From the NCBI GenBank assembly GCA_919902505.1, contig CAKKRE010000024.1:1-34656 (forward strand): 34,656 nt of DNA, in the 5' to 3' direction. The notes below the pieces were generated by a model. The model worked only from the letters and a program-made list of their open reading frames with translations. It was not told where the DNA came from and ran no database searches. Of this stretch, positions 1-34,656 are shown one piece after another. Every line of letters begins with the position of its first letter. Position 1 is the stretch's first letter. Source of the DNA: Nitrospiraceae bacterium (GTDB lineage Bacteria; Nitrospirota; Nitrospiria; Nitrospirales; Nitrospiraceae). The translations under genes were made by a program, and so were the position numbers.

Positions 1-156
1 CCGCTCCATGCGGACTTGGAGGGTAAGATTTGCAAATGGCGCAACGACTTGTCCCTGGGTAAGATTTTAGATGGCGCAATACGCCATCTTGCCCTCTTCC
101 CGCCTCTTATGGCATCATGCACCTCTTCTTGGAGGCGCGGTGGCCACATTGCTTGA
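1..156 (+). CDS. 3' end of an unidentified gene (cut by window edge)
   Basis: Frame 1 is open from the first base to a TGA at 154-156, giving about 51 residues whose 5' part lies outside the window. I do not recognise the family. The visible peptide carries a short internal repeat: Asp-Leu followed by Gly-Lys-Ile occurs twice, and this matches an imperfect DNA direct repeat at 21-44 and 57-79. The frame overlaps the start of the next gene by 17 bases, as is common in operons, and its codon choice is unremarkable for this genome. The alternative is that this is non-coding and the downstream gene starts earlier, at the ATG at 71. I prefer the partial-gene reading but hold it weakly. Confidence 0.35.
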   Translation, partial: PLHADLEGKICKWRNDLSLGKILDGAIRHLALFPPLMASCTSSWRRGGHIA

Positions 157-568
157 ATATGTGGGGTCAGTGCATATCTATCTCGGGCCGTACCGGGGGA
201 ACCCGATTGCCCTCTATTTGAGGCGTACGGAGACCGGGTGCCAGATTGGTCCCCGGGCCTATCCATGGAATGACGTGGTGGGTGCGGGAGAAACCCCGAA
301 CAAAGCCGCTGCAGATTTCGAAGAAAAGTGGAAAGGCAAAGGGCTGGCTGCCGATATGTATTCAGGTCCTTCCTGGGAAGGCGGGATTAAACCGGAGCGG
401 CCTGCTCCGCCGAAGCCCGCGGCTCCTCCCAAACCTGCGGCTGCTCAGCCCGCTCCTGCGGCAGCAGGTACCTCGGCTCCGGCGCCAGCATCTCCTCCAC
501 CTGCGGCCACGGCTGCAGCAGCACCTCCGACAACCGCCCCGGTTGCTCCAACCGAAGCGTCGTCCTAG
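140..568 (+). CDS. Hypothetical protein with Ala/Pro-rich tail
   Basis: Unrecognised small protein of about 142 residues. The first 80 residues or so look like a compact domain rich in Tyr, Gly and Trp with a Lys/Glu-rich end. The last 55 residues are almost entirely Ala and Pro with some Lys, typical of a flexible linker or cell-envelope spacer. I chose the GTG at 140 because GGAGG lies at 131-135 just upstream and because the peptide before it looks non-native. The ATG at 71 directly follows an in-frame TAG, has only a weak ribosome-binding site, and would give 165 residues. No signal peptide or membrane segment is evident from the GTG start. It converges with the permease gene, and a run of six T follows its stop, so it may terminate there. 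Confidence 0.6.
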   Translation: MATLLEYVGSVHIYLGPYRGNPIALYLRRTETGCQIGPRAYPWNDVVGAGETPNKAAADFEEKWKGKGLAADMYSGPSWEGGIKPERPAPPKPAAPPKPAAAQPAPAAAGTSAPAPASPPPAATAAAAPPTTAPVAPTEASS

Positions 569-604
569 TTTTTTCCGTCACCAGTTTCCTGGCTCATAAT
601 TCGA

Positions 605-2050
605 CTATGCCGGTCGAGGTGTCTCGGACTGTTCTGTCGAGGGCCTTGTGGCGAGTTTGCTATGGCGCATCCCATACATGGCGTAGACCAGGATGCCGAT
701 GATGGTCCACACAAAAAACCGGATCCAGGTCATCCAGGGCAGGAAATACATCAGGCCCAGGCAGGCCAGGACTCCTAAAATGGGGACGACCGGCATGAAT
801 GGCATACGGAAGGGGCGTGGATGGTTCGGCTTCGTGTAGCGCAAAACCATGATGCCGATACAGACGAGGACAAAGGCGAAGAGGGTCCCGATGTTCGTCA
901 TATCCGCTGCCTCACCGATCGGAATGAGTGCGGCCATGATGGCGACGGCCACGCCGGTCAAATAGGTTGCGTGGTGGGGCGTTCGAAACTTCGGATGGAC
1001 GCCTGAAAGCCAGGGTCCGAGGAGGCCGTCCCGGGACATGGCGAAAAAGACCCGAATCTGGCCCAGCATCATCACCACCAGGACACTGGTAATGCCCGCT
1101 ACCGCACCGGTTGCCACGATGGCGGCTCCCCACTTGAATCCGACCATGCGGAGCCCTTCCGCTACTGGGGCATGAACGTCGATCTGCGAATAGGGCACTA
1201 ATCCGGTCAGGACTGCGGCCACAGAAATATAGAGCACGGTGCAGATGGCCAGCGAGGCGAAGATCCCGATGGGTAAATCCCGTTGGGGGTTCTTGGCCTC
1301 TTCGGCGGTGGTGGACACAGCGTCGAATCCGATATAGGCGAAGAACACGATGGCGGCGGCCGCGCCGACGCCGGCAAATCCAAACGGCATGAAGGGGGAC
1401 CAATTGGCCGTGTCGACGGAGGATGTGCCGACTGCAATGAAGAAGGCGATCACGGCCAGCTTGATGAGCACAATGCCGCAGGTGGCGCGCGCGCTCTCTT
1501 TGACTCCGACGATTAGGATGCCGGTGACGAGTAGCACGATGATCGCGGCCGGAATGTTCGCAATGCCGCCGTCCGCGCCGGGAGGATGAGTGGCCCAGTA
1601 CGGGAGTTCAAGACCGCAGAGTTTGAGGATGTTGTTAAAGTATCCGGACCACCCGATCGCGACGGCCACGCAGGCCACGCCATATTCCAGGATCAGATTC
1701 CAGCCAGTCAGCCAGGCCAGAAATTCTCCCAAGGTGGCATAGGAATAGGTATAGGCACTGCCGGCGACCGGGATCATGGCGGCAAACTCAGCATAGCAGA
1801 GGGCGGCGAGCGCGCAGGTGATGCCCGAAAGAATGAACGACAGCATGATGCCGGGCCCCGCGCCTGGCCGGTGCGCATCACCGACAATAGCGGTGCCGAT
1901 CAGCACGAAGATGCCGGTGCCGATAATCGCGCCGATGCCGAGTCCGGTCAGGTCCCAGGCCGTCAGGGTCCGTTTCAGGCGATGTTCAGGAGCGTCGGAA
2001 TCAGCGAGGATTCGTTCGATGGATTTGGTGCGGAACAGCGGATTGCCCAC
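605..2050 (-). CDS. APC-superfamily amino-acid permease
   Basis: Inner-membrane amino-acid transporter of the APC family, most like the cationic amino-acid transporter (CAT) branch. About 481 residues with roughly 12 hydrophobic segments, the usual size. The first membrane segment carries the family hallmark Gly-Ile-Gly-Ala-Ile-Ile-Gly-Thr-Gly-Ile-Phe, the substrate-binding unwound helix. The start is the GTG at 2050, preceded by a GGAGAGAGGA ribosome-binding site. An upstream in-frame ATG at 2083 would add 11 residues but has no comparable site. It lies 63 bases downstream of a gamma-glutamyl hydrolase gene on the same strand, so the two are probably co-transcribed and may act together on an imported amino compound. 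Substrate cannot be read from the sequence: arginine, lysine, putrescine or GABA are all possible. Confidence 0.9.
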   Translation of the reverse strand: MGNPLFRTKSIERILADSDAPEHRLKRTLTAWDLTGLGIGAIIGTGIFVLIGTAIVGDAHRPGAGPGIMLSFILSGITCALAALCYAEFAAMIPVAGSAYTYSYATLGEFLAWLTGWNLILEYGVACVAVAIGWSGYFNNILKLCGLELPYWATHPPGADGGIANIPAAIIVLLVTGILIVGVKESARATCGIVLIKLAVIAFFIAVGTSSVDTANWSPFMPFGFAGVGAAAAIVFFAYIGFDAVSTTAEEAKNPQRDLPIGIFASLAICTVLYISVAAVLTGLVPYSQIDVHAPVAEGLRMVGFKWGAAIVATGAVAGITSVLVVMMLGQIRVFFAMSRDGLLGPWLSGVHPKFRTPHHATYLTGVAVAIMAALIPIGEAADMTNIGTLFAFVLVCIGIMVLRYTKPNHPRPFRMPFMPVVPILGVLACLGLMYFLPWMTWIRFFVWTIIGILVYAMYGMRHSKLATRPSTEQSETPRPA

Positions 2051-2113
2051 GCAGTGTCCTCTCTCCGGCGGCGCCACGTCCATGTCCGCTGTTATGGCGA
2101 AATGAGCCCCGTG

Positions 2114-2890
2114 TCATGAGTTGTTCCTGCGTCTCGCAGGCGAAGGTTGGAGTGACGGGCGGCGCGAGGCGGCCCGCAAGAATGTCTGAAAGAGTTGTCG
2201 GTGCAAGAGGTGGCGTTCGAACAAAAATTCGGGGTGCCATTGCAGGCCGAGAAAGAATGGGTGCGTGGGGTGTTCGATCGCCTCGACGATTCCATCGGGA
2301 GCCGTTGCGCTGGCAATAAGGGCGCGCCCGACCGCTTTCACCGATTGGTGATGCGAGCTGTTGACCCGCATACTGGCACGTTTGACGATTCGATTGAGCA
2401 GGCTGCCGGGAGCGATGGAGACGCTGTGTGAGAGTTGAACGGCCGGTGTCGTCTGTCGGTGCTGCAACACATGGTCGACCTGGGCCGGAATATCCTGATA
2501 GAGGCTCCCTCCGCAGGCGACATTCATGCTTTGCATACCCCCGCAAATAGCCAGCGTGGGGATCTGGTGACGGATGACCAACCGCACCAAGTCCAATTCA
2601 AAGCTGGAGCGGCGTTCGGCGACGACCGGAAAGGTATAGCGCTTTCGTTCTCCGTACAGGGCTGGATCCAAGTCCGGCCCGCTTCCTGTCAGGAGGAGTC
2701 CATCGACCCCTTTCAGCAGGCGCCGGCGTGCGGATCGGTCCGCCACGAGTGGCAGAATCACCGGCACGCCGCCGAGTTCCTCAATGGCGCGGATATACCG
2801 AGCCCGCAGAAAATACGTGGGCTCTTTGCCGCCCCATTCTTGACGATCGCCGGCATTGAAGTCGGGCGTGACTCCGATGACGGGTTTCAT
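2114..2890 (-). CDS. Gamma-glutamyl hydrolase, class I glutamine amidotransferase-like (peptidase C26, PuuD-like)
   Basis: Cytoplasmic hydrolase of 258 residues in the C26 family, whose best-known member PuuD cleaves gamma-glutamyl-GABA in putrescine breakdown. Visible features are a Gly-Val-Thr-Pro-Asp motif at the N-terminus, a Gly-Gly-rich nucleophile elbow with Cys116 (Ile-Cys-Gly-Gly), and the His219/Glu221 pair in Gln-Trp-His-Pro-Glu. Cysteine, histidine and glutamate of the triad are therefore intact. The residue after Cys is Gly where many relatives have Arg, a minor departure. The ATG at 2890 is one base after the stop of the upstream gene, indicating translational coupling. An in-frame extension further upstream is only the shadow of that gene. 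The permease follows on the same strand, suggesting uptake and hydrolysis of a gamma-glutamyl or polyamine-derived compound; the exact substrate is an inference. Confidence 0.9.
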   Translation of the reverse strand: MKPVIGVTPDFNAGDRQEWGGKEPTYFLRARYIRAIEELGGVPVILPLVADRSARRRLLKGVDGLLLTGSGPDLDPALYGERKRYTFPVVAERRSSFELDLVRLVIRHQIPTLAICGGMQSMNVACGGSLYQDIPAQVDHVLQHRQTTPAVQLSHSVSIAPGSLLNRIVKRASMRVNSSHHQSVKAVGRALIASATAPDGIVEAIEHPTHPFFLGLQWHPEFLFERHLLHRQLFQTFLRAASRRPSLQPSPARRRNNS

Positions 2891-2891
2891 G

Positions 2892-3365
2892 CTAGCGGAT
2901 CGGCTCCAAAGGCAGCGGCGCTGGTTCTTGCGGGGTGTAATCGACGGCTTCTCGCGCAGGCTCCCCTGAGACGCCGAGGAAGCGGATGGGTTTATCGCCT
3001 TTGAGATGGTCCGGCGTGATGATGTAGGTGCCGTACATGCTGGGGATCCAGATATTCTTGGCCGTCTGCTCACTGCCTCCTGAGAAGCCATAGGCCAATC
3101 CGCCGACGACCCCGCCGCCGATCGCGAAGGCCAGTTTGAGCGGGAAATAGACGATGGTGGCCAGTGCGGAGCCCGCTTGAATGCCGACACCGGAAGGACT
3201 GGCATCGTTCGACGAGACCGGCACATTGGAAGCGCCTCCCGATTCCTGCGCGGAGACGGGGGCGATGAGTAAGGCCAGAGAACAGACTGTGACCAGACTG
3301 AAGACGAGGACTTGGGCCCAGAGGCTGCGTCGTCTTTTAAGGGGCGAATAGACAGAGACGTTCAC
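2892..3365 (-). CDS. Hypothetical exported protein
   Basis: Unrecognised protein of 157 residues. Residues 10-40 form a Sec-type signal peptide: positive charge, a long Leu/Val core, then Val-Ser-Ala-Gln as a likely cleavage site. A Gly-rich hydrophobic stretch at about residues 80-95 (Ala-Ile-Gly-Gly-Gly-Val-Val-Gly-Gly) could insert in a membrane. The C-terminus is Pro-rich. It starts at GTG with a strong AAGGAGG site eight bases upstream. Its stop is one base before the ATG of the amidotransferase gene, so it is the first gene of a three-gene operon with the hydrolase and permease. The Gly-rich segment resembles those of small exported proteins of unknown role; no function is proposed. Confidence 0.75.
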   Translation of the reverse strand: MNVSVYSPLKRRRSLWAQVLVFSLVTVCSLALLIAPVSAQESGGASNVPVSSNDASPSGVGIQAGSALATIVYFPLKLAFAIGGGVVGGLAYGFSGGSEQTAKNIWIPSMYGTYIITPDHLKGDKPIRFLGVSGEPAREAVDYTPQEPAPLPLEPIR

Positions 3366-3436
3366 GTTGGGTGCCTCCTTCGTGCGGAAGTTCTGATGCG
3401 GTGGAAAGGAAAATGAATGCCGATGAGTCCGTTGTC

Positions 3437-3464
3437 GTTATAACAAATTCCCCCCCGTTTTCAA
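3437..3464 (-). promoter_or_regulatory. Candidate sigma-70 promoter of the exported protein/hydrolase/permease operon
   Basis: On the minus strand, TTGAAA (3464-3459) and TATAAC (3442-3437) are separated by 16 bases, which include a run of seven G. The start site would fall near 3430, giving a leader of about 65 bases before the GTG at 3365. This is inferred from the consensus match only. Confidence 0.4.
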
Positions 3465-3498
3465 ACCCCTTCCGGCTTTGCTGCCGCACCGTTGCTCG

Positions 3499-3957
3499 TT
3501 AGATTTCGGAAGTCTCACCCAGGTCCAGTTCGAGGCGAATTCGATCGGTCAGCTGTTCCGGTTGTTCACCGAGGAGTTGGTGCAGTTCGTCGGCGAACGT
3601 GGCGGCGTCGATCTGTTGATTTACCTGTTCAATTCCCGCCTGGAGGGCCAAGTTGAGCGCACTGGTACAGAGTGATTGGACGAAGAGGTCATCGGCGCGG
3701 CCGGTCAGCTCCTCCCGCTCCTCTTGGTGGCCGCTGTGTAAGAGTTCAGCCAGCCAGGAGGCATACCCAATTCGCTCGCGGGCCCGGTCGAGGTGATGCC
3801 GGGCCACATCCACAGCCACTTGCACGCCGCCTTTCCAGCTCCGCTTCTTCACGTTGAAGACGCATCGCAGATGATCCGGTCGCTCTTCGACGGCTTCCGG
3901 CCCGAAGAAGAAGGTGACGCGGTACTGCGCGGGGTCGGATGAGGGAACGATAGCCAT
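3499..3957 (-). CDS. Hypothetical soluble protein
   Basis: Unrecognised protein of 152 residues with no signal peptide or membrane segment. The first 45 residues suggest a small beta-rich domain (Tyr-Arg-Val-Thr-Phe-Phe-Phe). The rest is charged and likely helical, with many Glu, Gln and Leu, ending in an acidic tail. It is divergent from the M24 peptidase gene, with 82 bases between the starts. A good minus-strand -10 (TAGAAT, 3977-3972) sits just upstream but would leave a very short leader, and no clear ribosome-binding site is seen. The open frame and lack of a better candidate on the other strand support it as a real gene. Confidence 0.65.
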   Translation of the reverse strand: MAIVPSSDPAQYRVTFFFGPEAVEERPDHLRCVFNVKKRSWKGGVQVAVDVARHHLDRARERIGYASWLAELLHSGHQEEREELTGRADDLFVQSLCTSALNLALQAGIEQVNQQIDAATFADELHQLLGEQPEQLTDRIRLELDLGETSEI

Positions 3958-4039
3958 AGCGGGTTCGGCTCATTCTAACATTGTGTGGAGGGCAGAGAAC
4001 AGCGAGATTGCCCAGTGGTATCAACGGCGGAATGACGCT

Positions 4040-5269
4040 ATGATGGCAAGCATGAACGCGGCCGATCGTTCTCACGCACGGGTGATTCGTATTCAACAGG
4101 CCATCCGGGAGCAGCCGGGGCTTGATGGGTGGCTCTTTTACGACTTTCGCCACCTCGACCCCATCGCGTATCGCGTCTTGTTGCTAGACCCCTCGCTCCA
4201 TGTCACGCGGCGTTGGTACTATTGGGTTCCCGCCCAGGGTAGGCCGGTGAAGCTCCAGCATCGCATTGAGCCTCATGTCCTGGACGGGTTGCCCGGAGAC
4301 GCCCGTGCGTACGTCTCCTGGCGCGATCAGCAGGCGGCTCTCGGTGCCCTGCTGCACTCTGCCAAGCGGGTCGCGATGCAATATTCGCCGATGAATGCCA
4401 TCCCCTATCTTTCACGCGTGGATGCCGGCACAATTGATCTGGTGCGCAGTCTCGGCGCGGAGGTGGTGACCTCTGCCGATCTGGTTCAGCAATTTGAGGC
4501 GGTGTGGGATGATGCGCAATTGGCGTCACATCGGGTGGCCGCTGAAGGGCTACGCGCAATTGTCGACGAGGCTTTTGAATTTGTCGGAATCTCGCTGGCT
4601 GCTCGGTCCAGCCTGACGGAATACGGATTACAGCAATACATTCTTTCCCGCATGCAGGTCCGTGGATTGGTGACCTCGAGTCCGCCGATTGCTGCGGTGA
4701 ATGCGCATAGCGCCGATCCTCACTACGCGCCGGCTTCCCAAGGATCAGCACCTATCCGGCAGGGCGACTTGGTACTGATCGACCTGTGGGCTAAGCAGCC
4801 TGGCGCAGGGGCGGTCTATGGGGATATCACCTGGACGGGGTTCGTCGGGGCGACTGTGCCTGCCCGGCACCAGGACATTTTTCAGATTGTTCGACGGGCC
4901 CGGGATGCGGCCGTCACCTTTGTGCAGGGTCGTGTGCGAGCCGGTGAATTCCCCTATGGGTGGGAAGTGGATGATGTTTGCCGCCAGGTGGTTCAGGAGG
5001 CGGGGTATGGGGAGTATTTCGTGCACCGAACCGGCCATTCCATCGGTGAGGAAGTGCATGGCAACGGCGCGAACATCGACAATCTGGAGACGCAGGATGC
5101 GCGCCGGTTGTTGCCGGGCACCTGCTGTTCGATTGAGCCTGGTATCTACCTGCCGGATGAGTTCGGTATTCGGAGTGAACTGGATGTGTATCTCTCCGCC
5201 CGCGACGCGGTGGTGTACGGCCAGCCGGTTCAGGCCGATCTTCTCCCGATTCCCGTCCCTGCGAGCTAG
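4040..5269 (+). CDS. M24-family metallopeptidase (Xaa-Pro aminopeptidase/prolidase type)
   Basis: Cytoplasmic metalloprotease of the pita-bread fold, releasing N-terminal residues next to proline or splitting Xaa-Pro dipeptides. About 409 residues: a creatinase-like N-terminal domain (1-160) and a catalytic domain (165-400). All five metal ligands are present: Asp248 (Ile-Asp-Leu), Asp262 (Gly-Asp-Ile), His333 (Thr-Gly-His-Ser), Glu366 (Ile-Glu-Pro-Gly-Ile-Tyr) and Glu380 (Arg-Ser-Glu-Leu-Asp). ATGs at 4040, 4043 and 4052 are all possible starts. The frame stays open further upstream, but that part overlaps the divergent gene and has no family similarity I can see. It is a single-gene unit; the precise substrate cannot be told. 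Confidence 0.9.
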   Translation: MMASMNAADRSHARVIRIQQAIREQPGLDGWLFYDFRHLDPIAYRVLLLDPSLHVTRRWYYWVPAQGRPVKLQHRIEPHVLDGLPGDARAYVSWRDQQAALGALLHSAKRVAMQYSPMNAIPYLSRVDAGTIDLVRSLGAEVVTSADLVQQFEAVWDDAQLASHRVAAEGLRAIVDEAFEFVGISLAARSSLTEYGLQQYILSRMQVRGLVTSSPPIAAVNAHSADPHYAPASQGSAPIRQGDLVLIDLWAKQPGAGAVYGDITWTGFVGATVPARHQDIFQIVRRARDAAVTFVQGRVRAGEFPYGWEVDDVCRQVVQEAGYGEYFVHRTGHSIGEEVHGNGANIDNLETQDARRLLPGTCCSIEPGIYLPDEFGIRSELDVYLSARDAVVYGQPVQADLLPIPVPAS

Positions 5270-5314
5270 GTTCTTCGGTTCTATTCCTGGGCCGGCTGTG
5301 GCCGCCCACCTTTC

Positions 5315-5344
5315 TTGACACCCTTTGCATCGGGCAGCTATCGT
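5315..5344 (+). promoter_or_regulatory. Candidate sigma-70 promoter of the tatA-like gene
   Basis: A perfect TTGACA at 5315-5320 is followed after 18 bases by TATCGT (5339-5344). Transcription would begin near 5351, immediately at a strong stem-loop. The -10 match is only moderate. Confidence 0.4.
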
Positions 5345-5350
5345 GGGAGT

Positions 5351-5375
5351 TCAGAGGGCCGAAGAGGCCCTCTGA
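5351..5375 (+). other. Ten-bp stem-loop between the peptidase and tatA-like genes
   Basis: The arms TCAGAGGGCC and GGCCCTCTGA pair perfectly around a five-base loop (GAAGA). No T-run follows, so it is not a classical intrinsic terminator for the peptidase gene. If the promoter just upstream is real, the stem-loop forms the very 5' end of the tatA-like mRNA and could stabilise it. Confidence 0.5.
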
Positions 5376-5415
5376 CGCTGGATTGACTCCTATCTGCCGA
5401 GGAAGGATATCGAAC

Positions 5416-6270
5416 ATGTTTGGCACTATGGGATTTTCCGAGTTGATTATCATCCTGGTCATTGTGTTGATTATTTTTGGGGCCGGGAAACTTCCGCAAA
5501 TCGGCGAGGGGGTTGGCAAGGCGCTCAAAGGGTTTAAGAAGGAGGTGAATGATATTCCACCTCCCGAGAACGTTACCGACCAGAACGAAACGGCTGCAAC
5601 GCCTGCTCAGATCCAGGCTCAACCGGCGACAGATATTACACAGGTCGCGCAGCCCGCCACCGTCGCGTCGGTGCCGTCCGCTCCCAAAGCCACATCGCCA
5701 TATACCCCAGGCCCTGAGCTCACTCCCGGTACGACGGCAGCGCTGATGGCTGCGGCCGGGCCACAGGGTCCGCAGGCGACCCAACCAGCGAAGCCGCGCG
5801 TGGCGACTGTGACGCCGGGGCAAGCGGCAGCGGGGTCGGCGGTTGCGCACAGTCACCAGCCACCAACCATGGAAGACCGCATGGCGGCTCCTGCCCCAGT
5901 GATGCGCGCTCAGTATCCGCCTCTTCCTGCCGGGGCTCAGAGCAAGCCGGTGGCCAAGCGTCCGTCGGCGATTGTGAACAAGGATGCCGTGGCTCGGGTG
6001 CAGGCGGCTCAGGCAGCCATGCGAGCAAAAGCGGCTCAGGCTCAACCGTCGGGCTTATCAGCCCAGGACATGCAGGGTTTGGGGGAGGGATTGGGGGATG
6101 CCGTGCGCACCTTCCGTCAGGCGGTTGCGGATGTGCGAAGTTCAGTCGATCCAGAAATGCGAACAATCCGGGCCGAAATGGATTCGGCGCAGAAGGAGCT
6201 TGAGCAGTCCATCGAAGCAGCCAAGCAGGCACCTGTGCTGGACGACGATGCCCCCGCAAAATCGGTGTAG
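5416..6270 (+). CDS. tatA: TatA/E-type twin-arginine translocase subunit with very long C-terminal tail
   Basis: Component of the twin-arginine pathway that moves folded proteins across the inner membrane. Residues 7-21 are the membrane helix, followed by the Phe-Gly hinge (21-22), then Lys-Leu-Pro and an amphipathic helix to about residue 45, all standard for TatA. The ATG at 5416 has GAGGAAGGA upstream; an in-frame TTG at 5383 is less likely. Length is unusual: 284 residues against roughly 60-90 for TatA. Residues 48-210 are Pro/Ala/Thr/Gln-rich and low complexity. Residues 213-275 form a charged helical segment reminiscent of TatB tails. No tatC is in the window. A protein with a Tat signal (now a pseudogene) lies 8 kb downstream. 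It may combine TatA and TatB features, which is an inference. Confidence 0.85.
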   Translation: MFGTMGFSELIIILVIVLIIFGAGKLPQIGEGVGKALKGFKKEVNDIPPPENVTDQNETAATPAQIQAQPATDITQVAQPATVASVPSAPKATSPYTPGPELTPGTTAALMAAAGPQGPQATQPAKPRVATVTPGQAAAGSAVAHSHQPPTMEDRMAAPAPVMRAQYPPLPAGAQSKPVAKRPSAIVNKDAVARVQAAQAAMRAKAAQAQPSGLSAQDMQGLGEGLGDAVRTFRQAVADVRSSVDPEMRTIRAEMDSAQKELEQSIEAAKQAPVLDDDAPAKSV

Positions 6271-6276
6271 CAGAGG

Positions 6277-6492
6277 CTAATAAATCCTTTCCCCTGCGCG
6301 GGCGATTCCAGGGCCTCGTTCAATTAGGAAGTCGACCGGTTCTTTCTTGCTCGCGTCTTGCTGGTTGGTATCCTGGGCGACCCACCCAAGTGCCTCGTCT
6401 CGAACCTGCATTCCAATTTCGTAGTTACGTGCGGGCTTAGGTTCTTTTTTGCCCGCTGGGATGGACGTTTCAATTCCGTTGAATTCTCTCAC
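6277..6492 (-). CDS. Possible small protein, unrecognised
   Basis: A 71-residue reading frame starting at GTG and filling the gap between the tatA-like gene and the HEAT lipoprotein, on the opposite strand. Its composition is that of a real soluble protein: balanced Glu, Asp, Lys, Arg, with Trp and Tyr, no low complexity, and sensible codons. Against it, there is an in-frame stop just before the GTG, only a weak GGGAAG upstream, and no family I recognise. It could be an intact short gene or the remnant of a longer one. The same bases on the plus strand are open, but the lipoprotein signal of the next gene starts only at 6514. Confidence 0.35.
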   Translation of the reverse strand: MREFNGIETSIPAGKKEPKPARNYEIGMQVRDEALGWVAQDTNQQDASKKEPVDFLIERGPGIARAGERIY

Positions 6493-6513
6493 TCATACAC
6501 GTTCGGCTTCCCG

Positions 6514-7305
6514 ATGCATTCTTATTTTCGACTCCAATTCCTCTTCTGGCTGCTGCTGTGCTCTGTGGTATACGGGTGTTACGTCGATACTCCATCGGGG
6601 ACTCCGGAGACGGTATCTGGGCGGCTTGTTGAGTTGCTTGCCGACCCAGACCCGGACGTCCGGCGCACTGTCGCGGAGGCTTTGGGAAAGGTCGGCCATA
6701 AGTCTTCCAGTTCCAGTCTGATCGTGGCGCTCGATGATCCGGACGCTCGTGTCCGCGAAGCTGCGGCTCTCGCACTGGGTCGACTGGGTGACGGGAAGAG
6801 TGGGATGGCACTCGCAGGGCATCTAGCCGATTCTGCTGAGCCGGTTCGAATGGCATCGGCGCTGGCTCTCGGCGAAATTGAGTTTTCTGCGGATCGTGAG
6901 ACTCAGGCTCTTGCGGTTCTTCGGCATCCGCAGGGTTCTGCTCGTATTGCCGCAACTCGGGCGTTGCTCAGCCTGGATACCGTGTCGCTCTCCGCTGATC
7001 TGATCAAAGCGCTTCGAGATCCGGATGCGCGTGTGCGTCAGGGAGTCGCGGCCGTACTAGGGGAGACCGGGAATCCTGGTGCCGTTTCTCACCTTCGCTC
7101 ACTTCTCGGGACAGATGGGGCGGCAAGCGTTCGCGCAGAGGCCGCGTTTCGGTTGGGAAAAATCGGTGATCATGGGGTCTTGGCAGAGCTGTCGATGGCG
7201 GCTGAGGCGGATCCAGATATGAGGGTTCGTGGATGGGCTCGATGGGCTGTGCAACAGATTACGCTGTCGCACGAGTTCGGTTCAGAGAGGCAACCAAGTC
7301 AATGA
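6514..7305 (+). CDS. HEAT-repeat lipoprotein
   Basis: Exported lipoprotein of 263 residues. A signal peptide with an aromatic/Leu core ends in a lipobox, Val-Val-Tyr-Gly-Cys at residues 17-21, so the mature protein is lipid-anchored. The remainder consists of about six or seven HEAT/PBS-lyase-type repeats of around 30 residues (Asp-Pro-Asp-Ala-Arg-Val-Arg followed by Ala-Ala-Leu-Ala-Leu-Gly patterns), a helical scaffold for protein-protein contacts. The ATG at 6514 is chosen because the frame upstream encodes no signal sequence. Its 3' end overlaps the convergent PilZ gene by 47 bases. The specific partner is unknown. A second exported HEAT protein occurs at 12.4 kb. Confidence 0.85.
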   Translation: MHSYFRLQFLFWLLLCSVVYGCYVDTPSGTPETVSGRLVELLADPDPDVRRTVAEALGKVGHKSSSSSLIVALDDPDARVREAAALALGRLGDGKSGMALAGHLADSAEPVRMASALALGEIEFSADRETQALAVLRHPQGSARIAATRALLSLDTVSLSADLIKALRDPDARVRQGVAAVLGETGNPGAVSHLRSLLGTDGAASVRAEAAFRLGKIGDHGVLAELSMAAEADPDMRVRGWARWAVQQITLSHEFGSERQPSQ

Positions 7306-7777
7306 GCCGTGCTTGGGCGTCCGAGTCAATATCGGTGAACTGAATGCCCATTCCGGGAAATAACAAGTATCGTTCGGGTTTTGAACGCGTCCACGCCACC
7401 TTCGCGCGCGTTTCGAATTTCTGACTTGGCCGGTCAGGCAAGGCAAATTCAACCTTCAATTCAGTGCCGGGTGCTAACGGCGCACTACTTTCAATAAATA
7501 GTCCCCCTCCGCCGATCCCGCCGGTCAGACTGTCGAAGTGTTTTCCATCGACGGTGGTGCAGTGTACCTTGATTGCGAGCGGCGCTCGGGGATGCGCACG
7601 GCTATGGGCGAAGCGTGCGTCTTCGTCGATCGAGAGCATGTGTTCGATCAACGTGCCCCAGGTAAGTATGCTGAGGCGTTGCCCGGTGTCATCGAATAAA
7701 GACAGGGTTTCTTGGTCGCAGTCAATGCTGAGCGTCTTCCCTTGGTGTTCGCGAGTAGCGGTAACGGGAAACTTCAT
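7259..7777 (-). CDS. PilZ-domain protein, downstream copy of a tandem pair
   Basis: Cytoplasmic protein of 172 residues. Residues 1-55 form a short N-terminal domain (Met-Lys-Phe-Pro-Val, then a beta-rich stretch). Residues 58-170 form a PilZ domain, the usual receptor for cyclic di-GMP. The Arg-x-x-x-Arg half of the ligand motif is present (Arg60, Arg64). The second half, normally Asp/Asn-x-Ser-x-x-Gly, reads Gly-Ile-Gly-Gly-Gly-Gly (about 87-92), so the acidic/amide and serine positions are lost. The next gene upstream is a clear paralogue with the same change. Its last 47 bases overlap the 3' end of the HEAT lipoprotein gene. It probably acts in motility, attachment or envelope control, but whether it still binds cyclic di-GMP is open. 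Confidence 0.85.
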   Translation of the reverse strand: MKFPVTATREHQGKTLSIDCDQETLSLFDDTGQRLSILTWGTLIEHMLSIDEDARFAHSRAHPRAPLAIKVHCTTVDGKHFDSLTGGIGGGGLFIESSAPLAPGTELKVEFALPDRPSQKFETRAKVAWTRSKPERYLLFPGMGIQFTDIDSDAQARLIDLVASLNRTRATA

Positions 7778-7842
7778 CTTCGGCTCAGATCTCTTGTCTG
7801 TGTATGGGGGAGGTTCGAACTGCAGTTTTGTGCAGGAGTTGT

Positions 7843-8367
7843 TTACGTTGATTCGTCCTGCGGGATGCCCTTGACGGAATGAACCAGGCTCAGTACCCGA
7901 TTCCGTGTCTCCGCCGCGATGTCGCTGAAGCGGACGCCCATTCCCGGGCTAAATGTATATTGGTCGGCCTTCGGACACACCCACGCGATCACGCCTTTGG
8001 CCGACAGCCACTCGCCCGGACTTTCCGGCAGCGTAAACTCCATGGCAAGCTTAGTTCCAACGGCTAAGGGTGTGAAACTTTCGATAAATAAGCCTCCTCC
8101 GCCAATCCCGCCCGCTCGACTTTCGAATTGAGTGCCCTCTGGGGTGTGGTATTTGACTCGTATGGAGAGCGAGATGCGAGGCTCAGATCGCGCCTCACGG
8201 GACTGTTGAGGTTTCCGGTAGGTCAGAATTTGATCGACGAGAAAGTCCCAGGCCAGGCTTCCCATTGGCTCGCCGTTGATGCCCACCAAGGTGATCACTT
8301 CTTTGGAGGAATCAATCTCAAGCGTTTTGCCCTTGTGTCTATTGCTGGATACGACTGGGAATTTCAC
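7843..8367 (-). CDS. PilZ-domain protein, upstream copy of a tandem pair
   Basis: Paralogue of the following gene: 174 residues, same Met-Lys-Phe-Pro-Val start, same two-part layout, and ligand-motif residues at the same positions (Arg60, Arg64; the Gly-Ile-Gly-Gly-Gly-Gly-Leu-Phe-Ile stretch from residue 87). Starts at GTG with AAGGG eight bases upstream. Only 65 bases separate it from its paralogue, so the pair is likely an operon formed by tandem duplication. The two copies differ widely outside the core, so the duplication is old. Both keep Arg-x-x-x-Arg and both lack the canonical Asp/Asn-x-Ser-x-x-Gly. Confidence 0.85.
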   Translation of the reverse strand: MKFPVVSSNRHKGKTLEIDSSKEVITLVGINGEPMGSLAWDFLVDQILTYRKPQQSREARSEPRISLSIRVKYHTPEGTQFESRAGGIGGGGLFIESFTPLAVGTKLAMEFTLPESPGEWLSAKGVIAWVCPKADQYTFSPGMGVRFSDIAAETRNRVLSLVHSVKGIPQDEST

Positions 8368-8515
8368 ATGCGCCGCCCTTCGGAAAAGGCACCAGTGGGG
8401 GGATATCCATCTTTCCGCAAGTATACCGCACGAAACGGTCTTGTCGACAAAAACCTAAGATTTGGGGAAGTGGGTTGGTGAAGGCACGCCTGAAGTGCTG
8501 CTCTGGGGGGAGCAT

Positions 8516-8542
8516 GAAAAGAGGGGGCGCGAGGCCCCCTCT
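8516..8542 (-). terminator. Intrinsic terminator of the tig-clpP-clpX operon
   Basis: The arms AGAGGGGGC and GCCCCCTCT pair perfectly over nine bp with a five-base loop. On the minus strand the stem is followed by TTTTC. It lies about 45 bases after the clpX stop. Confidence 0.75.
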
Positions 8543-8586
8543 GGAAGGAGTAAAGCTAGTGGTGAGAATAAACTGCCACGGGAAAG

Positions 8587-9843
8587 TTATGCACTTTTCA
8601 CGTCCTTATCCTGCTCAAAGATCCGGATCGGAGCGTGTTTTCCGCTGATGGCGTCTTCGGTTATGACGACTTCCTTAATTTGTTTCTGCGAAGGCGCATC
8701 GTACATCACGTCGAGCATGGCCTCTTCTAGAATTGAGCGTAACCCGCGTGCCCCGGTCTTTTGTGTGAAGGCTTTCCGCGCAACGGCGCTCAGGGCTCCC
8801 TCCGTAAAACGGAGCTTGACCTTCTCGAAGGAAAGCAACTTTTCATATTGCTTGGTAAGCGCATTTCGGGGCTCGGTAAGGATGCGAATCAACGCCTGCT
8901 CGTCGAGTTCATCCAGGGTGGCGACGACCGGCAAGCGGCCGATGAACTCAGGGATCAACCCATACTTCAGGAGATCTTCGGGTTGGACATGCGGCAACAA
9001 CTCACTCAATCGGATGTCGTTGCGGCCTCGCACTTCCGCTCCGAACCCCATTGATTTTTTGTTCATACGTTGTTCGATGATATGCTCCAGCCCGACAAAA
9101 GCCCCTCCGCAGATGAACAAAATGTTTGAGGTGTTCACCTGAATGAACTCTTGATGCGGGTGCTTGCGCCCACCTTGCGGCGGCACGTTCGCGACGGTTC
9201 CTTCAATAAGTTTCAGGAGCGCCTGCTGAACGCCTTCACCGGAGACATCCCTCGTGATAGAAGGACTATCGCTTTTTCTACTAATCTTGTCGATTTCGTC
9301 GATATACACAATCCCGCGCTCGGCGCGTTCGACATCGTAGTCAGCGGCCTGTAGTAGTTTTAGGATTATGTTCTCAACGTCTTCACCGACATAGCCTGCT
9401 TCTGTGAGCGTAGTGGCATCCGCAAGGGTGAACGGCACGTCAAGGAACTTGGCCAGGGTTTGAGCCAGGAGTGTTTTTCCGGTGCCGGTTGGGCCGATGA
9501 CCAGAATATTGCCTTTTTGGAGTTCGACATCGTCGACGTCTTTCTCCTTGGCGGAAATGCGCTTGTAGTGGTTGTGCACGGCAACGGAGAGGATTCGCTT
9601 GGCACGATCCTGCCCGACCACGTATTGATCAAGGTGGTGTTTGATTTCGGCAGGTTTCTTCAGCTTCGAAGATATTTCTTCCTTAGCCTCTTCCCAATCC
9701 TCCGCAATGATGTCGTTGCAGAGGTTGACACATTCATCGCAAATGTAGACGGTGGGACCGGCGATGAGCTTACGCACTTCGTCACGGCTTTTCCCGCAAA
9801 ATGAGCATCGCAGGTGCCGATCAATCTTTTCTTGCTTAGCCAT
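8587..9843 (-). CDS. clpX: ATP-dependent Clp protease, ATPase subunit ClpX
   Basis: AAA+ unfoldase that recognises tagged or damaged proteins and feeds them into ClpP. 418 residues, standard length. The N-terminal zinc-binding domain has Cys13, Cys16, Cys35 and Cys38. Walker A is Gly-Pro-Thr-Gly-Thr-Gly-Lys-Thr (117-124), Walker B Ile-Val-Tyr-Ile-Asp-Glu-Ile-Asp (178-185). The pore loop Gly-Tyr-Val-Gly is at 150-153. The ClpP-docking tripeptide is Met-Gly-Phe in place of the common Ile-Gly-Phe. It is the last gene of the operon, 26 bases after clpP, and is followed by an intrinsic terminator. All key residues are present. Confidence 0.99.
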
Positions 9844-9869
9844 GCTGCCTCCTGTACACCAAAGGTCAA

Positions 9870-10505
9870 CTAGCTCTTGCCGCCGTCCTTCCCTGAGTCC
9901 GTGGACCCTACGGGCTTGAGGCTCTTCAGGGGGCGTGTGATAACTTCATCGATCAATCCATACCGCTTTGCTTCTTCGCTCGACATGAAATAGTCTCGCT
10001 CGGTGTCCTGCGAAATTTTGTCCAGCGGCTGTCCGGTGTGTTTCGCCATGATTTCGTTCAGGCGCTCCCGAATTTTCAGGATCTCGCGCGCGTGAATGTC
10101 GATCTCCGTGGCTTGACCTTGAAACCCGCCCATCGGTTGATGGATCATGACTCGGGCATTCGGCAAGGCGTAGCGCTTGCCCTTTGTGCCGGCTGTCAGA
10201 AGGAAGGCCCCCATGCTGGCAGCCTGGCCTAAGCAGATCGTATTGATGGCAGGTTTGACGTATTGCATCGTATCGTAGATGCCAAGTCCAGCCGTGACAC
10301 TTCCCCCGGGGGAATTGATGTACAGATTGATATCCTTTTCAGGATCTTCGGCTTCCAGGAACAGCAGTTGAGCGATAATCAGGTTGGCGAAGACGTCATC
10401 GATCGGTGCGCCGAGAAAGATGATGCGGTCTTTAAGCAGGCGTGAGTAAATGTCATAGGCACGTTCGCCGCGGTTCGTCTGTTCGATGACAATCGGAACT
10501 AGCAT
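9870..10505 (-). CDS. clpP: ATP-dependent Clp protease, proteolytic subunit ClpP
   Basis: Serine protease forming the tetradecameric chamber of ClpXP. 211 residues. The catalytic triad is Ser97 (Ala-Ala-Ser-Met-Gly), His122 (Ile-His-Gln-Pro) and Asp171, at the same numbers as in E. coli. The oxyanion-hole Ser-Pro-Gly-Gly is at 65-68. It lies between tig and clpX in the order found in many bacteria. The 127 bases separating it from tig could hold an internal promoter, but I see no convincing one. The C-terminal tail is rich in Gly, Lys and Ser and probably disordered. Confidence 0.99.
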
Positions 10506-10632
10506 TCAGCTGAATCCTTTCCGCTAGAGGCCTGACAGGTGGAAACTCTTCAGTTTACCATACTCAATTAACCTGGATTTTGGTGATCACCGCCCGGCTA
10601 TCCAGTGTTGCGACTCATGGCAGCCGACTATG

Positions 10633-11958
10633 CTACCCCTGGATCATTGCGTGTTTGTAGACAAAATCCAAAGCTTTATCGGCCAAAATCCGAGATCGAA
10701 GGTCGTCTAGGGTGTCTTGCCCACCGGCCTGAATCATGCGGGTGACTTCTTCGACCGAGAGTTTGACCTCCGCAGCGAGCCTCGTGATTTCGTTGCCAAG
10801 ATCCTCATTCGTGACGGTGATGCTTTCCTTCGCCGCCAGTGCCTCAAGGATAAGTCCGACCTTTACGCGCCGTTCGGCCTCTGGGCGCAGTTCATCCTGG
10901 AGTTTCTTGGCGTCCTCTGTTTGAGGCGCGGCAAGTGAAGTGTCGGGATTGTCGCCGGATTTCCGCTGGCGGGATTGCAATTGTTGCCGGACCATGGCCG
11001 ACAGCTCTCGCTCAACCAGTGTTCCGGGAAGTTCAAAATGATGGGTTTCAGCCAGTCGCTTTAAGATGGTGTCCTTGTAGCTATCCTCGATATCTTTCTT
11101 CAGGGCCCGTTCCATTTCGGTGCGAAGCTTCTCTCGGATTTCCTGCAATGATTGGTAGGGACCGCAATCCTTTGCGAACTCATCGTCCAGTGCGGGGAGC
11201 TGTTTCTGCTTTACGGACTTGATGGTACAGCGAAAGCTCACGGTCTTGCCGGCGACGCGAGTATCAGGGTGTGTCGCGGGATAGGCTTGTGGAATAGTGA
11301 TCGCCTCACCTTCCTTTTTGCCTGGGAGATGAGCGTCAATGTCGATGCCAAGCACGGAGGCATGTGAGCCCATTCTGTGAAGGTGCCCTTCTTTGGTCGT
11401 TCCTTCGAGTGGCTTGCCATCCAAGGTTCCTTCAATATCTAAGACCGCATAGTCGCCATCGGCCAATGTTGTTCCGGCGGGAGCAGGGTGTAATTGGGCC
11501 ATTTGCTCGCGGAGAACGTCGAGGGCTTTTTGAACCTGTTCATCCGAGACCGTTCTCTGATCCTGTTTGAGGGAGATAGGATTCGGAGCCTTGTAATCTC
11601 GAAGCTCGATGGTCGGCTTGATTTCAACGGTTGCGGTAAAGCTAAAGGGCGTGTCTTTTTTGACTTTGACCCGTTCCAGTGGCGGAATTTCTACGAGAAC
11701 CGGAATGATGCCCGCTTGGCGGATGGCTCGATCATAATAATCCGGGACCAGGCTGCGAATCACGTCCTCTTCGATCGTCTTTGCATATCGCTTCTCAAGT
11801 AACTGGAGCGGAGCCTTGCCAGGTCTGAATCCGGGAATGCGAACCTGCCGGTTCAATTCAGAGTAGGCCTGAACAAAGCGCAGGTTCACTTCATCTGCCG
11901 GGACTTCAATTTTGAGGGCCCGCTTCATGGGGCCGAGTTCGGTCATTTCCATTTTCAT
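10633..11958 (-). CDS. tig: Trigger factor (ribosome-associated chaperone and prolyl isomerase)
   Basis: Chaperone that sits at the ribosomal exit tunnel and shields nascent chains. About 441 residues (E. coli 432). The N-terminal ribosome-binding domain carries the signature Gly-Phe-Arg-Pro-Gly-Lys-Ala-Pro. The FKBP-type isomerase domain occupies roughly residues 160-245 and the helical C-terminal chaperone arms follow. I place the start at the ATG at 11958: the longer open frame to 12048 runs back into the tRNA-Leu gene and is not plausible. A GGAGG lies upstream at rather long spacing, so an ATG at 11952 is also possible. The gene follows tRNA-Leu by about 60 bases on the same strand and is probably co-transcribed with it. 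Confidence 0.97.
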   Translation of the reverse strand: MKMEMTELGPMKRALKIEVPADEVNLRFVQAYSELNRQVRIPGFRPGKAPLQLLEKRYAKTIEEDVIRSLVPDYYDRAIRQAGIIPVLVEIPPLERVKVKKDTPFSFTATVEIKPTIELRDYKAPNPISLKQDQRTVSDEQVQKALDVLREQMAQLHPAPAGTTLADGDYAVLDIEGTLDGKPLEGTTKEGHLHRMGSHASVLGIDIDAHLPGKKEGEAITIPQAYPATHPDTRVAGKTVSFRCTIKSVKQKQLPALDDEFAKDCGPYQSLQEIREKLRTEMERALKKDIEDSYKDTILKRLAETHHFELPGTLVERELSAMVRQQLQSRQRKSGDNPDTSLAAPQTEDAKKLQDELRPEAERRVKVGLILEALAAKESITVTNEDLGNEITRLAAEVKLSVEEVTRMIQAGGQDTLDDLRSRILADKALDFVYKHAMIQG

Positions 11959-12018
11959 AAAGCTATTCACGTCCTCCGGGTCCGAAAAGTTATTTGCGCT
12001 ATGCGGATCTGTGAGAGG

Positions 12019-12101
12019 TGGTGCGAGAGGGGGGACTTGAACCCCCACGGTTACCCACGAGATCCTAAGTCTCGCGCGTCTGCCAGTTCCGCCACTCTCG
12101 C
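12019..12101 (-). tRNA. tRNA-Leu (anticodon UAG)
   Basis: Class II tRNA of 83 bases. The acceptor stem GCGAGAG pairs with CTCTCGC, the discriminator is A, and CCA is encoded. The anticodon loop reads CTTAGGA with anticodon TAG (reads CUA codons), and the T-loop is TTCAAGT. A long variable arm is present, as expected for leucine. It is followed on the same strand by tig. Confidence 0.95.
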
Positions 12102-12182
12102 GCGACGCTGAGTACTAGGTTGCTCACCGATGCTACATACGGAATGTGTCTGCGCGTGGAAAGACACGATGAATAATGACAT

Positions 12183-12212
12183 TTTGTACCGTCGATCGAG
12201 TCTACCTGTCAA
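12183..12212 (-). promoter_or_regulatory. Candidate sigma-70 promoter for tRNA-Leu and tig-clpP-clpX
   Basis: On the minus strand a perfect TTGACA (12212-12207) and TACAAA (12188-12183) are 18 bases apart. The start site would be near 12176, about 75 bases before the mature tRNA end. No terminator is seen between tRNA-Leu and tig, so one transcript could carry both. Confidence 0.5.
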
Positions 12213-12432
12213 CCCATACGCAGGTGGGGCCCCTGCGTTTGCCTGTCGGTTAGAGTAAAAACATGACGCTGATGATAAGGCCGCTGGATGAGGATATGTG
12301 CGCCGCTGGTTCAACTCGATGCATGGCGCTCCTGCATAGTGTCGGGACGCTTTGGAGCGTATAGCGTATAATGAAGCGTCGATTCTTTATTGGATGGACC
12401 GTCATCACCCTATTGGAAAGGAGGAAGTCCAT

Positions 12433-13518
12433 ATGACGCGGAGCGCTTCCTTTGCCGCAGCGATCTTCCTTCTGCTTCTCCTTGGCATCGGCTCTTCAGG
12501 ATGGGCCTATCGAGACTACTTTAGTGAAACGCAAAAGGCGCTACTGGCAAATATCCAGACGGTTCTCGTTGAGGTGATCGCGCTGACTGATACGGGCGCT
12601 GGTAACCCCGACGGAATCAGAGAAGTTGTCACGCGACGCATGACGGAAATGGGCTATGCAGTCATTGCAGAACCCGCCCTTCCGCACGATGTCGTCGTCC
12701 GGGTAAAGTGCGAGCAACGTAAGACGTGGGAAGGTACCGCGGCGGCCGGTGGAGACAATGATTTACTGGATGCCCCTTCTCGCCTGTGGAAGGGACCGGC
12801 GTGTCAGGTGACCTATGCTTTGGGAGGGATGAAGATCAAATGGCAGAAAGAGGTTCGGACGGAATTTGAAGATGCCAATCAGGTTGCTCAATCGGCTCAG
12901 GGTGGCGCGCCCGGTCCCTATGCCCTGACCGCGCTCCAGGTCGAGTTAGAGAAGTATGAATTTCCGCTTTTCTTGACGGCCGAATGGGGGCAGCCGGATC
13001 GACTGCTGAAGTTGATGGATTCTCCGGACACCAGCCAGCTCCGGAAATTGAAGATTATTTCCCTCCTGGGAGAGATGGTGGCCGATGAAGCGTTGCCCCA
13101 TCTGACAGAGGCGCTGAAGGATAAAGACTTGGCAAAGCAAGCGGCGGTGGCGTTGGGTAATATGGGGAAGGAGGGAATCCCAGTGCTCATCGATATCCTC
13201 AAGCACTCCAAACAGCCAGATTTGCAGGCAGCGGCGGCTAAGGGGTTGGGCGATCTTGGCAATACCCATAGTGACCCGAGAGTGGTTCCGCCGCTTCTTG
13301 AGATGTTGGACGCACCCGGCATTGACATCGCTGTTCAAACGGAGATTGCCTGGGCATTGGGGCGGGTTCCCGACCGGCGATCGGTTGAGCCACTGTTTGC
13401 CCTCGATAGGAAATTGCAGAAGATCCGCAACGATCCCCCGGACCCTCAGATCAAGAAGCTAAAGGAGGCCGTGTTCTGGTCGATTAAGCAGGTCTACACC
13501 GAAGACCAGTACAGCTAA
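12433..13518 (+). CDS. Exported HEAT-repeat protein
   Basis: 361-residue protein. The N-terminus has a Sec signal peptide (Leu-rich core at residues 12-20, then Gly-Trp-Ala-Tyr). No lipobox cysteine is present, so it is probably periplasmic. Residues 25-185 form an unrecognised domain with a conserved-looking Lys-Trp-Gln-Lys-Glu-Val segment. Residues 195-350 contain four to five HEAT repeats (for example Ala-Leu-Pro-His-Leu-Thr-Glu-Ala-Leu-Lys-Asp, then Ala-Ala-Val-Ala-Leu-Gly-Asn). The ATG at 12433 is chosen for its strong AAGGAGGAAG site and because the signal peptide starts there. A TATAAT lies at 12367-12372, but no good -35 goes with it. It is probably a single-gene unit of scaffolding type; the partner is unknown. 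Confidence 0.85.
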   Translation: MTRSASFAAAIFLLLLLGIGSSGWAYRDYFSETQKALLANIQTVLVEVIALTDTGAGNPDGIREVVTRRMTEMGYAVIAEPALPHDVVVRVKCEQRKTWEGTAAAGGDNDLLDAPSRLWKGPACQVTYALGGMKIKWQKEVRTEFEDANQVAQSAQGGAPGPYALTALQVELEKYEFPLFLTAEWGQPDRLLKLMDSPDTSQLRKLKIISLLGEMVADEALPHLTEALKDKDLAKQAAVALGNMGKEGIPVLIDILKHSKQPDLQAAAAKGLGDLGNTHSDPRVVPPLLEMLDAPGIDIAVQTEIAWALGRVPDRRSVEPLFALDRKLQKIRNDPPDPQIKKLKEAVFWSIKQVYTEDQYS

Positions 13519-13880
13519 CCTGCGATTCACACCCTCCCGGTTCTTCCTTGCCGTTCCAGTGGCGGTTACCGGGATGAAGCCTAAGGTGTGTGCTCTGAGC
13601 CCCGCTTCGTCCTCTTGCCGCAACTAGCTAGGGTTATTTGAACCCCTCGCGCTTCAGGAAGATTCTCGCCCAGCCCGTCCAGTTGTTTTATGACCATCAT
13701 GTGCGACGGGCTATACCTTGCCCACTGTGAGCGGAGATCGTCGTCATAGATGTCCAACTTCGTGCTGTGAAAACGTAGATGACTCTGTTAAGGAGACAAT
13801 CCCTCTCGGGGTGATCATGGCCTTACCATCGGGGTCGTGGTGCATGGGAGGGCGAATGAAAACCAGGGGGGATCAAGTGT
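13519..13880. other. Non-coding gap of 362 bases upstream of the broken transporter gene
   Basis: No open frame of note on either strand. An imperfect stem (CCCGGT at 13536 with ACCGGG at 13568, plus inner pairs) may end the HEAT gene transcript, though no T-run follows. Further on are a small hairpin (GGGTT/AACCC, 13631-13645) and an eight-bp inverted repeat (AGCCCGTC at 13672 with GACGGGCT at 13705). No promoter with two good boxes is evident. The gap may be decayed sequence accompanying the pseudogene. Confidence 0.5.
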
Positions 13881-15126
13881 ATGAATAGGGTCTCACGCAG
13901 ACGTTTCTTGCAACTATCAGCCATGACCGGCGGCGCGTTGTTCTGTGGCGACTTGGCCGACCGTGTGCTCGGTGCGTCGCCCGATCAAGCGGTGGCCTGT
14001 GCGGCAGAGCCGATCAAGATCGGGATCCTTGATCCGCTCTCGAGCCCGTACAAGACCTCTTCCATTCATGATGTGCATGGGGCCAATGTGGCCGTCGATC
14101 TGTTCAATAAACGTGGCGGTGTGTTGGGGCGACCGGTTGCGATTCTCGAAGCCGATGATGCGTCGAATTCTGAGACAGCCATCAAAGCCGCCACAAAGTT
14201 TGTGCAAGATGATCGGGTTGATGTCCTGATGGGCACGTTTAATGCGGATTGTGCGCTTGTGGCTTCGGAGTTGGCGAAGAAGGAGAACAAGCTGTTCATG
14301 GTCACGGGCTCCCTTCTCCCCGAACTAACCGGAGCCGCGTGCAGCTCGCATACGTTCGTGTTTATGCCGAATGCCATCGATGATGGCGCAGGCTGTCGTG
14401 CCCCACTTGGTCAAGGCCTACGGCACTCGCTGGTATATGCTGACGACCAGCTCATTGGACGGCAAAGCCATGGCGCAGGCCATGGTGGCGGCCGGCCAGG
14501 CTCATGGCGTTGAGTTTGTGGGGGAGGCACTCGTGCCTTTTGGGGCGGCGGACTTCACTGCGGCGTTCACGGCGGCCAAGGACAAACATCCGACGTTGGT
14601 GGTGCTCAATCTCTATGGGTAGGATTTGGTCCACGCATTGAAGGCGTACAGCACACTTGAGTTTGCGAAGGAGAAGATCGGCGTGGGTGGGATGATTGCG
14701 GGTGAACAAATTGGACGGCCCCTCGGTTATGCCAACAATGCCGGCATTTGGGGACTCATCTGGGATCCAAAGGTCAACACGGAAGGATCCAGGCAGTTTA
14801 TTCGAGCAGTCGTCGACAAATACAATCACACGCCAACGTCGCGCGGCTATCTTGGGTATGCCGCGATGACGCAGATCCTGGAGGCGATTCAACGCGCAGG
14901 AACGACGGACGCCTCCGCACTCATGAAGGCGTTGGAGGGGCGCGAGTTTGACGGGCTGAAGGAGGGACGGTCCTACTTCCAGGCCTCAACCCATCAGCAT
15001 ATGCAGGATGTGCTGGTCGGGGAAGCCTACGGAAAGGAGCTGGGGCTTGGGCATTACAAGATTCTGGCGACGGTTTCAGGCGACAGTCTTGCGGGGTCTG
15101 TTCAGGCAGGCGTCTGTCAGTTGTAG
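13881..15126 (+). pseudogene. ABC-transporter substrate-binding protein (branched-chain amino acid/amide/urea type), disrupted
   Basis: Remnant of a type-1 periplasmic binding protein of the LivK/UrtA-like group. Residues 5-10 (Ser-Arg-Arg-Arg-Phe-Leu) and a following hydrophobic stretch form a twin-arginine signal. The first frame runs to 14513 but loses family similarity after about 14385, and similarity resumes in the next frame from 14371-14386. That second frame then hits TAG at 14620-14622 in Leu-Tyr-Gly-stop-Asp-Leu-Val-His, where TGG (Trp) is the natural reading. Similarity continues unbroken to the real stop at 15124-15126. Joined, the product would be about 415 residues, normal for the family. 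No permease or ATPase genes lie nearby, so this is an orphan. A Shine-Dalgarno-like GGGGGG precedes the ATG. A sequencing slip could explain the frameshift but not readily both lesions. Confidence 0.85.
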
Positions 15127-15192
15127 TGAACAGGCCCTGATGTGGCGGTAGCGAGTTGTCAGTGCGGGGTGGCGTGGCTGCTGTGTGATTGG

Positions 15193-16698
15193 CTAGGGTG
15201 TCGTGCTGAGGGTCGTGAATCGAACCCGCCCGCGCTTCGATTCCTCGACCGCTGAGGCAACGGTCGGCCCCTGGACGATGATCAATTCGAGGCGGCGATT
15301 TTTCTGCCTGCCCTGCTCGGTGGCATTGGATGTGAGCGGGCGTGTATCGGCCAGCCCGACGGCCTTCGTCCTGTCAGCAGGTATCCCTCCGTTCACCAGT
15401 GCTCGGCGGGCATTTTCTGCACGAGCCCATGAAAGCGCCTTATTGTCGGGAAAGGTTTTTTGAAGCGTTTTGCTGAGTACTTGATTGTCTGTGTGGCCTG
15501 AGACCTGTACGTACTTGTCTGAACCCTGTCCCAGGACTGTACCGATGCGTTTGAGGATGGTTGCCCCTTCCGGGCTCAGCGCAGCGTCGCCCGAGGTGAA
15601 TAAGAGGGTGCTGTCCAGCGCGACCGTTAATCGATTTCCATCTTGCCGCATGCTGATCGTGTTCTGTCGATTGTCGCCCGGGAGGACTTTGAGAAGTTCT
15701 TCTTTCACAGCCGCAATGCTTCCGTTCCGAGCCTCAGCCTGTGCGGAGTTTCCTGGAAATGGAACACCGCTGCGTGTGGAGTCCTTTCCCTGGGGGACTG
15801 ATTTCCCATCGGGTGCCGATGTGGCCGTATCGCCAAGAGATTGATTGGCAGCGCCGGGGTGCTGGTTCACCGGCCCTCCATCGCGCTGAGCGGTGGTGAG
15901 TTGAGTGCCTTTCTGCCGCGGCGACAGATCTCGCCCTTTCTCGTTCAGGCGCTGTTCGAGCGCAGCGATGCGGTGCCTCGCCTGGTAGATTTCTGCAATC
16001 ATCGCATTGTATTGGGGCACGAGCTTGTCACGTTCCCTGAGGCGTGATCGAACCGTTTCATAGGCTTGGTCGCGATCTTTGAGCTGCTGATCGAGTGCGT
16101 TGATACGGGCTTTTAAAGATTCGATGGTGGCGGTGGCGGTTTGTAGTTGAGCTGCCAGGCTGTCCCGTTCGGCGGACCCCGTACGAACCGTGTGGAGATC
16201 GCGGTCTTGACGGGCGATGTGCGCTTCCAGCTCCGAGATCCTGCGTCGGGCGACTTCCAGGTCAGCGACGGCCGTTGCACGGGTCTGGAGGGCAGCCAGA
16301 TCTTTGTCTCGCGTGGCCAACTGTTGCTCCAGCGATCCGATTCGTTGGCGGGCCTGGAGCAGCTCGTTGGCGGCGGTCGTCAATTGGCCGGTGAGTCGGT
16401 CGCGTTCCGGTGCTAACCGCCTCAGTTCGACAAGTTCCGCTTCCTTCGCGCTGAGGAGTTGGTCGTACGATGCCGCGGCAGGCTGACTCTGGCGGTCTCC
16501 CAGTTTGCTTTCCAGGTCGCGAATGCGATCGTGGAATTCGCCCAGAGTAGTCAACAATTGTTCTCGCTCCTGTTGAAGAGCCAGGAGCTTCGGTTCTACC
16601 GGCGCTGGGCTTGATGCGATAGCCTGGACATGGGGAGCGGTTTCACATCCTGCGGTGAGGGAACTGAGAACCATGAGTGCCCATACTGCTCGTCTCAT
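15193..16698 (-). CDS. OmpA-family lipoprotein with long coiled coil
   Basis: 501-residue envelope protein. The signal peptide ends in a lipobox (Leu-Thr-Ala-Gly-Cys, Cys18), so the N-terminus is lipid-anchored, probably in the outer membrane. Residues 40-270 are a coiled coil rich in Leu, Glu, Gln and Arg with repeated Arg-Asp and Asp-Gln-Gln-Leu units. A Ser/Pro/Gly linker follows. Residues 340-475 are an OmpA C-terminal domain, with Ser-Gly-His-Thr-Asp-Asn and Arg-Ala-Glu-Asn-Ala-Arg-Arg-Ala matching the peptidoglycan-binding pattern. The ATG has GGGGAGA upstream. It follows a shorter protein of the same design on the same strand. A role in tethering the outer membrane to the wall is the likely reading. 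Confidence 0.9.
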   Translation of the reverse strand: MRRAVWALMVLSSLTAGCETAPHVQAIASSPAPVEPKLLALQQEREQLLTTLGEFHDRIRDLESKLGDRQSQPAAASYDQLLSAKEAELVELRRLAPERDRLTGQLTTAANELLQARQRIGSLEQQLATRDKDLAALQTRATAVADLEVARRRISELEAHIARQDRDLHTVRTGSAERDSLAAQLQTATATIESLKARINALDQQLKDRDQAYETVRSRLRERDKLVPQYNAMIAEIYQARHRIAALEQRLNEKGRDLSPRQKGTQLTTAQRDGGPVNQHPGAANQSLGDTATSAPDGKSVPQGKDSTRSGVPFPGNSAQAEARNGSIAAVKEELLKVLPGDNRQNTISMRQDGNRLTVALDSTLLFTSGDAALSPEGATILKRIGTVLGQGSDKYVQVSGHTDNQVLSKTLQKTFPDNKALSWARAENARRALVNGGIPADRTKAVGLADTRPLTSNATEQGRQKNRRLELIIVQGPTVASAVEESKRGRVRFTTLSTTP

Positions 16699-16744
16699 AT
16701 GATCTCTCCCCGATTAGTGATCGTCAAAAGGCGTCGGGTTATCG

Positions 16745-16799
16745 GGTCCAGTCGCCAGAGAGGAGCCGGCGCAGTCGAGAGAAGAAGGCGACTGGGACC
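16745..16799. repeat. Long inverted repeat between the two OmpA-like genes
   Basis: GGTCCAGTCGCC (16745-16756) and GGCGACTGGGACC (16787-16799) are complementary over 12 bp with one bulged base, separated by 30 bases. In RNA this would be a stable hairpin in the leader of the 501-residue lipoprotein gene or the trailer of the preceding one. A smaller GGGGCA/TGCCCC hairpin lies at 16857-16872. Neither is followed by a T-run. Confidence 0.6.
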
Positions 16800-16940
16800 G
16801 AGGTGACGAATGGTGATCAGCCGGTGTGAGCCATGCGTCCCGACAGAATCTGCTACGGGGCAGGCATGCCCCAAGAACACGACAGCAATCTATCGCGTTC
16901 CTGGGGCTGATGCAAGGCTGGTGGAGCTGCAGGTAGCCGG

Positions 16941-18143
16941 TTAGTGTCCCACGACGATTTCGACGCGTCGATTCTTCTGCCGTCCTTCAGCGGTTGAATT
17001 GCTTGCAATGGGACGGCTATCGGCATGCCCTTTGGCTTCGATCTTGTCCGAGGCCATACCTCCCTCGGTCAGCGCCTGACGCGCACTTTCGGCACGCGCT
17101 TGGGAGAGCTCGACATTGGTCGGATAGGTTTTGGCCAGTCTCCCCTTGATGGCTACATTGTCCGTGTGGCCGGCCACATGGATCGAACGGTCGGGGTATT
17201 GCTTGAGCACGCCACCGATACGGTGCAAGACATCGGCGCCACCCGGCTTGAGTGTCGCTTCGCCGGAGTCGAACAGCAATGTGGTGGCCAGGCCAAGGGT
17301 GAGTTGGTCGCCCAGCTGCTTCAGGGTCACGTTGCCTTTTGCTACTTCGGCCTGAAGCAATTTCGATAGATCGTCTTTCGCTTCCGCCAGACTGGTTTTT
17401 TGTTGATCCAACGCGCCTTTGAGGGAAGCCATTTCCTGGTCCCTGCGCGCGAGCTCACTCTCGAGATCGGAGGCCCGCTGTCTGGCCGCTGCCAGGTCTG
17501 CAACGATCTTTTCCCGGTCGACTGCGGCATTCTTCGATGCGGCGAGTTCGTGTTCTTTAGCGTTCAGTTGTCGCTCCAGTTCGGTGATCCGTTGTTTGGC
17601 TTGCGCAAGTTCAGACGACAAGCGGTCCCGATCTCCTGCGTTCCCTTTCAGTCCGGCCAGTTCCTGATCCTTGGTGGATAGTTGTCCCTGGAACGCCGCC
17701 AGTTGTGCGGCCAGGCGGTCCTTGTCTCCGGCGCTGCTCCGGAGGGCTGCGAGCTCTTGGTCCTTCGCTGACACCTGACGTTCGGCATCCGATAACCGGC
17801 CGGCCAATCGCTCCTTGTCTCCGGTCGCATTGCGCAGTGCCGCTAATTCCTGATCACGTTGGCTGAGTTGTGATTCGAGCGCGCCGGTTCTAGATTTTGC
17901 CTGGTCCAGATCGCCGGTGAGCGAGGAACGAGCCTGAGTCAGATCCGATTCGAGCGCGGCTTTCTGCCGCTCGAGGTCGGCAATTCGCGCATCTTTCGGG
18001 TCGGGCTTGGGCGGGAGCGGTTTGGCGACGGCCTTCATTTCATTCAAGGCTCGGCTGGCCGAGTCGTTAGGGGACGGGGACGTTGCGCACGAGGCGAGCA
18101 GCAGGGCGCTCAATAGTACGGGAACGGTAGGGAGTATCGTCAT
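16941..18143 (-). CDS. OmpA-family lipoprotein with repeated coiled coil
   Basis: 400-residue lipoprotein: signal peptide with lipobox Leu-Ala-Ser-Cys (Cys19), a Pro/Lys linker, coiled coil from about 50 to 265, then an OmpA peptidoglycan-binding domain (275-400) with Ala-Gly-His-Thr-Asp-Asn and Gln-Ala-Arg-Ala-Glu-Ser-Ala-Arg. The coiled coil consists of near-identical units beginning Asp-Gln-Glu-Leu (residues 97, 128, 159, 197, 235). The start at 18143 has AAGGAGG five bases upstream; an ATG five codons earlier lacks a site. It lies 75 bases after mscL and before the second OmpA lipoprotein. The coiled coil could set a fixed distance between the outer membrane and the wall, which is inferred from architecture. 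Confidence 0.9.
   Translation of the reverse strand: MTILPTVPVLLSALLLASCATSPSPNDSASRALNEMKAVAKPLPPKPDPKDARIADLERQKAALESDLTQARSSLTGDLDQAKSRTGALESQLSQRDQELAALRNATGDKERLAGRLSDAERQVSAKDQELAALRSSAGDKDRLAAQLAAFQGQLSTKDQELAGLKGNAGDRDRLSSELAQAKQRITELERQLNAKEHELAASKNAAVDREKIVADLAAARQRASDLESELARRDQEMASLKGALDQQKTSLAEAKDDLSKLLQAEVAKGNVTLKQLGDQLTLGLATTLLFDSGEATLKPGGADVLHRIGGVLKQYPDRSIHVAGHTDNVAIKGRLAKTYPTNVELSQARAESARQALTEGGMASDKIEAKGHADSRPIASNSTAEGRQKNRRVEIVVGH
17442..17855 (-). repeat. Intragenic coiled-coil repeats of 31 and 38 codons
   Basis: Within the 400-residue lipoprotein, units starting at residues 97, 128, 159 and 197, with the next beginning at 235, are spaced 31, 31, 38 and 38 residues. The two sizes differ by exactly seven, one heptad of a coiled coil. 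Each unit starts with an acidic Asp/Glu-Gln/His-Glu-Leu/Met and contains a Gly/Val-Asp-Lys/Arg motif. Confidence 0.7.
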
Positions 18144-18218
18144 GCAATCCTCCTTCAATAATATCGGAGCCGCCGGGTTCCTCCCAGGCAGCGTGGATAA
18201 GTCCTGCGCCAGCGCGAA

Positions 18219-18644
18219 TTAGTGGCGTTGATTCTTCAAGAGATCCCGAATCTCCGTCAGTAACACTTCTTCCTTAGGCGGCGCAGGGGGCGGGCCGGGA
18301 GGGGCCGTTTTCTTGAAGCGGTTCATTTGTTTGATCACCATGAAAATGACGAAGGCCAGAATCGTAAAATCGAGCAGGGTTTGCAAGAAGACGCCGTAGT
18401 TGATGGTGGCGGCACCGGCGGCTTTGGCTGCGGCGAGCGATTTTCCTTTGGCATCCTCGGTCAAGGGGATAAAGAGGCTGGAGAAATCCACTTTTCCCAT
18501 CAGGAGACCGATGGGCGGCATCAGGATGTCGCTGACGACGGACGATACGATTTTCCCGAATGCGCCTCCGATGATGACTCCCACGGCCATATCGAGCACA
18601 TTACCCTTCACGGCGAACTCTTTAAATTCACTCACCATGCTCAT
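18219..18644 (-). CDS. mscL: Large-conductance mechanosensitive channel
   Basis: Inner-membrane pressure-release channel that opens under severe osmotic downshock. 141 residues (E. coli 136). The N-terminus is [10 protein letters not shown], followed by the Gly-rich pore helix (about 17-40), a periplasmic loop, a second membrane helix (about 88-106) and a C-terminal helix ending in Glu-Ile-Arg-Asp-Leu-Leu. The ATG at 18644 is seven bases after AAGGAGG; an internal ATG at 18638 is possible. It lies between the DUF481 protein and the OmpA lipoproteins, matching an osmotic or envelope-stress grouping. The Pro-rich linker before the last helix is somewhat longer than usual. Confidence 0.97.
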
Positions 18645-18694
18645 TCTGCCACCTCCTTGTGTGAACCCACTCTGTGCCGAGCCTGTTTCGGTCC

Positions 18695-19807
18695 TTACTG
18701 TTTCCGGCTGGTGTCGAAGCTGTATCCCAGCGTGATCAGATAGAGATTGTCGGTATCCGACACGCCCGGCGGCGGGTTTTTGTTGTACCGCATGGTCCAC
18801 TGAAACCCGCTGACCAACCCTCCCCACACTTTGAAGCGCAAGCCGGTGTCGGCCGTTACGTAGAGGTCTTTCGAATTGGCCAGCGACTGAAAGCCTTCCT
18901 GGAAGTGGTACAGGCTGACTTGATCGCCCCCCCAGAGCGGCCAATTCCATTTCACGGCCCATCGACCGCGGGTGCTGGATTTATCATTAGCGAGCTTAAA
19001 ATCTTCGTTGAAATAGGCGGCGCCGGCTTCTGCCCAGAGGGTCATGTCTTTGAAGAAACCTGATAAGTCGCCGCGGTCGAGGAATTGGTAGCCTGGGCCG
19101 GTGGCAAGCGCCGTGCGCAGTTTGAGATCTTGAAAGGTATCTTGCTCGAAATAGGCCGACGTGAACCAATACAAACGTTTCGTGAGAAAGAAGTCAAGCT
19201 TGATGGTGCCACGGCTGTTCCGCACGATCAGGTTTTGGGCGTTGTCGCCGTAGATGTAACGTCCCAGGATCGTCAGGCGAAGTGACTCGCTGCGTGCGGA
19301 GAGTTCGCCGAGCAAGCTGCCGTTTCGCAAGTGGCTGTTGCCGGTCGTTTGCGAGAACCCGGCTTGGAGGGCGCCGGTATAAATTACGGAAGGTTGGTTC
19401 AGCCCCACCACGGTATCGAACGGAATCGCCATGGATGTTCCGGTCGGCGCGACCTTCAGGAGCATGCTCCCAGGTTCGACAGACTGTGCGGTGCCGACCA
19501 CCGTCGTGCCTTCTTTGAGCAGAAACGGCACAGGCCGATTGACGGTGAGCTTGGCCACGTTCGGCCACATGACTTTGACGATGTCCTCCCCGGCGGTCGG
19601 CCCGAAACTGGTTTTGATGTGCAGTTCGTCCGCGATCATGCCAAGGACCTGCCCGTAGATCACCGTGCCGTCTTTGAGCGTGACGGCATCCAGGGGCGCC
19701 GCCGCGGGGGCCGTGTCCGCTGAGGGCAGAGGTTCAGCTCGCGCGATTGAGGACGCGAGCGCGATGACCAGTAGCGCAAAAAAAAGGGATCCGAGTCGGC
19801 GTATCAT
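18695..19807 (-). CDS. DUF481-type outer-membrane beta-barrel protein
   Basis: 370-residue exported protein. A Sec signal peptide (residues 1-24, ending Ala-Arg-Ala) is followed by an Ala/Pro linker. Next is a small beta domain (about 40-140) with Leu-Lys-Asp-Gly-Thr-Val-Ile-Tyr-Gly. A long stretch of alternating hydrophobic and aromatic strands (150-370) ends in Leu-Gly-Tyr-Ser-Phe, typical of outer-membrane barrels and of the DUF481/YdiY group. The start at 19807 has GGAGGAGG upstream, and the longer open frame has no signal peptide. mscL follows after 50 bases, suggesting one operon. Function in the family is poorly known; a salt- or acid-induced outer-membrane role has been suggested for relatives. 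Confidence 0.9.
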
Positions 19808-19836
19808 GCAGGTCCTCCTCCTGGGTCTTGTGTATG

Positions 19837-19848
19837 GCACACGTGTGC
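19837..19848. promoter_or_regulatory. Perfect 12-bp palindrome in the leader of the DUF481 gene
   Basis: GCACACGTGTGC is a perfect palindrome 30 bases upstream of the start codon and about 25 bases downstream of the predicted transcription start. It could be a protein-binding site. It is not a sigma-54 promoter, because the GG-GC spacing around it is one base short. Confidence 0.4.
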
Positions 19849-19880
19849 TGGTGGTGCGATTCAGTGAGGAACGTTCGCGG

Positions 19881-19909
19881 TGTATAATTGATTCTGCGTA
19901 GGAGATCAA
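19881..19909 (-). promoter_or_regulatory. Candidate sigma-70 promoter of the DUF481-mscL-OmpA cluster
   Basis: On the minus strand TTGATC (19909-19904) and TATACA (19886-19881) are 17 bases apart, placing the start site near 19874. The 269 bases from here to the LuxR stop at 20179 hold no gene I can support. Confidence 0.5.
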
Positions 19910-20178
19910 CAGTTTGATGTGAGAAATGTTCCCAGCGGTGGTTCGGTCTGGCGCGTGGTCGATCGCTGGACATCATGTTTTTCACGGATGAATGACTCGC
20001 GCTGTCGGCTATACGTAGAGGTTCGTGTGTCATGGATGACCGAGATGTGCCCGCCGCAGATCAGATGGCGCAGGGGTTTCGTTCACAATGCGACACCGAC
20101 GCGGATTCGGACTGTACGTCGGGTCTGGGGCGAACAGGTGCCACGGGGAACGAGTGGCATGGACCCGACGTGTGTGCG

Positions 20179-20493
20179 TCATTTGAGGCTGGTCAGTTTC
20201 CGTGCCTCTTTGGGCTGTTGAATCCTGCGCACGGTGGAAGAGGGGGTTGCATGTGACGACGGAACTTGGAGGATGCCCTCAAGCAGCGCCAAGCGGAGTA
20301 GTTGTGCCGAGTTGGATGCGCGGAATTTCCTCAACAGATTGGCGCGGTGTGATTCCACCGTTTTGGGGGCGATCTGGAGCCGGGCGGCAATTTCATGACT
20401 CGTCAGGCCGGCCCAAATGTGATTCAGTATTTCGCGTTCACGCGCGGTCGGCTCATCCGGCCGTGGTCGTGAAAGGGGTATGAGCTTGTCCAT
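20179..20493 (-). CDS. Small LuxR-type DNA-binding regulator
   Basis: 104-residue protein that is essentially a LuxR/GerE helix-turn-helix domain (about residues 12-75: Thr-Ala-Arg-Glu-Arg-Glu-Ile-Leu, then Lys-Thr-Val-Glu-Ser-His-Arg). A basic Ser/Lys-rich tail follows. There is no receiver or ligand domain. The ATG at 20493 has GAGGAGAAG upstream. The frame stays open to 20715, but that extension lacks a ribosome site and domain similarity. It lies 260 bases downstream of the sigma-54 activator on the same strand. A candidate operator sits in that gap. It may be a stand-alone regulator or work with a partner that supplies the sensing domain. Confidence 0.85.
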   Translation of the reverse strand: MDKLIPLSRPRPDEPTAREREILNHIWAGLTSHEIAARLQIAPKTVESHRANLLRKFRASNSAQLLRLALLEGILQVPSSHATPSSTVRRIQQPKEARKLTSLK

Positions 20494-20673
20494 CTCTTCT
20501 CCTCGCTTCGATACGTAGGGTGTGGCGCCGATCTCCACGGCGTTGCACGCAGTGGTTTTTGCGGTTACCCCCTTATCAAGCTCTGTGCCAAAGGCGGTGT
20601 GTCCTGCGACATGCTGATGACACAGGGGGTCTCGGCTGAGGAGCCTTACGAAGCTGCCATGATTGTCCGGCAA

Positions 20674-20724
20674 TGAGACAAGAGCCGTTGTCTCAGGCTG
20701 TGTCGCGCGAGACATGGCGAGACA
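20674..20724. promoter_or_regulatory. Cluster of GAGACA half-sites upstream of the LuxR gene
   Basis: A perfect inverted repeat, TGAGACAA - six bases - TTGTCTCA (20674-20695), is followed by two further direct GAGACA copies at 20709-20714 and 20719-20724. The layout suits a dimeric or cooperative regulator. The stem could also act as a weak terminator for the upstream sigma-54 gene, but no T-run follows. The rest of 20494-20753 shows nothing else. Confidence 0.45.
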
Positions 20725-20753
20725 GTGAGGGGGACGAGTGACTGCGGGGCGAG

Positions 20754-22550
20754 TTAGCTGGTCGGCAGATCCAGTTCACTCAGGCGCCGGTAGAAGGTGG
20801 CGCGGCTCATTCCCAGGAGGCGTGCGGCCTTGGTCCTGTTCCCACGAGCTTGTCCAAGGGCGGCCACAAATCGACTGCGCTCGTCTCCGGGCATGACCGT
20901 TTCGGAAGGAGCACCGGATGGCCCCTGTCGAAGTTCCGGCGGAAGGTCTGTGGTGTCGAGTGTGTCCCCTTTGCAATGAATCATCGCGCACTCGATCGTG
21001 CTCTTGAGCTCCCGCACATTGCCGGGCCAGTGATATTCCATCAGCGCCGCCAACGCGGCCGGGCCGGCCCGATGGATGGCTTTCCCCATACTGGCCCGTC
21101 CTTCGGTGAGGAACGAGGTGATGAGGAGGGGAATATCTTCTTTTCGCTCCCTCAGCGGCGGGAGATGGATCCGTGCGACTCGAATCCGGTAGAGCAGGTC
21201 GGCGCGGAAGGTTCCCTTCGCTACATCCTGGCTCAAATTGTGGTGGGTGGCTGTCAGCACCCGCACGTTGACTTTTCTCGGTTTGGTCTCACCCAGTCGC
21301 GTGACTTCTTTCTCTTGCAGCACGCGAAGCAGGTGGGTTTGGACGGTGTGGGGAATATCGCCGATCTCATCGAGAAACAAGACGCCGCCATGGGCGGCCT
21401 CGAAGAGCCCTTGCTGGTCGTCGATCGCTCCAGTAAACGCGCCCTTCTTGTGGCCGAACAACTGGCTGCCCAAGAGCGAATCTGTGAGTCCTGCGCAATT
21501 GGCTGCGATGAAGGGGCCTGTCTGTCGGGCACTCGCTTGGTGTAGCGCACGCGCCACTAATTCTTTTCCCGTACCGGTCTCTCCCTCGATCAGAACGGTC
21601 GAGTCGACGCGGGCCAAATCCTGAATCTGTTCATAGATCTGGGACATGGCGCGGCTCTTGCCGACCAGATCGTGGTAGTGCGCCTTCAGCTCCAGCAGAC
21701 GCCGGAGATGGTGGACGTCGGTCATGTCGTGGAGGAACAGGATCTTGATTCCCGTGTCTCGCGGGTCGTCTTGCACTTCAATGTCGAGCCAAAGGCGCCG
21801 CCCGGTTTGGGTCTCGATGTGACACCGGACTCGTTCCCGTGCGGATGCGGGTTGCTGCAGCATTGATTGCAGGGCCAGCCGATCGCCTTTCGTGAGCAGG
21901 AGCAGTGCGTCCCAACGGAGGCCATCTGGGCTGCTGGGTGTGGATGTGTCCAGAAGGCGGGCTGCAGACGCACTGAGAAAGCGTACCTGCCCCTCCTGGT
22001 CGATCAGCAGGGTGGCGAGTCCGAGCTGCTGCAAAATGACGGCGACGTCATCTCGCGACCGCTCCATGTCCACCAGTTTCGTGGTGAGCTCGTGCTGGGT
22101 GCGTTGGTGTCCACGATTGTGTTCGTGCTGCTCGAGGACCTGTTCACGTGCTCGCTGGAGAAGCGTGGCCTGTTGGTCATAGGTCGCCGCACTTCGCTGG
22201 ATCAGCAAGAGACGGTTGGGACCCTGTCGCAGTGCCATGGCCTCGACGTGCCAGGGCTCCTCGGCCCCCCTGTGCTCGGTCCAAAAGCCCGAGCGCGTGA
22301 TCGAGTCGCCGTCTGTGCCCCACGCCTCAGCTGCATCGGCGAGGAAATTCTGAAGCACGGGTGTGCGGGCATCCACTGACAGCTGCAAGTTGTGTCGGGC
22401 CTCCGGGTAGAGGTGGAACAGCCAGGCCGGTGGGTGCCCGATGATGCGGAACTCTGTACCGGTCACGTGTTCGAGGATGGCAAATTGGAGCCGTTGAAAA
22501 AGATCCGTGCAGAGGAGGTCCGGCGCAGACGGGTGGGTGTTATACGCCAT
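20754..22550 (-). CDS. Sigma-54-dependent transcriptional activator with PAS sensor region
   Basis: 598-residue NtrC-type activator. Residues 15-120 form an N-terminal sensor-like domain. A helical linker (about 125-165) leads to a PAS domain (about 168-280). The AAA+ domain (292-520) has Walker A Gly-Glu-Thr-Gly-Thr-Gly-Lys-Glu (323-330), the sigma-54 contact loop Gly-Ala-Phe-Thr-Gly-Ala (370-375) and Walker B Gly-Gly-Val-Leu-Phe-Leu-Asp-Glu (388-395). A Fis-type helix-turn-helix closes the protein. There is no receiver domain, so input is not phosphotransfer from a kinase to a conserved Asp. Its start overlaps the end of the GTPase gene by 11 bases, so translation is coupled. The context suggests the GTPase or its state controls this activator, which is an inference. 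Confidence 0.95.
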   Translation of the reverse strand: MAYNTHPSAPDLLCTDLFQRLQFAILEHVTGTEFRIIGHPPAWLFHLYPEARHNLQLSVDARTPVLQNFLADAAEAWGTDGDSITRSGFWTEHRGAEEPWHVEAMALRQGPNRLLLIQRSAATYDQQATLLQRAREQVLEQHEHNRGHQRTQHELTTKLVDMERSRDDVAVILQQLGLATLLIDQEGQVRFLSASAARLLDTSTPSSPDGLRWDALLLLTKGDRLALQSMLQQPASARERVRCHIETQTGRRLWLDIEVQDDPRDTGIKILFLHDMTDVHHLRRLLELKAHYHDLVGKSRAMSQIYEQIQDLARVDSTVLIEGETGTGKELVARALHQASARQTGPFIAANCAGLTDSLLGSQLFGHKKGAFTGAIDDQQGLFEAAHGGVLFLDEIGDIPHTVQTHLLRVLQEKEVTRLGETKPRKVNVRVLTATHHNLSQDVAKGTFRADLLYRIRVARIHLPPLRERKEDIPLLITSFLTEGRASMGKAIHRAGPAALAALMEYHWPGNVRELKSTIECAMIHCKGDTLDTTDLPPELRQGPSGAPSETVMPGDERSRFVAALGQARGNRTKAARLLGMSRATFYRRLSELDLPTS

Positions 22551-23076
22551 CGGTTATTCCCGCGGGAGGTGTTCGTTGCGATGTGTCGAGCATGGCGCGG
22601 ACGAGCACTGTGAAGGCCTCTTCGACACCCTGCCCTGTCTTGGCACTGGTCAGGAGTACCGTCCAACCTCGTTCGGCTAACTGTGCGAGGTCTCGATCGG
22701 TCACTTCCCAGTCCGGCTGCCGATCCAGTTTATTGATGAGGATCACAAACGGAACCGGGCCGAGTGTGTCCGCCGCAGTCAGTTGTATTTGCAACGCGAT
22801 GTCCAGCGTGGCCCGCCGCATTCCGTCCAGGACTAACAGGTACGCGGACGATCCGCGCAGATACGAGCGGCGCAATTTTTGGAATTCGTCTTCTCCGTAG
22901 AGATCCCAGAGCACCAACGTCACGGGCTGGCCGTCCATCGACATGGTTTTCTTATCGACGGTCACCCCGATAGTCGTTTGATACTGTTCGGAGAAACAGC
23001 TGGTGACGAAGCGGCGCACCAGACTGGTTTTTCCCACGGCAAATGCGCCCAACAGGCAGATTTTTTTTTCGATCAT
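22540..23076 (-). CDS. Ras/Rab-like small GTPase
   Basis: 178-residue single-domain GTPase close in layout to eukaryotic Rab proteins and to prokaryotic Ras-superfamily members. G1 is Gly-Ala-Phe-Ala-Val-Gly-Lys-Thr-Ser (10-18), G2 Thr-Thr-Ile-Gly-Val (34-38), G3 Trp-Asp-Leu-Tyr-Gly-Glu-Asp (57-63), G4 Asn-Lys-Leu-Asp (115-118) and G5 Thr-Ser-Ala-Lys (143-146). In G3 the position of the catalytic Gln of Ras is Glu62, so intrinsic hydrolysis may be weak and dependent on a partner. There is no lipidation motif. It lies 12 bases after the OmpA/Roadblock-like gene and overlaps the activator gene. No strong ribosome-binding site is seen, and a run of nine A occupies codons 3-5. Confidence 0.92.
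   Translation of the reverse strand: MIEKKICLLGAFAVGKTSLVRRFVTSCFSEQYQTTIGVTVDKKTMSMDGQPVTLVLWDLYGEDEFQKLRRSYLRGSSAYLLVLDGMRRATLDIALQIQLTAADTLGPVPFVILINKLDRQPDWEVTDRDLAQLAERGWTVLLTSAKTGQGVEEAFTVLVRAMLDTSQRTPPAGITDGV
23061..23069 (-). repeat. Nine-base homopolymer at the start of the GTPase gene
   Basis: Nine T on the plus strand (nine A in the coding strand) cover codons 3-5 of the GTPase gene. Such tracts are prone to replication or transcription slippage, which here would shift the frame at the very N-terminus. Confidence 0.85.
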
Positions 23077-23088
23077 GTCAGGGGCGTC

Positions 23089-24819
23089 TCATGAAGCGGG
23101 GTGAACAGTGGCCTGAAACGACACTCGCCGGTCCTGGGGCAGCGTGGCGGCGCCCTGCGTGGGCGTAGATTCAGCCGAGGGGACAATCCCGTGAGTGCGA
23201 AATGTGATTGAGGAAAAGGTCCCGGGATGGAGGACATCGAGGACCGACCGGGCGCGACCTTCGCTCAGCCGTTGGTTCCGGCTTGACCGGCCCAGGACGT
23301 CGGTTTGGCCGGTGATCTCGATCGTCACCGTTGCGCCGGAGAGACGCGCCAGCTCGTCCAGCTGATGCAGGAGCTCTGATATGCGACGCACCCCCTGAAG
23401 TTGTTCCGGTGATTGGATCGTCGCCGTTCCCTGTTGGAACAGAATCCAGACCCCTGCCATCCGTTGGACCAGTGCCTCAAGCGATTGAGCGACGAGGCGT
23501 CGGTCGTCATATTCGGTGATGCCGGGGAGCAGGCGCGCCAACGGGCGGCTCTGCCGGACCCACTCGGCGCTGGCTGTGCCGGTGGCCGTGAGGCGCGGTC
23601 CTTCTAGGGTCAAGCGAACTGTGTCTGGGGGTGACAGGACGATTCCGGCTCGTTTCAGGGTGAACGCGGCGTCGAGGGCGTAGTAGGGGCTCCATTTTGC
23701 TTCGACTCGATCGGCGGCCATCCCACTGCCCTGCAAAAGCGCGTCCGGATCAGCGGCCAACGGGTCGCGCAGCCCGGTGAGCACATACCGATCGCCTGCT
23801 GAATGCGTGGAGGTGACGACGAGGCCCGGTTCCGAGGCCAGCCGGTCCAGATAGGCCTGCCAGTGTTGGCGGTCTTGAAAGGCCGACAGTCCCCACCAGA
23901 CTGCTCCCAGGACGATCGTCGAGAGGAGGATCCACGTGATGGGCGCAATGGCACGCCGGCGCGTTTCAAACTGGGTCCGCAGGCACTCTTCCAGGAGCGG
24001 TGTGGTCCCGGTAAAGGGTGCCGCATCACCACTGAAGCGTGTCAGCGCATCGAAATGTTCGGCGTGAATGCGATTGAGCGTGTCCTGGAGGTGAACGTGA
24101 AACGTCTCCGGTGGCGTGCCACGTATGACGGCCGCGAGGATTGCCGAGGGGCCCTGTTCGATCCAGACGGTCAGATCACCGACTTGCAAGGTGTTCAACG
24201 CCTGATCGGGCGTTGCGCCGAACGAGTCCTGGACGAAGCTCCGAATCGCCGACAACATGCCAGAGACCAGGGTCTCATCCTGCACGGCGACCGCGTCGCC
24301 GGCCGCGTGCGCGAGCAGCAGGCCGGTCTGTGCGTGAATGAGAAAGACCTGCTCGACTCGATAGCAGAGGGTATGCAGCAGGACGATTTCGGCGAACGGT
24401 TTGCCGGTGCGTAAGGCCTCCAGCCGCCATTGCATGCTTCGGACCGAGAGGCTGTGTTCAATGGTTTGATTGAGCGATTGCACCATGCTGCGCAAGGCAT
24501 TGGCGATGGCCTGGCGGATCGCCGGCATCATGATCGGAGCGATCGTATCGACGATCATGTGGGGCTGTTTGCGCACGGAGACCCCCAGCGCTTCGGAGAC
24601 GTGAGGAGTGAGTGCATGGGTCAGCCGGTGGTCAGTCTCCCCACGAAGCGCGATCGCCTCGGGAAGCACGCGATTCAGATTGTGGGCGTTGAGGTCGAGA
24701 TGTTCGACCTGCTCTTGCAGTTGCTCCAGACGCGATTGCTCGGGCGCCAGGAGGAGGCTGCGCAATTCGGCATAGTCGCGTTCGACCGCCGGCGTGCCGG
24801 CTTTAGGTGCGTGCGCCAT
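23089..24819 (-). CDS. Inner-membrane protein joining a Roadblock-like domain to a periplasmic OmpA domain
   Basis: 576-residue protein without a signal peptide. Residues 15-130 are helical. Residues about 135-235 look like a Roadblock/LC7-type module (Val-Phe-Leu-Ile-His-x-x-Thr-Gly-Leu-Leu-Leu-Ala-His, later Asp-Leu-Thr-Val-Trp-Ile-Glu-Gln-Gly). One membrane helix lies at about 291-312. The periplasmic part has a BON-like stretch (about 318-420) and an OmpA peptidoglycan-binding domain near the end (Thr-Asp-Val-Leu-Gly, then Asn-Gln-Arg-Leu-Ser-Glu-Gly-Arg-Ala). Topology therefore puts the Roadblock-like part in the cytoplasm, next to the GTPase encoded 12 bases downstream, and the OmpA part on the wall. 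Roadblock proteins such as MglB regulate small GTPases; the same is inferred here. The Roadblock assignment is by eye and should be treated as probable. Confidence 0.88.
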   Translation of the reverse strand: MAHAPKAGTPAVERDYAELRSLLLAPEQSRLEQLQEQVEHLDLNAHNLNRVLPEAIALRGETDHRLTHALTPHVSEALGVSVRKQPHMIVDTIAPIMMPAIRQAIANALRSMVQSLNQTIEHSLSVRSMQWRLEALRTGKPFAEIVLLHTLCYRVEQVFLIHAQTGLLLAHAAGDAVAVQDETLVSGMLSAIRSFVQDSFGATPDQALNTLQVGDLTVWIEQGPSAILAAVIRGTPPETFHVHLQDTLNRIHAEHFDALTRFSGDAAPFTGTTPLLEECLRTQFETRRRAIAPITWILLSTIVLGAVWWGLSAFQDRQHWQAYLDRLASEPGLVVTSTHSAGDRYVLTGLRDPLAADPDALLQGSGMAADRVEAKWSPYYALDAAFTLKRAGIVLSPPDTVRLTLEGPRLTATGTASAEWVRQSRPLARLLPGITEYDDRRLVAQSLEALVQRMAGVWILFQQGTATIQSPEQLQGVRRISELLHQLDELARLSGATVTIEITGQTDVLGRSSRNQRLSEGRARSVLDVLHPGTFSSITFRTHGIVPSAESTPTQGAATLPQDRRVSFQATVHPAS

Positions 24820-24935
24820 CCCGTCTCCGTGGCCTGAAGGAAGGAGGGTATTCTACGCGACACATCGTTGTCGGGGAAACAGCCGTACGCGCGGTCTGAA
24901 GGGCAGACCGGAACCGTTGACGAGTCGGCGTGGAG

Positions 24936-25553
24936 TTAGGCCTGCTGTGGAGGCTGGTCATGCGAGAGCCTCTGAGAGAGTTCCTGGAACAACGTCGCGA
25001 GGGACGCGCGGTCGGTCTTTTGGTGTGCAAGTTGGCGAACCGCGTCGTCGAGGGTGGCCGATAAGGCGGCGTGCTGCTGGGTGAAAACACCGGAGAGGGA
25101 TGTCGCCTGATTCTGGAGCTGGGTGCGCAAATCGTGATGCGCCTGCTCGCTCTGGTCCCGCAGCTGGGTGGCCGTCTGCTGGAGCACCCCGGCCAGCGTC
25201 TGCAGCTCCGTGGTCAGGCGGCCGACGGCATCGGTGCGGTCCTGTTCTTCGGCAGTCAGGCGGCCCGTCACCGTGTCCACTTCTTTTCGAATGTATTGCT
25301 CCAGCGAGGCGAATCGTTCCTTGAGGTCGTTGCGCAATTGGGCTGCTTCTGCCAGCAACTGAGCTTCGAGTTTGGCGAAACGGCGCTCATGATCACGTAC
25401 CTGGGCGCCGAACAGAATGTCGCGGATCTTGTCGAGGTTGGTGCCGGCTGCATGCTCGTCGGTCAGCACGGATTCCGTTTCTGTGTCGGCGAGACTGCTG
25501 CCCGAGGTTCGTTCCGAACGTCGGGGGCGATCGAGGTCCGTCTGCCTGCTCAT
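24936..25553 (-). CDS. Coiled-coil protein, first gene of the GTPase operon
   Basis: 205-residue soluble protein with no signal or membrane segment. An acidic, Ser/Thr-rich N-terminus leads to a conserved-looking block (Asp-Lys-Ile-Arg-Asp-Ile-Leu-Phe-Gly, residues 41-49), then a long coiled coil to residue 195 rich in Gln, Leu, Glu and Arg. The block near Gly49 and the Lys-Thr-Asp-Arg near the end match proteins I associate with bacterial small-GTPase clusters. The ATG has AAGGAG upstream. It is 116 bases before the OmpA/Roadblock-like gene on the same strand. A structural or polar-scaffold role for the GTPase is plausible but unproven. Confidence 0.85.
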   Translation of the reverse strand: MSRQTDLDRPRRSERTSGSSLADTETESVLTDEHAAGTNLDKIRDILFGAQVRDHERRFAKLEAQLLAEAAQLRNDLKERFASLEQYIRKEVDTVTGRLTAEEQDRTDAVGRLTTELQTLAGVLQQTATQLRDQSEQAHHDLRTQLQNQATSLSGVFTQQHAALSATLDDAVRQLAHQKTDRASLATLFQELSQRLSHDQPPQQA

Positions 25554-25598
25554 GATGGGGTCTCCTTGGTCGCGATCGTTCTATCACGAAAGGGGCCT

Positions 25599-25627
25599 AG
25601 ACTAGCATGTTGCGCAGGGGGCAACAA
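25599..25627 (-). promoter_or_regulatory. Candidate promoter with operator-like inverted repeat for the GTPase operon
   Basis: On the minus strand TTGTTG (25627-25622) and TAGTCT (25604-25599) are 17 bases apart, both moderate matches. A perfect inverted repeat, TGTTGC - seven bases - GCAACA (25608-25626), overlaps the -35 box and most of the spacer, where a repressor would block polymerase. Confidence 0.4.
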
Positions 25628-25672
25628 GTCAGGTCTGGTGCCGGCGGCGTGGATGTGCAGCCTGGAGGGTGA

Positions 25673-26488
25673 TCAGCGGCTCTGGCCTGAGGATGGATTA
25701 AGTAGTCGTACCTCACGCTGAGGGAAGGGGATGTCCACCCCATCGGCTTGTAATCGTTGAATGATTGCCTGGTTGAGTTCGCTGTGAGCCGTTCCTACGG
25801 CCGCGACCTGGACCCAGGGCCGAATGGACAGGGTAATGGAGGAATCGGCGAAGCCGGCAATCCCGATCATCGGGGCCGGGTCCTGAAGTACTTTGGGGTG
25901 TCGGGTGACGAGGTCGCGCAGCACGCGTAGTGTGGTGTCGATATCGGTTCGGTAGGACACCCCGATGGAGAGATCCAGCTGTCGAATCGTCCCGAAGTTG
26001 TGCAGAATCTCTCCGACGACTTTGCGATTGGGGATCACGATCCGGGAGTGATCCGGATGCATGAGCGTCGTCGTGAAGATATCGATTTTTGCGACATCCC
26101 CGTGCACCCCTAAGAGCGACACATGTTCGCCGACCCGATAGGGTTTGGTGAAGATGATCGAGAGGCCGGCCACGACATTGCTCAAGACGCCCTGCAGGGC
26201 GAGGCCCATCCCCAAGCCGGCCACGCCGAGCCCGGCGACCAGCGGCGCGATTTGCAGGCCGAGTTGATCCAGCGCGATCAGAAGGCCGAGGATTACCACG
26301 AGGGCCTTCACCAGGCGCAGCAGCAGCAGACGGAGTGGTGGCTCCAGGTCCTGCTCGTCCAGCCAGCGTTCGAAGAGCCGCCCCACCGATTTGGCGACGA
26401 ACAGGGCGGCCACGACGACCAGGATCGCCCCCATGATTCGAAAGCCGTATTGCACGATGTATTGAGTGACCAGATTGGCCAACGACAT
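25673..26488 (-). CDS. Small-conductance mechanosensitive channel (MscS family)
   Basis: Inner-membrane tension-gated channel of 271 residues. Two or three N-terminal membrane helices are followed by the pore helix with its Gly/Ala pattern (Gly-Val-Ala-Gly-Leu-Gly-Met-Gly-Leu-Ala-Leu-Gln). The beta domain with Pro-Tyr-Arg-Val-Gly-Glu and Ile-Pro-Asn-Arg-Lys comes next, then the alpha/beta cap. Length matches E. coli MscS (286). The start at 26488 has GGGGAGG upstream; five codons before it lack support. It lies 18 bases downstream of the AsmA gene, hence the same operon. Together with MscL at 18.2 kb, the region encodes both main classes of osmotic safety valve. Confidence 0.93.
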   Translation of the reverse strand: MSLANLVTQYIVQYGFRIMGAILVVVAALFVAKSVGRLFERWLDEQDLEPPLRLLLLRLVKALVVILGLLIALDQLGLQIAPLVAGLGVAGLGMGLALQGVLSNVVAGLSIIFTKPYRVGEHVSLLGVHGDVAKIDIFTTTLMHPDHSRIVIPNRKVVGEILHNFGTIRQLDLSIGVSYRTDIDTTLRVLRDLVTRHPKVLQDPAPMIGIAGFADSSITLSIRPWVQVAAVGTAHSELNQAIIQRLQADGVDIPFPQREVRLLNPSSGQSR

Positions 26489-26506
26489 GCGTCCTCCCCG
26501 CAACTG

Positions 26507-28615
26507 TTACCGCCCGAAGAGCCCCTTCAAGAGGTCCTTGCCTTGCTGTTTGAGATCGTCCGGTTTCGCGGAACCTTTCAAGAGGTCTCCCACGGCGCCT
26601 TTGACCTTTTCCTTCACCTGCGTTTTGACTTTTCCTGCGAACATTTTTGTGTCGAGCCCATAGGAAGGGGCCTGCGTGCTGCCGGTAATGAGCAACGGCA
26701 GCGAGAGACGCCCGCCGGTCAGCGCGACTCTGGCAATGGGAGAGCCGGCCGCAATCTTCTGGCTCAAGGCCTGGGACAGATTCAGATTCAATTTCATGTC
26801 GAGCGACTGATCGAGGCCGATCGTCCCGCCGCCGGTGGCCTGAAAATCATGGCTGTCGATGAGAAGCCGTTGGACGGCGATCAGCCCTTGTTTGATCGAA
26901 AAGTCGCTTTCGATGGCGGAAAATGCGGTGGCTTTGACGTTGTCTAAGGAAACGCCGACTACTTTGAGCAACATCGAGGCCTGCTGCAATAAATTGATCC
27001 CCTCGATTTTTCCCTCTTTCACTGCCACATGGCCGGTACCTGCGAGCGCTTTGACGAGGTCCGGATGGGTCAATCCGCGCCCGCTGACTGCCAGCTCGGC
27101 GTTGGCGGTCCCGTTCATGGACACCTGGTCGGTGCCGACGGCCTGAAGGGCCGGTCCGAGTTGGAGGCCTTGAATCGAGACCGTGCTGTTGAAGGGGGGA
27201 GCTGCGGTTCCCAGGCCGAGCGTCCCCTGCGTGCGGACGAATCCGCCGAACAGTTGGAGCGAGAGGTTGGTGAGTCGCGCCTCTTGTCCCTTCATTTCGG
27301 CCGCGGCCTGCAGGTCTTTGATCTCCACCGGCTTCTTCAGTGTCAGCGCGATTGGCAGGTCGGCGGTGTTGACAAGTTTCGAGTTGGCGGTGATTTTGGC
27401 CAGTCCGTCCAGCACCGATCCTTTGACCTCGATACGTGAGCTCCCCATGGCGACGGTGAGGCCCAGGTTCGGAATCTCGGCCAGTTCGAGCGGCGCGGCT
27501 CCCTCCTTAGGCGGATATTTGGCCCGGAGGTTCATATGAAGGTCTTTGAGTTCGACCGGCTTCGTGAGGGGGATGGCAACCGGAAGATCCGCGGAGTTGA
27601 TACTGGCGGATGCCGCCGTCAGATTGGCCAAGCCTTTGGTGGCCGTGCCTTTGACGTTGATCGCCGATCCGCCCATGACCAGGGTCAATCCCAGATCGGT
27701 CAGATCGACCTGATTGGCGGGCGGGGTGTCGGGCGGAACCGGGTACAGGGCATGGAGGGTGAGGTGCACATCCTTGATCTGGACCGGCTTCGTCAGCGGC
27801 AGTGCGATGGGGAGATCCGCCGTGTCGATCTGCAGGGCATTGACGGTTGCGTCCAGGCTCCCTCCGACCGCGCGTCCCTTGAGCCCGACGGCCACTTTTC
27901 CTAGTGCCAGGTTGAACGTGAACGACTTCACGTCCAGGGTTTCAACGAGTGGACCGAAGGTGCCATCGAGCCGGACCGGCAAGTTGTAGGGCTGCACTGT
28001 CGCGCCCAGGTGTACGGTGGGGCTTTCGTCGAGGTGGACCGAGGTGAGCAGAAACTCAAGATTGTTGACGGTGTACTCGGTCGGTTTCGGGGTGGACTCG
28101 TCACGATACGAAAGTTTTCCCCCGTCGATCGAGACCCGGTCCACGGCAAACAGCGCCAGGACTTGGAGCGGACTCCCGGGCGCCTGCGCGGGGGCCTCGG
28201 GTTTCGAAGGTGTGGGCGGAGCCGATGTTTTGACACCGAGGGTCGAGATGTTGAGTTGGCCCTGGGCATTTTTCAGGACCGTGATGACCGGGTCGCGCAG
28301 GGTGATCTCCTCGACGTCGACTTTGCCCTTGAGCAGCGGCAGCAGCTTGACGCCAACATCCAGTGAAGAGAGTGATGCGAAGGGGCCTGTGCGAAAGGAC
28401 GGGTCGTCCTGGACAACGAAGCCGCCGACCCTTGCGCCGATGCGCGGCCAAATGGTGAGCCGAATGTCCTGGAGTTCGACCTTCCGGTTGAGGGCCTCTT
28501 CGATTAACGGGCGGTACCGGTCCTGATACTTGTTCAGATCGATGAGGAATGGTAACGCGACAATCAGGACGATGAGCAGCAGGATCACGACACCGATCCC
28601 GACCAGGATTTTCAT
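26507..28615 (-). CDS. AsmA-family envelope protein with internal repeats
   Basis: 702-residue protein anchored by one N-terminal membrane helix (residues 4-24) with the rest periplasmic. The N-terminal AsmA domain begins with Asp-Leu-Asn-Lys-Tyr and continues through Ile-Thr-Leu-Arg-Asp-Pro-Val. The C-terminal AsmA_2-like part has Gly-His-Val-Ala-Val-Lys-Glu-Gly-Lys-Ile-Glu-Gly. AsmA-like proteins form long lipid-binding bridges between the two membranes. The middle holds a 76-residue repeat (see separate entry), making this protein longer than E. coli AsmA (617). The ATG at 28615 has GGAGG upstream; the longer open frame overlaps the promoter. First gene of an operon with MscS. A role in phospholipid transport or outer-membrane integrity is inferred from the family. 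Confidence 0.9.
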   Translation of the reverse strand: MKILVGIGVVILLLIVLIVALPFLIDLNKYQDRYRPLIEEALNRKVELQDIRLTIWPRIGARVGGFVVQDDPSFRTGPFASLSSLDVGVKLLPLLKGKVDVEEITLRDPVITVLKNAQGQLNISTLGVKTSAPPTPSKPEAPAQAPGSPLQVLALFAVDRVSIDGGKLSYRDESTPKPTEYTVNNLEFLLTSVHLDESPTVHLGATVQPYNLPVRLDGTFGPLVETLDVKSFTFNLALGKVAVGLKGRAVGGSLDATVNALQIDTADLPIALPLTKPVQIKDVHLTLHALYPVPPDTPPANQVDLTDLGLTLVMGGSAINVKGTATKGLANLTAASASINSADLPVAIPLTKPVELKDLHMNLRAKYPPKEGAAPLELAEIPNLGLTVAMGSSRIEVKGSVLDGLAKITANSKLVNTADLPIALTLKKPVEIKDLQAAAEMKGQEARLTNLSLQLFGGFVRTQGTLGLGTAAPPFNSTVSIQGLQLGPALQAVGTDQVSMNGTANAELAVSGRGLTHPDLVKALAGTGHVAVKEGKIEGINLLQQASMLLKVVGVSLDNVKATAFSAIESDFSIKQGLIAVQRLLIDSHDFQATGGGTIGLDQSLDMKLNLNLSQALSQKIAAGSPIARVALTGGRLSLPLLITGSTQAPSYGLDTKMFAGKVKTQVKEKVKGAVGDLLKGSAKPDDLKQQGKDLLKGLFGR
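27308..27820 (-). repeat. 76-codon internal repeat in the AsmA gene
   Basis: Residues 266, 342 and 418 each start an Ala-Asp-Leu-Pro-(Ile/Val)-Ala segment followed by a Thr/Lys-Lys-Pro-Val-x-(Ile/Leu)-Lys-Asp motif, exactly 76 residues (228 bases) apart. The first two units are full length and alignable throughout. The third keeps only its first 20 residues or so before diverging. Confidence 0.7.
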
Positions 28616-28642
28616 CACGTGCCTCCGCTGAAATAGTCCCGC

Positions 28643-28671
28643 AGTATAGGAATGCGCGCCGGAGGGGTCAA
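28643..28671 (-). promoter_or_regulatory. Sigma-70 promoter of the AsmA-MscS operon
   Basis: On the minus strand TTGACC (28671-28666) and TATACT (28648-28643) have the optimal 17-base spacing. The start site near 28636 gives a 20-base leader to the ATG at 28615. Confidence 0.6.
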
Positions 28672-28778
28672 TGGTGGCATCCTTGGGGGCAGTCGCCACG
28701 GGGCCCTCGGGGGTCTCCCGATCGCGGTCGGACTTCCCTTCACCATCGCAGTGTCATGTTTGCAGGCTCCGGCTTACC

Positions 28779-28807
28779 TTGCCGCACCAAAACCTGCGTG
28801 ATAAGAT
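28779..28807 (+). promoter_or_regulatory. Candidate sigma-70 promoter of tRNA-Ser
   Basis: TTGCCG (28779-28784), 17 bases, TAAGAT (28802-28807). Transcription would begin near 28814, about 20 bases before the tRNA. Confidence 0.5.
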
Positions 28808-28833
28808 GCGACCCCTTGAAGTCGTCCGATCGC

Positions 28834-28923
<90 letters not shown>

Positions 28924-28986
28924 TCGAACAGAGCCCTGCAAGGTTGAGAAGGCGTGTGAGTTGGAATTGCCATTGCGAACGGACGC

Positions 28987-29109
28987 GGTGGGATTCGAAC
29001 GAGGGGGATCGCGGGGGAGATACTCCCCTGCGTGGGGAGACACGAGGGGGCGGGCCCCCTCAGTGGGAGCGCGTGAGCGCGACTTCGAATGCCCACCCTC
29101 TCCGCCATC
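28987..29109 (+). other. Decayed tRNA-Ser-like element with multiple hairpins
   Basis: Positions 29084-29109 repeat the last 25 bases of tRNA-Ser (TTCGAAT, one extra G, then CCCACCCTCTCCGCCATC). A 92-base span, 29016-29107, mimics a tRNA: GGAGA pairs with TCTCC as part of an acceptor stem and CCA ends it. A D-arm-like hairpin CTCCCC/GGGGAG (29023-29039) and a 7-bp stem GAGGGGG/CCCCCTC (29044-29061) follow. A GTGGG at 29063 could pair with CCCAC at 29092, but a GCGC/GCGC hairpin interrupts the T-loop. At 28987-29000 there is also an inverted T-arm copy, GGTGGGATTCGAAC. The anticodon stem has the wrong loop size, so a functional tRNA is unlikely. Confidence 0.5.
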
Positions 29110-29122
29110 AACGTTTGCTCGA

Positions 29123-29149
29123 CCATCGCCTCGCGAATCGAGGCGATGG
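29123..29149. other. Perfect 11-bp stem-loop upstream of the SRP RNA gene
   Basis: CCATCGCCTCG and CGAGGCGATGG pair perfectly around the loop CGAAT. No T-run follows on either strand. It may end the tRNA-Ser transcript or lie in the control region of ffs. Confidence 0.5.
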
Positions 29150-29170
29150 GATAGATATCGTAACTGTAAC

Positions 29171-29271
29171 GGGGCCGGGCCCTGTGCAACAGAACCCTGT
29201 GAACCCCGCCAGGTCCGGAAGGAAGCAACGGTAAGCGGTTCGTTCTGTGTGCCGCAGGATCACCTGGCCCC
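29171..29271 (+). ncRNA. ffs: Signal recognition particle RNA (4.5S type)
   Basis: The RNA core of SRP, which with Ffh directs membrane proteins to the translocon. The conserved apical domain is visible as CAGGTCCGGAAGGAAGCAAC (from 29209), the Ffh-binding internal loops with the GGAA tetraloop. The ends GGGGCC (29171) and GGCCCC (29266) pair, with partial pairing between. About 100 bases, the short bacterial form without an Alu domain. It lies 82 bases ahead of dnaX, a common arrangement. Confidence 0.9.
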
Positions 29272-29353
29272 ACTTCTTCGATGACATCTCGCCCGGCGCG
29301 TCAGGCGCCGCCGGCACCGGCGAGCACCACCGCCCCGACAGGGTCGACGCAAC

Positions 29354-31216
29354 ATGGATTATCAGGTTTCCGCCAGAAAATACCGGCCGGGGACGTTTGA
29401 CGACGTCATCGGGCAGTCGCACGTCGTGCAGACGTTGATGAACTCGATCGCGACGAAGCGGATCGCCCATGCGTTCCTCTTTTCTGGTACCCGCGGGGTG
29501 GGAAAAACGACGGTGGCCAGGATTTTGGCCAAAGCGCTGAATTGCGAGCAGGGGCCGACGGGAACGCCGTGCAACACTTGTGCGAATTGCCAGGAGATTA
29601 CGCAGGGCACGTCGGTGGACGTGGTCGAGATCGACGGGGCCTCGAACACCAGCGTGGACGACGTTCGCGAGATTCGCGAGAATGTAAAGTTTATGCCGTT
29701 TCGGGGGCAGTATCGGGTCTACATTATCGACGAAGTGCACATGCTCTCCAATTCGGCGTTCAACGCTCTGCTGAAAACGCTGGAAGAGCCCCCCGCCCAT
29801 GTCGTGTTCATCTTTGCGACGACAGAAATTCATAAGATTCCCGCGACGATCCTGTCACGTTGTCAGCACTACAATTTTCGCCGGATCTCCAAAGCCGAGA
29901 TCGTGCAACGGTTGCGGCATGTCGCCGATCAAGACGGGTTGACCATCGAAGACCGCAGCCTGCTGGCCCTGGCGCGGGCCAGCGAAGGCAGCATGCGTGA
30001 CGGGCTCAGTTTGCTGGATCAGATCATTGCGTTCGGCGGCAATACGATTCGCCACGAGGATCTCGAAGCGTTGCTCGGCGCGGTTCCGCAGGAACGTATA
30101 CGGGCCATGGTCGAAGCGGTGATCCAGCAGGACAGCGCCAAGGCGCTGCAGGTCATCGCGGCGTTGTTGGATCAAGGACATGATGTGCGCGCCTACTGCG
30201 CCGATCTGGTGGAATATGTGCGGAATATGCTGGTGGCGGCGGTGGTGCCGTCAGGCCCCGAGCTGCGGAGTCTCATTGAAGCGACCGAGGAAGATTTGAT
30301 GCAGCTCGCTCGCGATGCCGAACGGTTTACCGTCGAGCAATTGCAGGAACTGTTTCGGATGTATGCGGCCGCAGAAGATAGCTTACGTGTGAGCGCCCAC
30401 CCGCGGTTTGTGCTTGAAACAGCGGCGGTTCGTGCGACCCGCCTATTGCGACCCGCGGAGGTCCAACCGGCATCCAGCCGCCTCGCTGTTCAGCTTGAGA
30501 AGCCGGCAGCCGACCGCCGGGTCGTGACACAGACGCTTGCGCAATCTCAGGATAAGGCGACACCGTCTCCTACGCCTGTGGTCAAAACTGCTGGTGCGAA
30601 AGTCAGTCAGGACAACGTTGCAAAGGCGCCTGCTGCGAGCGGGAGCGGCCCGAAGACTTCCTCGGCCGCCCGTCCGCGTGAAGTGGCGGCTCCGCCTGCT
30701 CGCCCGCCTGCTGTTGCCCCCTCGGCTCCCGCGGTTGTTCCTGCTTCCGTTGCGCCGGGTCAGCAGGAACCCAAGGCGACCTCTGCTGCCGCGGTCGAAG
30801 TGAATTGGGAGCAGTTCCAAGAAGCGGTCTCCACAAATCATCCCAATATCGCGCCCTTCCTTGAAATGGGCCGTCTGGTCAAGATCGAGGGCGGGTTGAT
30901 CACGTTGGGGTTTGCCAAGCAGGCCACGACCGCGCGGTCGATGTTGGAGAAGGAAGACAACCTGCAAGCCTTGGCGGCGTTGGGAGAAAGTCTCTACGGG
31001 TGTGCCGTACGAATTCGAATCGTCGAGGTGGCGGAGCAGGATCCAGGGGCCGCCCCTACGATGAAACAGATCCGGGTTGCGAAGGAGCAGGAACAACGCC
31101 TGATCCTGACGCAACAGGCGAAGGCGCACCCCCTTGTTAAACAAGCCCTGGAGATGTTCGGCGGAGAGCTGGCGGAAGTTCGCACGACGGCTCCGGCGCA
31201 GGAGGTACAGGAATGA
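29354..31216 (+). CDS. dnaX: DNA polymerase III subunits gamma and tau
   Basis: Clamp-loader ATPase of the replisome. 620 residues. The AAA+ part has Walker A Gly-Thr-Arg-Gly-Val-Gly-Lys-Thr (45-52), zinc ligands Cys64, Cys73, Cys76 and Cys79, Walker B Ile-Ile-Asp-Glu-Val-His (124-129) and the Ser-Arg-Cys sensor near 169. Residues about 370-475 form an Ala/Pro-rich linker. A C-terminal domain (about 480-610) is of tau type. I see no A-rich slippery site for a programmed shorter gamma form. Its last four bases overlap the ybaB start (ATGA). The order dnaX-ybaB-recR is conserved widely. Confidence 0.97.
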   Translation: MDYQVSARKYRPGTFDDVIGQSHVVQTLMNSIATKRIAHAFLFSGTRGVGKTTVARILAKALNCEQGPTGTPCNTCANCQEITQGTSVDVVEIDGASNTSVDDVREIRENVKFMPFRGQYRVYIIDEVHMLSNSAFNALLKTLEEPPAHVVFIFATTEIHKIPATILSRCQHYNFRRISKAEIVQRLRHVADQDGLTIEDRSLLALARASEGSMRDGLSLLDQIIAFGGNTIRHEDLEALLGAVPQERIRAMVEAVIQQDSAKALQVIAALLDQGHDVRAYCADLVEYVRNMLVAAVVPSGPELRSLIEATEEDLMQLARDAERFTVEQLQELFRMYAAAEDSLRVSAHPRFVLETAAVRATRLLRPAEVQPASSRLAVQLEKPAADRRVVTQTLAQSQDKATPSPTPVVKTAGAKVSQDNVAKAPAASGSGPKTSSAARPREVAAPPARPPAVAPSAPAVVPASVAPGQQEPKATSAAAVEVNWEQFQEAVSTNHPNIAPFLEMGRLVKIEGGLITLGFAKQATTARSMLEKEDNLQALAALGESLYGCAVRIRIVEVAEQDPGAAPTMKQIRVAKEQEQRLILTQQAKAHPLVKQALEMFGGELAEVRTTAPAQEVQE

Positions 31217-31536
31217 AGAGTCCATTCGGGAATATGTCCAACATCTTGAAGCAAGCCCAGGCCATGCAGGAACAGATGGCCAAGGTGCAGGAGCAGGCCG
31301 CGACCAAGACCGTTTCCGGGACTGCGGGTGGCGGGATTGTGACGGTCACGGTCAACGGGGCCATGGACCTGCTGAGTGTGAAGATCGATCCGGAAGTCGT
31401 GAAGGCCGGCGATGTCGAGATGCTGCAGGATTTGGTCGTGGCGGCCGGCAACGATGCGCTGAAAAAATCCCGTGAAATGATGGCCGAAGAGATGAAGGCC
31501 GTGACGGGCGGGATGAAGATCCCCGGTTTGTTTTGA
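31213..31536 (+). CDS. ybaB: YbaB/EbfC nucleoid-associated protein
   Basis: DNA-binding dimer of 107 residues. The N-terminal helix (Asn-Ile-Leu-Lys-Gln-Ala-Gln-Ala-Met-Gln) leads to the strand region Gly-Gly-Gly-Ile-Val-Thr-Val-Thr-Val-Asn-Gly. A Leu-x-Ser-Val-Lys-Ile-Asp-Pro-Glu-Val motif and a C-terminal helix follow. Normal family length (E. coli 109). The ATG overlaps the dnaX stop by four bases, which enforces coupled translation. recR follows after 36 bases. Confidence 0.95.
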   Translation: MKSPFGNMSNILKQAQAMQEQMAKVQEQAATKTVSGTAGGGIVTVTVNGAMDLLSVKIDPEVVKAGDVEMLQDLVVAAGNDALKKSREMMAEEMKAVTGGMKIPGLF

Positions 31537-31572
31537 TGGCGGCGGCGTGCTTCCCGGATGTGATGATGCGTT

Positions 31573-32175
31573 ATGAGTGTTGATCAGCAGGGTCTGTTGG
31601 CGAAGTTAGTGCGGGAGTTGGTGCGTCTGCCCGGGATCGGCCAGAAAAGCGCGCAACGGCTGGCCTTTCATCTGCTCAAGGCTGAACGGGACGATGCGAT
31701 GCGCCTCGCCGAGGCGATTCAGGCGGTGAAGGACGGACTGTCGTTTTGCCGACAATGCCGGAATATTGCCGAGGGGGAACTCTGTGAGTTCTGCCGGGAT
31801 CCCAAGCGGGATCGCAGCAAGATCCTCGTCATTGAAGAGCCCAGCACGTTGTACGCAATAGAACGGGCCGGCGGCTATCGAGGCCTGTATCACGTCCTGC
31901 TCGGGGTGTTGTCTCCGCTGGATGGCGTCGGACCATCGGACATTCGCGCCGAAGAGTTGCTGGATCGAGTGAAGGCGGGAGGGGTGGAAGAGGTCATCGT
32001 GGCGACGAACCCCACGATTGAAGGGGAGGCGACCGCCATCTACTTGACCCGGCTCTTGAAGCCGCATCATGTTCGGGTAACCCGCATCGCTTATGGCATT
32101 CCTGTCGGGATGGATATCGAGTATGCGGACGAAGTGACCCTCGTCAAGTCGATCGAGGGCCGGAGGGATCTCTGA
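31573..32175 (+). CDS. recR: Recombination mediator protein RecR
   Basis: Acts with RecO and RecF to load RecA at single-strand gaps. 200 residues (E. coli 201). A helix-hairpin-helix at 15-35 (Leu-Pro-Gly-Ile-Gly-Gln-Lys-Ser-Ala) is followed by a C4 zinc finger (Cys59, Cys62, Cys71, Cys74). The Toprim domain (about 80-175) has Val-Ile-Glu-Glu-Pro, and the C-terminus has Gly-Ile-Pro-Val-Gly-Met-Asp-Ile-Glu-Tyr-Ala-Asp. The ribosome site before the ATG is weak. Third gene of dnaX-ybaB-recR. Confidence 0.97.
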   Translation: MSVDQQGLLAKLVRELVRLPGIGQKSAQRLAFHLLKAERDDAMRLAEAIQAVKDGLSFCRQCRNIAEGELCEFCRDPKRDRSKILVIEEPSTLYAIERAGGYRGLYHVLLGVLSPLDGVGPSDIRAEELLDRVKAGGVEEVIVATNPTIEGEATAIYLTRLLKPHHVRVTRIAYGIPVGMDIEYADEVTLVKSIEGRRDL

Positions 32176-32230
32176 CCGGGATTTTCTGCCTCGGGCATGG
32201 TGATGCTTTGGCGAAGCCTCGAAGAACCGA

Positions 32231-32260
32231 TTGACCCCTTTGATTTCCGGCTGCTATAGT
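32231..32260 (+). promoter_or_regulatory. Sigma-70 promoter of the DksA-type gene
   Basis: TTGACC (32231-32236), 18 bases, TATAGT (32255-32260). The start site near 32267 gives a leader of about 50 bases to the ATG at 32316, so the gene is probably independent of recR. Confidence 0.55.
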
Positions 32261-32315
32261 CGAATTTCTGTATACGGCCTGAAGACAATACCGGCATCTC
32301 GGTTTCGAGTATTCG

Positions 32316-32723
32316 ATGAAGACTCCCGCGAAAAAAACCACGGTAGCTCGGCGAAAGCCACCCAAGGCAAACGGGGTCAAGTATCCCGATATCCTGGCGG
32401 ACCTTGAGGGCCAGCGTGCGGCGATTTTGGCTGAAGCCGGCGTGGTGCTGACGAGTCCGACCGGTTTGGAAGTATTCCCCGATGTGAGTGACCAGGCTTC
32501 CGCTGAGGCCGACCAGCATTTCTCGTTTCGTATTCGGGAACGAGAGCGAAAACTGCTCAAGAAAATCGATGAGGCGCTGGGGCGATTTGCCACGCAAACC
32601 TACGGCATTTGCGAGGGCTGTGAAGGCGATATTCCCTACAAGCGTCTGAAAGCCCGCCCTGTGACCACGTTATGTATTGAGTGTAAGACCAGTCAGGAAG
32701 AAGCCGAAAAGTCCCCCCGCTGA
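32316..32723 (+). CDS. dksA: DksA/TraR-family RNA-polymerase-binding regulator
   Basis: Binds the secondary channel of RNA polymerase and, with ppGpp, adjusts rRNA and stress promoters. 135 residues. A Lys-rich N-terminus is followed by a coiled coil whose tip carries the DksA signature Asp56-x-x-Asp59-x-Ala61, the acidic pair needed for activity. The block Arg-Glu-Arg-Lys-Leu-Leu-Lys-Lys-Ile-Asp-Glu-Ala-Leu comes next. The zinc finger is complete with Cys99, Cys102, Cys120 and Cys123. Both the acidic pair and all four cysteines support a genuine DksA over a minor TraR-like paralogue. E. coli DksA is 151 residues. Confidence 0.88.
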   Translation: MKTPAKKTTVARRKPPKANGVKYPDILADLEGQRAAILAEAGVVLTSPTGLEVFPDVSDQASAEADQHFSFRIRERERKLLKKIDEALGRFATQTYGICEGCEGDIPYKRLKARPVTTLCIECKTSQEEAEKSPR

Positions 32724-32790
32724 TCTGTCCCCACGTTTCTCACGTTCGGCTCCATGCCGGGCGAGTGTTCACTCTGCAATCCAAATAAGC

Positions 32791-33936
32791 TTACTGGTGT
32801 TTGAGCGCTTGGACGCGCTTTTGGGCGAGGGCGGCGCGGTCCGTTTCTTCGAGAATGCCTTCGACGAGAGCCAGGTAGGTTTCGTATTCCGTAATGGCCC
32901 GTCGCGGATTGTCATCAGCCATGGCCTCCGCCACGTTGAAGCGGGCGATAGCGTAGTTGGGGCGCAGCAAAATGGCCCTTTCGAATGAGGCCAACGCATT
33001 CTTCTTATCGCCCAATTTCCCGTACACGGCTCCGAGGTTATTGACGACTTCCGGCGAATTGGGGCGAAGGGCCAAGGAAGCGAGGAGTTCGCTTTTGGCC
33101 TTTTCCAAGTTGCCGGCCGCTTCCCAGGAGACGCCCAACCGGTGGTGAAGCTCCGCCTGCCAGATTGTACCGGTAAATCCTGAGGTGCTGGCCTTTTGGT
33201 ACGCGTCGAGGGCGATGACCTGGTTTTTCGTTCCGCAATAGGCAAGTTGCGCGGTTTGGCCACGTGCGAATTGTTGCAGCGATGCGAAGGCTTCCTTGTC
33301 CTCGGACCCCTGCGTATCGAGGTGCTGGCCGCCGGTTTGTTGCGCGGTATCGCGGAGGCGGTCAAGAAACTCCCTGCGATAGGGAGAAAAAAACTTCACG
33401 TAGGGATCGACTGTAAAGGAGGCTTCGAGCAGGCGTTGGTCGCTGCGATCGCCCAGCACGAGATATCGGGTGGTCGTTTTTTCGTCGCCGGTGTCATAGA
33501 TGGTACTGGCTTCCATGTTCTGCCGATCGGCCAACTGCGCCACGGTCAAATAGAACTCCAGACTGGGCTTCAGTCGGGAGAGGGTGTATCGCAGCGTCTT
33601 GTAAGGAGCCAGATCGAGTCCGGAACGAAACACGAACAGCATGCCGACCAAGGTTCCGTCTTCGTCGAAAAAATACGACTCCTCGCTCTTGGAGCGGCTG
33701 TGTTCAGACGGGATCCGAAGTTCCTGCCCGCTGCCCCAGGCGTGAGTGTGGGGGATGACTCCAGGATGTGCGGCTAGGAATGTCTGGCGGGAATCGCAGA
33801 GTTTGGTGGGTCCCAGCAGGTCAAGATCACTCTCGGAGGGAGGAAGCGGGGGTCTTGCCGGTGGCGGCGTTTCGCATCCCGCCCAGAGGGCGCAGGCAGC
33901 GAGCAAGAACGGCAGCAGTGAGAGTTGACGATACAT
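32791..33936 (-). CDS. TPR-repeat lipoprotein
   Basis: 381-residue lipoprotein with signal peptide and lipobox Leu-Trp-Ala-Gly-Cys (Cys21), followed by a Pro-rich linker. Residues 40-215 are an unrecognised domain with several acidic and aromatic patches. Residues about 235-350 contain three to four tetratricopeptide repeats (for example Ala-Leu-Arg-Pro-Asn-Ser-Pro-Glu-Val-Val-Asn-Asn-Leu-Gly, then Ala-Leu-Ala-Ser-Phe-Glu-Arg-Ala). This is a scaffold for protein complexes at the membrane. It is convergent with the DksA gene, 67 bases apart. No strong ribosome site precedes the ATG. Function unknown. Confidence 0.85.
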   Translation of the reverse strand: MYRQLSLLPFLLAACALWAGCETPPPARPPLPPSESDLDLLGPTKLCDSRQTFLAAHPGVIPHTHAWGSGQELRIPSEHSRSKSEESYFFDEDGTLVGMLFVFRSGLDLAPYKTLRYTLSRLKPSLEFYLTVAQLADRQNMEASTIYDTGDEKTTTRYLVLGDRSDQRLLEASFTVDPYVKFFSPYRREFLDRLRDTAQQTGGQHLDTQGSEDKEAFASLQQFARGQTAQLAYCGTKNQVIALDAYQKASTSGFTGTIWQAELHHRLGVSWEAAGNLEKAKSELLASLALRPNSPEVVNNLGAVYGKLGDKKNALASFERAILLRPNYAIARFNVAEAMADDNPRRAITEYETYLALVEGILEETDRAALAQKRVQALKHQ

Positions 33937-34050
33937 GGCCGGATTCGATGTCCCGGTTCAGCGTAGAACAGGATTTCGGAGGAGAGCATACCTGAATGGC
34001 TAGGGAGATGCGACTGGCAGTCGGACGGGGCAGGACACGCTCACCTCGCC

Positions 34051-34068
34051 GCCGGGAGAGGTCCCGGC
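34051..34068 (-). other. GC-rich stem-loop after the small lipoprotein gene
   Basis: GCCGGGA and TCCCGGC pair perfectly with a four-base loop, 20 bases beyond the stop at 34089. No T-run follows, so termination is only a possibility. Confidence 0.3.
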
Positions 34069-34088
34069 CGGCAAGGTCTCGAGCAGGG

Positions 34089-34418
34089 TTACCGTCGCTG
34101 CGAGTCGATCATGGAATCTTCGGATGTATAACCGAAGAGGTAGGGTGCGTGTTTGGCAATGGCATAGAGGGGGCGGTTCACGGTGTAGTCAACGAGGTGG
34201 CCGACTGGATGGAGGATGAACGCAGCCCATCGATAAGGGTGGTCATTGGCTTGTGAGGCGGCCATGGGATCGGAATAGACCAGTGAGGTGCTGTCCATCG
34301 CACTATAAATACTGAGCGGCGCATTATAGTTCTGGTCTTGTGTCGCCACCTGATTGGTGGTCGAGCAGCCTGTGGTTAAAACCAGTCCCAATATGATCGT
34401 TGCTGCAGTCCCGCGCAT
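34089..34418 (-). CDS. Small hypothetical lipoprotein
   Basis: 109-residue protein. The signal peptide ends in Leu-Thr-Thr-Gly-Cys (Cys18), a lipobox. The mature part has no recognised domain, but a hydrophobic segment with aromatics (about 64-80) and Tyr/Pro-rich stretches suggest association with a membrane. The start at 34418 is chosen because GAGAGG lies six bases upstream; an in-frame ATG ten codons earlier sits within the leader hairpin region. A promoter and a 5' stem-loop precede it. Function unknown. Confidence 0.75.
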   Translation of the reverse strand: MRGTAATIILGLVLTTGCSTTNQVATQDQNYNAPLSIYSAMDSTSLVYSDPMAASQANDHPYRWAAFILHPVGHLVDYTVNRPLYAIAKHAPYLFGYTSEDSMIDSQRR

Positions 34419-34441
34419 ACCATGCCTCTCTTTCTTCTGTC

Positions 34442-34470
34442 GGAACATTCGTAAAAACGAAGTCTGTTCC
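34442..34470 (-). other. Stem-loop at the 5' end of the small lipoprotein mRNA
   Basis: GGAACA pairs with TGTTCC and, inside it, TTCGT pairs with ACGAA around an AAAA loop, with a three-base bulge. It lies right at the predicted transcription start and upstream of the ribosome-binding site, so it may protect the mRNA or regulate it. Confidence 0.45.
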
Positions 34471-34480
34471 TTGTGAGAAA

Positions 34481-34509
34481 AGTCTAGCTCAGGCGCTTGA
34501 TTCTGTCCA
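34481..34509 (-). promoter_or_regulatory. Candidate sigma-70 promoter of the small lipoprotein gene
   Basis: On the minus strand TGGACA (34509-34504) and TAGACT (34486-34481) are 17 bases apart. The start site would be near 34474, at the top of the stem-loop described separately. Confidence 0.5.
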
Positions 34510-34600
34510 GTTGAGGGCGCGGGTAGCTGGCTGCCGTAGGATGTCGAGATAAATTGAGCTGTTGCAGGATGGTAGTGGTGTTGGACGGTCGGAATATGAA

Positions 34601-34656
34601 TGGTGGGCGATACTGGTATCGAACCAGTGGCCTCTTCCGTGTGAAGGAAGCGCTCT
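34601..34656 (-). tRNA. tRNA-Val (anticodon CAC), 5' part outside window
   Basis: The visible 3' part reads, on the minus strand, anticodon stem CTTCC, loop TTCACAC, GGAAG, then T-arm ACTGG-TTCGATA-CCAGT, acceptor strand ATCGCCC, discriminator A and encoded CCA. Anticodon CAC reads GUG codons. The acceptor 5' strand, D-arm and position 8-26 lie beyond the window end. Confidence 0.93.

Follow-up and report, generated by a model that had tools for sequence, protein, structure and literature searches.

The Interval Between tRNA-Ser and the SRP RNA Gene

The window analyzed here is a 34,656-nucleotide stretch of a Nitrospiraceae genome (GenBank assembly GCA_919902505.1, contig CAKKRE010000024.1) in which a tRNA-Ser(GGA) gene is followed by the SRP RNA gene. 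ARAGORN and Rfam scans found no match between these two genes. The whole of the element described below is a 184-bp unit, 28924-29107, that directly follows the tRNA and has these parts:

28834..28923 (+): tRNA-Ser(GGA), intact and with CCA encoded, the host (target) gene (ARAGORN; Rfam RF00005, 52.9 bits)
28924..28986 (+): variable spacer from tRNA to head, 3 to about 180 bp among relatives
28987..29000 (+): head, GGTGGGATTCGAAC, exact reverse complement of the T-loop and T-stem 3' strand of tRNA-Ser
29001..29083 (+): body, a conserved structured core of three hairpins with 3' end GCGAC (alignments, models A1/R1 and A2/R2)
29010..29032 (+): hairpin 1 (CGCGGGGGAG/CTCCCCTGCG), with both-side changes in 5/9 pairs in the sister class
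29041..29065 (+): hairpin 2 (CACGAGGGGGC/GCCCCCTCAGTG), the part of the element with the highest conservation
29069..29080 (+): hairpin 3 (GCGC-GTGA-GCGC), of variable length among relatives
29084..29107 (+): tail, TTCGAAT-G-CCCACCCTCTCCGCCA, an imperfect direct repeat of the tRNA-Ser 3' end
29091 (+): extra base in the tail, G here and A, C or T among relatives, 17 nt before the tail end (Ser)
29173-29272: SRP RNA gene (ARAGORN/Rfam scans)

The initial annotation had described a recurrence of the tRNA-Ser 3' end with one inserted base and an inverted copy of the T-arm ahead of it, and both observations hold. The repeat comprises 26 bases at 29084-29109 (TTCGAAT-G-CCCACCCTCTCCGCCATC; in full, TTCGAATGCCCACCCTCTCCGCCATC), its added base is the G at 29091, and its CCA ends at 29107, an offset of 184 bp from the end of the tRNA's CCA at 28923; the inverted copy is the head. 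The direct repeat is beyond chance, with no match in 100 dinucleotide shuffles of the window, and the segment 28921-29172 folds far better than shuffled sequence (z -4.5). The cloverleaf-like order of stems that had been proposed for this sequence gives way to a single long head-tail helix around three hairpins, and ARAGORN and Rfam return no tRNA score, even with a permissive threshold, for the suspected pseudogene. Between the tail and the SRP RNA gene, at 29110-29160, lies a hairpin (CAGAGCTAGCTCGACCGCGAGCC...GGCGAGCGGAGAA) that recurs 3' of many Nitrospira tRNA genes and is perhaps a terminator or another repeat.

A Family of Elements in Nitrospirota

The unit is no oddity of this one site; it recurs elsewhere and behind other tRNAs. 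When 60 relatives were searched with the tRNA-ffs stretch, the comparison that the initial annotation had proposed, several genomes proved to have the unit behind tRNA-Ser(GGA), and in other relatives the unit stands behind a different tRNA-Ser elsewhere. A covariance model built from 17 Ser copies (R1) matches 69 of 295 Nitrospirota genomes and 24 of 135 genera, with many matches behind tRNA-Gly, Thr, Ala, Asp, Arg, and Leu. A second model (R2), made exclusively from non-Ser copies, matches 68 of the 295 genomes and recovers the window copy at E=3e-12, which shows that Ser and non-Ser copies form one family. The element is present in about one quarter of the 295 genomes at up to 11 copies per genome; the window's genome has one copy versus 11 in genome G032. 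Among 130 unique copies, 111 are located at most 480 nt behind a tRNA on the same strand, and these host tRNAs represent eight isotypes (Ser, Gly, Thr, Asp, Ala, Arg, Leu, and Met) and 18 anticodons.

When 84,980 species were scanned for the pattern, 50 stretches matched. They include N. defluvii and N. moscoviensis and are all labelled Nitrospirota except for two "Nitrosospira" contigs; the bin of these contigs is named CMX, and they are probably comammox Nitrospira. No Rfam family matches the window copy or 12 other loci, copies away from tRNAs included, and nothing similar was found in plasmid and phage collections. The open-access literature yielded no prior description, and an earlier report may exist elsewhere. 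These tRNA-end-mirroring elements are apparently an undescribed family of small structured non-coding elements in Nitrospira-type bacteria.

Five copies of the element are found not at a tRNA but inside an unrelated MITE-like repeat. This separate repeat is ~300 bp long, has terminal inverted repeats TAGCCCGCATTAT / AATAATGCGGGCTA, contains the element body in some of its copies (L110, L113, L125, L126, and L133), and is also present at L168 2600-2900 (-), L089 5060-5400, and L109 660-1000. In the window's genome, the MITE-like repeat is found ~300 bp behind tRNA-Gly(CCC) (L226), and in G007 its 5' part adjoins an integron integrase gene (L150 11443-11519).

Head and Tail Follow the Host tRNA

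Every copy has the same layout of spacer (3 to about 180 bp), head, body, and tail, with a unit length of about 150-300 bp and a conserved body of about 85 nt. The tail best matches the isotype of its own tRNA in 106 of the 111 tRNA-associated copies; six exceptions were flagged, one of them nearly tied between isotypes and the other five affected by truncation, masking, or degeneration. Gly, Thr, Asp, Ala, and Arg tails are nearly always identical to the host tRNA from G52 through CCA, and nearly all of these copies carry the extra base 26 nt before the tail end. Most Ser copies have it between positions 60 and 61, at a distance of 17 nt from the tail end; the distance is 16, 18, or 27 nt in a few tails (placements were taken from tails that align with a single extra base). 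This base can be any letter, and the tail from the extra base to CCA is essentially identical to the host tRNA.

Across the extra-base point, the head matches the host tRNA T-arm in reverse complement, and in 97 of 101 units its pairing with the tRNA surpasses that with the tail. The correspondence is illustrated by two serine tRNAs of G032: behind tRNA-Ser(GCT), TTCAAATCCCGCC, the head reads GGCGGGATTTGAAC, and behind tRNA-Ser(CGA), TTCGACTCCCACC, it reads GGTGGGAGTCGAAC. The fixed terminal inverted repeats and short target duplication that characterize a MITE were not found, as the ends of the element vary with the host tRNA.

Predicted Fold and Strand

RNAalifold applied to 20 non-Ser copies (class II) predicts that head and tail form a helix, in which a single base bulges out of the tail strand, around three hairpins. 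Both-side changes occur in 19 of the 37 pairs of this fold and amount to 58 cells versus 14.6 in shuffles (reached in 0/500 shuffles), a covariation signal that is lost once the pairing partners are slid. Wobble pairing is strand specific, with 19 G-U versus 3 A-C cells, or 43 versus 10 in the other count, although the G-U excess could partly reflect a G-rich strand or apply to single-stranded DNA. The tRNA-sense strand is the better folder in 67 of 72 non-redundant copies, a figure that may be inflated by the G-richness of that strand. The compensatory changes and the G-U bias support, and on the sequence evidence point to, a folded RNA read in the direction of the tRNA; single-stranded DNA of the tRNA-sense strand is a possible folded form. 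HDV-like and group I folds, inspected by eye, received no support. The initial annotation had offered a tRNA-derived structured RNA as one option; covariation supports the structure, and the derivation from tRNA applies to the ends only.

Evidence for Mobility

Empty sites were compared with filled ones (L045 versus L012, L006, and L013; L216 versus L207). In G022, the CCA of the tRNA is directly followed by AACAGAGCTAGCTCGACC, the same flank that comes after the tail of a shortened element copy in G019, and the flank of the tRNA-Gly(CCC) gene in G013 resembles the post-tail flank in G008. Three genomes of this genus (G023, G006, and G008) carry an intact Gly(CCC) unit, three others (G020, G003, and G005) a degenerate one, and the rest none. 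Units also occur in tandem: L085 has three behind tRNA-Gly(GCC), L087 has two, and L008 has a remnant. On a tree of bodies, the host-tRNA label changes 32 times, compared with a minimum of 16 and with 63 in shuffles. Copies thus cluster by host tRNA but also change host, for the most part from one Ser isoacceptor to another: in G032, the copies that follow Ser GGA, CGA, and GCT fall together with near relatives (95*), and their heads and tails match the local T-arm. Given that copies cluster by tRNA type over long times, either movement is rare or some copies are selectively kept. Together, the empty sites, tandem copies, decay, and isoacceptor spread indicate mobility, and insertion leaves the host tRNA intact. 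The footprint at a tRNA 3' end that had been considered for this locus is supported by the empty sites and the repeated 3' end. To call it a scar would be wrong, though, since the 184-bp unit recurs and is the element itself.

Several loci show additional arrangements. In L086 (4820-8430; G237), a 3.6-kb segment with three ORFs, one of them DUF5677, is located between element copies behind tRNA-Ser(CGA) and ends in CCCCTCTCCGCCA; it is possibly a gene-bearing relative of the element, or an island. In L123, L137, and L143, half tRNA-Thr copies from the anticodon loop on precede the element, like far island ends. In L139 (~2500-2700; G292), a tRNA-Gly(CCC) lacks its 3' part, and its 5' half is joined directly to head, body, and tail.

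Candidate Enzymes and a Proposed Mechanism

Three types of enzyme were sought in element-bearing genomes, and none of them tracks the presence of the element. No reverse transcriptase, the enzyme expected with a retroelement (group II intron or retron), was found in G032, G005, G006, G011, G030, or G041, no IS110 transposase (DEDD) was found in G032, G005, G006, or G011, which are rich in copies, and most element-bearing genomes, G032 among them, gave no match for an integron integrase. G032, with the highest copy number (11), is without all three, and the element and IntI occur together in just 17 genomes. The window's genome encodes one full integron integrase (G000:C65:12832-13764) and two fragments (G000:C28 and G000:C62). 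An integron origin was considered and rejected; the integrases near a contig end in the window's genome (L149) and in G007 (L150) come without an element-like attC array.

We see about an even chance that 28924-29107 is a copy of a non-coding, non-autonomous mobile RNA element that is guided by its head to the T-arm and 3' end of a tRNA. The anatomy of the element, its targeting, and its strand bias are read from the data; the RNA step and the joining reaction are what we infer from them. The element would act as an RNA of the tRNA-sense strand, produced with the tRNA transcript, and the head would serve as a guide or splint by base pairing with the target T-arm on both sides of the insertion point, which we would place after position 51 (Gly, Thr, Asp, Ala, and Arg) or after position 60 (Ser). 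The extra base would mark the join of the element 3' end with the target, and the joining enzyme would act in trans. The insert starts with a spare tRNA 3' end and CCA, so the host tRNA stays whole and insertion is harmless. The rewriting of the head for a new tRNA is not explained by this RNA-guided model and counts against it. More tentatively, the elements might constitute a new class of mobile RNA, in which a structured RNA of ~120 nt inserts, or is inserted, into T-arms via head pairing across the junction in the target, possibly by RNA catalysis (e.g., reverse splicing), and rewrites its ends to match every new tRNA.

Alternative Explanations

Two other readings account for parts of the evidence. 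We regard as rather unlikely, and still deserving of weight, that the unit is an attC-like folded single-stranded DNA site, that is, a gene-less cassette moved by a tyrosine recombinase (IntI or XerCD) with the T-arm in the role of attI. Such a site would account for the inverted and direct core copies with one extrahelical base, the tandem arrays resemble cassettes (the L086 array even holds an ORF-bearing segment), and integron integrases are common in Nitrospirota. The extra base, however, is single and on the 3' arm, Ser tails are without GTT, the apical structure of the element is highly conserved whereas the VTS of attC is not, the head has a better pairing partner in the target than in the tail, and only the 17 genomes mentioned combine the element with IntI. 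It is unlikely, in our judgment, that the unit is instead a cis-acting RNA with a host function in tRNA maturation or regulation, whose head would switch between T-arm and tail pairing and whose apparent mobility would be duplication and loss. The RNA-type covariation and strand bias, the complementarity of the head to the tRNA, the persistence in distant families, and the clustering by tRNA type are all consistent with such a function; a cis-acting role nevertheless does not account for a tail that copies the acceptor 3' strand and CCA and sits poorly with the absence or decay of the element at the same tRNA in close relatives, with copy numbers that range from 1 (the window's genome) to 11, and with copies away from tRNAs.

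The initial annotation had also suggested a duplicated, decayed tRNA-Ser or the footprint of an element that once integrated, which here would be an inert scar left by a phage or island. The direct repeat of the tRNA 3' end would fit either origin, and islands do use the same tRNAs, as the half tRNA-Thr copies in L123, L137, and L143 illustrate. The sequence has no tRNA score, however, its fold is under selection, and its body is unrelated to tRNA and is one and the same conserved body behind eight isotypes. Decayed tRNA and island scar were both ruled out by the tRNA scans and comparative data, and we consider either of them extremely improbable.

The proposed head-guided mobile element would be of interest beyond this locus. 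Bacterial mobile DNA lands most often at tRNA genes, and the hosts here are nitrifying bacteria of ecological weight. To our knowledge, known tRNA-targeting elements bring their own integrase and have one target tRNA each. A single structured non-coding core that stands behind eight isotypes and whose ends match the local tRNA argues for a targeting rule of base pairing with the T-arm and for an as yet unnamed enzyme. If the RNA does guide or carry out the joining, it would represent a new type of programmable insertion, one that targets an essential gene without disrupting it.

Comparison with Known Systems

The closest parallels each share some features with the element. Like an integron attC site or cassette, it is palindromic, has an extra unpaired base and a structured tip, and forms tandem arrays beside a simple site. 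The attC site has two or three extrahelical bases on its 5' (R''-L'') arm and AAC...GTT boundaries (PMC2727003), whereas the extra base of the element is usually one and on the 3' arm, and the R-box AAC...GTT boundaries are missing from the Ser class, whose tails read ACTTC; the element further differs in its conserved tip, its lack of a gene, its lack of a tie to IntI, and its T-arm partner.

The element resembles tRNA-targeting tyrosine-recombinase elements in repeating the tRNA 3' end, starting at the T-arm, and in restoring the tRNA, such that a direct repeat of the tRNA 3' end is present at both ends of the element. In contrast to these elements, the unit is without integrase or genes, its size of about 150-300 bp leaving no room for an integrase gene, and it combines one body at eight isotypes with an inverted copy of the T-arm and an extra base where it is joined. 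Group I introns and IStrons likewise contain an internal sequence that pairs across a tRNA exon junction and likewise insert harmlessly, but the element has a body of about 85 nt, an intact tRNA before the insert, and a T-arm site, and no Rfam match to a group I intron catalytic core was found in the window or its relatives. A structured RNA with target-complementary sequence is also a feature of the bridge-RNA elements of IS110/IS1111 and of omega-RNA elements; the element, unlike these, has no ORF, and IS110 transposase is missing from copy-rich genomes. Finally, MITE, REP, and BIME repeats resemble the element in being short, non-coding, hairpin rich, and multi-copy, whereas the ends of the element follow each host tRNA and its covariation is of a strand-specific RNA type.
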